A stretch of DNA of 64,000 nucleotides from Candidatus Altimarinota bacterium (GTDB lineage Bacteria > Patescibacteriota > Gracilibacteria > BD1-5 > UBA6164): NCBI GenBank assembly GCA_028697205.1, contig JAQVFO010000002.1, forward strand, positions 1 to 64,000. The letters are read 5' to 3'. This document shows positions 1-64,000 of this stretch, piece by piece (position 1 is the stretch's first letter; each line of letters starts with the position of its first letter). The notes under the pieces were generated by a model that saw only the letters and a list, made by a program, of their open reading frames with translations, did not search any database and had not been told where the DNA came from. Made by a program: the position numbers and the translations under genes.

Positions 1-107
1 AGTGATATGAATGCTATACTTCATAGTATTGCTAGTATTGTTATTACTACTATTAGTTCTACTAGAGTGAAGGCTCTATATGACTTTTTTTGCATATATT
101 TTTTCAT
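1..107 (-). CDS. Type IV prepilin-like protein, N-terminal part (runs off window)
   Basis: Only the first 35 or so codons are inside the window. They encode a short basic leader followed by AFTLVELIVVITILAILG, the classic type IV prepilin cleavage site and hydrophobic N-terminal helix with the conserved Glu at +5; the residue before the cut is Ala rather than Gly. A glycine in this helix is encoded by TGA. Members are processed by PilD-type peptidase and assembled into pili or pseudopili in the inner membrane. The body of the protein is outside the window, so major pilin cannot be told from minor pilin. Confidence 0.8.
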
Positions 108-116
108 AATTAATAA

Positions 117-146
117 AGCACTAGGATTATAAATAATTCTAGTGCT
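117..146 (-). terminator. Stem-loop after ABC ATPase gene
   Basis: AGCACTAG (117-124) pairs with CTAGTGCT (139-146) around a 14-base AT loop. On the minus strand it is followed by a short T-rich run, so it probably ends the ABC ATPase transcript before the downstream prepilin gene; the T run is weak. Confidence 0.55.
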
Positions 147-192
147 TAGGCAAATATTTTAGGTTGACTATTTTTATAGGTATTTTTTTATT

Positions 193-909
193 CTATTTTT
201 TCTCTGCATTTTCAATTTTATCTATAAAAAACTTCTCAAGATTTTCTCAAATATCTTTTATCTTTTTTGATTCAACTATAATGTGTCATTTATGTATTAT
301 ACTTATCCTATCACACATACTTTCAGCATCAGCTAAAATATGAGTATTAAAAAATATAGTAGTTCCTTCATCTTTTAATTCTAAGAGTAAATCTTTAACC
401 ATTTTTCTACCAATAGGATCAAGTCAACTCATAGGTTCATCTAAAAACAAAAGTTTTGGTTCATTTATAATTGATTGAGCAAGTCATACTCTTTGAAGCA
501 TTCATTTACTATAATCACTAAGTCTCTTATCTGCTGACTTTTCAAGTCATACCTTTTTTAATAGTTTTTCAACTCTTTTTTCAAGCTCATCTTTTTCAAA
601 ATCATAAAATTTACCATTAAATCTAAGAAATTCTCTTCCTGTTAGATGTCTATATAAATAAGTATTTTCTGGCATAAATCATACTTTTTTCTTAGAATCT
701 AGTGTAAGTCATTTTTCTCAAAATACCTTTATTTCTCAATTTTCTGGTTCTATAAGACCCATAATACACTTCATAGTTGTTGTTTTTCAAGCTCAATTTG
801 GTCATAAAAATCAATAAATCTCTCATTTATCAACTTCAAAACTTACATCAAAAAGTATTTGGTTTCAATTCAAATATTTTTCAACATTTTTTAATTCAAG
901 TATTTTCAT
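193..909 (-). CDS. ABC transporter ATP-binding protein
   Basis: The 238-residue protein is a complete ABC ATPase: Walker A GPNGAGKTT at residues 36-44, a relaxed signature (SDYSKGMLQR, 131-140), Walker B with LLFLDEP at 153-159, SGLDP D-loop and a switch His in NTHIL. Several invariant glycines, including the second and third of Walker A, are TGA codons. It would power an export or efflux ABC transporter at the membrane (the closest subfamily by feel is the drug/Na+ export type with MGLIEPENG-like spacing). No permease gene lies downstream in the window, so the substrate is unknown. Confidence 0.9.
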
Positions 910-1106
910 AAAAATTATAAAATTAAATATATCAAATATAAATCATTTAAACTGATTTTTTAATGGGAGTATTTTATTTAAAATATTGTTTAAAACAAGT
1001 TTGATTTTATGATTTTTTTTATATAATCAAAATTAGAAATGTTAAATTTGAAATTTAAAATTCTTTTATTTAACATTTAATACTTAAAATTTAATACTCC
1101 AAAACT

Positions 1107-1652
1107 ATGTTAGAAAAAGCAAAAGAATGAATACATAAAGCTTTGCACCATTTAGAAATTGAATTTTCTAAACTACAAGTATGAAGAGCAAACCCTGCTA
1201 TGGTAGAAGATATAATGGTAGAACAATATTGATTAATGTGACCTATTAAAAATTGTGCTTGATTAACTTTACTTGATTCACAAACTATATCTATAAGTCC
1301 TTGGGATAAAAGTATGATACACAAAATTGCTAAAGCAATAACTGAAGAAAATATATGATTAAATCCACAATCAATGGCAGATAGTATACTTATAAAAGTA
1401 CCTGCATTAACTGAAGAAAGAAGAAAAGATGCTACAAAAATTGCAAAGAATATGGCTGAAGAAGCAAAGGTTTGAGTAAGAAATGCTAGATGAGATTCTC
1501 ACAAACTTATACAAAAAGCTAAAGAAGATAAAGAAATAAGTGAAGATGAGACAACTAATCTAGATAAAGACTTACAAAAACTAGTAGATGATGCAAACAA
1601 ACATATTGATGAAATGTTAAAGAAAAAAGAAGCAGATATAATGAAAATATAA
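1107..1652 (+). CDS. frr: Ribosome recycling factor
   Basis: The 181-residue product (family norm about 185) matches ribosome recycling factor from end to end: [16 protein letters not shown] near the N-terminus, the central [10 protein letters not shown] region, [11 protein letters not shown], and NARGDSHK preceding a Lys/Glu-rich helix. With EF-G it splits post-termination ribosomes. The start ATG follows an A-rich leader without an SD site. The gene stands alone and converges on the adhesin-like prepilin gene with a shared bidirectional terminator. Confidence 0.96.
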
Positions 1653-1662
1653 TTTAATAAAA

Positions 1663-1698
1663 AAATCCTTTAATTATAATTTAATAATTAAAGGATTT
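1663..1698. terminator. Bidirectional terminator
   Basis: A 15-bp perfect stem (1663-1677 with 1684-1698) flanked by A and T runs separates the convergent genes frr (+) and the gene ending at 1701 (-). It can work in either direction. Confidence 0.8.
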
Positions 1699-1700
1699 TT

Positions 1701-3494
1701 TTATTTATAACATTTGACTTCTTGTAATACTAGACTACTATCCATATCTGTTCAATTTCCATCAAATCATGCAATATCTTTTATTCTACATCAATATCAA
1801 TAATCAGTTGTAGTTGATACCCTTGAGTAATATGATTGTCATTTAATATTTGTACAGTAATATGCTGCAAGCGCATCAGGAGAATACATAGCTCTTCAAT
1901 CTATATAACAATCGTACCAAAACAGAAAAAGTATTACTCTTTGTCAATATGTAGGATATGAATATGTGTAAAGAATATGAGATCAACAATTTACACTAGA
2001 TCATCAATATAATCAGCTACAAGTCCGAGTCCATGGTCATGTTCATGATACTGCAGAAGGATTTCATATACTACATAATCATGATGCAGGAGCAGAAGTA
2101 AAATATCATCAATTAGACGTTCAACATACTCAATTCTCCGGCATATGCTCACAAAGAGTTCAATTCCAAAAATAATTGTTTGAACATATAAAAGTACAAG
2201 TTCATGGAATATTATTATAATTCCATACCCAACTATTTACAGGTTCCCATCAAGTTCATGACCAAGTTTGAACCCGTGACCCTGTAACAGATGTATCAAT
2301 TGAATTTGCAGGAAGAGCTCATCAACATAACGCAATTTGTGTATTTGGAATACATTGAGGAGCTGGAGATGTAGTCCATACGTTATTAAATGTATAATTT
2401 GTTCAACAAGTTCAAACTCAATTAATGCTATCAAGTTTTGTAATTGTTCAATTATTACATTTATATGTAAATGTTGATGTTAAAGTTCAACTAGAATATG
2501 AAGTTCAAAATAAATTTAATCACGTTCTTAATTCTGTTAATCAATGATTAATAATATCTTGTGGATAAACATCATAAGTTCTAGTTTTATGAACATCAGT
2601 AACAGGAACAGAACATGCTACTCAACACATTGTTCAATCCCAAGTATATCAAGGTTTACAATTCCAAGTACATATTCATGGAGTATCTGACCATCACCAA
2701 TTATAACTAGGAGATTCAGATGTAGCTGTACTCTCAGCATTTGTATCATATATTTGTCATCAACAAACTTGAACAGTTCAAGTTCAATATAATGCTGTTT
2801 GTTCTGATTTTGTTAATTCAATAATTTTATTTCATACAGTTATATTATCAATAGATGAAAATTCTAATTCATTATTTATAATTAAGTTATATGTTCCAAC
2901 TAAAGTTCATGTAAAATTTATATATCATATAGATGTAACATTTGGAACTTCTTGTATAGGATTATTTGTTGTTTTATCAATTACTACTCATAATTTATCT
3001 CATAAAGTATATGGAATTCTATCTTTATACCTAGTTCATTCAGCCATAACACCATCAATTAACTTCGCAACTTTATTATTACTTTTTTCTAGATATGACA
3101 TTAATTGAAAATACTTCTTATTCTTTGTAATATAATAAGTATAATATTTTTGATCTTTTGGATCTTGAGTGGTATCTAATTTTCATTTATAATCCAAAGC
3201 TCATAAAACTGACTCTCATATATATCATTGATATGCTACTGTAATTCAGTTTACTCTAACTTCTACATAATTATCAGGTAATGGTAATTCATGATTAGTT
3301 TTAAAATATCTTATACTATCATTGAGTGCACTTATTTGGCTAATTCTATATGCATCTCTTGAATCTACCATATTTGATGTAAAGAAATAAAATCATATCA
3401 TAGGTAATAATACGATTATTGTCATAACAACTATCAATTCGACCATCGTTACTGCTTTTTTATTTATTGTTTCTTTATTTTTAGCTCCTTGCAT
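1701..3494 (-). CDS. Large prepilin-like protein with Cys/Trp/Gly-rich C-terminal region (possible pilus adhesin)
   Basis: This 597-residue protein begins with a prepilin signal (AVTMVELIVVMTIIVLLP, Glu at +5, Ala before the cut) and a normal pilin-like first 200 residues. The rest is rich in Cys, Trp, Asn, Thr and Gly with repeated patterns such as CKPGYTWDGTMC, CSNNYFWNGTLC and GPWTRTCSG followed by GGSSVNC. Such disulphide-bonded modules are seen in large CPR surface proteins. Very many of its glycines are TGA. Most likely it is a minor pilin carrying a binding domain exposed on the cell surface or pilus tip; no ligand can be inferred. Family-level function is established for the N-terminus only; the adhesin role is inference. 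Confidence 0.75.
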
Positions 3495-3666
3495 ACGTTA
3501 TTATTTTTATAAAATTTTTAACATTTTATCTTTTATATAATTTTAGTCAATAAATATGAATTGACTTTTAAATTTTTTATCTATTTTGAAATAAAAAACT
3601 AAAAAAAGTTGAAATTTAAAAAATATCATTATAATAACAAAAATTTTTAAAAATTAATATATACAT

Positions 3667-3846
3667 ATGGCAAAAGGAAAAAGAACTTATATAGGGTTAT
3701 ATAGCGAAGAAACAGGTAATCTTTGTTATGTTACAAACATCCAAAAGAAAAATTTTGGGCAATGAGAAAAACTTACTTTAAGAAAATATAATAAAGTAAC
3801 TAGAAAACATGAAGTTTTAAAAATGAAAGAAATTAAAAAAGGATAA
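3667..3846 (+). CDS. rpmG: 50S ribosomal protein bL33
   Basis: The 59-residue product starts MAKGKRTYIGLYSEETGN and ends in KLTLRKYNKVTRKHEV, the bL33 pattern in its zinc-free (Cys-poor) form. It binds near the ribosomal E site. Glycines use GGA, GGG and GGT, with a single TGA. No SD is seen before the ATG. The stop codon is built into the terminator stem that follows. Confidence 0.92.
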
Positions 3847-3866
3847 TCGAAAGATTATCTTTTTTT
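3842..3866 (+). terminator. rpmG terminator overlapping its stop codon
   Basis: GATAATC (3842-3848), GAAA loop, GATTATC (3853-3859), then a run of nine or more T. The TAA stop of rpmG lies in the left arm. Confidence 0.85.
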
Positions 3867-3872
3867 TTATTC

Positions 3873-5237
3873 CTAAATTTTATTAACTATTTTTCTAAAC
3901 CATAACTTATCTCAAAATAAATAAGTTAAATCATAATGTGCTCTCTCTAAACTAATTCATCTATCAATATTTTCATCTCTTACCTTTCAATTTTTTAAAA
4001 CATCTTCAATTAAGGCTATCTTTTCAGCATAATTTCTTCATCTTGTTGGAAATTTAACAGTATTTAGATTTTTAAACTTAGAAAAAAATAAATAACTATA
4101 TAAATTAAGATTATCACTTTTTGCATAAAAATTCTTTACTTCCAATGCTTTTAACTTTGTTTCTCATCCAATCTCCTGTATTTTTTTAGATAAATATAAA
4201 ATTCAAGATTTTACAGAATTATCTAATTCACGTTTTAAAGATAATAGCTCATCTTTTTTAACATCTAAATTAAGTGTTAAAACATAATTTAATCATTTTA
4301 AATAATTAATTATATTTTGATTATGCTCAGAACAAATAGGTTTTAGTGCATCAAAAAATAAATCTATTCTATTCCTTGAATTATAAATTATATTAACCAA
4401 TCTCTCATTTATTTCACCTTTATCATCAATTCATAAATCAAGTTTTTGAAGTAAATCTAAAATTTCTTCATACAAGTTCAAATAATTATCATTAAAATCA
4501 TTAATTTTTTCTAAATTTGATGAGTAAGAATTAAGAATAATTTTTTTATAATCTGCCTTAAATTTCTTTTTTATTATTAAATCATTTACAACTACAGTAC
4601 AGATATCCTTACTTCAATATTTATGTTCAGCGAAACAAAGTCAATTGTTGTACCTACAAAAATCTCACTCTCAAAAAACCTCAAAATTTACATCTGGAAA
4701 TTCATTTAAAAATTCTTCTATTTCTTTTAAAGTTATTTCTCTACTTAAGATTATTTTATTGATTTTATAATTTTCTAGAAAAAACCTTATTGCTTCTTTG
4801 TTATATACTGCTAAAATTGTAGAAATATTTACTTTTCCTTTGTAATTAATTGATTTTAAATATTCTAATATATCAATATTTCAACAAATTATACCATCAA
4901 CTCAAATCTCAATAAACTCCTCAATCATCTTTTTTATAAGTGGAAAAGTTTCAGAAGTATAATACCAAGCGTTTAAGTTGGCAAAAATTTCAAGATTATA
5001 TTTATGTACTTCATCAACTATTTGTTTCAAGGTATCATAATCAGTAATTTGTTCATGTTCTGCAAATCTTCCATTTGGACTAACCTCAAATCAAAATTTT
5101 TCATACCAATATGATGGATTATATCATGTAAAAAACTCTCATGCTCAAGAATCTACCATAGATTTTATATAATCTCATACATCTTTAGCATTTTTTCATT
5201 TTGAACTAAATCATAAACCAACTATTTTTTTGAACAT
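3873..5237 (-). CDS. Peptidase U32 family protein
   Basis: The 454-residue protein has the U32 TIM-barrel layout: N-terminal KIVGLGFSSKGKNAKDV, a GAGEFFTGYNPSYW segment, a PNGRF-like loop, VDGIICGNID and the FGEGDFCRYNNGLC Cys-containing motif. U32 proteins include RNA-modifying enzymes (RlhA, TrhP) and UbiU/V partners that use Fe-S clusters, as well as proposed proteases. Which activity this one has cannot be decided from sequence. The C-terminal 150 residues are less conserved. It is a single-gene unit on the minus strand. Confidence 0.75.
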
Positions 5238-5320
5238 TTTTATTTGTTAAATAACTACTTTATAGATTTTATGTTATTTTCATAAAAAATAAAATTTTTT
5301 ATAAAAATAACATAAAAAAA

Positions 5321-5340
5321 ACCTTGATTTTCATCAAGGT
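5321..5340 (-). terminator. rpsU terminator
   Basis: ACCTTGAT/ATCAAGGT stem with a four-base loop; on the minus strand it is followed by a run of T (A run at 5314-5320). It ends the rpsU transcript. Confidence 0.8.
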
Positions 5341-5346
5341 AATTTT

Positions 5347-5547
5347 TTAAAAGTAAACTTTGTTACTTAAAGATCTATAATGTCATCTAACGATTGCAAT
5401 TTCTCTTCTCTTTCTTTCGCTAAGATTTCTAGTTACATATCTTTCTGCTTTAAGTTTGTTTGAGATTCTAGATTGAAAAAATAATTTTTTATATCTTAAA
5501 ATTAATTTTTCGCTAGATTCCCCTTCATTTCTTATTGCATATATCAT
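5347..5547 (-). CDS. rpsU: 30S ribosomal protein bS21
   Basis: A 66-residue basic protein with the bS21 pattern: NEGESSEKLILRYKKLF, then a basic helix with LSERKRREIAIVRGH. bS21 sits at the platform near the anti-SD region of 16S rRNA. Unlike most genes here it has a clear SD-like AAGGGGG about nine bases before the ATG (5557-5563 on the plus strand), which is notable because bS21 loss is linked to anti-SD changes in other lineages. A possible promoter (TTGACA, minus strand near 5641) lies upstream. Confidence 0.85.
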
Positions 5548-5720
5548 GGAATCTATCCCCCTTAAAAGTTATGGAAAATTAAGTTATTCACTATAATTTC
5601 CGAATAAATAAAGTAAATAGATTTTATTTATATTTTTTTTTTGTCAAGTTAAAAATTTTTAATATATTATATATATGAAAAAAGAGTAAAATTCTGTAAA
5701 CTATAATATAAAATTTAAAA

Positions 5721-6065
5721 ATGAAACAAGAAAGATTAAATAAATTAGAAGCTGTTGCACAAGAATTATTATCAAGAATTATTTTTGAAGAAATTGAAGA
5801 TAGTGAAAAAATATTTTGAATAATTACAATTTTATGAACAAAGATAAGCCCAGATTTGTCTTATTTAGATGTTTATATAAGTTCATTTAAGAATAAAGAA
5901 ATATTAGCTCATACTCTAGCTAGACATTGATATGACATTCAAAAAAGAATAAATAAGGAATTACCTATCAGAAAATTACCAAAAGTAAGATTTAGATATA
6001 ATGATGAATGAGAAGTAGCAGGAAATATAAACAAATTAATAAATGATCTTGAAATAAAAGATTAA
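5721..6065 (+). CDS. rbfA: Ribosome-binding factor A
   Basis: A 114-residue protein with the RbfA KH-like fold pattern: leading helix KQERLNKLEAVAQELLSRII, central LSYLDVYISSF and the RKLPKVRFRYNDE motif near the C-terminus that is diagnostic of the family. RbfA assists 16S rRNA 5-prime end maturation in late 30S assembly. It lies 43 bases before the FtsQ-like gene, probably in one transcript. Confidence 0.9.
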
Positions 6066-6108
6066 GAAACTTATATTTTATGTTCCAATTCTAATATTTC
6101 AAATAATT

Positions 6109-7092
6109 ATGTTTAAAAAAATCAAAAAATACATAAATTCAAAAATTAGTAATAAGAGATTTAAACGATCTATAAAAAAAGAAAAAAGAAAAATATTTAT
6201 AGATGATTTAAACTATGAAAAAAAATTTAAAAAAAGAAAAAAAATTGTATTAAATTTCCCAAATTTTTCAGAATTTTTCAATAAACAAAATCTTAAAAAC
6301 TTCTATATTTGATTATTTTTATTTTTAACAATTTCTTTGATTATTATATTATTTAGTCCTCTACTTAATATTCAAAAAATCGAAATAGAAACAGACAGTT
6401 CATCAAAAAACCTTATAGATTTAAATATTGCATATAAATCAGTAGATAGTTTTAGAAATAAAAACATATTATTACTTAGTCAAAGTGAAATATGAAATAG
6501 TATAATAAACTACCAAAAGAATATAAATAAAATTGAAATTAATAAATATTTCTTTTCGCCAAAAATTACAATAAAATTATACTCATATGGAGCTATATAT
6601 TATACAATTATAAGTTGAAAAAAATATTTAATTACAAAAAATTGAGTATTTATACAAACAAATAACAAAGATTTAAATGGACTAAAAGAAATAAACATTG
6701 AATTATCAAATAATTATAATGATTTGTATGACTATAAAAAAATCTTACAAGAAAAGTATACAGATAAAATTATGTCTATAGAAAAAGAGATAAGCCAAAA
6801 TATTGTATGATTACAAATAAAGAAAATTTATTACTTTGAAAAGGAAAGAGAAGTACATTTTGATATAAATAATAATATAAAACTAATTTTTGATATAAAT
6901 ACAGATGATACAGAAGAACAAGTAAAAAAACTAGCTATATTTAATAAAGAACATTTAAATATAGCACAAACAAATACTATATTTTACATAGACTTAAGAG
7001 TTCCAAATAAAATATATTATTGTGAAACTGAAAATATCTTAATATGTGAGAAAACCCTGCAATCAATCTATAATCTATATAAAAATAGCTAA
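6109..7092 (+). CDS. FtsQ/DivIB-like cell division protein
   Basis: The 327-residue protein has a very basic cytoplasmic N-terminus (first 65 residues), one membrane helix (about 69-85), then a POTRA-like segment (LLNIQKIEIETD... NKYFFSPKITIKLY) and a C-terminal FYIDLRVPNKIYY motif typical of FtsQ/DivIB. These bitopic proteins link FtsB/FtsL to the divisome. Overall identity is low so the call rests on architecture. Its position after rbfA is not diagnostic. The stop codon lies inside a strong terminator. Confidence 0.7.
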
Positions 7093-7116
7093 ATCAAATT
7101 GATTTAGCTATTTTTA
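7081..7116. terminator. Bidirectional terminator spanning two stop codons
   Basis: AAAAATAGCTAAATC (7081-7095) pairs with GATTTAGCTATTTTT (7101-7115). The stem contains the TAA of the FtsQ-like gene on the plus strand and its edge touches the stop codon (7114-7116) of the convergent minus-strand gene. Confidence 0.88.
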
Positions 7117-7638
7117 TATAGATTTTTTAATTCATACTATAAGTCATCAAGTTTCTGCATCTTTAAAATAAAGTTTATTTACTAAATTTGTAATAATCAA
7201 AAATAATCACCTTCACCTTATTGATGAATAATCTCTAAATCATTTTAAAATTTTCTCACTTTGTAGTTTTTGCATTTCTTTAGCTCACTTATGATATTTT
7301 CATTTTCAAGTATCCTCAACTTCTACTGTTAACTCGCGTGTTTTTCATTTTTTAGATAATAAAATTCTCATTTTATTCACATCTCCTTTCAAACTACCAT
7401 ATTCAATAGCATTATTATTTAGTTCATCAGCAATTAAAATTATTTTAAATTTTGTTGAAGCATCAATTCATAATTGATCACATAAGAAAGCAACAAAACT
7501 CCTAATTGCAGATGTTGTAGAAAAATCAGACTTATATAATAACTCCAGACAATATTCTTCTGAGTTTTTTATTTCATTTGTTATTTTTTCTTTATCTAAT
7601 ATAGATAACTCTAAAATATCTGTAACTATTTTTTTCAT
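7114..7638 (-). CDS. RsbW-like HATPase (anti-sigma / serine kinase fold)
   Basis: A 174-residue GHKL ATPase without a sensor domain. The N box ADELNNNAIEYGS, the G1 box VEDTGKG and the G2 box GRGLFLI are all present. This is the size and layout of RsbW/SpoIIAB-type kinases that bind sigma factors or phosphorylate STAS-domain antagonists. No sigma factor or STAS gene is next to it, so its partner is unknown. The downstream PP2C-like gene at 22378 could be a distant functional relation, which is speculation. Confidence 0.78.
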
Positions 7639-7718
7639 TTATTATTTTATAAAAATAGTTTTACTCTCATTATATATAATATAATAATTTTTTGTAAAAA
7701 TCAAAAAAATCAAAAAAA

Positions 7719-7739
7719 AACTCTTGTTAAACAAGAGTT
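7719..7739 (-). terminator. HU gene terminator
   Basis: AACTCTTGT/ACAAGAGTT hairpin followed on the minus strand by ten T (A run 7709-7718). Confidence 0.85.
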
Positions 7740-7755
7740 TTTTTTAAAGTAATAA

Positions 7756-8028
7756 TTATCTAACATCTTCTTTAAGAGTTTTACCAGCTCTAAATACTGG
7801 AGATTTCATAGCAGGAATTTTGATAGAAGCACCAGTTCTTGGATTAACACCATTTCTAGCAGCTCTTTTTGATACTTTAAAAGCACCAAAACCAGTTATA
7901 TTTACTTCTCTTCCAGCTTTTAATTCAGCAGTAACAACTCCAATCATAGAAGTTAAAGCTTTAGATACAGCATCTTGACTAAGACTAGCTTTAGCAGCAA
8001 CTGCTTTAATAAAATCTTGTTTTTTCAT
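7756..8028 (-). CDS. hup: HU-family DNA-binding protein
   Basis: A 90-residue HU/IHF protein, the usual family length. The signature GFGAFKVSKRAARNGVNPRT covers the DNA-wrapping beta arm with the intercalating Pro, and the C-terminus ends KSPVFRAGKTLKEDV. It compacts and bends DNA as a dimer. All of its glycines use GGN and none uses TGA, in contrast to nearly all neighbours, which suggests selection against TGA-Gly in an abundant protein. It is a monocistronic unit with its own terminator. Confidence 0.96.
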   Translation of the reverse strand: MKKQDFIKAVAAKASLSQDAVSKALTSMIGVVTAELKAGREVNITGFGAFKVSKRAARNGVNPRTGASIKIPAMKSPVFRAGKTLKEDVR

Positions 8029-8135
8029 AGTTTTTAGTTAGTTATAAAATAAAAACATCTAGAATATAACAGATAAAAAAAGAATTTCAAGTTTTTTTTA
8101 TACTTTTTTTGCAAAAACTAGGCATTTCTAGAAAA

Positions 8136-8942
8136 TTAGTTACTATAAATTGAGTATTTTAGAATACCTAAATACTCAGTATTGTCGTATTTTATGCTAA
8201 GATTTTGCTTATAATCCCCAATTTTACCAGAAACAGATATTTCTGTTCTCGGCTTTGTAAAAAAGTTTCATTTTCAGTCTAAAACATAATTAATAGGAGT
8301 TGTATCACTAGAATTAAATAAAACTAAATAATTGAAATTATTTTTATTTTGATTTAAAAACCAAGATATACTCTTTTCTTCAACAGAGAAATTTAAAGAT
8401 TCATCTAATTCTTTTAAAATTCATATAGTTGTACTATTAGAAAATCATCATACTCATGATAATCATCAACTTGCACTAATAATATTCCATGAAATATCAC
8501 CTGGATTACCTGAAGTTAAAATTAACGACATATCAACAAGTCATCAACTTCACGTATCATCAGTGTAAAATAAAGGAATAATATCATAAGATAATAAGCC
8601 TAAATTTCATTCATATGTTTTTACCTTAGAATTTATATCATAAGAGATTAATACATCTCTTCATCACTTATAAGTTCAATCTAGTGAAAGCATAGTTGAT
8701 TCTCATTTTGATTTATCTATATCTAATTTATTATAGTATGCATATCAATTTGATTTTATTTTTAACATTGCATATTCTCATGCTCATTCAGCTCAATAAT
8801 AAGCTTTTAAATAATCACCTCTTCATCTATTATCATTTAGTTCTACTAAAACTAATTTAAATATAGCAGAGGTAAGCACAAATAAAAATCCTATTATAAT
8901 TATAGCGATAAGTATAGAGTATCATTTATTGTTATTTAACAT
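8136..8942 (-). CDS. PilX-like pilus assembly protein
   Basis: The 268-residue protein opens with MLNNNKGYSILIAIIIIGFLF, a type IV pilin-like leader and helix lacking the Glu at +5, as in PilX-type minor pilins. The remainder is a predicted secreted Gly/Ser-rich domain with no recognised motif. It is the last gene of the minus-strand pilus cluster, 16 bases after the PilW-like gene, so it probably belongs to the minor pilin complex that primes pilus assembly. Confidence 0.65.
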
Positions 8943-8958
8943 AGTAAAGTTTTAAGAT

Positions 8959-9558
8959 TTATTTTATTTTTAAATATCTCTCACTTAAAGTTGTTTGAAT
9001 ATTTAACTCATTAAACTTAATTAGATCAGTTTTTATTCATTTTCAAGCCATAGGTTTCATTACAAAATTTATTTGTACTTTTGGAATCAAATTTGAAAAT
9101 ACTGTAAAATTTAATTTTTCAATTTTAACAGATGAATTTGATAACATTTTTCAGTTCATAACTATAAAACATTGCTCTTTAACTTCATCACAATCAGATA
9201 AATTAGCTTTTATAAAACTTCCTGGTGATATAATATTTCTCTTTGCTAAATAATAATGATTATCTCCTACCCACAACTCAGTTCAAGTAGAAAATTTTAA
9301 AGCAGTATCTTTACATCATTGTGTAATTCATCAACCACATTCTTTTATATCATTTTTTCTTAAATCCTCTGCAATATTCTCAATAACATTTTTTGAATTC
9401 TCTTGTAATGTTCTATTTATATCTATTTTTAATGATACTTCAGAAGAATTAATAAAAATTGATATAACTGAAACCATCATTATAGAAAATATAGTAATAG
9501 CAACTATAATCTCTATTAAAGTGAAGGCTAAATTAATTTCTGATTTTTTATTTTTCAT
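8959..9558 (-). CDS. Type IV prepilin (PilW/PilJ-like minor pilin)
   Basis: A 199-residue prepilin: leader ending NLA, then FTLIEIIVAITIFSIMMVSVI with Glu +5. The body has a Cys pair region (KECGGGITGGCKD) and a second Cys pair further on (DCDEVKEQC), the usual disulphide of minor pilins. Ala precedes the cleavage site. Located between PilX-like and PilV-like genes in the same orientation, it fits a minor pilin operon. Confidence 0.75.
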
Positions 9559-9585
9559 TTATTTAAAATTTAGCATTTAAAATTT

Positions 9586-10224
9586 TTATAATCTCTTATA
9601 GTCAGCAATTATTGTTGTTAAAAAAGTATCATGATATCATCTATTATACCATATTACTTTTGATGTAACTTTATATGCATTATTAACAACTACATCAATT
9701 CATCATGCATTTTTATATTTTAATTCTTCAAATTTTACATATCTATAAAATCATGATTTTCTGAGTCAAGCAGAAATACAGTTAGAATTATATACATATT
9801 TATTTGAATTATCTAAACACAACTCATAGTTTTTCATTTTTGTTGTTATAAGTGATGGTCATTCTCCAAAATCTACTATTTTATCAAGTTTAACAGAAAA
9901 ACTTGTTGTTACATTAGAAAAATTTGGAGAAACTTTATAATAAACTCAAGTTTGTATTAAATTCACTGGTAAAGTGTAATCTGTTACTAAATTTGGATTT
10001 AAGGAATCCCATCTATGTAAATTTTCATAGTTTGAGTCTCTTAAATTTTTTACTAATTCTAATCATTCTCTTGCTAAATTTGTGGCTATAATCTGATTTT
10101 TATTATAATCATTTAAATTTATGCTTGATGAAATAATTAAATAAATAGAAACAAGTCATAATGAAAATATAAATATTCATATAATTATTTCTATTATTGC
10201 TACTCATGATTTATTTATTTGCAT
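9586..10224 (-). CDS. Type IV prepilin (PilV-like minor pilin)
   Basis: A 212-residue protein starting MQINKSGVAIIEIIIGIFIFSLG, a prepilin leader with Gly before the cut and Glu +5, followed by the PilV-typical stretch NQIIATNLAREGLELVKNLRD. The C-terminal domain is unassigned. It sits 30 bases after the FimT/GspH-like gene. Gly at the cleavage site is encoded by TGA. Confidence 0.75.
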
Positions 10225-10254
10225 AACTTAATGCTTAATGATAAAATTCTATTT

Positions 10255-10833
10255 TTAATAATCAACAATATTAGTTGTTGTAATGTATTTTATATCCTTA
10301 CTTAAAGCAGCAGATGAAGTTCATTTTAAAGAGATATTTACATCTATTTCATCTCAAGTAAAAACTTTTTTTCATGGAGTAGCATCCCAATAATAATAAG
10401 ATCAACTTCAGGTAATTGCTTGAAATAAAAACAAAAATTTCTTCTTAGAACTTACATCGTTTAATTGAACTCATTTTGAAAAATTAATTTCCTTTAATAA
10501 TTTTTTCTCTGGTAGAGATATTAAATCTACAGATGGAATATCTAAATCATATGGATATGAAAAAAAACTTATTTTATCTGAAGTAGAAGTATCAAAATAA
10601 ACTCAAACAGAAACATTTCAACTACTAGAATCAAGTCAATTTATAGCCATGTTTCTAGCATTATATAGTGCTTGAGAAATATCTTTTGAAGTCAGTCTCA
10701 GATTCATTTTATTTTGATAATAAGCAAAGTTTAAATATGCTGCTCAAGTTACAATCATAAAAATAGTTATAGCAACTATAAGCTCAATAAGAGTAAATCA
10801 TTTTTTAATTATTTGCTTTTTGATATTGACCAT
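10255..10833 (-). CDS. Type IV prepilin (FimT/GspH-like)
   Basis: A 192-residue prepilin with KKGFTLIELIVAITIF, the Gly before the cut being a TGA codon, then LTSKDISQALYNARNMAIN, a pattern of GspH/FimT pseudopilins in which the second helix is followed by a beta-rich domain. First gene of the minor-pilin block, separated from pilC by a terminator hairpin, so it probably has its own promoter. Confidence 0.75.
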
Positions 10834-10838
10834 AAATA

Positions 10839-10874
10839 AAAAGATATATAAATTTCTCAAATTATATATCTTTT
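10839..10874 (-). terminator. Terminator between pilC and the minor pilin block
   Basis: AAAAGATATATAA (10839-10851) pairs with TTATATATCTTTT (10862-10874). On the minus strand it follows pilC and is flanked by T-rich sequence directly before the FimT-like ATG, implying attenuation or separate transcription of the minor pilins. Confidence 0.65.
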
Positions 10875-10942
10875 TTTCTTTATTCAAAATATTTTTTACC
10901 TTTACTTTTGCAATTATATAACCTATTCTTATACCTAAAATT

Positions 10943-12055
10943 CTATCAAACTGTTTGAGTAACTTTTAAAATAGCTCAAAATATAGCAAATGCAAACCAA
11001 ATTACAAAAGCTCAAGCTATCAAAATTGCAATTGGTTCAATCCACTTTGTTAAATTAGCAAGTGAAGAGTCTACTTCTCTATTATATTGATCGCTTATTT
11101 TTTTTGATACTTGTTCTATTGTTGCTGTTCTTTCTCATACAGAAAAAAGTTGTATAAAATCTGATGTAAAATACTTATTTTCAGGATCAATTTCTTGCAT
11201 ACTTTCAGTTATTTTATTTCATTTTGAAACCTTATCAGATATAGAAATAATAAGATTTTGATATTCTACATTGTTTATAGCTTTTGAAAGCAATGCTAAT
11301 GATTTTACAACTGAAACTCACGCTCACATAAGAGACCCTAAATTTGAAGCAAAAATTGATAAAATATAGTTTCTATAAACATTTCAAATCAAAGGAAATC
11401 CTAATAAAAAACTAGATATTGCTAACTTTCACTTATTTGTATTTTTATAAAAAACAAATCCTATATAACACAATATAACTAAAAATATTAACATAATAAA
11501 ATTAGTTCTAATAAAATCTGATGTTTTTATAAGCAATAATGTTGCAAGTGGTAATTCTACTCAAGCATTATCAAAGATTGGTGTAATAGAAGGAATAACA
11601 TATGTTAAAACGATCAAAACAGCAACCAATAAAAACACAAATATTATCAAAGGATATGTTAAAGCTCATTTTATTTTTAAATGTAAATTATGAATTTTTT
11701 TCAAATCTTCACTAAGTCACATCAAAACTATTGATAATGTTCAAGTTGTTTCTCATGCTTCTATAATCGCAATTTCAGATGTTTCAAATACATTTGGAAT
11801 TTTTTTCATAGCTCTACTAAAAGAATCTCAACTTGAAATATACATTCTCAATTCCTCAATTTTGTCTAAGAAAAATTTATTTTTTATTTTTTTTCAAATT
11901 CATGATAAAGCTTCAGAGACAGTAATCCCTCCTTCAATCATAATTCATATGTAATCATAAAAATTGTATTTATCTACTAATGATACTTTTTTAAATAAAT
12001 AAAATGTATCATATATTTCTTCTTCTGTTTTGATTTTATTATTTAAATTATCCAT
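10943..12055 (-). CDS. pilC: Type IV pilus inner-membrane platform protein PilC
   Basis: The 370-residue protein has two T2SSF domains and three membrane helices in the PilC/GspF order. The first domain carries GIMIEGGITVSEALSGIGKK and EAGETTGTLSIVL; the second repeats it as NLGSLMGAGVSVVKSLALLSKA and SVGERTATIEQV, with a C-terminal helix WIEPIAILIAGAFVIWFAFAIFG (shown in pieces of the same region). PilC forms the rotor below the pilus that the PilB/PilT ATPases turn. No ATPase gene is in the window. Confidence 0.92.
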
Positions 12056-12064
12056 ATATAAAGA

Positions 12065-12613
12065 TTATTTATAAAAAATTCTTAAAGGTAAACTAATATT
12101 AAAAGATCATTCTGTTTTATCATTTGGAAACGAAAAATTATCTATAAATAATTTATAAGCTGAATTTGGTGAAATTATGAAATCAAGCATCTCAAACATT
12201 TTATATTCATCAGAAACAGTTAAACTTAGAGTTATAGTTCACTCATTAAATCCATATTCATTTGTTGTTCATTTATCAAAAGATATATTATCTATCAATA
12301 TATATCAACTTCAATTTCTACTGTTGTATACATAAGAATAAAAATAATCTAACAATTCATCTTCTTTTATCTCATGAACATATTTTTTTATTTCATCTAT
12401 TCCTCAAGAATTATTTATATTTATAGTCCTATTCAATTCTTCTAGTTTTGTTAAAACTGCTCTTTTATCATTTAATTCTGTCTCAATAACGCTCAATGAA
12501 TCTTTATTTTCTTGAATTGAATTAAAATAATCTTTTGCAAAAAATAATATTATAAAGATAGATAGTACTACTAAAAAATAAAAAAGTAATTTATTTTGGT
12601 CCTTTGTTTGCAT
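12065..12613 (-). CDS. PilO-like pilus alignment protein
   Basis: A 182-residue bitopic protein: short cytoplasmic start, one membrane helix (about residues 9-26), coiled coil (about 30-65) and a C-terminal alpha/beta domain. Size, topology and position directly between the PilN-like gene and pilC are those of PilO, which together with PilN and PilM aligns the machine. It starts 30 bases after the PilN-like stop and ends nine bases before pilC. Sequence identity is too low for naming with certainty. Confidence 0.65.
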
Positions 12614-12643
12614 AAAAAAATCTTAGAATATAAAGTTATTAAA

Positions 12644-13162
12644 TTATTTTAATGTTAAATTAACTCAAAATGTCATACTATCAAATCAATTAAAGTTATT
12701 TATAAATCATAAATCAAACATAGATTTTGGATCTTCTCTATAACTTTTAATAAACATAGAAACTCTATTTGAAGCAAGAGTAGTTGAATTAAATGGAGCT
12801 GACGCTTGTAATGATAAATTTCAATTATTGTAATTAAATCATTTAAAAACTATTCAATAAATACCTTCAAGTGACCTAACATGATAAATGAAATCTTTTA
12901 TTCTAGATTTCTTTGTTAGATCAGCTAAAACATTTTTATTTTGTTGTAATAGATTATAAACCTGTATATTTTTATCATCTTGCAATTTTGTAATTGATTC
13001 ATTTATTTGATTTATTTTGTCAGTATTTGCTACTATATTTTTTTCTAAATTTAAATTATAAAAGAATAAACTAGCAGTTAATACTACAGAAAACAATAAA
13101 AAAAAATATCCAAGATATAATAAATTACTTTTATTTGTTTGTTTTTCATTTAATGAAATCAT
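12644..13162 (-). CDS. PilN-like pilus assembly protein
   Basis: A 172-residue bitopic protein that begins MISLNEKQTNKSN, a short N-terminal tail like the PilN peptide that docks into PilM, then one membrane helix (about 15-37), a coiled coil and a small ferredoxin-like C-terminal domain. It heads the cluster PilN-PilO-PilC. A PilM homologue is not in the window. The call depends on topology and gene order. Confidence 0.65.
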
Positions 13163-13191
13163 AAAACATATGTTAAAAGTTAAAAGATGAA

Positions 13192-13233
13192 AAATAAGTA
13201 AGTTGGTTTAAACTTTTTTATCTTTCTACTTAT
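13192..13233. other. Intergenic inverted repeat upstream of pilN-like gene
   Basis: ATAAGTA near 13192 pairs with TACTTAT near 13227, enclosing a GTTTAAAC palindrome. It lies between the VirB2-like gene and the PilN-like gene, both on the minus strand. It may be a weak terminator or an operator; the T run expected of a terminator is poor. Confidence 0.3.
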
Positions 13234-13309
13234 AATTAATAGTAACATATTTTTTTTAAAATAGCAAAAATTTAACAAAAACAAAAGTAATATTTGGATA
13301 TATTTTTAG

Positions 13310-13747
13310 TTATGGTGTTGGTACGTTTGTTGCTCCTAGATTTAAAACATCAATAATCCATTTAACTATTGGATATGCAAGCCACATTATAACTATTCAA
13401 AGTGTAACATAAATTATAGTATTTTTTGATTTTTTTAAACTATCTTCATTTCAGTTTGAAGTAAGAACTCTAAATCAAGCATAAATTATATAAATAACTG
13501 CAACTATTGTAACAAATGTAAGTAAATATATAATTATATCTTGTATGTATTGTGAAAAAGTTTTTGTTTTTTCTACATCTGTAAGCACATTTTGAACTTG
13601 ATCTACTCAAGCTTGATATCAACAATTTTCTCAAGTACAATATGGAATTTCTCAATTATTGTCTTCAAATGGATTCCAAGCTGAAACTTGTAAAAAAGTT
13701 ATTGATAAAACTAAAGCTAAAATTATGCTCTTAAATGTATTTTTCAT
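13310..13747 (-). CDS. VirB2/TrbC-like small pilin-type membrane protein
   Basis: A 145-residue protein with a signal peptide (cut near FLQVSA-W), a short Cys-containing region (PYCTGENCG), and two membrane helices. The segment YLLTFVTIVAVIYIIYAGF then LTSNGNEDSLKKSKNTI then a second helix is the type IV secretion pilin-like pattern common in CPR genomes. A second copy is at 45936-46286. The role in CPR cells is not known; candidates are a surface filament or a small membrane pore. Confidence 0.7.
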
Positions 13748-13874
13748 CAGTAAAAATTTAAAAAATAATTGATTTATTTTTATTATATATAAACTTCAAT
13801 AGAAAGCAAAAAAAATGTAATTCCTTGAAAATTTTGTTAATTTATCCCATTATTTGTTATTTTATATTGTTTTT

Positions 13875-14891
13875 ATGAAACAAAAAATCTGATACTTTCT
13901 CCTTTGATTACTATATGCATTTATATTTTATGTAAATTGAATAATCTGAATTATAGAAACAACTATAAGCTTGATTTTATACTGCATTTTATTTTTCTTT
14001 ATCTATTCATTATGGGAAAAATTTAGAAAAAGAGAACCTTTAAATTTTGTAGAATTTTGAAAAAAATTTATATATAAAATATGTTTATTCATCTATACTA
14101 TTGCTTTTATAATCTGGTGATTTGCTTTCTATAACAACTCAATAAATCCTGCAACTATGCCTCAATTTACTATTTCAAATTGACAAAAAACAGTTGTATT
14201 TCAAGCTATGAGTCATATAGCTAGACCAGATTTCTATAAACAAGTTGAGCAAGAAATAAGAGATTTCAAAACTTCATCATGAGTACTTTTTTACGAATGA
14301 GTAAAAGAATGAACAAAAGAATCAAATGATAAGTTTGATCAGGCACTTTGAGTAAACTTTACTCCAGACTTATACAAAAATATGAGTAGATTATATGGTG
14401 TTACTTTTCAAGATAATTCAAAACTATTATGACTTGTTAACAATCTAGATTTCAATGTTGATTTAACTCTTGATGAAGTTGTAAAAATTTATGAAGAAAA
14501 AGTTAAAAATAATGGTACAAAAAATGTGAATAATCAAGAAGTAATAAATGCTAGTGATGAAATAATAGCTCAACTTAGTACCTTAAATGATAGAGAACTA
14601 AAAATACTTGTTTATATAAACCAAGCTATTTTGAACCTAATAATCAAAAATGATAAAGAAATGAAAAAACTACTAGAAAATTTCTGAAATCCAGATTTAC
14701 TTGATGTTATTCTTGATGAAAGAAATAAAAATCTAGCAGATAATATAGAAAAAAGTGAATATAATAAAATATTTATTACATACTGACTTCTTCATTTTGA
14801 ATGAGTTTTAAAGCTACTTCAAGAATCTGACTCAAAATGGAAAATTATAAGTACAAAAGAATTATATCCAATTAGTGAGAAAAAGTTTTAA
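13875..14891 (+). CDS. Membrane protein with TraB/PrgY/GumN-like domain
   Basis: The 338-residue protein has two N-terminal membrane segments (about 5-48 and 68-90) followed by a soluble domain. The motif VVFQAMSHIARPDFY with a conserved His, then GVLFYEGVK with a conserved Glu, matches the TraB (Tiki-like) erythromycin-esterase/haem-type fold in which His and Glu residues bind metal for proteolysis. PrgY, a member, degrades peptide pheromone. Substrate here is unknown. It ends seven bases before the promoter of the foreign locus. Confidence 0.65.
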
Positions 14892-14897
14892 AAAATA

Positions 14898-14924
14898 TTG
14901 ACAATAAAAATATTTACATATAAT
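14898..14924 (+). promoter_or_regulatory. Predicted promoter of the foreign locus
   Basis: TTGACA (14898-14903) and TATAAT (14919-14924), both perfect consensus boxes, with a 15-base spacer, which is one to two bases shorter than ideal. Directly downstream of the TraB-like stop codon. Confidence 0.6.
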
Positions 14925-14957
14925 TCAGTTACTTTCAACCTGAAATAGGAGAGAAAA

Positions 14958-15185
14958 ATGTACCTAGCAATAGGTATCATTGCCTTAATTGGCACAGTTC
15001 TTCTCCTGATTTTCAGGCCAGAAGAAAAACTCATCGTCATCACAACAATTGAAGTATTAGAGGATATTATCCTCGAAATATGGAATGGTTGTGAAGGCAA
15101 AAATTGCGAGAGAGGTCTGAAGTTTAGACCATCCTGCGCCAACTGGCGCCAACTCCTCAATGGAGGAGGTACGGAATTCGGCTAA
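14958..15185 (+). CDS. Small single-pass membrane protein of foreign composition
   Basis: A 75-residue frame with an N-terminal membrane helix (residues 2-19) and a C-terminal tail containing EGKNCERG and NWRQLLNGGGTEFG. It differs from every neighbour: a perfect SD (AGGAG, 14947-14951, six bases from ATG), about half G+C locally, codons such as CTC, GTC, GCC, CGC, and all glycines as GGN with no TGA. It therefore reads the same in the standard code. No homologue is recognised. It overlaps a series of hairpins, so the RNA itself may be the functional product. Either reading suggests recent transfer. Confidence 0.5.
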   Translation: MYLAIGIIALIGTVLLLIFRPEEKLIVITTIEVLEDIILEIWNGCEGKNCERGLKFRPSCANWRQLLNGGGTEFG

Positions 15186-15238
15186 AGGAAATCTTTTAGC
15201 CTCCTCGCAAGCACAAGGCCGCCCTTCGGGGCGACCTT
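14961..15238 (+). ncRNA. Possible structured RNA: nine consecutive hairpins
   Basis: Perfect or near-perfect stems follow one another: TACCTA/TAGGTA with a GCAA loop (14961-14976), TGCC/GGCA (14981-14994), CCTGA/TCAGG (15005-15017), GAGGAT/ATCCTC (15060-15074), GGTCT/AGACC (15114-15130), GCGCC/GGCGC (15136-15149), CTCC/GGAG (15153-15165), GGCTAAA/TTTAGCC (15180-15201) and the terminator. Promoter and terminator bracket a transcript of about 310 bases. It does not show the landmarks of RNase P, tmRNA, SRP or 6S RNA. The same bases also form the 75-codon frame. Confidence 0.4.
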
Positions 15239-15250
15239 TAATTTTTATTT
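15215..15250 (+). terminator. GC-rich terminator with UUCG tetraloop
   Basis: Stem 15215-15224 with 15229-15238 closed by C(UUCG)G, one internal A-C mismatch, followed by TTAATTTTTATTTT. All other terminators in the window are AT-rich, so this one stands out in composition. Confidence 0.85.
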
Positions 15251-15304
15251 TCTGTTTTATAAAATTTGAGTATAATGTAAAAAATTAATTAATTTAAATA
15301 TTAT

Positions 15305-15505
15305 ATGATTTGACTGATTATTTGATTAAGCTCTTTACTAGCTATAAGTCTACTATTTAATTATATACAACACTTAGAAAATAAAGAGTATTTATCTAGA
15401 TTAAAACTCGTAGATCAATTACAAAGTGAAGCACTTTACAATAAATGGAATTACACAAACATAAAAAAAAGAATTAATGATAAAAAGAAAAAAAGTAAAT
15501 CTTAA
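15305..15505 (+). CDS. Small hypothetical membrane protein
   Basis: A 66-residue frame: one membrane helix (about residues 2-19, with three TGA-coded or GGN glycines), then a basic helical tail ending KKRINDKKKKSKS. TGA codons at residues 3 and 7 show that it is native to this genetic code, unlike the locus just upstream. No family recognised. It precedes the PhnA-domain gene by 21 bases and may be co-transcribed with it. Confidence 0.5.
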
Positions 15506-15526
15506 TACTATTTAACCTAAAAATAT

Positions 15527-15721
15527 ATGGCAACAAAAGATTGTAACTGAAACGAACTAAAAGCTGGAGATACAGTTATGGCAATTAAAGACCTAAAAGT
15601 AAAGTGAGCTCCAGATATAAAAAGATGAGATAAGTTTAAAAATATCAGATTAACAGATGATGAGTGAGTTATAGAATCTGGTAAAATGGTTCTAAAAACA
15701 GAGTTTTTCAAGAAAGCTTAA
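15527..15721 (+). CDS. PhnA/YjdM C-terminal domain protein
   Basis: The 64-residue product has the whole PhnA (YjdM) beta-barrel domain: DCNGNELKAGDTVMAIKDLK, then VKGAPDIKRGDKFKNIRL, ending KMVLKTEFFKKA. The zinc-ribbon half of full-length YjdM is absent, as in many short homologues. Despite the historic name it is not itself a phosphonoacetate hydrolase; function is unclear (a small SH3-like barrel). Followed by a strong terminator shared with the convergent nuclease-like gene. Confidence 0.8.
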
Positions 15722-15725
15722 CTAA

Positions 15726-15755
15726 AAAACTACTAAGAAATTAGTAGTTTTTTTA
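15726..15755. terminator. Bidirectional terminator
   Basis: AAAACTACTAA (15726-15736), GAAA loop, TTAGTAGTTTT (15741-15751) and flanking A and T runs, between the convergent phnA-like and nuclease-like genes; the latter's stop codon lies in the T run. Confidence 0.85.
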
Positions 15756-16469
15756 TAATTGTATATCAGGAAATCATGTCATATACACAGGGATTTTTCA
15801 TTCACTCAAGCTAAAATGAGTTTGTTCAAAATCTCAAGGATTTTCCAAAAAAAGCTTTTTTGCACCAGTTACTCAAAGTCACACAAAGTATTCTGTTGGC
15901 TGTCATTTTTTATTGTCTCTTATCTTGTTTTTTGTAGTTGTAGGTAAGTTATAAAAATATACTATATCACTTCTAGGAAATACAAAAACTGATTTTACTT
16001 TTACTCTCTTTTTTAAAAAACTTTCTCACGATTTAAGTCCCTTATCTTTTGCATATACTAAAGCTTCTGTTGCAGTTTTGAATCACTCTATTTTATAGTA
16101 AACTAGACAATAAAATCAGTTTTGAGGCATCTTTTGAAGCTGACTTTCTATGATAACTGCTCTATTTCAATACCTTCAAGTTTTCACTTCTCAGAAACTT
16201 CCGTCAACAAAAACCAAGTCAAACAAGTTATAATTTGGAACTCTCTTTTTTGATAAATGATTTTTTAATAATACTTTTATAAGAGTTTCTCCTACTTTTC
16301 AACATACTTGTCTAGCAAGATAGTTATTTCCTTGGTTTGGAATATCTAATACTCCTCTTGCTTTGTTGTTAGTTGTTTTAGTGTGTTTTTTCACAGGAGT
16401 AGCCTCTCAAGTTTCTAAATCAATTCTCCTGTTAGGTACCAAACTAAGCTCTGCGTATGATGATGACAT
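15753..16469 (-). CDS. Putative PD-(D/E)XK nuclease
   Basis: A 238-residue protein not matching a named family in my reading. Residues 57-114 look like a PD-(D/E)XK core: a helix with Glu61 (GKVGETLIKVLLKN), a strand with Asp84 (NLFDLVFVDG), then Glu94-Val-Lys96 (FGEVKTGRY), followed by a Gln-containing helix (ESQLQKM) and an aromatic strand (FYCLVYYKI). The C-terminal half is unassigned. Its neighbours are a DpnI-type enzyme and an AIPR protein, so a restriction or defence role is plausible. A promoter is present at 16500-16527. The assignment to a nuclease is inference from motif spacing. Confidence 0.5.
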
Positions 16470-16499
16470 AATTTCAATCTTATAAATTCTTGTGTTTAA

Positions 16500-16527
16500 T
16501 TTATAGAGATTTATATACTTTTGTCAA
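16500..16527 (-). promoter_or_regulatory. Predicted promoter for the nuclease-like gene
   Basis: On the minus strand TTGACA (plus 16522-16527) and TATAAA (plus 16500-16505) with a 16-base spacer, 31 bases before the ATG at 16469. Confidence 0.6.
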
Positions 16528-16538
16528 ATAGTTTTTAT

Positions 16539-16577
16539 GTCATTCCTGTAAAGATAGGAAAAAGATAGGAATTTGCA
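16539..16577. repeat. Degenerate palindromic repeat with internal direct repeat
   Basis: CATTCCTGTAAAGATAGGAA forms a TTCCT/AGGAA hairpin and is followed by a second copy of AAAGATAGGAA. It resembles intergenic palindromes of the CATTCCTGNNAANGCAGGAAT type that are dispersed in other bacteria; that likeness is from memory. Confidence 0.4.
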
Positions 16578-16593
16578 TTGTACTATTCTATAT

Positions 16594-16620
16594 TGTCATC
16601 CTTAACTTGTTTCAGGATCT
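16594..16620 (+). repeat. REP-like palindrome, copy 1
   Basis: This 27-base element contains ATCCTTAACTTGTTTCAGGAT, an imperfect palindrome (ATCCTtAACt...GTTtCAGGAT). An inverted copy with 22 of 27 identities is at 20644-20670, at the other side of the defence genes. Confidence 0.55.
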
Positions 16621-16630
16621 TTTATGCTTA

Positions 16631-16795
16631 CTATAACTCACTAATACTTAACTTCTCAACTGTCATCCACTCAATTTCATCTAATCTAAAATTGTGTTTA
16701 GTAGTTAATAAATCCTCTACTTCCTCTATTTGTAAATTGTCATGATTTAAGGTATAAACTTTTCAATCACTATAATCCAAAACTATTGTTTGCAT
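16631..16795 (-). CDS. Small hypothetical protein downstream of AIPR gene
   Basis: A 54-residue acidic frame (MQTIVLDYSDGKVYTLNHDN..., ending EKLSISEL) with one TGA glycine. It begins right at the T run of the AIPR terminator, so expression would need read-through or an internal promoter. No family recognised. It may be a regulator or antitoxin-like partner of the defence genes, but nothing in the sequence shows this, and it could be a chance frame. Confidence 0.4.
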
Positions 16796-16797
16796 AA

Positions 16798-16839
16798 AAA
16801 AATTGTTAGATAGTAAATGATCATGATCTAACAATTTTT
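16798..16839 (-). terminator. AIPR gene terminator
   Basis: AAAAATTGTTAGAT (16798-16811) pairs with ATCTAACAATTTTT (16826-16839); 15 bases beyond the AIPR stop codon on the minus strand, followed by T-rich sequence. Confidence 0.85.
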
Positions 16840-16853
16840 GGAGAAAAAGCAAG

Positions 16854-18665
16854 TTAATTTAATCAAAAAATTTTTTTCATCCTATCATCCTTTTCATGCG
16901 CATAGATAGAATAATTACTTATTATATCATCTATAATACCATTATCAATTTCTTTTTTTATCATTTCATTATATGGTAAAGAATATTTACTATAATAACT
17001 ATTTACATATTGAGAAGACATCCCTTTCGTATAATCATAAATAAAAACAAAATCTTCATAATTAACAGAATCTAAAAATGAATTTATAGTTAAATTATTA
17101 TTCTTTTTAATCCAATATCACAAAAATGATAAAACATAATATGGTATTGGGGTTTTTTTATCTTGACTATTTCACTGCTCAATATCAGCATGTTTATAAA
17201 ATGAGTAAAGTTTTAACATGTTATTTATTGTAATACATTCATTAATTTTTCTCGAAAAATTTTCATATATTTTATTCCCTTCTCTTGGATCTAATAGCTT
17301 ATTCTTTTTTGTGTATGCAAAATATCAATCATTTACTACTGCTCAGATAATTTGAAGTAATTTATCGATAGGAATAAATAAGTCAGTTACTTTATTAATT
17401 TCTATATTAAATAAATTATTCTTATTAGCTATCTCAAATAAATCAAATAACGCCTTTTTATCATCTTTGTACCTTGTTTTAAATATATTTTTATCACTTG
17501 GCTTAACTAACAATAACCAACCTCTATCTTTTAATCATTCTTGTATTTTTATAAAAGGATCCAATATTGCACCAAATACTTTTTCATTAATTGCATTTTG
17601 CTTATTTGTATACTTTACAACATCTTTTGCAAATCTATCATCAATAGAGTTATCTTTGTCAACTACCAATATTTTACACATTACAAAAACATCTTTAAAG
17701 TCAGCTTTTATATCTACTTCAGAATACGAATCTAAAACATAATAAATTGAATTTACACTTTGACATCAATTAACGATTTGAGGATTATTTAATGTATATT
17801 TTGTTCAAGATTTTCTATCAACAGAATCCGCTATAATTGTAATTCAATTATTATAATAAAAAAAATTATCTCTGTCTTGTTTATCTGTCAAGGTTGCCAT
17901 TATTCATTTATTTACAGATGAATTTCATAAATATTCTCTTATATTTTTTTCAAACAATTGATATCATACTTTTTTTGATTCTTTATAAAGATTATATAAA
18001 TCAATTATTGGGGCCATAATATAATATGCTTCTTTCATATTAGGTAGATGGTAGTCTTCTGGTAGTATCTTTAAACAATTTTTTTCATACCTTGTAGTAA
18101 TATCTCATGACATACTCTTTTTATTTATGTACGATTCTCAATAATATTTCTCATAAATATCATCTAAAAAAAATATATTAGCCTCAAATTTAGAGTTATT
18201 TTTTCTAAATTCTCAAATTAAATCATTATAATAATCTTGCTTTTTTAAATTAGTAATATAAAAATGTAAAAATATATTGTACTCATTATCATCCTTAACA
18301 TCATTATATACCTTTTGTAAACTTTTATTTCGATATTCATTCGAGTTAAGAGCTGAAATAGGTGAAATTAAAAAATCTGAAAGCTCCTTTCTAGATAATG
18401 AAGTGTTTTCATCATAGTATTTATTTTGAATAATAAAAAGCTCCTTAGTATCTGGAAAATGTACGAAACAATCTATTCATTTATCATTGTATTCAGTAAC
18501 ACAATCTTTTGCTATTTCATCATCAAGATTATACATTTTAGTAAGTACCCAATAATTAAATGTATACTCATCTTTCAAAATATTTGAGTCATAATTAAAT
18601 CTTAATTTTAGTAATTGTATATCTTCATCAATTTGACTTTTAAATAAATTTAATTTACTTTCCAT
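16854..18665 (-). CDS. AIPR family abortive infection protein
   Basis: The 603-residue protein matches the AIPR family (abortive infection phage resistance). An N-terminal Mrr-like nuclease-type core shows DKGIDCFVHF (Asp61, Asp65) and ELFIIQNKYY (Gln80-Asn-Lys82, replacing the usual E-x-K). The AIPR hallmark follows: LFEKNIREYLG (237-247), FFYYNNGITIIAD (268-280) and NPQIVNGCQS (294-303). Members are found in restriction-linked and abortive defence loci. It starts 26 bases after the DpnI-type gene and is probably translated from the same mRNA. A terminator follows. Its mode of sensing is not known from sequence. Confidence 0.85.
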
Positions 18666-18691
18666 ATTAATATAGTTAACAAATAAACTTC

Positions 18692-19447
18692 TTATAAAAC
18701 CCTATATCTCCCTCTTCTCACAAACTCCAAATATCACTTATCTCTCAAAACTTGAAGTTGTTGTCTTATCTTATCCTCTATAAAATTATTTTGAGGATGT
18801 TTTACTTTTAATAAATCTTTGAAATTATACATCTCATCAATAGAAAAATCCTTTTTTCAAAGCTTTTCTATACAATCAATTATATCAAGTAACCATCATT
18901 TAGTTTCTCATTTCTGATTTCCTAGAAAACAAGTTTTCTTCCAACTATCTAAGATTATATCCTTTTTTATTTCTTTTCAATCTTGTATGTAAAAAATCTT
19001 TCAACTTTCTGGAATTCCCAAAAGAGATATATTACACATCAGATATTCTCATCTATCTTTTAACACTCTTGGAGCTTTGATTATATTTTCAGATCTAATA
19101 AAAAACTTAGGAATTACTAAAAAATTAGAAATTTCTAAGTTTTGTTTATAAGTTAAAAAGAAAAAACTAGGATTTGTTGAACTTTCTAGTCTTTCAATCA
19201 TGGTTCCATAAGCTCAATCTGGAACAATATTTCATAGATTTATTGATTTTTTTGATTTAAGTTCAAAATCTTCACTGCAACTTTTACAATAAAAATCTGC
19301 AACTGGTCTATTGTTTGTATGATGAATAATTTGATATCAACAACTAGGACAAAACACATTTTCTCAAGTCCAAAATTCAGTCATTACTCTAACTCTTTGA
19401 GAAGGACTTCTATAATTTACAGCTAAATCTGGATTAAGAAAATTCAT
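18692..19447 (-). CDS. DpnI-type restriction endonuclease (methyl-directed)
   Basis: The 251-residue protein aligns over its whole length with DpnI/Dam-replacing family enzymes, which cut G(m6A)TC. Two zinc Cys pairs (Cys33/36 and Cys54/57) frame NNRPVADFYC, and the catalytic set Asp51, Glu62, Lys64 (FELKSKK) corresponds to D53/E64/K66 of DpnI. The conserved DGAYGTMIERL, PRVLKDRGEYLMCNI and GWLLDIIDCIEKL regions follow. The C-terminal winged helix (IRQQLQVLRDKGYLEFVRRG) reads methylated DNA. No Dam methylase is nearby, as expected for a methyl-dependent enzyme: it would attack DNA from dam+ phages or hosts. Confidence 0.93.
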
Positions 19448-19522
19448 AATCTAAAAATATTTAATAAAACATTATTTACACCTCATTCAAAAAATCATTA
19501 AACTTTTTTTAAACTTTAATTT

Positions 19523-20461
19523 CTACCCCTTATAAAACACCCCTGTTAGATAAAAATACCCTACTAAGAAATAAATAATCATCATAAATGACCAACCATA
19601 AGTAAGTGATATATCAAAAAATGCGTGAAAAGAAACTGCTAAAAATATACCGGTAAAAAACAATTTTACAGATCTAAAATTAACAATTTTTTTATAATAA
19701 ATATATACTTTTGAGAAATAGTAAGCAATCAAACTACTACAAAAAACATGAACCATAAGTGAAAATACAAACCTGAAAAGATAAACTCTAAAAAACTCTG
19801 CAGAAAAATTATCGTAAGATAAAACATTGTATAAATAAAGAATATTTTCAATAAATACAAATCATAATGCTACAAATATAGCATATAAAACTCATTTTTG
19901 AACTGAATCAATATAGTTTATAGAATATCATAAAAAGTTTGTATGTTTTGACAATTCCTCAGTAAAAGCAACAAAAACATAATAAAAAAGTATTAATTTA
20001 AAACTGTTCAATGCAGTTCCAGAAAAAGTTAAATTATCCTCTCATAGTGAAAATGAACTAAATAGTCAAAGAGAATCAAGCAAATATAAAAATGAAGATA
20101 CAAAAACTACTAGAACCATAAAGTAAATAAAGCTTTTCAGTAAATAAAACAAAACATTTTTATAGTGTTGTTTATAAATCAAAGTATAAATAAGTGAAAC
20201 AGAGAATACAAAAAAACAAAAAACAGCTAAAAAAGTCAAAAACGAAATTAATGAAAAAGTTGAAAATACTGAAAGTAAAAATGAAAGTTTGAAAAAAGAA
20301 AAAATCTGTTCATAAAATATAATTGGCATAACTCATACTACTCAAGCAAAAATCCCCATAATAAACCTAGACTTATTTAATCTATCTCAATCAATATATG
20401 AGAATATATAAGCCCAAATTATTACTGGGAGAAGTGAGATTAAAAGTAGGATTAATAGCAT
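19523..20461 (-). CDS. PrsW-family intramembrane metalloprotease
   Basis: A 312-residue polytopic membrane protein (about eight or nine helices). The PrsW/CAAX-type catalytic pattern is present: FTEELSKH (Glu-Glu), GFVFIENILY, MVHVFCSSLIAYYF and SFHAFFDIS. In Bacillus PrsW cuts the anti-sigma factor RsiW in response to envelope stress and antimicrobial peptides; other members act in peptide maturation. No anti-sigma gene adjoins it. It is upstream of the DpnI-AIPR pair on the same strand with a 75-base gap. Confidence 0.88.
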
Positions 20462-20676
20462 TATAATTTAGATTAGTTATAACCTTATAAAAAATATCTA
20501 GAAACGAAGGAGTTTTAGGGTGCGAGACCGATAGTGAATTACATTTCATAAGCCACTAAACTTTGCTAGCTGAAATTCGAGCTCCCTAATTCTTTTGTTA
20601 CTTTTGGAATCGAAAGTAAGTCTAATTGTAAACTCTGTATCAAAAATCCTGAAACTAGTTCAGAATTACATAAGTT
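20462..20676. repeat. Gene-free interval with decayed repeat-like elements
   Basis: This 215-base gap holds TTAGGG (20516-20521) able to pair with CCCTAA across about 70 bases, a TTACTTT/AAAGTAA hairpin near 20600-20621, and the REP-like copy 2 at 20644-20670. Its G+C is a little above the surroundings. GACCGATAGTGAA inside it equals a conserved 23S rRNA segment but the flanks do not match. No open frame with plausible composition is present. Confidence 0.4.
20644..20670 (-). repeat. REP-like palindrome, copy 2
   Basis: AAATCCTGAAACTAGTTCAG and the next seven bases match, in inverted orientation, the element at 16594-16620 (22 of 27). Core CTGAAaCTAGTTCAG is itself a hairpin. Confidence 0.55.
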
Positions 20677-20874
20677 TTACCTATAAATCTTATATTTCCC
20701 AAATTTAATATACTCATCCTGTCATTTTTTCATCTTTGAACTAAACATCATTGAAAATCAAAGCATATTTATTCAAATAATTATAAAAAATCACCCAATA
20801 AGATAAGCCAAAAACTCAGGGAAAACAATAACAGTAACTCAAAATAGGATTAACAATATTGGAAATATTTTCAT
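20677..20874 (-). CDS. Small hypothetical membrane protein
   Basis: A 65-residue protein with two short hydrophobic segments (about 3-18 and 20-41, joined by a Gly) and a charged C-terminus (KMKKGQDEYIKFGKYKIY). Several glycines are TGA. It starts 23 bases after murA on the same strand and may be co-transcribed. Similar to small DUF-type membrane proteins, but no family was recognised. Confidence 0.55.
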
Positions 20875-20897
20875 AAAAAATAATTATAAAATAAACA

Positions 20898-22157
20898 TTA
20901 CATAACCTCTTTTATATCAGCTCAAAGTCCTGTCATTTTCTCTACAAAATTTGAGTACCCTCTTTTTATATAATCTATGTTTGTAACTTGTGTTTCTCCA
21001 TCAGTCAAAAGTGCAGCAATAACCATAGCAACTCAAGCTCTTAAATCCCAACTTGTTAAAGAAGCTCATGCTTTAAGTTTAGTTTTACCAAATATAAGCG
21101 CTTCATGTGGATTTAGAATTGCTACATGTCATTTCATTTTTTCTAGTTCTACAAGGAAATTTAATCTTGATTCAAAAAGTACCTCATGAATCTTTGAAAT
21201 TCATTCTGCTTGTGTCAAAAGAATTGTAAATGGTGATTGTAAATCAGTTGGAAATCCTGGATATAAATTTGTTTGAACAGTAACAGCCTTTAAATTATCA
21301 CATCTATAAACTCTTAAAGTATCATTTCATAAGTCTTCAACTTTTACTCACGCTTCTTTAAGTTTTTCTATAAATGCATATAAATCACTTATTCTAGCAT
21401 TTTCTATATCTATAAATTCTTTTGATGCTAATGCTCAAATAATCATAAAAGTCCCAGATTCAATATAATCAGAAATTACATCAAATTCTACTTCTTTTTT
21501 TAGTTCTTTAACTCAAGTTATTATAATAGTATGATCATATCTTATATGAATATCGGCTCAAGCTGCTCTAAGTAGGTCAACTACATTCATTACATGAGGT
21601 TCAATTGCAGCTGATTTTATAGTAGTAACACCTGGTCTAAGCACATTTGCTACTATCAAATTTTCTGTTCAAGTAACTCAAAATCAAGCATTTATAATAG
21701 TATCTCCAGATTTTTCTCCACCAAAAACATTTATAGTTTTTTCAGTTACTTCATAATCATATCAGATAGCTTTTAATCAATTTAAATGAGAATCTATAGG
21801 TCTTTTTCCTATACTACACCCTCAAGGACTTGGAATTGATAGTTTCTTAAAAAAGTGTAAAAGCGGAGCTAAAAGCAAAATAGATGCTCTTATTTTTTTG
21901 ATTTTTTCCATTTCTAGTCATTCTATACTTAGGTTTGAAGTATCTAAAAATAATTTATCTCATTCAAATTTATGAGTAACTCAAATAGATCACATTATCT
22001 CAAGCATAGTTCATACATCTCATATACTTGGAACATTTTTTAAAGTTATTTTTCAATTTATAAGAAGTGTTGCAGCTAAAATAGGTAAACATGCATTTTT
22101 AGATCCACTAATTTTTACTTTTCAAGAAAGATTTCTTCATCAATTTACGATAAACAT
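20898..22157 (-). CDS. murA: UDP-N-acetylglucosamine 1-carboxyvinyltransferase
   Basis: The 419-residue protein is MurA from end to end. The EPSP-synthase-like fold motif SGSKNACLPILAATLL holds the Lys-Asn pair at 20-21 that binds substrate; the catalytic loop PGGCSIGKRPID has the Cys114 that reacts with PEP and is the fosfomycin target. GFPTDLQSPF and TSGDLRAGVAMVIAALL are also typical. It makes the first committed peptidoglycan precursor in the cytoplasm. Its presence indicates that this cell makes its own wall precursors. Confidence 0.96.
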
Positions 22158-22288
22158 AAAAAAATTAATAAAAAATTAAATATTAAATACAAAGTAAAAA
22201 CTTTTCTTTTTCTATTTTGCATTTTGTATTGTCATAGATTTTATTTAGTTAATTTTGAAAATCAAACTTAAAAAAGACTTTTTAAAAT

Positions 22289-22316
22289 TTGACAAAAAAA
22301 CATCAAAGCTTATATT
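22289..22316 (+). promoter_or_regulatory. Predicted promoter
   Basis: TTGACA (22289-22294), 16-base spacer, TATATT (22311-22316), 62 bases before the PP2C-like ATG, in the divergent gap with murA. Confidence 0.5.
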
Positions 22317-22377
22317 TAAGTAATAAATCCCAAAGGCAAAATTAAATATTATATTATAACTTTAACTATGATTTCCC

Positions 22378-24270
22378 ATGATAGAAATATCATCTAAAAA
22401 GATTGATTTTAAGAAGAAAAATGAAATAATTTTAAAAAACATTGAACTTGATTCAGATTTAAAATGTTTCATACTTATTGATACTGATGAGAAAAAATTC
22501 TCAGAAATTATTTTAAATAAAATAATAGACAATGTAATTTGAAAGATATCAAAAGATTCAGCTTATAAAGATTTAAGTATAGCACTAGAAAATACAAATG
22601 TTGCTATAAAATCATGGAAACAAGATTGATGATTAGAAGGAGAATTAAACATAATTATTGCCATACTAAATGAAAAAACATTAATATTTTCTACTATAGG
22701 ATCCCCTTCATGTTATCTTATAAAAAAAGATAATGAGATAATGGAAATTACAGAAAAAGATGATAATAAAAAAGAATTTTCATTTATTTCAAGTTGAGAA
22801 ATTTCATGAGAAGAATTAGTTATAATGTGTACTGATAGACTACTTCATCACATCTCAAAATCAGATATTCTTGATTCTATAGAAGTAAATGAGATAAATG
22901 ACATTGCAAGTAATTTGGAAATTACTATGGTTGAAGAAAAAGCAAATAAAAATATTTGATTTATAGTAGTAAAAAACGCTTATTTTAAAGAAGAAAAAGA
23001 CAATATATTATGTCATTTAAAGAATTATTCTTTCAGGTTACTAGATAACAATTTTATCAAAAAAACTATCGCTTTATGCTTGGTTTCAAAAGATAAAATC
23101 TTAGTACAAAAAAAATGAATAAGAGCTGCAATTTTATTACTTTGAATTATTTTTTCATTTTTTATACTTTATACAACTATATCTTCTTTAGTTACTAAAA
23201 CATGAAAAACTGAAGTTATAAATGATTCTAAAAAAGATTTACAAGATGCAAAAGAATTCATTAGTCTTGCATCAGAAAACATAAGTAATCAAGATATCTT
23301 TTCTGAAAATATAAAAAAAGCAGAATCATTACTTACAAGTTTAAGAGAGAAAAATTTATTTCTTACAGATATTCAAAAGCTTGATGATGATATACAAACA
23401 ATTAAAAAACAATTCAATTTAGTAGAAACATTTGATGAAAGTGATGATAAACTAATTTATAAATGACTACCTACATGAACAGTTAAAGTTACTGAAATTA
23501 AATGATCTATTTATGCAGTTACAAAAAATAGTGTAATTTGACCTATTATCTGATGAAAAACTCCAACAGAATATTTTTTCAAAGAGATTTGAAATGATAG
23601 TTTCATAGATATAGTTAACATAGATACAGATATATTTTTGGTAACTAAAAATTGAAAAATAGTATCATTTGAAAAAAACTGATTTTTTAAATACTATGAT
23701 GTAAAATGACAAACTAAATGGGAAGATTTTAAATCTATAAAAACTTTTAATACTTATCTTTATGCATTATCAATAAATTGAAACCAAATATATAAACATA
23801 GAGAATTTGGTACAAGTTTTGAGCAATGAGTTCCATACTTAAGCAGTGATGATTCAAAAACTTTCAATGATATAATAGATATAGCTATTGATTGATGAGT
23901 ATATTTATTAAGAAAAGACTTGTCAATGGTAAAAGTATTTAAATCTCCAACTTACAGAGTAGAAAAACTTGTTTTAAATAGATTGCCAAAAAATTATGAT
24001 ATAGAATCATGAACTACTAGTCCAAAACTAATTGCGTCTTGAAAACTTAAATATGTATATATGTTTTTAAATAACAAAATCTGGGTATTTAAAACAAATT
24101 CACCAAATTTTAATGAAACAAAAAATCTAACTTATATGGGACAAATTGATTGATTAAATAAAATTATAGATTTTACAATATATCGTGATTGAGAAATTTA
24201 TGCGTTAAATAAAAATGGTATTTACAAAATAAACTTTGAAGTATCAGATAATAAATTAATTTTGAAATAA
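22378..24270 (+). CDS. PP2C-like (probably inactive) membrane protein with beta-propeller-like domain
   Basis: A 630-residue protein. The N-terminal 240 residues follow the PPM/PP2C phosphatase fold (IIIAILNEKTLIFSTIGSPS, VIMCTDRLLHHIS) but the metal-binding Asp residues of GDS and DG motifs are replaced (GSPS, TDRL), so catalysis is doubtful. One membrane helix follows (about 263-285), then a coiled-coil stretch to about 350 and a C-terminal region of repeated strand motifs (YAVTKNS, FLVTKNGKI, YALSINGN, YLLRKD, YALNKNG) like a beta-propeller outside the cell. It may couple surface sensing to a cytoplasmic pseudo-phosphatase; this is inference. Confidence 0.6.
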
Positions 24271-24303
24271 AAAAAAGTGTAAGAAAATTCTTACACTTTT
24301 TTT
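24271..24303 (+). terminator. Terminator
   Basis: AAAAAAGTGTAAG (24271-24283) pairs with CTTACACTTTTTT (24290-24302), immediately after the PP2C-like stop codon and facing the convergent yebC gene. Confidence 0.85.
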
Positions 24304-24311
24304 TATTTCAA

Positions 24312-25082
24312 TTAAGTCCTAAATGTATTTTTTTCTATAAAATCATTCACTTCTTTTTTTAATTCATCATTTATAACTGCATTTAAACTATAATCTTCAA
24401 CATCTTCATCCTCATCAAGTGCTTCAATCATTTTTACGATTTTTAAAGCCTTATCAAACTCTGTAACCTCAACTTCATTATTTGGAATATATTCTAAATT
24501 TACTGATTCTGGAACAAATCATTTTGATTTAAAAAAGTCAGAAACTTCTTTTAAATTATCTACTGAAGTTATAAGTCTTATATCCTCATCATCTTCTTGC
24601 ATATCATCAACACTAGTTTCAAAAACAAGTTCTTCTATTTTTGAAAAATCTACTTTTTCCTTAGAAAAAGTTACAACTCATTTTTTAGGAAATATCCAAG
24701 CTACACTCCCTGATTCTCACATATTTCAGCCAAATTTTGAAAATATATGTCTAACATTTGCTGCTGTTCTATTTTTGTTATCAGTTAGAACTTGTATAAC
24801 AATTGCGACTCAACCTGGAGCATATCATTCATAAACTATTTGTGATATTTGTTCTGATCATTTATCATCACCAGATCATTTTTTTATTGCTCTTTCTATA
24901 TTATCATTTGGAACATTATCTTTTCTTGCTTTTTCAATTGCATCTGCCAAAGATGGATTCATATGAGGATCTGCTCATTTAGAAGCTGCTAGAGCAATAA
25001 GTTTTGCATGAAGTGAAAAAACTTTTTGTCTTAAAGCATTAGAAACATTTTTCTTTTTCTCAACTACTGGTCATCTTCACAT
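24312..25082 (-). CDS. YebC/PmpR family regulator (TACO1-like)
   Basis: The 256-residue protein has the three-domain YebC layout: [69 protein letters not shown] and [19 protein letters not shown]. Family members act as transcriptional regulators or as translation factors that relieve ribosome stalling on proline-rich stretches (YebC, mitochondrial TACO1). An acidic insert ([12 protein letters not shown]) lies in the C-terminal part. The first glycine is TGA at codon 2. Confidence 0.9.
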
Positions 25083-25259
25083 AAAAATTAATTTAAAATC
25101 TAAAATAGAAAATACAAAAACTATGTATTAATTACAAAAATTATAAAAAACTTTATTTAAATATCAAATTTTAAATTTTTTTTAAAAAAAACTTTTGCTA
25201 ATTTTTATTTTTTATATAAAATTTGCACACTTTAATAATTATTATATAAATCATAAGTT

Positions 25260-25889
25260 ATGGAAAAATTTGAATTAAAAGCTGATATAAGAAGCAATAG
25301 CGAAAAATTAAGCAGCATAAGAGCAGAAAAACAAGTTCCTTGAATAGTATATGGACATCACCAAGAACCTATATCTTTAAAAGTTGATGCTTCTGATCTA
25401 CTTAGAACTTTCCGTAAAGCTTGAGAAAGCCATATTATAACTCTAGAAGTTGGTAAGAAAAAAATAAATGTATTAATACATGATTTTCAAAGAGCTCCAG
25501 TAACTTGAGAATTTACTCATATAGATTTTTATGCTATCACTGCTTGAGAAAAAGTTCATACTAAAATTCACCTTGAATTTGTATGAGAAAGTGAAGCTAA
25601 AAAATTATGAGCTATAATTGAAGAACATACAAAAGAAATAGAAGTAAAATGTCAAAGTGAAGATTTAGTTGATAGTTTCAAAGTTGATTTAAGTTTATTA
25701 AAAGATTTTGGTGATACTTTAAAAGTTTCAGATTTAAAAATTGATACTACTAAATTTGATATATTAACAAATCTTGATGAACTTGTAGTTCATGCAACTA
25801 AACCAGCAGTACAAGTTATAGAAGAAGACATTGCTCCTACTGAAGAAGTAGCTGCTACTGAGGAAGCACCTACATCTGAAACAAAATAA
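25260..25889 (+). CDS. rplY: 50S ribosomal protein bL25 (CTC form)
   Basis: A 209-residue protein of the two-domain general stress (TL5/CTC) type: N-terminal 5S rRNA-binding domain with EKQVPGIVYGHHQEPISLKV and HIDFYAI, then the beta-rich second domain ending in an acidic tail (EEVAATEEAPTSETK). It binds 5S rRNA in the central protuberance. Upstream is an AT-rich leader with possible boxes TTGCAC and TATATA. Confidence 0.92.
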
Positions 25890-25910
25890 TTTAAATAAAA
25901 AATTTGATAA

Positions 25911-25946
25911 AAAAGTATTTCTAAATAACATAAGAAATACTTTTTT
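25911..25946 (+). terminator. rplY terminator
   Basis: AAAAGTATTTCT (25911-25922) pairs with AGAAATACTTTT (25933-25944), followed by T residues. Confidence 0.8.
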
Positions 25947-25966
25947 ATTATATTATTTTTTAGAAA

Positions 25967-26287
25967 ATGAAAGTAATAATTTTTGGAGAATGAAATGATT
26001 TTAATGAATTAAAAACAAAAGTTACTTCATCTTTAGAAGACCTTTGATTAAATGATTTTATTGAGGTTGTTGAAAGTAACTCAACTGATTTAAAAGAAGA
26101 ACTATGAATAACTAAAAACCCTGCTTTAATAATTGAAGAAGAATCTATTGAATTTAAAGATATGATTTTTGAATGAGTTGTTCCACCTGAAGATGAAATA
26201 AAATCTATGTTCATAAGTATAATAGGATGAGATTCTGAATCATCATGTTCTCCATGATGATGTGGAAGTTGATGTAGTTGTGGTTAA
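25967..26287 (+). CDS. Thioredoxin-fold protein with Cys/Gly-rich metal-binding-like tail
   Basis: The 106-residue protein has the small thioredoxin-fold pattern of the Thioredoxin_3 type: a first strand MKVIIFGEG, central ELGITKNPALIIEEESIEFKDM and FEGVVPPEDEIKSMF. It lacks the usual CxxC after the first strand. Instead the last 13 residues are CSPGGCGSGCSCG, five Cys alternating with Gly and Ser, resembling metal-binding tails. TGA encodes five of the glycines in the tail region and GGN the others. Redox or metal handling is possible; no partner gene is adjacent. Confidence 0.6.
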
Positions 26288-26291
26288 AAAA

Positions 26292-26326
26292 AAAGTCTAT
26301 CAAATAATTTGATAGACTTTTTTAAT
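26292..26326 (+). terminator. Terminator
   Basis: AAAGTCTATCAAA (26292-26304), TAA loop, TTTGATAGACTTT (26308-26320) and T run, between convergent genes. Confidence 0.85.
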
Positions 26327-26334
26327 TTATATTT

Positions 26335-27777
26335 TTAACCAGCTATATCTCAAGAAGAAGTTTCTGTTGTTCATTCAGTTGGTTGAATAAGTTTAACCTT
26401 CTTAATTATAATATATGAATTTGTATATATTAATTTTCATCAATCTCAATAATATTTAATTTCATAAACATTTGTTCACTCTTTTAGATTGTCATTATTT
26501 ACATCAGCATGATATCTCCAAGTTGTTCAATTAAAACTACCTAGAGTAAATCAATTAACAACTACTTTATTAACTATTCAAGCAGGAACCTGTCATCTAA
26601 TTGTTACAAGTGATTCAGTTGTTGTATATGGAGATTCTCAAGGAGCAGTAAAAATAAATTTACTTCAATCAACTTGATAATTTGTTACTTCAAATCAAGT
26701 TGTAGATGGTTGTGCTGTATAATCTGTTGTTTGTTGTGATACAGCTCAATTATAATATATAGTATAAACAACTTTAGATATTATATTATTATCAGTATCA
26801 TAAAGTTTAAATACTAGATCATTTTCTTTTTTTGTTAACATTATAGAAGAAAAAGAAAAAGTTTTATCATCAGTATTTAATTTTGCTTTATTTCAATCAA
26901 GAGTTATAGATGAAACAAAATCATTATAATATTTTCAAGTTATATTTAATTTATCAGAAGAAACAACTCACTCATCTCTTAAATCATCCAATTCTATAAT
27001 TGAGTTTCAATCTGAAATTGATACAGATCAAGAAGCTCAAGATGATCATGATGATGAAACATTATTTATAAATGAATCTCAGTTATTTTTTACATACCAT
27101 TCACTATTTTTAAAGAAATCATCAATATTGTCTTTATTTATAGATAAGTCTATACTTTTATTTGATGCATCTTGATTAGATATTGTAAGTTTTTGTAAAT
27201 TTCAAAGTAAAGTTTTTTGTCAAACTAAATTTGATACCTCCGCAGATCATGATATAACATAAATAGTACTTAACGCTTCATTTTGACTTATAGAAATTAC
27301 AGATCAAGCAGAAATTTTAACTTTTGAGTATATTGTTTCTATATTTAAAGCTTTGCTAACATTCAACCATAAATCAGATGAAATCAATTTAATTCATCAA
27401 TTTTGATCTAAACTTAACTCTCACATTTTGTTTAATTTGAAAGTTCATGAATCGTTACTTTCAATTGTTACAGTTCATTCTTTCACAACTACTCTTTGAG
27501 ATGGTAATAAAACAGATGATCAGTTTATTACCTGTTTTTTCTCTTTTTCATCGATTATATATGCTTCTGTAGTAGCATCATCCAATGTTACATTTAAATT
27601 ATTAATAGAGTCTATTTGATTATTTATACTTCCAGTTCATGTATTCTCAGAATTTCATCAAGAAAAAATACTAAATATAATTATAAAAATTATAAGAATT
27701 CAAACTCAAGGAATCAAATAATCCTTAAGTGTTTTTTTTACTCTACTTCTTCTAGAGTTATAAGACAATCTAGTCAT
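26335..27777 (-). CDS. Membrane-anchored FecR-domain protein
   Basis: The 480-residue protein has a basic N-terminus, one membrane helix (about residues 24-40), then a FecR-like beta region (VVVKEGTVTIESNDSGTFKL, ELSLDQNGGIKLISSDLWLN, TIYVISGSAEVSN), a Ser/Gly linker and a C-terminal Ig-like domain (ESLVTIRGQVPAGIVNKVVVNGF). In CPR genomes similar FecR-domain proteins are cell-surface proteins rather than siderophore regulators. It stands alone. Role unknown; surface structural or sensory function is inferred. Confidence 0.65.
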
Positions 27778-27917
27778 TTAAAATATAGATAAAATGTAAA
27801 ATATATAATACTTTTAATATATAAATTTTTATAAAAAAAACAAATAAAAAAATTAATTAGCTTAAAATAAATTATAAAATATTTTTAAGTAAAGTAAATT
27901 TATTTTTAAAAAAAATA

Positions 27918-27944
27918 TTGAAAAGCTATGTTTTTTGTTATAAT
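27918..27944 (+). promoter_or_regulatory. Strong extended -10 promoter of the lipoprotein gene
   Basis: TTGAAA (27918-27923) and TGTTATAAT with a perfect -10 at 27939-27944 and the extended TGN motif, 39 bases before the ATG. Confidence 0.65.
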
Positions 27945-27983
27945 GTGCTTGCGTTTATTTATTTCTTTATATATAATATAAAT

Positions 27984-28298
27984 ATGAAAAAAGTTTTAAG
28001 TTTAAGTTTAGCTTTAATTTTAGCTTTATCTTTAGCATCTTGTGGTTCTAGTACTACTACTGATACTACTACTACTGACACTGCAGTTACTACTGATGCT
28101 ACTACTGGTACTGATGCTCCTGCTGCTGATACTACTACTACTACTACTGGTACTGATGCTCCTGCTGCTGACACTACTACTACTGTAGATACTACTGTAG
28201 ATACTACTGTTAATGCAACTAATGAAGCTAATACTAACACTACTGAAGCTCCTGCTACTGAAACTGTTCCTACTACTGAAGCTCCTGCTGCTAATTAG
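27984..28298 (+). CDS. Small Thr/Ala/Asp-rich lipoprotein
   Basis: A 104-residue protein with a lipoprotein signal peptide MKKVLSLSLALILALSLASC (lipobox LASC, lipidated Cys20) and a mature part made only of Thr, Ala, Asp, Val, Glu, Pro, Asn, Gly and Ser, with two copies of TGTDAPAADTTTT. I chose the ATG at 27984 because an upstream in-frame ATG at 27918 lies in the promoter. Codons are strongly biased (ACT, GCT, GAT) and every glycine is GGT, with no TGA. A disordered, perhaps glycosylated surface lipoprotein made in quantity is likely. Confidence 0.75.
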   Translation: MKKVLSLSLALILALSLASCGSSTTTDTTTTDTAVTTDATTGTDAPAADTTTTTTGTDAPAADTTTTVDTTVDTTVNATNEANTNTTEAPATETVPTTEAPAAN

Positions 28299-28325
28299 TA
28301 TTTAACTAAAAAAGCTTTAAATAAA

Positions 28326-28355
28326 AAACTAGAATCATATGGTTCTAGTTTTTTT
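28326..28355 (+). terminator. Lipoprotein gene terminator
   Basis: AAACTAGAA (28326-28334) pairs with TTCTAGTTT (28343-28351), followed by a T run. Confidence 0.8.
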
Positions 28356-28371
28356 ATATTTAAAATAAAAA

Positions 28372-28968
28372 TTAATTCATTTTTCTTATTAAAAAAGGAA
28401 TTATTTCTGAAATATCATTTAGATCATTTGGTAACTCTTTAAGTAATTCATCAATTCTATACTGATTATATCACATAGATACTAAACTAATTTTTATTTG
28501 TTTATGTAAACTTACATCAATTAATTTATTTTCTTCATTTCTAGTTCATTTCTTTAGATAATTTAATTTAACAAAATCTTTATCTTTTAATTCAACAACT
28601 ATCTTTTCAGCCATTTTTTTTCAAATTCATTTTGCTTGACTAAAAAAGTTTAGATTTTCGGAAGCAAGAGCATCAAATATATTTTCAACTCATAAATCAA
28701 GCAAATTAAGTGCTGATCTTCATCATACTCATGAAACTTTTATAAATTCTAAAAATAAAAGTTTTTCATCTCTAGTTAAAAATCAATATAAACTTTGAGA
28801 ATTTTCAGTTATATTATGATAAACATATATATCAATATTCTCTCAAATCAATATCTTTGAATATGTTAATTCACTTATATTTACATCATATCAAATTCAT
28901 GAACTGAGAAGTATGCTACATTTTGAAGTCTCAAGATCAATAACTTTTCAAGAAAGGTAAGAAATCAT
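28372..28968 (-). CDS. ruvA: Holliday junction branch migration protein RuvA
   Basis: The 198-residue protein has the three RuvA domains: N-terminal OB fold (MISYLSGKVIDLETSKCSILLSSGIGYDV region), two helix-hairpin-helix motifs (FIKVSGVGGRSALNLL and QAKGIGKKMAEKIVVELKDK), and the C-terminal RuvB-contact helices. It binds four-way junctions as a tetramer and loads RuvB, whose gene is at 41619-42629. The glycines of both hairpins are TGA codons. Confidence 0.93.
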
Positions 28969-29037
28969 AAATCTAATAATTATTAATTATTTATAGTAAA
29001 TAGTGTATAAAAATAAAAGAAAAAGTAAATTTTTATT

Positions 29038-29065
29038 TTGGAAAATTAGGCTTTTTAAATATAAT
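29038..29065 (+). promoter_or_regulatory. Predicted secA promoter
   Basis: TTGGAA (29038-29043), 16-base spacer, perfect TATAAT (29060-29065), 57 bases before the secA ATG. Confidence 0.5.
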
Positions 29066-29122
29066 TGCGGTCAAAATTAGGAAAATCCTAAATACTTAGT
29101 ACTAATCCATAACCAACAATCT

Positions 29123-31759
29123 ATGTTAGAACAAATTATTAAATCAATTTTCTGAGACCCTGATGTAAAAAAAGTAAATAAATACAGAAAAATTCTAGAA
29201 CAAATAAAACTTAAAGAACAAGAATTCGAAAATCTATCAGAAGAACAAATCAAAGAAAAAACAAATGATTTTAAAAAACTATTTGAATGACTTGATTTTA
29301 AAAAAGAAGAAGATTCTAAATCTATAAGAAAAATCCTAGATGATATAAAAATAGATGCTATTGCTCTACTTAAACAAGCAACTAAGATAATAAATTGAAA
29401 AACTTTTGAACTTAAAAGTGGTAAATCATTAACATGGAATATGATTCCATATGACGTACAAATCATAGGTTGATTAGCTATTCATGAATGAAATATTGCC
29501 GAAATGAAAACTTGAGAATGAAAAACTCTAGTTGCTACAATTCCAGCATATTTAAATGCTTTAACTTGAAATCCAGTTCATATTGTAACAGTAAATGATT
29601 ACTTAGCGAAAAGAGATAGTGAAGAAATGTGAGTATTATATAATACATTATGATTAAGTGTTTGAGTTGTTACAAACTGACAATGAAAAAAAGAAAAACA
29701 AGAAGCATATAAATCTGACATAGTTTATGCAACAAACAATGAATTATGATTTGATTATTTGAGAGATAATATGGTAATAAATAAAGAAGCAAAATCTATT
29801 GGGCCTTTATTCTTTGCAATTATAGATGAAGTTGATTCTATATTAATTGATGAAGCAAGAACTCCATTAATTATATCAATGCCAGATAACGAACCAACAA
29901 GTAAATATATAAAATTTGCAGAATTAGCTAAGATGTTAGAAGATAAAACTCATTACAAAATAGATGAAAAACAAAAAACAGCTACTTTAACAGAAGATTG
30001 AATAAAGAAAATTGAAGAAATGCTTAAAATAGAAAATATATATATATGAGCACATTTCAATGACATTCATCATGTAGAAAATGCACTAAAAGCTCATGCT
30101 GTATATAAAAAAGATAAAGATTATATAGTTGTAAAAGATGAAGTATTAATAGTTGATGAACATACATGAAGAGTACTTCCATGAAGAAGATATAGTGACT
30201 GATTACACCAAGCTATAGAAGCAAAAGAAAAAGTTGAAATTCAAAGAGAATCAAGAACACTTGCTTCAATAACATTTCAAAATTATTTTAGAATGTATTG
30301 GAAACTTGCTTGAATGACATGAACTGCAAAAACTGAAGAAGAAGAATTTTACAAAGTTTATGCTTTAGAAACGCTTGTAATCCCAACAAATAAGCCTGTT
30401 ATCAGAGATGATAAAAGTGACTTGCTTTTTAAAAATGAAAAATGAAAGTTCGATTATGTTGTGAAAATGATTAAAGAATTAAATACAAAATGACAACCAA
30501 TTCTTGTTTGAACTGTTTCAGTTGATAAATCTGAATATCTAAGTCAAAGATTAAGTCAAGAAAATGTTCCTCATAATGTATTAAATGCTAAACAACATGA
30601 CAAAGAAGCTGAAGTAATAGCTAAAGCATGACAAAAATGATCAGTTACTATTGCAACAAATATGGCTTGAAGATGAACTGATATCAAACTTTGAGAAGGG
30701 GTTGTTGAAGTAGGTTGATTATTTATCATAGGTACAGAAAAACATGAAACTAGAAGAATTGATAATCAATTAAGATGAAGAGCTTGAAGACAATGAGATC
30801 CTTGAGTTACTCAATTTCTTATATCTCCAAATGATGACATAATGAGAATTTTTTGATGAGATAAACTTTTTTCAGTATTTAATTCTCCTATGTTTGCATC
30901 TTTACCAGATGATGAACCACTTACACAAAGTTGAATGTTAACTAGAAAAGTTACATCAGTACAAAAACAAGTTGAATGACATAATTTTGATATAAGAAAA
31001 CATGTACTTGAGTATGATGATGTAATAAATAAGCATAGAGAAATAATTTATTCAAAAAGGGATAAAATACTTGAAGCTGAAAGTATTGATGAAGATATAA
31101 AAAATATGATTTGAGTTCAACTTGCAAAAGTAGTTGAAAGCACATTAAATGATGATGTTGAAAACTGGGATAGAAATAAATTTAAACAAGAAATTAATGA
31201 GTTTTTATGAATTGAGTTAATAAATGATACTATTGAAAATGATGATATTAATTGAATTAAATCAAAAGAAGAATTGAAATTATACATAAAAGATATGGCT
31301 TGTGGTGAATTAGATAAAATTAAAAAAGACAGATTTAGCGAAGAACAATTTTTAGATGTAGAAAGAAGAATTGTTTTACAAAGTATTGATGAATTATGGA
31401 TGAACCATATTGATTCTATGAGTAAACTAAGAGAGGAAGTTGCTTTTGAGTGATATGCACAAAGAAACCCACTAGTAGTTTATAAAGAAAAGGCTTTTGA
31501 AAAATTTGAAACGCTTATAAATAACTTAGAATTTAAAGTAGTTAAAGCAATATTTAGTGTTACTACAAATGTAACTATTGAACAAATAAGTATTGATGAA
31601 TCAGATATTATGTTAAATTCTCAAGATATAGAAAAAACTCTTGAAAATTTTGCTAAACAATGATGATTAGAACAAGCTCAAAAAGCAAAATCAAATGAAA
31701 ATCCTTTATTTGTAAAACCTAGTTCAAATAACAATCAAAGAACAAATATAAGAGTATAA
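29123..31759 (+). CDS. secA: Preprotein translocase ATPase SecA
   Basis: The 878-residue protein carries all SecA motor motifs: Walker [21 protein letters not shown] at about 128-147 (two of its glycines are TGA), [30 protein letters not shown]-type [19 protein letters not shown], and the helicase motifs ATNMAGRGTDIKLG and [18 protein letters not shown]. The C-terminal zinc-binding tail that contacts SecB is missing; the protein ends QRTNIRV. It drives secretion through SecY (53341-54609). It is monocistronic with its own terminator. Confidence 0.97.
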
Positions 31760-31784
31760 TTTTTGCTTAAAATACGAACTAATT

Positions 31785-31820
31785 AATAGTACTAAAAAAT
31801 AATTTTAGTACTATTTTTAT
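31785..31820 (+). terminator. secA terminator
   Basis: AATAGTACTAAAA (31785-31797) pairs with TTTTAGTACTATT (31803-31815), with T-rich 3-prime flank. Confidence 0.8.
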
Positions 31821-31925
31821 ATTGTGTATTTTATATTTATTTAGTCAATGTAGTTTTTTTGGAAAAAATATACAAAATATGTTATAATAAAATTAATTAA
31901 AAGTTTAATATTAAATTAAAAATTT

Positions 31926-34550
31926 ATGCAAGAATCAGAAAATCTTAATGAAGGGAATAATCTAGAAATAAAAAAAGAAGATAAACCTACAACAGAGGCA
32001 ACAATATCAAATAATTCTCTTGATTCAATCCTTCAAAATGTTGAAAAAAATGAAGAAAGAAAAAAAGAAAACATTAGTATAAATATAAATTCTCTTGATG
32101 ACATTATTAAAATAAATCTAATAAATGAATATGATTATGTAGTTTTGATCCCTGAAAATGACAATGTTAAAGTAATTTACAAAAAAGAAGAAAAAATAGT
32201 TGATGAAAAATTCATAAATTATCCTCTTTACTCAAATATTTTGGTTCAATTAAAAACTATTTCAAATTTAAAATGAAACTGAACAATCCAAGAAGAATGA
32301 ACATGAGATTATAAATATGATAAAAGTAATATAAAAATATCAGTAAAAACTAATCCATCAAATTTTTGAGAACAAATTTATTTAAAAACTCAAACTAAAC
32401 AAAGTGCTAGCCCAAAAACACAAGTAAATCAAATGCTTGCATTTATATGAGCTTTATGATTCATATGATTAATTCTATGATGAGCTTTTATTATTTTTGT
32501 TGTAATGAATGCAAAAACAGTAGAAGATGTAATGTTTTTTAATTCCCTTTGAATAAGATTAAATGATATAAATGCATTTATTGCAAAATTAGTAACAGTT
32601 ATATTTTCTTTACTAGTGTTTGTAGAAGTAATTTTATTTTCTATACTTTGAATAAAATTTCTTCTTACAAAAAAAGAATTTAGAAAAAAAAGAATAATAT
32701 TGTGAATAGTTTCTACTTTTTTACTTTTTATTACTTTTATAACTGCTAGTTTATGGCTTGTAACAGTAAAAAAAGTAAATGCTTTACCAAATTGGCAAGA
32801 AATGTCTTATTGAGATATTCAATTATATGACAATACAAAATTACTAACTGAACAATTTTCTAAATCAGAGGCTCTAATCACTGAGTATTGAAATTTAATA
32901 TGACCTATAACTATTAAATTTGATTTAACTTATTATGCTCAAAGAGAAAAACAAAAATGATTTAAAATAGAAAGATTTATATGGGATTTCTGAAATTGAG
33001 ATACAACAACTGAAATAACACCAATAATAATAAAAGAATTTAAAGAAAAATGAACTTATAATATAAAAGTTAAGGTTGAAGAATTACAAGTTGATGGAAA
33101 AATAATTACAAAAGATGTAGATAATGTCCCATCAATATCAGTTGGTAGTGTAGTAAAAATAATAGAAGAATCAACAAATAGTTGATGAAAAAAAGTTACT
33201 TTTGATGCCTCAGATTTAAGAAACTTATGAAAAATAGAATGGTATTTGGAAGATGACTTAACAAAATCTCAATTAATTTGAGAAAAATTCACTCCATGAA
33301 AGATAATTTTTACAGATACTATTGTATGATTATATATTCAAAAAGAATGAAGAACAGACAAAGTATTAGACAAAATTTTTCTAATAAAATGAGAAGAAGA
33401 GACATGAATTTCATGAGAAATTACTGAAGTAAAAACAGACAGTGATTTAACTTATGAATTTTTTGTCAAAAATCCATTAAATACACTTAACAGTTGATTT
33501 ATAGAAGAATTCACATGGCAAATATGAGATTTCCAAAGAACTTTAAAAGCTGAAGTATGAAAAGAAGAGGAATCTTCAAAAATAAAATATACTTTTTCTG
33601 ATTATTGAAAAAAAGAAATAAAAGTTACAATAAAAGATAGTTACTGAAAAACTAAAGAACTGGTAAAACAAATTGAAATAAATAAAGATCTTAAATTTCA
33701 AAATCCACTAAAAATATATAATGACTGAGTACTTATTTCTCCAAAATATGAAAACAATGATTATTTTATCTTAGATTTACAAATTCCTACTACAATAAAA
33801 CTTGATGCAAGATTAGTAAAATTGGATAATCCAGTTTATTCACTTCAAGAAGTTAGTTGGGATACTAATTGAGATTGAGTTTATGATAGTTTTTGAAAAA
33901 CATTAGAACGTCAAATAAACTTTGAATGAAAATCAGTAATAAATGTGGAATATTTATTTAAAAGTGTAAAAGATCCTAACTCAACTCAAAAAGTAAATGA
34001 AACAGTATACATAGACTCTATTAAAAAGGATGCAATTCTAGATCTAGAAATAATTCCATCTGATAGTTGATATATACCAATAACAGTAAAATTTGATGCA
34101 TCTAAAAGTGAAGTAAAATGAGAAAATATAGTAAAATTCATTTATGATTATGGAGACTGAACTCCAGTTGAAGAAAGAGATGCCCTAAATTTATGACATA
34201 AATATTTGGAAGCTTGAAATTATGATGTTAAACTTACAGTAGTAACTGAATCTTGAAAAGAATATTCAATAACAAAAAAGTTAATATTAAAACCAAGACC
34301 TCAAGTTGTTAAAATAACTACAAGTCTTAAAGAAGCTCCAACTTACCAATGAATAGATTTCTCATCTGCTGAATCTGAGTGACAAATTACGTCTTATTTC
34401 TGGGACTTTTGAGATGGTGAAACATCTACAGATGCAAATCCTACTCATTTTTACAAAAATCCATGAGAGTATACTGTTAGCCTAAAAGTTGATTTTATAA
34501 ATAGAAATACACTAGAAGATAAAATTTCTATAAACATAATTAAAAAATAA
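31926..34550 (+). CDS. Membrane protein with secretion-ATPase N-domain-like region and C-terminal PKD domains
   Basis: An 874-residue protein. Residues about 50-160 look like the N2 subdomain of GspE/PilT ATPases (VVLIPENDNVKVIYKKEEK..., ILVQLKTISNLKGNGTIQEEG, IKISVKTNPSNFGEQIYLK), with the P-loop core absent. Two or three membrane helices follow (about 175-280). The outer part carries PKD-like repeats: RFIWDFGNGDTTTE, KFIYDYGDGTPVEE and SYFWDFGDGETSTDANPTHF. It may anchor extracellular PKD modules to a pilus-related inner platform. The GspE likeness is inference; the PKD repeats are clear. Confidence 0.65.
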
Positions 34551-34578
34551 TATCTATTTTTTCACAAGTATATAATAC

Positions 34579-35577
34579 TTATTCAATATTGTTCATCTTA
34601 CTAAAAAAATCATTCATATCATCTTTTAATTTTGCCTCTAAAGTTATCTTTTTTCAAGATCAATAGTTTGTAAACTCAATTCTTGAAGCATGTAAAAACT
34701 GTCTATTTACTCAAAGTTCTTTTGATAAATAGTGATTAAGGGATTTATTACCATAAGTTTTATCTCATATTATAGGATGTCATAGGTTCTCTAAATGAAC
34801 TCTTATTTGATGCATTCTTCAAGTTTTTATTTCTATTTCAAGTAATGAAAATTTTTCATTTACATATTGAAATTCTCTAAGTACCTTATAATGAGTAATT
34901 GCAGATTGTCATTCATTTGAAATTTTTACCTTATTTTCATTTTTTGCATCGATAATTCTTTCAATTTTTTTATTTATTATTCCCTCTTTTTCTTTTAAAA
35001 CTCATGAAACTACAGCTAAATAAAATTTCTTAATATTTTTATGACTTTTAAAGTCTTCAACCAATCTAGTTAGTATATCTTTTTTCTTTGCAATTACTAC
35101 AATTCAAGATGTATCTCTATCTATTCTATGTGCTAAACTTGGTCTAAATGTAAGACTATTCAACTTATCTCACAAATAATCTTGGACTTGGTCTATAAGT
35201 GAAATCTCTTTTGTTTTATGATCTCAAGGATGTACATTCACTCAAGGATTTTTATTTATTACAAGTAGTCCTGCATCTTCAAAAACTATATCTTTTTTAT
35301 TAAGTTTCTTCATCTCTATTCCTTTTACATTTGTTGGAATTTTAGAGTTTGGAGAACTTTTTGATAATTTTACAAAATCTTCATCTTGCAAAAAGATTCT
35401 TATTTCATCTCATATTTTTAATTTATATTCATTATCTTCTTTCTTTTTATTTACCTTTACTTTATTTGTTCTATTTAATTTATATAAAAGCCCTCTAGTC
35501 GCTAAAGGGAAAAGTTTTTTTAAAAATTTATCAAGTCTTTGATTTGCATCATTTTCTTGTATATTAAATATTTTCAT
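34579..35577 (-). CDS. RluC/RluD family pseudouridine synthase
   Basis: The 332-residue protein has an N-terminal S4-like RNA-binding region (NQRLDKFLKKLFPLATRGLLYKL, shown in part) and the RluA-type catalytic domain. The signature is RPSLAHRIDRDTSGIVVIAK with the catalytic Asp, followed by KKFYLAVVSG, TGRMHQIRVHLENLGHPIMG and QFLHASRIEF. It isomerises specific uridines of 23S rRNA; whether the target is that of RluC or RluD cannot be told. Convergent with the upstream PKD protein gene. Confidence 0.9.
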
Positions 35578-35658
35578 TTAATTTATATTAAAGATTAAAG
35601 ATGAAAAACTAAGATAAAAATATTTAATACTTTTATCTTTTTTTAAAATATTAATTTT

Positions 35659-36561
35659 CTATTGAAATACCGTAAAATCAAATGATTCAATTGTTGTTTG
35701 TTGTGGAATATCTAATTCTAAATCTTTTCTATATCAAGTTGATTTTCACGATGTAGTTATTTTTGAATAATAATTAGCTACATTAATTGGATTACTTCAA
35801 GGTCAAGCAGTTGTAAAATCAATTTTATATTCTAAATATGGAATTTTTTTTCAGTTATTCGTCTTCAATTCATTAACTACAGATAATTTTAATATACATC
35901 AAGAGGCAACACATTTATTAACTGAATCATTATAAAAATACGTAAAAGTTTCAGTTGTTCAAGACAATATAAGTCAATCTTTTCAACTAAAATTTATACT
36001 ATTTATTGTTCAAGTTGAATCATTTATATTATCATATATGACATAACTTCAAGTTGAGTTTAATGTATCTTTCTCTGATGATAATTGCCAATTTATTACC
36101 GGAGCAGTTCATCAAGAAAAAACTTCATTAGTTGTAGGATTATTATCTAAATCAGGTACTTTAAAATAAAATTTTACATTGTTCCAATTTATAGATCATT
36201 TTAAAAATAATTGAACAGGAATTCAAGGTCAAATCTTATTAAAATCTATGTTATAATCACTATTTCCTTCTCAAATTTTTGGGATTAAAGATCAAGTCGA
36301 AATAAGCTTAAAAGAGTATCAAGTTGATGTAGTTGGCATAGTCTTTCAAGTTTCAAAATATGCATCATTTTTTTTCATAGCAAAGAGTGTAGACTCAACT
36401 CCTTTATTTGATTCATAATATGCTCTTGTTCAATTTTCCATTCACTCAGTATTTCTTGCAAATGGAATAATATATTCTAATAAATATAAAGCCAGTAAAC
36501 TAGTTACAAGAATTAGAAACATTGCAACTATCAATGAAAATGCTTTCTTATTATTTTTCAT
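35659..36561 (-). CDS. PilX-like / atypical prepilin
   Basis: A 300-residue protein starting MKNNKKAFSLIVAMFLILVTSL, a prepilin-like leader and helix without Glu +5. The periplasmic part is Ser/Thr/Asn-rich with a Cys pair (KCVASGC). It follows the prepilin gene at 36591-37793 by 29 bases. The pair resembles PilW-PilX order in the 8-11 kb cluster, so it may be a second minor pilin set. Confidence 0.6.
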
Positions 36562-36590
36562 AAAATTTTAATAAACTGATAAACATCAAA

Positions 36591-37793
36591 TTATTTTTTG
36601 CTAAACAAATCACTAAGTGTAATTGTTGTAGAAAAATTAAGTTCAGGAATTTTTCATTTTATTCATCATCTTTTTGCCCGACTTGGGGTTAAAGTATAAC
36701 TTATTCTTAAATATTGTGAAAAATTTGATCCTCCTCATTCTTTCCATGCTAAATTTAAATCTTTATTTGGATAAAGATAAAATCTTACATCTTTAACATT
36801 TATAGAATCAGGAAATAATGGAACCCAATAATTTCAAGTATTACTTCATGCTACTAATTCTCAAGTTCAAGAAAAATCTGGATTAATAATCCAAGTATCA
36901 GGAATTCAATCATATTGCCATTTTCATGTAATTGATCTATCATGATCTTTTCATATATCAATATTATTCATTTTTAAAAACTCTATAGTTCAAAGACATC
37001 AAGATCATGTTGGAGATGAAGGATTTGAAAAATCACAAGTCTCAGATAATGGTTTTTTTGGATCCACCTTAACATTCCGCCTAAAGAATGTTCTTTTTTG
37101 CTTGTTTCAACTTATTAAATATAGTTCTTTAACCTCTCATCAACTACTAAAAACTTCTGGTCATATTCAAAGATTTTCATCATCATCATCTCAGTAAATA
37201 AACCCATTTCAATCACTATCTCATCAATCATTATTATAATCAGAGTTATAATCAATGAATTGTAAATAATACTGTCAAAAAATCTCATATTTTCAAGAAT
37301 AGCTTCAAGAAACTCAATACGTAGTTCAAGAAAAATTATTTAAATTATTTGACCGACATCATAAATTTGGATTAATTCAACCAGATCACATATTTTGTGT
37401 AGCTCAATTTCAACTTCTACAATAATAATATCCTACCCTTCAATAGTTTATAGTTCAAATAACTCCACCAGATCAAAAATTTCAAAATCATGTATCATAT
37501 TTATAATGCCCACTTCAGTATTCATTTCAAACATATCAAGCATTAACAACTTTTCTATTAAAATACTCTTCATAATCTATTACTCATCATTTTTTAATTT
37601 CCTCAAAAAGCTTCTCTCAAAAGAAAAATGATTCCTTCTCAATATTAGTTTTTTCTATAAGTTTTATCTTTGACATAGAAACAGCTGAAAATGCATAAAA
37701 TCATGTTAAAACAATTATAGAAAAAAGACTTATTCAAAGTAATATTTCAATAAGTGTAAAAGCTTTTATTTTAAGTAAATTAATATTTTTCAT
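36591..37793 (-). CDS. Type IV prepilin-like protein, Gly-rich
   Basis: A 400-residue protein with MKNINLLKIKAFTLIEILLG, a prepilin leader with Glu +5 and Ala before the cut. The body has many glycines, most of them TGA, and contains Cys pairs (YYYCRSG, GCRSN, ETCD, GCLG) and aromatic residues in GSG-type patterns. It is larger than normal minor pilins and may have a surface-exposed functional domain. First gene of a two-gene pilin unit. Confidence 0.65.
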
Positions 37794-37814
37794 TTTAATT
37801 TTGTTAATTATTAA

Positions 37815-38087
37815 TTATTTCCTATAAAATAAAAAATCCAATAAATCTTTTAGAAATCTTCATATTTTATAAAATGTTGGTTTCTTCCAAAAATATCTTG
37901 GCCAAAGTCTAAAAATAAAGTCAAAAAAATCAAAAAATATAGTTTTAATTTTAAAAGATTTTTTTGAAATAAGTAAAATTATACTTTTTATAAAAGTATT
38001 AAAAATACTAAATATAAATCCAACTAAATCAAAAAATTTATTTTCTATATTAATTTTATTTTTATTCATCTTTGAATATAATGTCAT
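37815..38087 (-). CDS. Small hypothetical Phe/Lys-rich protein
   Basis: A 90-residue frame (or 84 residues from the second Met at 38069) rich in Phe, Ile and Lys, with one hydrophobic segment (FDLVGFIFSIFNTFIKSIIL) and a basic aromatic tail (RLWPRYFWKKPTFYKIGRF) that runs through one TGA codon. No family recognised. It lies between the prepilin unit and a divergent membrane protein gene. The AT-rich composition makes a chance frame possible. Confidence 0.4.
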
Positions 38088-38149
38088 AAATTTAGAGTAT
38101 TATAAAAAAATATTTTAATTAGTAAATTTTTATTTTTTTAATTTTGTAT

Positions 38150-38755
38150 ATGGAATACAAAGATAGAGCAAAAACAAGAAAATTTAAAAGACAATTATTA
38201 CAAATAATTGACCTAATAAAGCTAAAATGATTAAATTTATCTACTTCTAGAAAGATTATTTTAGCCTGAATTCTAGTATGATTTATATCACTTTTTCTAA
38301 ACTGGTCTGATTCTACTTCTGTTACATCAAATAACATTGAAAATTCTTTTTCAGATTTAGTATGAAGAACATGAATAACATTAATTATTATTCAAGCACT
38401 TATTTTATTTTTAACTTTCTCAAAAAAGAACAAAGATAAAATAAAAATAAGTACTGATTTACATATAAAAGATTTTACATTAGTAATAATTGCATGAATT
38501 TTTACTATAATTGTTTCAATAAATGCCTTAAATTTTATAAACTGATTACAACGTTTTTCATCTGACATAATTCTATGAACTTGAATTATATCAGAAATAT
38601 GTGCTTGAATAATAGTAACTGTTTGATGAATACTTCTTAGATCAGAATTTTATAAAAATAGAAATCAAGTTTATATAAATGAATCTGAAGAAGAAATTAT
38701 AGATGATGGAACAATAGAAAAAGTAGATGAAAATAATATGAGTTTACCTTTCTAA
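38150..38755 (+). CDS. Hypothetical four-helix membrane protein
   Basis: A 201-residue protein with a basic N-terminal region (EYKDRAKTRKFKRQLL), about four membrane helices (roughly 36-52, 74-92, 107-125, 140-162) and an acidic cytoplasmic tail (NESEEEIIDDGTIEKVDEN). No conserved motif recognised. It is the first of three closely spaced plus-strand genes (gaps of nine and three bases), so a transcript with the GNAT gene is likely. Confidence 0.6.
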
Positions 38756-38764
38756 ATTGTATTT

Positions 38765-39190
38765 ATGATTGACATTCATATAGCAGATGAACTTGAAAAA
38801 GAACTATGTTATAAAATCAGAGAAGATGTTTTTACATATTGACAAAAAGTTCCAAAAAAGATAGATTCAGACTGACTAGACGAAACTTCAACTCATGTAA
38901 TCTTATATTATAGTAAGATTCCAGTTTGAACAGCTAGAATTAGAATTATAGATAATAATTTAAAACTTGAAAGAATTTCTATTTTAGAACAATATAGATG
39001 AAAATGACTATGAAAAGAGTTGATGAAATTTTTGATAGAATATTCAAAAACAAAAAATATAGATTGAATAGTTATGAATGCTCAGGCATATTTACAAAGT
39101 TTTTATGAAAAATTTTGATTTAAAAAAGAGGGTGAAATCTTTAAATCTTCATGAATTCCCCATATAAGAATGTATCTTTCCTTTAAGTAA
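38765..39190 (+). CDS. GNAT family acetyltransferase (ElaA/YjcF-like)
   Basis: A 141-residue GNAT enzyme. VGTARIRIIDNNLKLERISIL leads into the acetyl-CoA pyrophosphate loop QYRGKGLGKELMKFLIE (R/Q-x-x-G-x-G/A; both glycines TGA). NAQAYLQSFYEKFGFKKEGEIF and IPHIRMYL match the ElaA/YjcF group. The substrate is unknown. The pattern of C-terminal His before the last strand is typical of the subgroup. Confidence 0.88.
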
Positions 39191-39193
39191 ATT

Positions 39194-39532
39194 ATGAATA
39201 AGAAAAATAAAGCTAAGTTTCTACTTTTAAATTTTATTCCAATAATTTTAATGATTGGATTAATTCCTATAATTAAAAATGATTTATTATTAACTTGAAT
39301 ATATTTATTTATAATATTTATTTCATTTTTTATAAAATATAACAAAAAAGAATATATATTTTTTATATTCTGATTTTTTATAATGATAATTTCTGAGAGT
39401 TTATTTATTTCAACTTGAGTGGAAACTTTTAATAGGAATAGTCTTTTTTGATTAATGCCTTTATGGTTACCATTTTTATGGGCTTATTCTTTTGTAGCAA
39501 TGAAAAGAGCAATAAATATAATTGAAAAATAA
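39194..39532 (+). CDS. Small hypothetical membrane protein
   Basis: A 112-residue protein with four predicted membrane helices and a short basic N-terminus (MNKKNKAKF). It begins three bases after the GNAT stop codon, and its stop codon is two bases from that of the convergent FemAB gene. The hydrophobic plan resembles DUF2062- or YoaT-like proteins but no motif supports a family. Confidence 0.6.
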
Positions 39533-39533
39533 T

Positions 39534-40439
39534 TTATATATTTTTAAGCTTTCTTAAAAGATTTAATACAAAATATATAAATTTTTTATTCACCCAGATA
39601 TAACTATCAGAAACATTCACAATACCTTTTGTAAATTTCAATTTAAAATCAGTAACTCATAATAAACTTGAATTAGTATCTCATGGAGTTGCTATTCATA
39701 AAAAGTCATAATATCTACTTCATATGACTTTTGCTTTTTTTATAGCAGTCCACTGAAGTAAGTATGGAGCCATCAAGTTTCTATAATTTTCATCATTTGT
39801 AGAAGCTCAATAATAATAAATACTTATATTTTCATCAAAAACAAAGATTCAAGCTGAGATTGGTACATCATCTTTATATGCTATAAATAAAGTACTATTC
39901 GGAATAGTTTCTAGAAAAGTTTTATAGTAAGCAAATGTATTTCAAGAAAATTTATCCCTAGAAGTAGTTTGTAAAAGTAAATCATAAAATATTTTTATAT
40001 TACTTTCAGTTTTTTCTACTTCTTTCACAACAATTCATTTTTTTTCTGCAAGACGTATATTATATCTACCTTTTGGTTTCATTTCCGATAAAATTTCTTC
40101 TTCTGAAGTTGATAAATTTATTATAGCTGTATATGGAGTAATAAATTTTTTGTAATATCAAGACTTGAAATTATCTAGTTTAATTAACATATTTTTAGTT
40201 CAATTATAACTATTTATAGTTTCAATTTGAACAAAAACACAATTTTCTTTTTTACAAAGATTAATTAATTCTACACCTTTATTTTTTTCAATACTTTCAA
40301 CTCACAATACAAAAAGTCAGTATTTTCAAAATCAAATACTTCTTTTTTCTATAAGCAAATCTCATAAATTAATTATTTTTTCTACTTGTTTTGATTTAAC
40401 AAGCATTTCTCACCAATTTTTTTCTTGCCAAAATGACAT
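39534..40439 (-). CDS. FemAB/FmhB-type peptidyltransferase
   Basis: The 301-residue protein has the FemAB GNAT-duplicate fold: SFWQEKNWGEMLVKSKQVEK start, SEMKPKGRYNIRLAEKKGI (the lead helix that binds lipid II in the family), LLLQTTSRDKFSG, and AGIFVFDENISIYYYGAST with YDFLGIATPGD. Family members add amino acids to the peptidoglycan stem peptide from aminoacyl-tRNA. The gene is four bases after the uridine kinase fusion, in one operon with ruvB. Confidence 0.88.
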
Positions 40440-40443
40440 AATT

Positions 40444-41616
40444 TTAAAGTAAATCAACGTAAAACTTACATACTCAGAAATCCAAATCTAAGCATAACTC
40501 TTTGAAAATATTAGAAATCACTTTTTTTTCTTTTTTTGTATATTTATAAAATTTAACTTCAACAAAATCTTTTCAATTTTCAAAATTATCAATACAAAAA
40601 ATATTTGCATTTATATAATAAACATGTCTTTTTCTAGATAATATTTTCATATCATTTCAATATATTTTTCTAAATGCCTCTAATACATCTGCATCTACAA
40701 AGAAACTTACATTATATCTAAATTCAGCTTTTTCTCATTTTTTTAATGGTCATTTATATGTAAATAGATATTTTCCAAACTCAAATCTTCTAATAAAAAT
40801 AATCTCATTATCAAAGTCTTTTTTACTATCTCAATAATCAAATGAGAAAAAATAATCTATTAAATCTGAAGCTCCAAAGTATTGTCATCATCTCCTTAAT
40901 ACAACATCTGAAATCTTATCTGTACTTATTCAGCTTATATCAAATTTCATTTGTAAATCTTTTGCATGTGTATCTCTTGACTCAACAAATGGAATATATT
41001 CATTTGAGATAATAATGTCAGCATTTTCTTTTGTTGGTTCTATATACTTTTCATTCATCGGTTCAACTGTTTCTAAAAAGTATTCCAATATATCTTTTGG
41101 TCTTTGCCCTGTTCTTTCTACATCTCTAAAAATTCTTCTTAAGATACGTCCATGAGTTCATAAATCAACAAATATTTTATAATCTCATAAACTAACTAGC
41201 TTATCATGAAGAGCAAAAAGTCATTCAATAATAATTATTTTTTTTGGCTCAATTTCTATTGCATTTAAAATTGGACGAGAATTAACAAAGTCATATTCTG
41301 GAATTCTTACACTTTCCCCATTTTTTAGTTTTTCAAGATGTTCAAAAAATAAATCTAAATTTAATGCTTCTGGTTGATCATAATTTAAATTATATTTTTC
41401 ATAATAATCTTTTCCCCTATAGTAATTATCCATACTAAGTAAAACTGCATTTTCTTTATAAGTATTATAAATCTTTTTTGCAATCATAGAAGTTTTTCAA
41501 CTAGCAGATCATCAAGCTACTAAAACAACTATATTTCATTCTTTTGATCTTATAATTTCTTTAAGTTTTTCTTCAGCTAAAAACAATCACTCATAAAGTG
41601 GATAATTTATTTTCAT
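40444..41616 (-). CDS. Uridine kinase-like P-loop kinase fused to a CYTH-like domain
   Basis: The 390-residue protein has an N-terminal uridine kinase domain: Walker A GGSASGKT (35-42), DNYYRGKDYYEKYN, YDQPEALNLDLF, and RRIFRDVERTGQRPKDIL lid. The C-terminal part from about residue 255 (IIFIRRFEFGKYLFTYKG, AEFRYNVSFFVDAD, FCIDNFENGKDFVEVKFY) resembles a CYTH/triphosphate tunnel domain. Plants have proteins of exactly this order (TTM1/TTM2). Substrate is unknown. It starts two bases after ruvB stops, so translation is probably coupled. Confidence 0.75.
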
Positions 41617-41618
41617 TT

Positions 41619-42629
41619 TTATTTTTTACTTATTAAATAATTTTCTGCATTTAAAGTAATCTTTCTTCCTCTTGGAGTTCTATCTAAAAATCCAATTTGT
41701 AATAAATATGGTTCAACAATATCTTCAAGTGTTGCTTCTTCTTCTCAGATTGCAGAAGCAATTGTATTTAATCAAACAGGTCAAGAATTAAACTTAGTAT
41801 AAAGTGTTTCAAGATATTTTCTATCAAGGTAATCAAGTCAAAGTTCATCAATTCAAATATTTAAAAAAACTTGTTTTAATTCTTCTAAACTATTAACATC
41901 ATGTCAAATAGTATGATAATCTCTAACTACTTTTAATAACCTATTTGCAATTCTTGGAGTTCATCTTGATTTTTTTGAAATAAATTCTAAACAATCAGAA
42001 CCTAAATCTATTCACAAAATTTTTGAATTTACTTCTATAATTTTTTTTATATCTTCTGGAGTATAAAAATCAAGTTTTAATACATTTCAAAATCTATCTC
42101 TAAGTGGTGAAGATAAAGCACTTAATCTAGTTGTTGCTCATATTAAACTAAATTTTTTTAAAGGGATTTTTACACTTTGTGCTCATGTTCCTACTCAAAC
42201 CATTATATCTATAACAAAATCTTCCATAGCTGTGTACAAAATCTCTTCAATTTGAGGCTTTAGTCTATGAATCTCATCTATAAAAAGGATATCTCACTCT
42301 TCTAAATTTGAAAGAATTGAAATTAAATCTGATTGTTTATCTATAGCTGGTCCTGATGTTGATTTAAGATTTGATCACATCTCGTATGCTATAATATTAC
42401 TTAAAGTTGTCTTTCATAAACCTGGAGGACCATAAAAAAGTATATGTTCCAATGTTTCATTTCTTATTTTTGCTGATGCTAAAGAAACTGATAGGTGCTT
42501 TTTTATAGAAGTTTGCCCAACATAGTGACTTAAAGTTTTTGGTCTAAGTGAATTTTCTATTGCCACATTATCACTTCAAACTGATGACGGGGATACTACT
42601 CTTTCTTTTTTTTGTGAAGATTCTATCAT
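41619..42629 (-). CDS. ruvB: Holliday junction DNA helicase RuvB
   Basis: The 336-residue AAA+ protein has [13 protein letters not shown], Walker A FYGPPGLGKTT, Walker [17 protein letters not shown], sensor [17 protein letters not shown], and the winged helix with [20 protein letters not shown] and TPRGR. It is the motor for branch migration with RuvA. It heads the operon ruvB-uridine kinase fusion-femAB and is divergent from clpB. The Walker A lid glycine before GKT is TGA. Confidence 0.96.
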
Positions 42630-42719
42630 TTTAAGCTTATATTTAGATATTACAGTTTACTTATATATACAGTTTATGCCTTTTTAGTATTTTGTAAAGA
42701 TAAAAACTATAAAAATCTT

Positions 42720-42748
42720 TTGACTTTTTTATTATTAGCACATATAAT
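42720..42748 (+). promoter_or_regulatory. clpB promoter
   Basis: TTGACT (42720-42725), 17-base spacer, perfect TATAAT (42743-42748). The -10 box lies inside the CIRCE-like inverted repeat. Confidence 0.75.
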
Positions 42749-42761
42749 ACTTATGTGCTAA
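42735..42761 (+). promoter_or_regulatory. CIRCE-like operator (HrcA-type heat-shock control)
   Basis: TTAGCACAT (42735-42743), nine-base spacer, ATGTGCTAA (42753-42761). Arms are perfect inverted repeats. The CIRCE consensus is TTAGCACTC-N9-GAGTGCTAA, so seven outer bases and the exact spacer length match. The site covers the -10 box and start region of the clpB promoter, where a bound HrcA repressor would block transcription. Confidence 0.75.
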
Positions 42762-42783
42762 ATTATTATTTAATTTTACTTAT

Positions 42784-45381
42784 ATGAACTTTGAAAAATT
42801 TACAATAAATTCTAGTAAGAGAATTAGTGAGGCTCAAAGTTTAGCTAACTCTTCAAGGAATTCAAATATAACTAGCTTACACCTACTTTACTCTATGATT
42901 ACAAGTGAGGATTCTATAATAAAAGAAATCCTACTTGATTTATGAGTTGATTTACAAATTATAACTTTAAATACAAAAAAAGAATTAGATAAATTACCGA
43001 AATTAGAATGAAACTATGACTTAAGAATTAGCTCTGATCTAAATAAAGTATTACTTGAAGCTGAAAATATAGCAAAACATATGAAAGATGAATTCATAAC
43101 TGAAGAACATCTATTTTTAGCTATGATAAAATTTGGCGATGATACAACAAAAAATATACTTTCAAGCTTTTGAATAACTTATTCAAATGTAGAAAATAGT
43201 ATAAAAAATATGAGAAACTGAGAAATAGTAACTGACAATGACCCAGAAAATAAAATGAATGCTTTGAAAAAATACTGAATAGATTTAGTAGATCTTGCAA
43301 AAAAATGAAAAATAGATCCAGTAATATGAAGAGAAGAAGAAATAAGAAGAGCTTTACAAATATTATCAAGAAGAACAAAAAATAATCCAGTTTTAATTTG
43401 AGATCCTTGAGTTTGAAAAACTGCAATAATAGAATGAATCGCAAGAAAAATAGTTGAGTGAGATATTCCTGATAATTTGAGAGGAAAAAGAATTGTAACC
43501 CTTGATATGTGAGCTCTTTTAGCGTGAGCAAAGTATAGATGAGAATTTGAAGAAAGACTTAAAGCAGTTATAAAAGAAGTAGAAAAATCAAATTGAAATA
43601 TCATACTTTTTATAGATGAGATTCATACAATTGTATGAGCATGAGCACAGGAATGACAAGGCGATGCCTGAAATTTATTAAAACCTAGCCTTGCTAGATG
43701 AGCTCTGCATTTAATATGAGCAACAACAATAAGTGAATACAGAAAATACATAGAAAAAGATCCAGCTCTAGAAAGAAGATTTGCAACTGTTATGGTTGAC
43801 GAACCAACAGCAAGTGATACTTTAGCTATTTTAAGATGAATAAAAGATAAATACGAAACTCATCACTGAATAAAGATAACAGATAAAGCAATAGAAAAAG
43901 CTGTAGAATTATCTATTAAGTTTATAGCTGATAGAAAATTACCAGATAAAGCTATAGACTTAATTGATGAAGCTCTTTCAAGTGTTAAATTAAAAACTAT
44001 TTCAAAACCTGTTGAACTTGATATTCTTGATAAAGAAATAAGAACACTACAAATAGAACTTGAAGCAAAAAAACAAGACAAGGAAACAAAGAAAGAAACT
44101 CTGGAAAAAATATCTTGAGAATTAGCTTCAAAACAAGAACAGGCTCGTGCTATAGAAAATTCATGGAGAAAAGAAAAAGATGCAATAAACAAGATGAAAA
44201 ATCTAAGAGAAGAAATAGAAAAGCTCGGGCAAGAAGCATCAAATTTTGAAAGAGAAGCCAATTTCAGTGAAGTAGCTAGAATCAGATATGGAGAAATTCC
44301 AAAAAAAGAAAAAGAAATAGAAGAAACAACAAAATTCTTATGAGAAATTCAAAAATCTTGAAAAAGTTTTTTAAAAGATAAAGTTACAGAAGAAGATATA
44401 GCAGAAATTATTTCAAAATGGACTTCAATTCCAGCTTCAAAACTTCTTGAAACAGAAAAAGAAAAACTTCTGAATTTAGAAAGTATTTTAAACGAAAAAG
44501 TTGTATGACAAAATAAAGCAATAGAAGCTGTCGCAAATGCCATCAGAAGAGCAAGAGCTTGATTAAATGAAGCAAATAAACCACTTTGAAGTTTCTTGTT
44601 TTTATGACCAACTTGAGTTGGTAAAACTGAGACTGCAAAAGCATTAGCTGAAACTTTATTTAATGATAAACATAATTTTGTAAGAATTGATATGAGTGAG
44701 TATATGGAAAAACACTCAGTTTCAAGACTTATATGAGCTCCCCCTGGATATATATGACATGATGAATGATGACAACTAACAGAAGTTGTTAGAAGAAAAC
44801 CTTATAGTGTTATACTTTTTGATGAAGTTGAAAAAGCTCACCACGATGTATTCAATATACTATTACAAGTACTTGATGATGGTAGATTAACTGATAGTAA
44901 ATGAAGAACAGTAAATTTCAAAAATACGATAATTATTTTGACTTCAAATATTTGAAGTCAAAAGATACAAGAAATGACAAAAGAGTGAAAGAATAGTAAT
45001 GAAATGCTTGAGTGACTACAATCAGATTTAAAACTATACTTTAGACCAGAGTTTTTAAACAGAATAGATGATATAATTGTTTTTAATCCTCTTTCAGAAA
45101 AGGTAATTTTATCAATTATAAATATACTTTTACAAGATGTTGCAAAAATACTTTTAGAAAAAGATATAAAAATAGAATTTAGTGATAATCTAAAAAAATA
45201 CCTTGCTAAGGTCTGATATGATATAGAATTTGGAGCTAGACCTATGAAAAGAGCTATAACAAATATAATTATGAATAGTTTGTCTACAAAATTAATCTGA
45301 GAGGAGATAAAATCAGGTGATGATATAAAACTTGATGTTGATAAGACAGGAAATTTGAAAGTTGAAAAAAATAAAAAATAG
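42784..45381 (+). CDS. clpB: ClpB-type disaggregase
   Basis: The 865-residue protein has the N domain, two AAA+ modules (GDPGVGKTAIIEGIA and [18 protein letters not shown] Walker A motifs), an M-domain coiled coil of about 120 residues between them ([20 protein letters not shown]...), and the ClpB-like [34 protein letters not shown], given in two overlapping parts. No ClpP-binding IGF loop was noticed, which favours ClpB over ClpC. It rescues aggregated proteins with DnaK. Heat-shock control by the CIRCE-like site fits that role. Most P-loop glycines are TGA. Confidence 0.93.
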
Positions 45382-45419
45382 TTTATAATAAAAGTATAAT
45401 AAATATTTATTAAAATCGT

Positions 45420-45911
45420 ATGCTTAAAATACAAACTTGAACTACAAATGAGATTCTTAGAAAGGTCTCGGAAGAGATAAAAAAGGAAGAACTTAGTAAA
45501 TATGTAAAACTAGGGCAGGATATGTTAAAATACATAAAAGATCCTGATAATTGATGAGTATGACTTGCTGCTCCACAAGTTGGACACAATATTAGACTTA
45601 TTGTTGTAAGCTTACTAAAAGATCGGGATGATGAGAATTTTCCTACAATTATGATGCTAAACCCTGAAATATTAGAACACTCTGAAGAAACTTATTTAGA
45701 TAATGAATGATGTCTATCAGTCCCATGAGAAAGATGAAAAGTCGAAAGGTGGATTGAGATGAAAATAAAATTTATAGATAAAAATCTAAAAGAACAAAAA
45801 CTAATACTTAAGTGATTACAAGCACGCATTGTTCAACACGAAATAGATCATCTAAACTGAGTACTTTTTATAGACAAAATTGTAAACAAAGAAAAAAGAC
45901 TGAATTTTTAA
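45420..45911 (+). CDS. def: Peptide deformylase
   Basis: The 163-residue metalloenzyme contains all three deformylase motifs: GGVGLAAPQVG (45-55), EGCLSVPG (96-103, metal ligand Cys98) and QHEIDHLNG (139-147, metal ligands His140 and His144, catalytic Glu141). It removes the formyl group from new proteins at the ribosome. The gene follows clpB by 38 bases and may share its transcript. Its stop codon lies inside the terminator stem. Confidence 0.95.
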
Positions 45912-45928
45912 ATTCAGTCTTTTTTTGA
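45893..45928 (+). terminator. def terminator overlapping the stop codon
   Basis: AAAAAGACTGAATTT (45893-45907) pairs with AAATTCAGTCTTTTT (45910-45924); the TAA stop at 45909-45911 sits in the loop and right arm. Confidence 0.85.
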
Positions 45929-45935
45929 TTATTAA

Positions 45936-46286
45936 TTAATTAGCTCAAAGTATAGAAGTAACTAACCATTGAACTACTGAAGAAGCTAACCATATAACAA
46001 CAAGACCTATAAGTGCTTGAATTATAATAGTTTTTCATTTTTTTACTTTTTCATCATTTCAACCAGCTGTAAGAATATTAAATCATCCATATAAACCATA
46101 TACAACAGCAACTAAATATAAAAATGTAATTGCATTTTTAATTAAAGTTTGAACAGCAGAATCAGCTCATTGATCTGATCATTTTAATCATGAATCAACT
46201 TTAGTTCCTCATAAGCTTAGTGCTGCATTAGCATAGTTTAAACCCAAAAAAGATAAACCAATCATACTAAATATAAATTTTTTCAT
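45936..46286 (-). CDS. VirB2/TrbC-like small pilin-type membrane protein (second copy)
   Basis: A 116-residue paralogue of the protein at 13310-13747: signal peptide ending NYANA, linker, helix LIKNAITFLYLVAVVYGLYGG, loop NILTAGGNDEKVKKGKT, and a second helix with IIIQALIGLVVIWLASSVV. The loop (A/S-G-G-N-D/E-E-x-V/L-K-K) is the conserved part. Such proteins resemble VirB2 cyclic pilins, but no other type IV secretion gene is present. Monocistronic. Confidence 0.72.
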
Positions 46287-46448
46287 ATAAATTTTATTAA
46301 ATAATATTTAAAAACAACTGTATTATATTCATAAACTTTTAAAAAGGCAAATTTTTTTAATTATTATACTAAAAAATAATATTTACCTTTACAAAAAGGA
46401 CAAACTTTATAAACTATATCAAATTTCCAAAAGTTTAATAAACATAAT

Positions 46449-46997
46449 ATGAACCAAGAAAAATACCTTAAAAATTTAAAAGAATACTGATTAAAAAATG
46501 ATATTCCAAATATAAGTATTACAAATGCAAAATTTTTAAGAGATTTAATAAAAATTAAAAACGCTAAAAATATTCTTGAAATTTGAACTGCTAATTGATT
46601 TTCTACTATTAACTTTGCTTTTGAATTAAAAAACACTTGATGAAAAATAACAACGATAGAATTTTCACCAAATTCACAAAGTGATGCTTTAAAAAATTTT
46701 AAGGAAGCCTGAGTTGAAAATCTAATAATTCCATTACTTTGAAACGCTCTTGACATAATTCCAGCATTGAAAGAAAAATATGATTTTGTATTTATAGATT
46801 GAATGAAAAAAAGAAGCAAAGACTTTCTAGAATTAGTTTGGGATAAAACTGAAAAAAATTGAATTATAATTATCGATGATGTAATTAAATTTAAAGAAAA
46901 AATGATTAGTTTATATGACTACCTAAAAGAAGAAAATATAACTTATAATGTAATTCCAATAGATCCAGATGATGGAATAATAATGATAATAAGATAA
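46449..46997 (+). CDS. SAM-dependent O-methyltransferase
   Basis: The 182-residue protein shows the class I SAM fold of the catechol O-methyltransferase-like family: AKNILEIGTANGFSTINFAF (motif I), KITTIEFSPNSQ, ENLIIPLLGNALDIIP, YDFVFIDGMKKR with the metal-site Asp, and NGIIIIDDVIKF. Members methylate hydroxyl groups, including the tRNA uridine-5-oxyacetate precursor (TrmR). It ends four bases before thiI, so tRNA modification would be a fitting but unproven role. Confidence 0.85.
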
Positions 46998-47000
46998 AAT

Positions 47001-48485
47001 ATGACAATAATAGTAAAAATCTCTCCCGAGGTCATGATAAAATCTAGACCTGTAAGAAAAAGAACAATTCAACTTTTGACTCAAAACATAGCTATTTTTC
47101 TAAAAGAATATAAAGAAAAAATAAAAATTTTACCTACTTGGGATAGAATCACAATAGAATTTAGGAAAGATATTTTAGAAAAAGAAAATAATGAAATTAT
47201 AAAAATTTTATCTTTCATTCCTTGAATTTATAGTTTTTATAATGTTATTGAATGAAATTTAACTAATCTAGATAATTTATATCTAGAGACTAAAAATTTA
47301 TTTTTAGAAAAAATATCAAATAAAACTTTTGTTGTTAGAGTTCATAGAACTTGAAAACACGATTTTTCATCAATAGATGCTGAAAAATATTTATGATGAT
47401 TATTTTTAAAAAATTCAATAAACGCGAAAGTTAAATTAGAAAATTCGGACATAATAATAAATATAGATATAAAAGAGGATAAGTATTTTGTTATTCAAAA
47501 TAGATATAACTGAATTTGATGATACCCTGTTTCCTTTCAATGAAAAGTTTTATCACTTATTTCATGATGATTTGATTCCTGAGTTTCAACTTATTTAAGT
47601 ATGAGAAGATGATGTGAAGTAGATTTTTTATTTTTTAATTTATGATGAACAGCTCATGAACTGGGAGTAAAACAAGTTGCACATTATCTATGGAAAACAT
47701 TTTCAAAAAATTATAAAGCTAAATTTATAACAATAAACTTTGAGGAAATAATAAAAGAACTTCTAACAAAAATAGACCATAAATATAGATGAATAATCTT
47801 AAAAAGATTGATGCTAAAATGCGCAAGCAATATTTGAGAAACTAGCCATTATGCACTAGTAAAATGAGATAGTTTATGACAAGTTTCAAGTCAAACACTT
47901 ATAAATATGTCTGTAATTGATAAATCCTCATCGATGCTTGTTCTAAGACCATTAATAACTTATGATAAACAAGAAATAATAGATATAACTAAAAAAATAT
48001 GAACATATGATTTTGCTTGTAATATGCCAGAATATTGTGGAGTGATTTCTGACAAACCTGCAACTAAATCAGAAGAATATAAAATAATAGAAGAAGAAAA
48101 AAATATTGATATTACAACAATTCAAAAAGCAATTAATAATAAAAAAATTGAAAAAATTGAAGATGTTTTAAATACTGAGTTATGAGATTTAGAAATGTGA
48201 ATTGAAATGTCTTATTTACCATGAAATGATGAAGTAATAATTGACATCAGAGAACCTGAAAAAATTACAAAATCTCCTTTAGAATATTCATGAATAAATA
48301 TAATAAATATTCCTTTTTTTGATATAAATCATAAATTTCCTACTTTAGATAAAAATAAAAATTATCTTTTTTATTGTGATAAATGAGTTCTATCAAAACT
48401 CCATGCACTATACTTAAAAGAAAAATGATTCAATAATATAAAAATATTTAGACCTCTAAAAAAAGAAAATAATTGTAAAATATAA
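47001..48485 (+). CDS. thiI: tRNA 4-thiouridine synthetase ThiI with rhodanese domain
   Basis: The 494-residue protein has an N-terminal ferredoxin-like region, THUMP ([21 protein letters not shown]), PP-loop pyrophosphatase domain with LISGGFDSGVSTYL (187-200, ATP adenylation motif) and [12 protein letters not shown], and a C-terminal rhodanese domain with catalytic Cys in LFYCDKGVLS. It transfers sulphur to U8 of tRNA; some homologues also feed thiamine synthesis. No cysteine desulfurase gene is next to it. Confidence 0.94.
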
Positions 48486-48544
48486 TTTTGAAAAACAAGA
48501 TTTTTTCATATAATGGTGGCCTATTAAACGAATTAATTAACATT

Positions 48545-49708
48545 ATGAAGAAAAATTTATTAAAATACCTAATTTACTGAACTGTATCAATTATTGGACT
48601 TTCGTTCTTAACTGCATTTTCATCTAGTATATTTGCTCAAAATTCCAAACTAATTTATAAACTATCAAATAATATTTATCTTAATTCAGACACTTTAAAT
48701 AAAACATTATTAGTATATAAAAGCAGTGACGATATCAGTGACGCATATTTTAAATCATCATGTAATATTGAAACTAAATTAATAACTAAAAAAGAAGATT
48801 TATATTTATTTGAATTAACTATAAATGATCCTAACTGTACAAATTCAAACATATATTTAGTATCAAAATTATGAATTTTGAATAGCACTGAATTGAACTT
48901 AATATCAGATTACAAACTATATTCTATTCTACTTGATTATTCAACTAGCGAATTAAATAATTCATTAGAAACACTAAATAAAAATTCATCAAAATACAAA
49001 ATTTTTACCGATTACAGAGATAATATTTTAAATGATAAATATAATTTTTCTAATAAAAAAAGAGTTTATGATGAACTTATATATAAGTGAGAATTAGTTC
49101 AAAAAATATTAAATGCAAGAAATACAAAATACCTAATACCTGTTCCATGATACAAATTACCAACTAACTTATCAAAAATTCCAAATGCTTGAAGACCTTA
49201 TAGAGCTTGAACAACAGACGGAATACATCATTCATGGGATATAGATACTCCTTTTTGACAAAAAGTAGTAGCATTAGATGATTGAATAATTATAAGAATA
49301 GTTAAGAATTGGGATAAAACTGATTTAAAAAATATAAGAGAATGAGAAAATTTATCAATAGAAGATAAAATGAGAAACTTAGATATTCTTAGATGAAACC
49401 AAGTTTGGATAAAAACAATGAAATGAGAGATAGTTATGTATGCACATTTTGACAAAGTTGTTGATTCATTAAATGAATGAACAATGATAAAAAAATGAGA
49501 TTATATAGGAAATATATGAGTTACATGAGTTCCAGATGATAATTATACTGATTATCACCTTGATTTTTCTATTTCTGAAAATCCAAATAATTTATGAAAA
49601 GCATGAAGTTATGAAATTGTAGATTATATGAGTTGGCCATGGAAATTTAAATGAAAATCAAGTCAATATATTCTTGCTCATCAAAATGAACTTTTTGAAA
49701 GTAATTAA
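48545..49708 (+). CDS. Secreted M23 (LytM-type) peptidase-like protein
   Basis: The 387-residue protein has a signal peptide or anchor (residues 7-31, ending SSIFA), an N-terminal region of about 190 residues, and a C-terminal M23 domain: GIHHSWDIDTPFGQKVVALD (metal ligands His and Asp), IVMYAHFDKV, KKGDYIGNIGVTG and DYHLDFSI. The final motif HLDF replaces the usual HLHF, so the second catalytic His may be missing and activity is uncertain. It would act on peptidoglycan in remodelling or division. Confidence 0.8.
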
Positions 49709-49723
49709 TAACACATAATCAAT

Positions 49724-50170
49724 ATGATAATTTCAAAAAATAAAAAAGCTTATTTTGATTATGAAATATTAGAAAACTTTGAAGCTTGAATTGAACTAAA
49801 ATGATATGAAGTAAAAGCTATAAGAGCCTGAAATATAAATCTTAAATGAGCATATGTTTCTTTTTTAAGTAATGAAGCAGTAGTGAAATGAATGCATATT
49901 TGATTTCTAAAAAATATTGCTGCTCAAAAATTACTTGAACCAACTAGAGATAGAAAAATTTTCTTACATAGAAAAATAATTAACTATTTATCATGAAAAA
50001 TAAAAGAATCATGACTTACAGTTATTCCTCTAGAGATTTATACATCCTGAAATCTTATAAAGCTAAAAGTATGACTTGTAAAATGAAGAAAAAAATATGA
50101 TAAAAAACAATTATTAAAAGAAAGAACAATTGATAAAGAAGCAAAGATTATGATGAAAAAGGTTTATTAA
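49724..50170 (+). CDS. smpB: SsrA-binding protein SmpB
   Basis: The 148-residue protein matches SmpB: [31 protein letters not shown] (conserved EAGIEL-x-G-x-EVK), LLEPTRDRKIFLHRKII, and the C-terminal GLVKGRKKYDKKQLLKERTI. With tmRNA it rescues stalled ribosomes. The tmRNA gene is not in the window. It follows the M23 gene by 15 bases. Confidence 0.95.
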
Positions 50171-50252
50171 TATTTGTAATATAATGAATAGAAAAACTTT
50201 ACAAAACAAAGTAATCTATTATTATAAATATATTATTTAATACCTAATAATT

Positions 50253-50420
50253 ATGAAAAAAATAGCAGTAATTAAAGCTATTCCACCTTGATTAAATTCC
50301 AGGAAATTACCTGAATGAGAAGCTAAAAAACTGATAATAACAAACGATGCAAAAAATAGAATTTCCAAAGCACTAGAAGCTAGTAGAATTGCAAATACAA
50401 AACAAAGAGTATTTCAGTAA
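50253..50420 (+). CDS. Small hypothetical protein
   Basis: A 55-residue basic protein (MKKIAVIKAIPPGLNSRKLP ... NTKQRVFQ) using two TGA glycines. Strand-turn-helix composition; no family recognised. It lies between smpB and serS, 40 bases before a Gly-rich small gene. Codon composition matches that of neighbouring real genes. Confidence 0.5.
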
Positions 50421-50460
50421 TATTTTCCAGCTACTAATATTATTTTATAACTTTTTAAAT

Positions 50461-50757
50461 ATGTGAGATAATTGAAATTTTGGAACAACAACATATGACC
50501 CTTATGACTGACTTTTATCAATTGCTTGAAAATCTGAATGATGAAATGCTACTTTTGCATATTCAGACTTAACAAATTTAGAACAAACTGCAGTAGCAGC
50601 TCTAATCTGAGAAACACAAGAATGAAATTTTAACTGATGAGATATAAAATTCTGAGAATGAATTTTAAGAGTTATTCAATCAGCTAAAAAATGAATAGAA
50701 AATGCTTTTATCACAGTTATAGCACCAACTAACGAGTTTTGAGAAACTTTACTTTAG
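50461..50757 (+). CDS. Small Gly-rich hypothetical protein
   Basis: A 98-residue frame with 18 glycines, nearly all TGA, including codon 2. Motifs: NFGTTTYDPYDGLLSIAGKS, EGGNATFAYSDLTN and NFNGGDIKFGEG. The pattern of aromatic-Gly strands suggests a beta-rich fold. No homologue recognised. It starts with a TGA codon right after ATG, so it is only visible in code 25. It precedes serS by 24 bases. Confidence 0.55.
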
Positions 50758-50781
50758 TTAACTACCACATAACCAATAAAT

Positions 50782-52041
50782 ATGATAGACCTAAAAAAAT
50801 TAAAAGCTGATATAGACAGCTACAAACAAGTTCTAAAAGATAGAAACTTAAAAATAGATTTAGATGAATTTTTAGATTTAGATAAAAAAAGACTAGAACT
50901 TCAATCTCAAATTGATGAATTAAAAAATAAAAGAAATATAGTATCAAAAGAGATTCCAAAACTTGCTCCAAGTGAAAAACAAATGAAAATTGAAGAGATG
51001 AAAAAAGTATGAGACGAAATAACATGTCATGAAACTACTATTACTAGTATAGAAGAAAGATGGACTTACATATATCATAGACTGCCAAATTTCCTTGATT
51101 CTACAACTGCTATTTGACCAGATGATAGTTGAAATAAAGTTGAATCAAAATATAAAGACCCTACTAAATTTGACTTTGCACCAAAAACTCACTATGAAAT
51201 CTGAGAAAAAAAATGATGGATTGATACTGAAAAATGAGCTCAGATTAGTTGAGCTAGATTTTGGTATATAAAATGAGACCTAGCTCTACTAAATATGGCA
51301 ATAATAAACTATGCTGTAAATAAACTAAATTCAAGATGATTTCAATATATACTTCCTCCTGTTTTAGTTAGAGAAGAAGCTATGTTTTGAACATGATTCT
51401 TACCTGCCTGAGAAGATTGAGTTTATAGAGTAAATCCTGAGGAAGATAATCTGTACCTAGTTTGAACTGCTGAAGTTCCTGTTACATCATATCATGCTTG
51501 AGAAATTCTTAATTTAAATAGTCCTATAAAATATGTATGACAATCATCTTGTTTTAGAAGAGAAGCTTGATCTTATTGAAAAGATATGAAGTGAATACTT
51601 AGATGACATCAATTTGAAAAAGTAGAAATGGTTGTATTTTGTAAACAAGAGGATAGTCAAAAAATGCATAATGAAATGGTTGCAGTAGAAGAAGAAGTAT
51701 GGCAATGACTTTGAATTCCTTATCAAAAAGTAAATATATGTTCTTGAGATCTTTGAAATCCTGCACTTAAAAAATATGATCTCGAAGCATGGATGCCATG
51801 AGAATGAAAATATAGAGAAGTAACAAGTTGTTCAAATGTATGAGAATATCAATCAAGAAGACTTGGAATAAGATATAAAGATGAGGAATGAAATACAAAA
51901 TATGCACATACTTTAAACTGAACTGTTATAGCACTTTCAAGATGTTTAATAGCAGTTATAGAAAATTATCAAACAGTAGATGGAAATGTAATCATTCCTG
52001 AAATTTTGAGACCTTATATTTGATGAAGAACTGAGATATAG
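50782..52041 (+). CDS. serS: Seryl-tRNA synthetase
   Basis: The 419-residue class II synthetase has the N-terminal tRNA-binding coiled coil (about 1-100) and the class II motifs: motif 1 near [28 protein letters not shown] (serine-binding TxE), motif 2 [25 protein letters not shown], given across its halves, and motif 3 [20 protein letters not shown] (with ALxR). It charges tRNA-Ser. Ends with a terminator overlapping the stop. Confidence 0.96.
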
Positions 52042-52060
52042 AAATATATCTCTTTTTTTA
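52033..52060 (+). terminator. serS terminator overlapping the stop codon
   Basis: GAGATATA (52033-52040), GAAA, TATATCTC (52045-52052), T run. The TAG stop (52039-52041) is at the top of the stem. Confidence 0.85.
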
Positions 52061-52119
52061 ATTTCATTTAAAGATGCAAATTATAGTATTTATATATATG
52101 TACAAGTAAAATAAAAACA

Positions 52120-52629
52120 ATGAATCTAAAAAAACATAATATATTTTCAAAAGAAAATTTAAATAGATTATTTATATTGTTATTTTTTTATATTTTTGCT
52201 AGTATTAGTCATAATATATCCCAAAACTACAACCAAGAAATTATTAGTGCATTTATAATATTAATAATCTTTTCAACAATATTAATAGAGGAATATAAAT
52301 CATTATTTAAAAAGAATTTGCCAAAAAAAGAATATTTTTTAAATATGTTTTTTATAATATTTTTTACAATAATGATGTATTCTACAATCTATGCATGAGA
52401 AATACATTGATGAGGAAGTTATTTTATTGAAAATTGAAAAAAAATACTTGATTTGCCATATTTTGATGCTATGTATTTTTCAATATCTACACTTACAACA
52501 GTATGATATTGAGATATAGCTCCTGTATGAATATTTAGACTCTTTGCATCAATTGAAATATTTACTTGATTAATTTATACAGGAACTATGGTGTATATAT
52601 TTACAAACCATTTAGATAAAAATGAATAA
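52120..52629 (+). CDS. Two-pore-helix potassium channel
   Basis: A 169-residue membrane protein with about four helices and a C-terminal pore module (Ion_trans_2). The selectivity filter is TTVGYGD at residues 126-132 and both filter glycines are TGA codons, so the gene makes sense only in code 25. The pore helix and last helix (FRLFASIEIFTGLIYTGTMV) follow the K+ channel plan. No ligand-binding domain is attached. It likely sets K+ flux or membrane potential. Confidence 0.9.
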
Positions 52630-52689
52630 AAACTTGCAATTATAAAAAAAATAATTATAAATGACTTACATTAATTTTTACAAAAACTT

Positions 52690-52773
52690 ATGAATACATT
52701 AGTTTTAAATAAATACTTTAGCTTTAGCTTCTTCTTCAAATTAAACAAGTTGAAGTGCTTTTGTAGTATGTAA
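52690..52773 (+). CDS. Possible 27-residue Phe-rich leader peptide
   Basis: A short frame MNTLVLNKYFSFSFFFKLNK followed by seven more residues, with five Phe codons within seven codons (52717-52737). Its 3-prime part contains AGTTGAAG (52748-52755), which can pair with CTTCAACT (52803-52810) in the left arm of the downstream terminator. This is the geometry of a Phe attenuator, although the downstream gene is not recognised as a Phe gene. The frame is short and AT-rich, so chance is possible. Confidence 0.35.
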   Translation: MNTLVLNKYFSFSFFFKLNKLKCFCSM

Positions 52774-52797
52774 AAATTATTTATTTACTTAAACCAC

Positions 52798-52829
52798 AAG
52801 TTCTTCAACTAATTGAAGAACTTTTTTAT
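52798..52829 (+). terminator. Terminator / possible attenuator
   Basis: AAGTTCTTCA (52798-52807) pairs with TGAAGAACTT (52814-52823), then a T run, only 18 bases before the ATG of the next gene. That position suits attenuation of the downstream gene or termination of the channel transcript. Confidence 0.7.
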
Positions 52830-52847
52830 TTTTTAAAAATTTTTATT

Positions 52848-53294
52848 ATGAATAATTTACATATAATAGAGAAATGACCTTACCTTGCTCCTGCTCCAAA
52901 AAATCTACAAATATGAAGAACTCAAACTCCTATACAAGAAATAAAATCATGAATTGAAAAATGATTAAAGTGAAATAATGAAGCATTTGAAGAAATAAAA
53001 GTAGTATTAAATGACTGAAAAATTTCATTTAATTGATGATGATGAGCTTCTTGACCTATTTGGATAGGTTGGGAAATAAAAACTTTAAATAAAGACGAAT
53101 TAACTGAAATATGTTACAGAGTAAAAGATGCTATACAAAATAGAAATCCTAGACATGACACAGACATTTATCCACAAATTACAAAAGCTATTGAAGAAAG
53201 ACTTAATTTATTATGAATAACATATAATATGGTAAATGTTAAATATAATGATATGTGACATACTAAAAGTATAAAAATTCCTATGCCAATATAA
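52848..53294 (+). CDS. Hypothetical protein, possibly attenuated
   Basis: A 148-residue protein not assigned to a family. It has a stretch of consecutive glycines (NGGGGASGPIWIGWEIK), then a helical part (LTEICYRVKDAI, ITKAIEERLNLLG) and a C-terminal strand region. Four of the glycines in the GGGG run are TGA or GGN. The layout is compact, alpha/beta. It lies behind a terminator that may control it. Confidence 0.55.
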
Positions 53295-53300
53295 ACAATA

Positions 53301-53333
53301 AAAAGCCTAAATCATAAGATTTAGGCTTTTTAT
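53301..53333. terminator. Bidirectional terminator
   Basis: AAAAGCCTAAATC (53301-53313), ATAA, GATTTAGGCTTTT (53318-53330) between convergent hypothetical gene and secY. Confidence 0.85.
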
Positions 53334-53340
53334 TAGTATT

Positions 53341-54609
53341 TTATTTAAATTTACTATAATCAAACATTTTCATCTCAGCATCAACTTTTCTTATAAGATC
53401 AAGAATTGTAGAAACAAGGATTATAAGTCATGCTCAAGATATAATAAAATCAACTGATTGTCACATTATTTTTCAAACAACATAAGGCAATACTGCAATT
53501 AATGCTAAGAATCAACCACCAAATAAGTTTAAGTGTCATGAAACTTTTGAAAGATAATCAGCTGTTTCAGTACCTGGTCTAATTCATGGTATATATCAAC
53601 CTCTTTTTTGAATACTTTCAGCAACTTGCTCAGTATTGAAAGTAATTGATACATAAAAGAAAGAAAAAACTAATACAAGTATAAAATATACTAATATAAA
53701 AGACCAACTTGGATTCTGCATACTGAAATATTGTAATAACCATTTACCAATTGCAGCAGTTCTTTCAGCTGTTGAATTAGCCATTATTTGTCAAACTATT
53801 CATGGAAAAGTTACTAAAGAAATTGCAAAGATAATAGGAATCATTCAAGCTTGATTGATTCTTATAGGAAAATATGATTTTTCCTCTCTTCAAGTTTTTG
53901 TATAAATTAATGGAATTCTTCTATTTCATTCAGTAAATTTAATTATGATAAAAATTATAATTAAAGTAGCTACTAATAATCCAGCAAATAATCAATAATT
54001 TCAAGATCAAATATAATTAAGTACAACACTTGGAACTCAAGATAATACTCAAGACATAATTATCACACTTATACCATTACCTATACCATACTCAGTCATG
54101 ATTTCTCATAACCACATCAAAAATATAGTTCAAGAAGTTATAATTATCATAGCCAATAATACAACCCAAACATTCATTATATCGATTATATTTCCATTAG
54201 CTAAATTGTTTAAAAGAAGAATCATACCATAACTTTGTAAAAAAGCTAAAGGTAAAGTAAGCCATCTAGTTATTTTATTGATTTTTCTTTGTCATGATTC
54301 TCATTCTTTTTGTAAGTCACCAATTTTTGGAACAATTACTCAAATAAGTTGTATTATGATAACTGCATTGATATAAGGAGAAAGACCCATTAGTATAATA
54401 GAAAAATGACTTAATCAACCTCACATTAACGCACTAAACAAAGAAAGCCCTTTTTGTTGTTCCATAATTGCAGCCAATCAGTCAGTATTTGCTCCAGGTA
54501 CAGGAATAACTGAAAGAAATTTATAAACAAGAACTAATAATAATGTTGCAATTATTTTCTTTTTAAGGTCTTTTACAGCAAATATAGATCTTATATGTTT
54601 TAATATCAT
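53341..54609 (-). CDS. secY: Protein translocase channel SecY
   Basis: The 422-residue protein has the ten-helix SecY pattern: FLSVIPVPGANTDGL at the start of helix 1/plug, SHFSIILMGLSPYINAVII, RWLTLPLAFLQSYGM, TEYGIGNGISVIIM, NQAGMIPIIFAIS, and YIPGIRPGTETADYLSKV, the conserved cytoplasmic loop. It forms the membrane pore used by SecA. It is the last gene of the ribosomal operon, after a terminator hairpin that follows rplO, so it may also have its own promoter. Confidence 0.96.
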
Positions 54610-54642
54610 AGTATTTTATTATTAAATCCTAATATAAAAAAA

Positions 54643-54658
54643 CCCTAAATTTATAGGG
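54643..54658 (-). terminator. Intercistronic terminator between rplO and secY
   Basis: CCCTA (54643-54647) pairs with TAGGG (54654-54658); on the minus strand it is followed by a run of T (A run 54636-54642). It lies directly after the rplO stop and 33 bases before the secY ATG, so it would reduce read-through into secY. Confidence 0.65.
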
Positions 54659-55120
54659 CTATTTTGTTATTATTTCTACAGAACCTCAAACTTTTTCTAC
54701 TGCAGCTTTTGCAGTTTCAGAAACTTTTTCTAATGAAATAGTAATTTTAGATTTTAACTCTCAGCTTCATAATAATTTAACCCCTAATCATTTTTTTCTA
54801 ATAATTCAATTTTCTAGTAATACTTCTTTATTTATTTCAGTAATTCATTTTCAAGCTAATATTTCTAAGTCAGATAAATTAACTACATTGAATTCTTTCT
54901 TAAATATATGATTTGAAAATCATTTTAATTTTGGCATTCTTCTAAATAGTGGAGTTTGTCCTCATTCAAACCAAGGTCACATACCACCACCACTTCTAGA
55001 TCATTGTCATTTACATCATTTTCCAGAAAAATTTCATTTTCATGAAGCATTTCATCTTCATACTCTTTTTGATTTTAATCTAGACCCTTCATCAGGTTTT
55101 AAGTTATTTAAAGATAACAT
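54659..55120 (-). CDS. rplO: 50S ribosomal protein uL15
   Basis: The 153-residue product has the flexible Gly/Lys-rich N-terminal tail of uL15 (KRVGRGNASGKGNFSGKG, GQGSRSGGGMGPWFEGGQTP) that enters the 23S rRNA core, then a globular part ending AAVEKVGGSVEII. Many of the tail glycines are TGA. The uL30 gene that usually sits between uS5 and uL15 is absent. Confidence 0.95.
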
Positions 55121-55205
55121 AATCGTAAATTTTAAATTTTAAATTTTAAATTTCAAATTTTGGAATTAATTTAACATTTATCATTCCAAATTTAAAACTT
55201 TTATA
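55121..55205 (-). other. AT-rich spacer with short repeats and hairpin
   Basis: Four tandem AAATTTT-type units (55130-55160) and an inverted repeat (TTTTGGAAT about 55158-55166 with ATTCCAAA about 55185-55192). The place where uL30 would be in other bacteria. Nothing coding is seen. Confidence 0.35.
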
Positions 55206-55685
55206 CTATTTCTTAAAAGAAGTTAGTGCTTTTAAGGCAGCTCTTGCATTATTTATAAGGTTTGTAGAACCATATCTTTTTGCAATTACATCAGAATATC
55301 AAGCAACAGCAAATACTTTTCTAGCTGCACCTCAGGCAATTATTCAAGTTCATTTTGTTGCAGGGTGAACCATTAAAACTGCTGATTTATATTTTACTTT
55401 TAATTCATAAGGAACAGATCATTCTTCTATACTTACATCAACCATATTTTTTCTTGCATCATTAACTGCTTTTGCAATAGCATCAACAACTTCCCATGAT
55501 TTTCAAGTTCAAAGTCAAACTTTTCATTTCCCATTTCATACAAGCATTACAGCTCTAAATCTAAGTTGTCTACCTCAAGCAGTTACTCTAGTTACTCTAT
55601 CAATACTTAATAATTCTTCTTTAAACTCATTATTTACAACTTCTACTTGAGTATCCTTTGTTGTATTTTCTTTAGGATTTGTCAT
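55206..55685 (-). CDS. rpsE: 30S ribosomal protein uS5
   Basis: The 159-residue product has uS5 double-stranded RNA-binding and S5 C-terminal domains: RVTAGGRQLRFRAVMLVGNG, GTGKSWEVVDAIAKAV, and ATKGTGIIAGGAARKVFAVAGYSD. It is part of the ribosomal entry tunnel and affects accuracy. The N-terminal 20 residues are acidic and unconserved. Confidence 0.95.
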
Positions 55686-55705
55686 AAAAATACTTCATTA
55701 AATAA

Positions 55706-56047
55706 TTAAAATTTTAATCATGCTTCTCTAGCTGCATCAGCTAATGCTTTAACTCTACCATGATATGAAAATCAGTTTCTATCAAAAACTACTTCAGAAA
55801 CTTTTGCATCAATAGCTTTTTTAGCAATATCTTCTCAAACTTTTTTTGAACTTTCAGTTTTTGTTAATTTTGAGTCCAATTTTAAATCACTTGATGAACA
55901 TATAGTTTTTCCTGTATTATCATCAATTATTTGAGCATATATTGAAGCATTACTTCTATATACTGTTAATCTAGGTCTAGAAGAATTAGCAATAGTAGCT
56001 TTTACTTTAATTTTTCTTCTTTCTCTTTTTAATTGTTTTTCTAACAT
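55706..56047 (-). CDS. rplR: 50S ribosomal protein uL18
   Basis: A 113-residue 5S rRNA-binding protein: RPRLTVYRSNASIYAQIIDD, then KKVGEDIAKKAIDAKVSEVV and the C-terminal [20 protein letters not shown], the hallmark of uL18. The C-terminal glycines are TGA. It lies 20 bases before rpsE. Confidence 0.95.
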
Positions 56048-56079
56048 AAATTTTAAATTAATAATTATTCATTAATGTT

Positions 56080-56619
56080 TTATTTACCTGTTTTTCAAGC
56101 TTTTCTTCTTATTTGTTCTCCAACATATTTAATTCATTTTCATTTATATGGTTCAGGTTTCTTTTTAGATCTTATTTTAGATGCAAATTCTCATACTAAA
56201 TGTTTATCAACTCATGTTATATGTATAACATTTTTTTCTTTTTCATCCATAGTAACTTTTATTCAAGATGGAGCATCCATTTCAACTTTATGTGAGAATC
56301 AAATATTTAAAACTAATTTTTGTGGTGATACAACATCAAATTTATATCAAACTCAATTAATTTCTAAACTTTTTTTAAATCAGCTAGTTACTCATTCTAC
56401 CATATTAGCAAGAATAGCTCTAGTTGTTCACCATAAAGCAGATGCATCGTTTCATAATGGTTTTACTATTAATGAATTATCTTCTTTAACTACTTCAAGT
56501 CTATTTGAATATTCAAAAGAAAGAGTTCATAATGGTCATTTAACAGTTACTTTATTTCAATCTAAAGTAACATCTATTTTATCAGACAATGCTATAGGTA
56601 ATTTACCAATTCTAGACAT
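56080..56619 (-). CDS. rplF: 50S ribosomal protein uL6
   Basis: A 179-residue protein with the duplicated uL6 fold: MSRIGKLPI start, VKGPLGTLSFEY, INGVGYKFDV and the C-terminal KPEPYKGKGIKYVGEQIRRK signature. It is near the GTPase-associated region. The stretch between uL6 and uL18 has no SD site for either gene. Confidence 0.95.
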
Positions 56620-56646
56620 AAATTAAATCATTACAAATTTAAACTA

Positions 56647-57042
56647 TTAAAAAACTTCACAAAGTAATTCTCCTCACACATTTAAAGTTCTAGCCTCGTA
56701 TCCAGTAATTATTCATTTTGGAGTAGAAACTATATAAATTCATTTTCCATTTCTAGATTTCTTTATATCTTTAGAACCGATATAAATTCTTTGTCCTGGT
56801 TTACTTATTCTTTTAAATGAAGGAATATATTTAGTAACTCTTATATCATTTAGTTTTATAAGTAAAAACTTTTTATTGTTTTCTTCTTCTACAACTTCAA
56901 AATCAATCACATATTTATTTTTTTTCATTATTTTCAATATGTCTGCTTTTATTCTAGAATAAGGAACTTTAACCTCATCTATTCTAGCCATATATGCATT
57001 TCTCAATCTCGTTAATAAATCTCCGATTGGATCTATTATCAT
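56647..57042 (-). CDS. rpsH: 30S ribosomal protein uS8
   Basis: The 131-residue product has DPIGDLLTRLRNAYMAR at the N-terminus, SRPGQR-like KPGQRIYIGSKDI, and the C-terminal STPKGIITGYEARTLNVGGE, the uS8 16S-rRNA binding signature. uS8 is the usual translational repressor of the spc operon; a binding site was not identified here. Confidence 0.95.
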
Positions 57043-57085
57043 AACATTAAAATTAGGAAACTAAAATTATTATATACTTATTATA

Positions 57086-57307
57086 TTACCAACTTGATTT
57101 TCTTACTCCTGGTAATTCTCAAGCGTTAGCTTTTTCTCTAAAACAAATTCTGCAAATTCAGAAATTTCATAGATATCATCTAGTTCTACCACATACACCA
57201 CAACAGTTAAATACTTTTGTAGCAAATTTTGGTTTTCTTCAATCTTGTATTGCTCTTAAGAACTTTGTTTTTAGTTTGTTAGCTTTAGCAATTTTTGACT
57301 TTCTCAT
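57086..57307 (-). CDS. rpsN: 30S ribosomal protein uS14 (zinc type)
   Basis: A 73-residue zinc-ribbon protein: Cys36-x-x-Cys39 and Cys52-x-x-Cys55 (CGVCGRTRGYLG, ICRICFREKA), ending GELPGVRKSSW. The N-terminal extension of about 12 residues makes it longer than the 61-residue zinc form. Located between rplE and rpsH as usual. Confidence 0.94.
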
Positions 57308-57332
57308 CTAAAAATTATTAAATATTAAATTC

Positions 57333-57872
57333 TTACTTAGAAAAAGGAAATCCAATAGAAGAAAGTAATTCTCTTCATTCTTCTTTACTTCTTGCAGTTG
57401 TTTTCACAGTTATTTGGATACCATGATTTTTAACAACATCATCTTGAGGAACTTCTAAAAATATAGAATGTTCTTTAACTCAAAAGTTATAATTTCCTTC
57501 TTTATCAAAACTATTTTTAGATATTCATCTAAAATCTCTAACTCTAGGTAAAACTATGTTTATTAATTTTTCTAAAAAATTATACATAGCTTCTCATCTT
57601 AAAGTTACACTTAATCAAACTGGCATTCATTCTCTTAGTTTGAAATTAGATATAGATTTTTTTGCATATCTTATAACAGGTGCTTGACCAGAAATCAAAG
57701 TTAAATGTTGTTTTAAAACATTATAATCTTTATTTCAAGCTCTTATATAACTTCATATACCCATATTTAAAACAACTTTTTCAATTTTAGGTATATTCAT
57801 TACATTCTCAATTTTTAAACTATCTTTTAGCTTTGGAGCTATTTCTTTATTATACTTTTCTCTAAGAGACAT
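57333..57872 (-). CDS. rplE: 50S ribosomal protein uL5
   Basis: The 179-residue product shows [37 protein letters not shown] with the P-site loop, RVRDFRGISKNSFD and [11 protein letters not shown], all uL5 landmarks. It binds 5S rRNA and contacts P-site tRNA. Confidence 0.95.
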
Positions 57873-57897
57873 TTTTAGTCTTTTAAAAAATAAATTC

Positions 57898-58248
57898 TTA
57901 TTTAATTAACAAATCTTTTGGATCTTTTTTTAATTCTTTCACCGCTCTTTTAGAGTATCTAAAAGATTTAGATTTTCATTTTTCATCAACATTAACAGTT
58001 CAAACTCTAGTTGGTTTTTTAGTAAAAGGACAAACTAACATTGCATTTGATACATCAATTGGTTTTTCCATTTTAATAATTTGACCAGGAGTTGTCCCCA
58101 TCTTTTTAATATGTTTTGTTACTATATTTACTCATTCTACTAGTATTTTATTTTCATCTTTAAAAACTTTCAAAACTTTTACTTGTTTGTTTTTATCAGA
58201 TGATTTACCAGACATAATTTGTACTAAATCTCAAGTTCTTATTTTCAT
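57898..58248 (-). CDS. rplX: 50S ribosomal protein uL24
   Basis: The 116-residue product has a KOW domain at the N-terminus ([41 protein letters not shown]) and the KKPTRVG motif after [18 protein letters not shown]. It starts subunit assembly. The KOW glycine is TGA. Confidence 0.95.
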
Positions 58249-58264
58249 ACAATTTAGAAATTAA

Positions 58265-58633
58265 TTATAAAACTTCTGGAGCTAAACTCACTATTTTTTG
58301 ATATCATTTTGTTTTTAATTCTCTTGCAACAGGCCCAAATATTCTTGTTCATTTTGGAACTCAAGCGTCATCTATTATAACACAAGCATTATCATCAAAT
58401 CTAACAAAACTTCAATCACTTCTTCTTATTTCTTTACTAGTTCTAACAACTACAGCTTTAACTACTTTTTTCTTTTTAATAGTTCAATCTGGTAATGCTT
58501 TCTTTACGCTACATACTATAATATCTCAGATAGAAGCATATCTTCTATGAGATCATCCTAGAACTTTAATACATAGAACTTCTTTAGCTCAAGTATTATC
58601 AGCAACAGAAAGTCTAGTTTCTACTTGTATCAT
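58265..58633 (-). CDS. rplN: 50S ribosomal protein uL14
   Basis: A 122-residue protein with MIQVETRLSVADNTGAKEVL, LGGSHRRYASIGDIIVCSVK, GVPKGTRIFGPVARELK and the terminal KIVSLAPEVL, near identical in plan to other uL14 proteins. It forms an intersubunit bridge. Confidence 0.96.
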
Positions 58634-58664
58634 AAACACTATAATTATTAAATTTAAATATAAA

Positions 58665-58895
58665 TTAACCAACTTTTTCTACAAAGTCCCATCTTTTAGT
58701 TTTAGATAATGGTCTTGTTTCTTTAATTACTATTACATCTCATTCAGTACAAACATTTTGTTCATCATGTGCATAGAATTTTTTTGTTACTTTAAATCTT
58801 TTCTTATATTTTGGATGACTCTTGTAATCATTAACTGATACTACAACAGTTTTATCCATTTTAGAACTTGTAACTAATCATTTTATTGTTCTCAT
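58665..58895 (-). CDS. rpsQ: 30S ribosomal protein uS17
   Basis: A 76-residue OB-fold protein: [59 protein letters not shown]. It binds 16S rRNA helix 11. Gap to rplN is 31 bases. Confidence 0.94.
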
Positions 58896-58913
58896 GAAAT
58901 ATTAATTATAAAA

Positions 58914-59138
58914 TTAACTTATTTTAACTCATTTTTCTGAAGCAATTGTTCTCAATCTAGCAACATATTTTCTTAAAAATTTAACTAAATGAGTTTGTTT
59001 TAATTCTTCAGTTTCTAACTTCATTTTTAAAGTAAAAAGTTTACTTTCAGAATCTTTTAACTCTTTCTTTAAATCAGATTGAGATAATTCTGCTAGTTTA
59101 TTAACTTCTTTTAACTTCAAATCTTTCAATTCTTTCAT
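58914..59138 (-). CDS. rpmC: 50S ribosomal protein uL29
   Basis: A 74-residue all-helical protein, acidic-basic and Leu-rich, starting MKELKDLKLKEVNKLAELSQ, with LFTLKMKLETEELKQTHLVK and RKYVARLRTIASEK. The family is short and variable, but order between uL16 and uS17 and the second-helix R-x-x-R-x-x-A-R pattern support it. It forms part of the tunnel exit. Confidence 0.9.
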
Positions 59139-59147
59139 ATTTTTAAA

Positions 59148-59552
59148 TTAATCAACTAATGTTTTAGTTTTAACTGGCAACTTGTAAGAAGCAAGTCTAA
59201 AAGCTTCCCTAGCAACTTCTGGTGTAACTCATGTTATTTCAAACAAGATTCTACCAGGTTTTACAGGGGCTCTATACATTTCAACAGATCATTTTCATCA
59301 ACCCATTGGTACCTCTAAAGGTTTTTTAGTAAAAGGAGTGTCAGGGAAAATTCTTATCCAGATTTTTCATCATCTTTTGATGAATCTAACCATAGCTCTT
59401 CTAGCTGCTTCTATTTGTCTAGATGTTATAAATCATCTATCAACAGTTTTTAAAGCGAATTCTCAAAATGCTAGTTCAGCTCATCTAGTTGCTGGTCATT
59501 TTAATCTTCCTCTTTGCATTTTCCTATACTTTGTTTTCTTCGGTTGTAACAT
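59148..59552 (-). CDS. rplP: 50S ribosomal protein uL16
   Basis: The 134-residue product starts MLQPKKTKYRKMQRGRLKGP and has AFGEFALKTVDRGFITSRQI, ARRAMVRFIKRGGKIWIRIF, PLEVPMGGGKGSVEMY and KPGRILFEITGV. It contacts the A-site tRNA elbow. The usual RGKLKG/NKG motif is here RGRLKGPATRG. Nine bases from rpmC. Confidence 0.95.
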
Positions 59553-59582
59553 GGAAAGTTTAAATTAGTATATAAAATTTTT

Positions 59583-60236
59583 TTAAAAGTCAAGTTTATT
59601 TATTTTTTTCTTGAAAATATCTCATTTATAAATCCAAACTTTTAATCAAATTGTTCAATAAACAGTCTCAGCTCTTGCTGTAGAATAATCTATATCAGCT
59701 CTAATAGATTGAAGTGGTATATTTCATTCTTTAAAAGTTTCATTTCTAGCGATTTCAGCTCAATTTAATCTTCAAGTAACTTTAATTTTAATTCATTTTG
59801 CTCATTTTTCCATAGCTCTTAATAAAGCTTGTTTAATAGCTCTTTTATAAGGCATTCTTTTTTCTATTTGATTAGAAATACCAAATGAAACTATTTTTGC
59901 ATTTAAATCAGGTTTTTTAACTTCTTTAATATTTAAAGATGTTTTCATTCAAATCTTTTTTGATATTAATGCTTCAATTTTTTCTTTATTTTCTCCTGTT
60001 TTACCAAGAATTAATACTGCTTTAGAAGTATATATATCAATATTTACTGTTTCATCATCTCTAGATATAAGAATATCACCTAAAGGAATTCAATGTAATT
60101 CTTTTTTAAGAATATTTCTTATAGTTACATCAATTTTCAAAAAATCTTTATAAGAATCTTTATCTGAAAACCAAGATGATTTCCAAGTTTTTATATATGG
60201 GATTCTAAAGGCTATTGGACTTACTTTGTGTCACAT
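59583..60236 (-). CDS. rpsC: 30S ribosomal protein uS3
   Basis: A 217-residue protein with MGHKVSPIAFRIPYIKTWKS, a KH domain (VLILGKTGENKEKIEALISK), RAIKQALLRAMEKGAKGIKI and VTGRLNGAEIARNETFKEGN, ending in the beta-sheet DIDYSTARAETVYGTIGLKV. It lines the mRNA entry tunnel. Codon 2 is TGA (Gly). Confidence 0.95.
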
Positions 60237-60265
60237 AAGTGATTAAAAATAATGGATAAAATATT

Positions 60266-60592
60266 TTATTTAACTTGTAATTCTAATTTTACATTAGAAG
60301 TTCTTTTTAAGATTGGATGCATTCTACCTCTTGAGATAGGATTTCCTCTCTTGTAAACTATACCTTTTGTTATAATAAGGTTTCCTACATATAAATTAGC
60401 TACTTCTTGACTATTATTATTTTCAGCATTTTTAAGTGCAGAAAATACTAATTTATAAAGAATTTTAGCTCATTTATTTGGAGCAAATCTCAAAAATTTC
60501 AAAGCTTCTTCTACCTTTTGTCCTCTAACAACCTCAGCAGAAACTCTTAATTTTTTTGGAGATATTCTTACATTTTTTAAATTTGCTTTCAT
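60266..60592 (-). CDS. rplV: 50S ribosomal protein uL22
   Basis: A 108-residue protein: VRISPKKLRVSAEVVRGQKV, EEALKFLRFAPNKGAKILYK, SALKNAENNNSQEV and the tunnel-lining hairpin with YKRGNPISRGRMHPILKRTS. It reaches into the exit tunnel. Confidence 0.95.
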
Positions 60593-60620
60593 AAGTTCAG
60601 AATTTTAAATAAATTAATAA

Positions 60621-60887
60621 TTATTTCTTTTGTCCTGGATGAGCTCTAAATATTCTAGTAAGTGAAAATTCTCATAATTTATGACCTACCATATCTTCAG
60701 TAACAAAAACAGGAGTGTGAACTTTACCATTATGTACTCAGAATGTATGTCATACAAATTCAGGAACAATAGTACAATCTCTAGACCAAGTTTTAATTAT
60801 AGTTTTTTTTCATTGTTCATTCAATTTCAAAACTTTACTTAAAAGCCTGTCATATATGTATGGTCATTTTTTTAAACTTCTTGCCAT
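60621..60887 (-). CDS. rpsS: 30S ribosomal protein uS19
   Basis: An 88-residue protein: MARSLKKGPYIYDRLLSKVL, KKTIIKTWSRDCTIVPEFVG, HTFGVHNGKVHTPVFVTEDM, VGHKLGEFSLTRIFRAHPG. It sits in the 30S head near the A site. Glycine of KKGP is TGA. Confidence 0.96.
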
Positions 60888-60931
60888 AATTTCCTTAAAT
60901 TATATTTATAAATTTTAAATTAAAATTTTAA

Positions 60932-61777
60932 TTATTTTACTAATACACCTTTCTTATCTCTCATTATCCATCTACTTGTATTTTTCTTTCTACTTCTTGT
61001 TTTAAATCAAAGAGCAATTTTTCACCAAGGAGTTTTTGGAGCTTTTAATCAAATTGGATTATGTCATTCTCAACCTCCATGTGGATGATCTACAGCGTTC
61101 ATAGATTTTCAAAGTACTGTAGGTCTTTTACCCATCCATCTAGATCTTCAAGCTTTTCAAATAACAACTTGATTATGATCTACATTTGATACTTGACCTA
61201 ATGTAGCATAACATCTTTTATTTATAAGTCTTATTTCTGATGATGGCATTTTTACTTGAGTATAGTCTCATTCTTGAGAAACTACCATTCAAGAAGAACC
61301 AGCAGATCTTATAGAACTAGCTCATTGTCAAACAATAAGTTCTAGATTATATACTTGCATTCAAACAGGAATATTTCCAATTTCCATTCTATTACCTAAT
61401 ACTAAAGAAGCTTTAGGTGAAGTTATGTTTTTATCTCATACTTTCATATCTTTATGAGCTACAACATATCTTCTTTCTCAATCTTTATAACACACAAGTG
61501 CTATATATGCAGTTCTATATGGATCATACTCAATACTTTCTACTTTAGATTCAATATCTTTTTTATCTACAAAATAGAAATCAATAAGTCTGTATTTTTT
61601 TGCATGACCTCCTCATTTATGTCTAACAGTTATTCTTCAAGTATTATTTCTTCAAGAATTAGCTTTTAAAGTAACTGTCAAAGCTTTTTGAGGTTTAGAA
61701 GCTGTAACTTCTTCAAATGTGTATCAAGTCATTTGTCTTCTACCTGGAGTAGTAGGTTTAAATTTCTTTATAGCCAC
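60932..61777 (-). CDS. rplB: 50S ribosomal protein uL2
   Basis: The 281-residue product carries the uL2 signature regions: [67 protein letters not shown] and the C-terminal [20 protein letters not shown] containing the His essential for peptidyl transfer. I chose GTG at 61775-61777 (plus CAC) because the sequence reads GTG GCT ATA AAG, matching the usual MAIKKF start, and no in-frame ATG lies at that site. Confidence 0.95.
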
Positions 61778-61799
61778 AATCTTTAAATTAGAAATTAAA

Positions 61800-62093
61800 T
61801 TATTTAGTTAAAGAAAAATCTATTTTTGATTTTTTATCTTTCAATGTAACATAAGCTTTTTTAGAAGCTCTTCTTTTAAATTGAAGACCTTTTCTTCAAT
61901 TTTTGTATTTTTCTACTGTTTTTACCATATTAACAGAATCTACTTCTACTCAATATATTTCTAAAACTGATTTTTTAACATCTATTTTAGTAGCGTTATC
62001 ATCAACTTCAAAAACATAACAATTTTTAGATAATTCCATTGAAGATGTTTTTTCTGTAACAATAGGTTTTTGTATAATCCTATAAAGTCTCAT
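61800..62093 (-). CDS. rplW: 50S ribosomal protein uL23
   Basis: A 97-residue protein: IIQKPIVTEKTSSMELSKNC, YVFEVDDNATKIDVKKSVLE, IYGVEVDSVNMVKT and basic RKGLQFKRRASKKAYVTLK. It forms the exit-tunnel docking site for SRP and trigger factor. Confidence 0.95.
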
Positions 62094-62110
62094 AATAAGT
62101 AATTAAAAAA

Positions 62111-62731
62111 TTATTTTATTGTATTTAATTTAACCAAAGAGTCTTTTAATAAAACTAATGTTTTATATTTCAACAAGTCAGCAATATTCAAATAATCAAC
62201 TAATATAGATTTTACATAAGGTAAATTAGCAGATGATTTTTGTAAAATATCATTTTTAGCAGGAATTGCTAACAATATATTTTTCTCATATGGTAATTTA
62301 GTAAATACTCAATCCATAGCTTTAGTTTTTATAGAATCTAATTTAATATCATCTACAACTAATAATTGATTATTTTTAACTTTTGCAGATAAAGCACAAA
62401 GTAATGCTTTTCTTCTTTCTTTTTTATTCATTTCAAGAGTAAAATTTTGATTGCTTCTTGGTCAAAATGCAACTCATCATTTTCTTCTTATAGGAGATCT
62501 AGCAGATCATGCTCTAGCATTACCTGTATGTTTTTGTTTATATAATTTTCTTGTAGAACCTCTTACTTCTCATCTATTTTTTGTGTGAGCTATATTATTT
62601 CTAGCATTTGCTAATTGATAAACTAAAGCTCTATGGATTAATCATTCATTTACTTCTAATCCAAACACAGACGATTCTAATTCTACAACTCAAATATCTT
62701 TTCAATTTTGATCTAAAAGTCTTGTTTCCAT
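62111..62731 (-). CDS. rplD: 50S ribosomal protein uL4
   Basis: A 206-residue protein: GLEVNEGLIHRALVYQLANA, NRGEVRGSTRKLYKQKHTGN, ARAGSARSPIRRKGGVAFGP (loop reaching the exit tunnel), then a Rossmann-like globular part. In E. coli uL4 represses the S10 operon through the mRNA leader; the leader at 63356-63462 may be a target here. Confidence 0.95.
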
Positions 62732-62749
62732 TATTTGTAGTATTAAGGA

Positions 62750-63355
62750 TTAAAAAATAATTTTTACTAAAGAATTTCTAGCACCTGGTACTCATCCTCT
62801 AACTCAAACTACACTTATTTCCTTATTTACTAATTCTACAGGAACTTTTTTTAATGTAATTACATAATTTCCGTGATGCCCGTGCATTTTCTTACCTTTA
62901 TGAGTTCTTCTTGGTTTTCTGTTACCTATAGAACCTAAAGCTCTATGGAATTTAGAACCATGAGTTGCTCTACCTCAATGAAAATTCCACTTTTTCATAG
63001 CTCAAGTAAATCAATTTCATTTAGAAATTCATTCTACTGAAACTAAACCAACTCAATCTAATACATCAAGAGTAATTTCATCTCCTATATTAAATTTTGC
63101 CAGATCTCATTCTTCACATCTAAATTCTCTAATCTCATAAAAGTCACATAAACTTAAAGATGATTTACCTTCTTTTAATTTTCATTCAGAACCGCTTCTA
63201 AGTATACCTACTACTAAAGATGAATATCAATCTTTTTCAAGAGTTTTTTTACCAACAACTTTTAAAGTAGGAACTTTTAACAATGTAACAGGAATAAATT
63301 TATCATCCTTTATTACTCTTGTCATTTCTAATTTTTTTGCTATTAATCAAGCCAT
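62750..63355 (-). CDS. rplC: 50S ribosomal protein uL3
   Basis: The 201-residue product starts [20 protein letters not shown] and has the long loop [40 protein letters not shown] and [20 protein letters not shown] that reaches the peptidyl-transferase centre. It is the first gene of the operon in this window; rpsJ (uS10), which precedes it in most bacteria, is not upstream. Confidence 0.96.
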
Positions 63356-63462
63356 AAAAAATTTTTAATTAAAAAATAAGTCAGAGGTTAAACTTGTCCT
63401 ATAAAAACAGGTAGTTTAACTTAACCTCTACAATAAACTTAATAGTTATTTCACAAAAAGTG
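63356..63462 (-). promoter_or_regulatory. Structured 5-prime leader of the ribosomal operon
   Basis: Between the promoter and uL3 the transcript can fold AGAGGTTAA/TTAACCTCT (63383-63391 with 63421-63429, nine pairs) with an inner CCT/AGG stem closed by an AT loop, plus a TTCAC/GTGAA hairpin near 63450-63464. Such a leader is a candidate binding site for a ribosomal protein repressor. Confidence 0.5.
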
Positions 63463-63467
63463 AAGTT

Positions 63468-63495
63468 ATTTTATTAAAAAGATAAGATTTGTCAA
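63468..63495 (-). promoter_or_regulatory. Predicted promoter of the ribosomal operon
   Basis: Minus-strand TTGACA (plus 63490-63495), 16-base spacer, TAAAAT (plus 63468-63473), about 110 bases before the uL3 start. Confidence 0.6.
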
Positions 63496-63570
63496 AAGAA
63501 AATTTTATTTTCTATTATTTGTTTTAGAATAGAGAAAAAATATATTATAAATCTTTTTTTCAAAATATAA

Positions 63571-63607
63571 AAAGACTATTTTTGTTATTGATACAGAAAT
63601 AGTCTTT
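63571..63607 (-). terminator. atpF terminator
   Basis: AAAGACTATTT (63571-63581) pairs with AAATAGTCTTT (63597-63607); on the minus strand followed by TTTTTATATTTT. It ends the transcript of the atpF-type gene before the ribosomal promoter. Confidence 0.75.
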
Positions 63608-63628
63608 ATCTAGTTTTCAAATATAAAG

Positions 63629-64000
63629 TTATTTTACTTTTTCTACTTGTTTTTCTATGAAAGAATTTGTAGAACAAGTTTGATCAAAAAGTTTTTTATT
63701 TAACTCTAGTGATAAGTTTATTGCACTTTCTTTTAATTTTTCAAGCATTGTTAATCTCTCTTTTTCAACCTCCCTTTTTCATCATTCTATTATATACATT
63801 ACATCTTTATTTGCTTTTTTAATTATATCTTCAGCTTTTTTATTTGCTATGTCTTCACTTTGGTTTAGAAATGAATTTGCATCCTTTTTTGCTTTTTTAA
63901 GTATTTCTTGTTTTTCCTTATCTGCTTCTTCTAATTTCTTTACATAATAAGAATCAGCCTCTTCTAATTTTTTTAAAAGAGCCTTTCTTTCAGATAATTT
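63629..64000 (-). CDS. atpF: ATP synthase F0 subunit b (C-terminal part, runs off window)
   Basis: The last 123 residues are visible. They form a continuous charged helix (KLSERKALLKKLEEADSYYV, KKAKKDANSFLNQSEDIANK, EKERLTMLEKLKESAINLSL), the peripheral-stalk pattern of ATP synthase b with its A-E/A-K heptad-like repeats and the KAxEDIIKKA segment. The N-terminal membrane helix would be beyond base 64000. A delta subunit would normally follow; instead the gene ends with a terminator, so it may be the last gene of its operon. Confidence 0.75.

What the first reader, a model, noticed from the sequence alone, without database searches (positions are those of the whole stretch)
14892..15250. Foreign, hairpin-packed locus with its own promoter, SD and UUCG terminator
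Seen: in about 330 bases the G+C jumps, a perfect TTGACA/TATAAT pair and AGGAG SD appear, a 75-codon frame uses no TGA and unlike codons, and nine hairpins follow one another, ending in a C(UUCG)G terminator. Everything around it is AT-rich and TGA-using. Inference: either a recently acquired small membrane protein gene compatible with the standard code, or a structured RNA whose stems happen to keep a frame open. It does not show landmarks of RNase P, tmRNA, SRP or 6S RNA. This is the best candidate here for something undescribed.
Basis: partly seen in the sequence, partly recalled or inferred. Interest (0 to 1): 0.8.

Follow-up and report, generated by a model that had tools for sequence, protein, structure and literature searches.

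The report
Folded mRNA for small membrane protein
In an ultra-small bacterium that reads the stop codon TGA as glycine, this short gene makes a 75-residue predicted membrane protein from a message that is folded almost end to end; the folding seems to be under selection and probably explains why the gene is GC-rich and never uses TGA, which matters because it shows an RNA shape overriding a genome's own codon habits.

Summary
Window 14898-15250 is a self-contained unit (promoter, SD, 75-codon ORF, UUCG terminator) and the only non-tRNA island of its GC level in 337 kb examined. It is neither an assembly artefact nor recently acquired. One ortholog exists at the same locus in a second species of the genus (70% nt identity, 52% protein identity). 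It was not detected in the class and phylum genomes sampled, nor in the phage, plasmid and viral collections searched.

The ORF is a real protein gene: dN/dS is 0.21 in frame and 1.4 and 3.1 in the other two frames (C half). Synonymous sites are near saturation, yet both copies keep GC3 of 0.44-0.47 (genes here: 0.11) and use no TGA for 15 glycines (window genes: 79% TGA). Both RNAs fold 5.5-6.7 SD below codon-shuffled controls that keep the protein and codon counts. The SD is paired at p about 0.97 or more in both, with an anti-SD inside the ORF. So protein and RNA foldedness are under joint selection.

Best reading: a lineage-specific, translationally gated mRNA for a small membrane protein, working like type I toxin mRNAs. 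Membership in a type I system is not shown: no antisense promoter is conserved. Column-by-column covariation between the two copies is not significant.

The parts
14898..14924 (+). sigma-70-type promoter TTGACA-N15-TATAAT
   Evidence: both hexamers exact and conserved in G001
14931..14957 (+). 5' leader; 20 nt TTTCAACCTGAAATAGGAGA identical in the ortholog, found nowhere else in 60 relatives (2 mismatches allowed); contains the SD AGGAG (14947-14951)
14939..15017 (+). SD-trapping stem: arm 14939-14955 (CCUGAAAUAGGAGAGAA) pairs with arm 14998-15017, the anti-SD UCUCCU (15002-15007) lying inside the ORF
   Evidence: SD paired at p about 0.97-0.99 or more in both orthologs; only 2 of 60 codon shuffles reach 0.95 in either
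14958..15185 (+). ORF, 75 aa, predicted N-terminal membrane helix (2-18), second helix (21-43), conserved tail WNGCxGKxCERGLxF...RQLLxGxGTEFG; no TGA codon
   Evidence: dN/dS 0.21 in frame; 52% identity to ortholog; low-confidence model
15036..15098 (+). central long hairpin inside the ORF
   Evidence: base helix: 9 pairs unchanged, 4 changed and kept, 0 broken in the ortholog; codon-shuffle z -3.3 and -5.8
15104..15210 (+). multibranch 3' domain closed by UUGCGAG/CUCGCAA, spanning the end of the ORF and the 3' UTR
   Evidence: same closing helix in the ortholog's fold; z -3.8 and -4.3
15215..15250 (+). intrinsic terminator with C(UUCG)G loop and U-rich tail
   Evidence: 8 pairs unchanged and 1 compensatory pair in the ortholog
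15305..15505 (+). neighbouring 66-aa TM protein gene, TGA-using, downstream of the element in both genomes; possible partner, not shown

Best explanation
A monocistronic mRNA of about 320 nt, inherited vertically since before two Altimarinota species split. It encodes a small (75 aa) probable inner-membrane protein, and selection acts on both the protein and the foldedness of the whole message. Shown by computation: the coding constraint, the extreme protein-independent RNA folding in both orthologs, and the predicted sequestration of the SD by an anti-SD inside the ORF. Inferred: the fold keeps translation off, as soon as the first 80 nt are made, until the RNA is opened by processing, a trans-acting RNA or protein, or a physical signal, so the protein is made only conditionally. 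The GC-rich third positions and the absence of the host's preferred glycine codon TGA follow from the need to form stems. In operating principle it is like type I toxin mRNAs (AapA, Hok); that the protein is toxic is a weaker guess (about 0.25).
For: Ortholog at the same locus with homologous promoter, leader, ORF, terminator and flanks. dN/dS 0.21, against 1.4 and 3.1 in the two other frames (C half); dS 1.83. Codon-shuffle z -6.7 and -5.5 for the transcript and -4.7 and -5.2 for the CDS, against background mean -0.37, sd 1.1, minimum -3.7 over 80 gene segments. All three domains contribute. SD paired at p about 0.97 or more in both, reached at 0.95 by 2 of 60 codon shuffles. Freely variable third positions are 50% GC where predicted paired and 28% where unpaired. 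The + strand folds better than the - strand in both. In AapA3 an in-ORF anti-SD and SD-sequestering hairpins stop premature toxin translation (PMC6733600).
Against: Only two orthologs are known. Individual base pairs are not conserved by covariation: 20 of 55 changed pairs stay canonical, about the chance rate; only the central base helix and the terminator are clean. So general foldedness is better supported than one exact fold. In G001 the SD opens transiently at predicted nascent lengths of 200-260 nt. Unpaired third positions are still more GC-rich (28%) than the genome (11%). No expression data.
Confidence: 0.55

Rival explanations
1. A true type I toxin-antitoxin locus: the 75-aa protein is a membrane toxin and a small antisense RNA from the same locus keeps the folded mRNA silent.
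For: Small hydrophobic protein, trapped SD, stand-alone promoter and strong terminator, patchy distribution, AIPR/AbiU and DpnI genes nearby.
Against: No antisense promoter inside the element is conserved between the two species (the G000 site at 15066 is lost in G001). The protein has a conserved Cys/Arg-rich tail beyond a simple hydrophobic peptide. The hokC coding region itself shows only z -1.8 under the same test.
Confidence: 0.18
2. A dual-function RNA in the style of RNAIII or SgrS: the folded RNA regulates other mRNAs in trans and also encodes a small protein.
For: Foldedness extends over the whole transcript, not only the SD; conserved leader and terminator.
Against: No long unpaired conserved seed outside the leader, no covarying fixed architecture, no Rfam match.
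Confidence: 0.15
3. A standard-code-compatible gene of mobile origin (code-11 phage or plasmid) kept 'bilingual' because it is expressed in standard-code cells too, such as the host bacterium.
For: Zero TGA in 15 glycine codons. Gracilibacteria phages compatible with code 11 exist (PMC10746230). A T4SS pilin-like gene lies nearby.
Against: Same locus and flanks in two species with near-saturated synonymous sites. No relative in phage, plasmid or viral collections. The RNA folding already explains the codon choice: every glycine codon lies at least partly in predicted stems. No evidence of transfer.
Confidence: 0.08
4. Purely a non-coding structured RNA with an accidental open frame.
For: tRNA-like GC island, folded end to end.
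Against: dN/dS 0.21 only in this frame, frame-preserving indels in the CDS, conserved SD and start.
Confidence: 0.03

Closest known systems
AapA/IsoA type I toxin mRNAs of Helicobacter pylori
   Same: Short self-contained transcript, small hydrophobic protein, SD trapped by stems including an anti-SD inside the ORF (PMC6733600)
   Different: No antisense RNA detected here; protein is longer with a Cys/Arg tail; no sequence similarity shown; toxicity untested
hok/sok family (hokC of E. coli K-12 used as yardstick)
   Same: Compact folded mRNA, one N-terminal membrane helix
   Different: hokC coding region gives codon-shuffle z -1.8 against -4.7 and -5.2 here; no sok-like antisense promoter conserved
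RNAIII/delta-haemolysin and SgrS/SgrT dual-function RNAs (from general knowledge, not tested)
   Same: One folded RNA carrying a small ORF and a terminator
   Different: There the ORF is a small part of the RNA; here it covers about 70% of the transcript; no target known
Code-11-compatible phages of Gracilibacteria (PMC10746230)
   Same: Sequence free of TGA in a TGA=Gly lineage
   Different: No phage gene resembles it; chromosomal and vertically inherited in two species

Membership tests
Type I toxin-antitoxin | small hydrophobic membrane peptide | tested here: met
   75 aa with N-terminal hydrophobic helix (model of low confidence)
Type I toxin-antitoxin | toxin mRNA folded with trapped SD | tested here: met
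   prediction only, in both orthologs
Type I toxin-antitoxin | antisense RNA antitoxin from the same locus | tested here: not met
   no promoter on the opposite strand within the element is conserved between the two species; a trans-encoded RNA is not excluded
Type I toxin-antitoxin | protein toxic to the cell, neutralised by the RNA | not testable with these tools
   needs expression
Any Rfam family (including RNase P, tmRNA, SRP, 6S) | match above gathering score | tested here: not met
   no match in the window; best local E-value 0.14, far below gathering score
Known protein family (Pfam, NCBIfam, PHROGs, PADLOC, PDB) | significant profile match | tested here: not met
Recently acquired foreign gene | absent from relatives or related to a donor outside the lineage | tested here: not met
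   ortholog in same position in a sister species; no relative found elsewhere

The most novel reading that the evidence does not exclude
The gene is kept readable in both genetic codes because its product acts, or is expressed, outside the cell that carries it (for example in the host bacterium of this symbiont). The folded mRNA would then be a durable cargo rather than a silent message.
Probability: 0.05. Interest if true: 0.95.

Novelty: new variant of a known kind. Interest (0 to 1): 0.55.

Why it matters
In this genome TGA is the normal glycine codon and GC3 is 0.11. A gene that departs from both over a near-saturating divergence, in step with a folding energy far below codon-matched controls, is a clean natural case of RNA structure dictating codon choice, including avoidance of a reassigned stop codon. 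If the SD trap is functional, it would be a candidate riboregulated small-membrane-protein gene in a mostly uncultivated phylum, testable in E. coli because the gene has no TGA.

Tried and rejected
Chimeric assembly: rejected, ortholog with conserved flanks. Recent acquisition: rejected (dS). Chance ORF: rejected (dN/dS). Known RNA or protein family: none found. Conserved antisense promoter: none inside the element. Exact conserved fold by covariation: not supported with two sequences; RNAalifold on the pair gave only a partial consensus. Weak protein hits in G018, G007 and G038: E 0.006-0.02; the G018 locus was inspected and has no such element. Viral contigs with the motif GGNACGGAATTYGGCTA: the motif falls in other proteins or frames, chance. 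Other GC islands near the PhnA gene in relatives: the strongest, in G008, consists of palindromic repeats, not this element. AlphaFold model too poor (pLDDT 54) for a fold search.

Full report
Setting. The window is contig 12 of a 1.27 Mb genome using code 25, TGA = glycine: in 58 window ORFs 947 of 1201 glycine codons are TGA, GC3 is 0.11. A same-genus genome (G001) holds the ortholog; its record is titled Candidatus Altimarinus sp. (DYHI01000001.1), phylum Altimarinota in the NCBI taxonomy.

Check of the observation. The listed features are present: TTGACA 14898-14903, TATAAT 14919-14924 (spacer 15), AGGAG 14947-14951, ATG 14958, TAA 15183-15185, terminator 15215-15238 with C(UUCG)G. In 337 kb scanned (this window, 200 kb more of the same contig, 73 kb of the sister genome) the only islands with 150-nt GC above 0.5 are this element, its ortholog and a tRNA cluster. 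The promoter hexamer pair alone is not beyond chance but is conserved exactly.

Not foreign, not chimeric. blastn against 99 relatives finds one full-length relative, G001, 70% identical over all 359 nt; the other hits are short AT-rich promoter-like stretches of 24-44 nt. Alignment shows promoter, leader, ORF, stop, terminator and both flanks homologous, between the same TraB/PrgY-like membrane protein gene upstream (78% identical) and 66-aa and PhnA-domain genes downstream (66% and 95%). The upstream gene occurs in 44 of 47 family genomes, but the element was found only in these two genomes: not in the rest of the family, 353 class genomes or a 380-genome phylum sample, nor in phages, plasmids or viral contigs by DNA, protein or motif. 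So it is a lineage-specific element at least as old as the split of the two species.

The frame is a gene. In-frame dN 0.39, dS 1.83, ratio 0.21; in the C half 0.22, against 1.37 and 3.07 in the two other frames. The strongest conservation is WNGC[ED]GK[ND]CERGLxF and RQLLxGxGTEFG. The protein has no profile or PDB relative (a weak Pfam match at E 0.12). AlphaFold suggests helices 2-18 and 21-43 but at pLDDT 54.

The RNA is selected to fold. Against dinucleotide shuffles z is -8.2 and -9.2. Stronger: shuffling synonymous codons, which keeps protein, codon counts and GC, gives z -6.7 and -5.5 for the transcript and -4.7 and -5.2 for the CDS; none of 300 shuffles reaches the native energy in any of the four. 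Eighty control segments from window genes average -0.37 (sd 1.1, minimum -3.7), and hokC's CDS gives -1.8. All three domains contribute in both species. The domain plan is shared: SD stem with a small hairpin at the AUG, central hairpin, multibranch domain closed by UUGCGAG/CUCGCAA or CUUCGCAA, terminator. The SD is paired at p about 0.97 or more in both full transcripts, and 2 of 60 codon shuffles in each reach 0.95.

Limits of the structural claim. Mapping one species' pairs onto the other, 20 of 55 (or 17 of 50) changed pairs remain canonical, no better than the 37.5% chance rate. Clean helices are the central base (9 same, 4 changed and kept, 0 broken) and the terminator (8 same, 1 compensatory); the SD stem is mixed (8 same, 3 kept, 6 broken). 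The 3' UTR alignment is unreliable, so the closing helix is undercounted. With two sequences I can claim selected foldedness and a shared plan, not a fixed covarying structure.

Codon usage. GC3 stays at 0.44 and 0.47 and TGA at 0 of 15 glycines although synonymous sites have turned over. Every glycine codon lies at least partly in predicted stems, and freely variable third positions are 50% GC when predicted paired, 28% when not. RNA folding thus explains most of the bias and probably the missing TGA, with a residue unexplained. The low probability of no TGA (about 8e-7 for the nine codons of this gene alone at 79% usage, assuming independence) is therefore not independent evidence for foreign origin.

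Mechanism. Most likely a gated message: predicted SD trapping appears once about 80 nt are made, by an anti-SD inside the ORF, the arrangement shown for AapA3 (PMC6733600). What opens it is unknown. Type I membership fails one tested feature (no conserved antisense promoter) and its key feature, toxicity, is untestable here. Defence-type genes lie beyond the PhnA gene in this genome (AIPR/AbiU, DpnI) and a DNA methylase in the sister, so the site may border a variable defence region; this is context, not evidence of function.

Noticed in passing
window 15753-19447: Probable defence genes next to the element: AIPR/AbiU-like protein (16854-18665, -) and DpnI-type methyl-directed restriction enzyme (18692-19447, -); in the sister genome an N6/N4 DNA methylase stands on that side instead (L002:258-1013).
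   Followed up: partly
window 13310-14891: T4SS/TrbC-type pilin-like protein and a TraB/PrgY-like 345-aa membrane protein conserved in 44 of 47 family genomes, beside a run of pilin-like, PilN/PilO-like-looking and T2SSF genes (8136-13162).
   Followed up: partly
window 15305-15505: 66-aa single-TM protein gene, TGA-using, found only in the two genomes that carry the element (one weak hit elsewhere in the genus); has its own conserved TATAAT; possible partner.
   Followed up: partly
L091:1251-1390; L021 (reverse complement, just after the TraB-like gene): GC-rich palindromic repeats (CCCCCTAGCCCCCTCCTT...AAGGAGGGG) in intergenic regions of relatives G008 and G012, reminiscent of REP or MITE-type repeats.
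   Followed up: no
window 27918-28298: Thr-rich low-complexity lipoprotein-like ORF (CGSSTTTDTTTTD...) with locally raised GC and no TGA.
   Followed up: no
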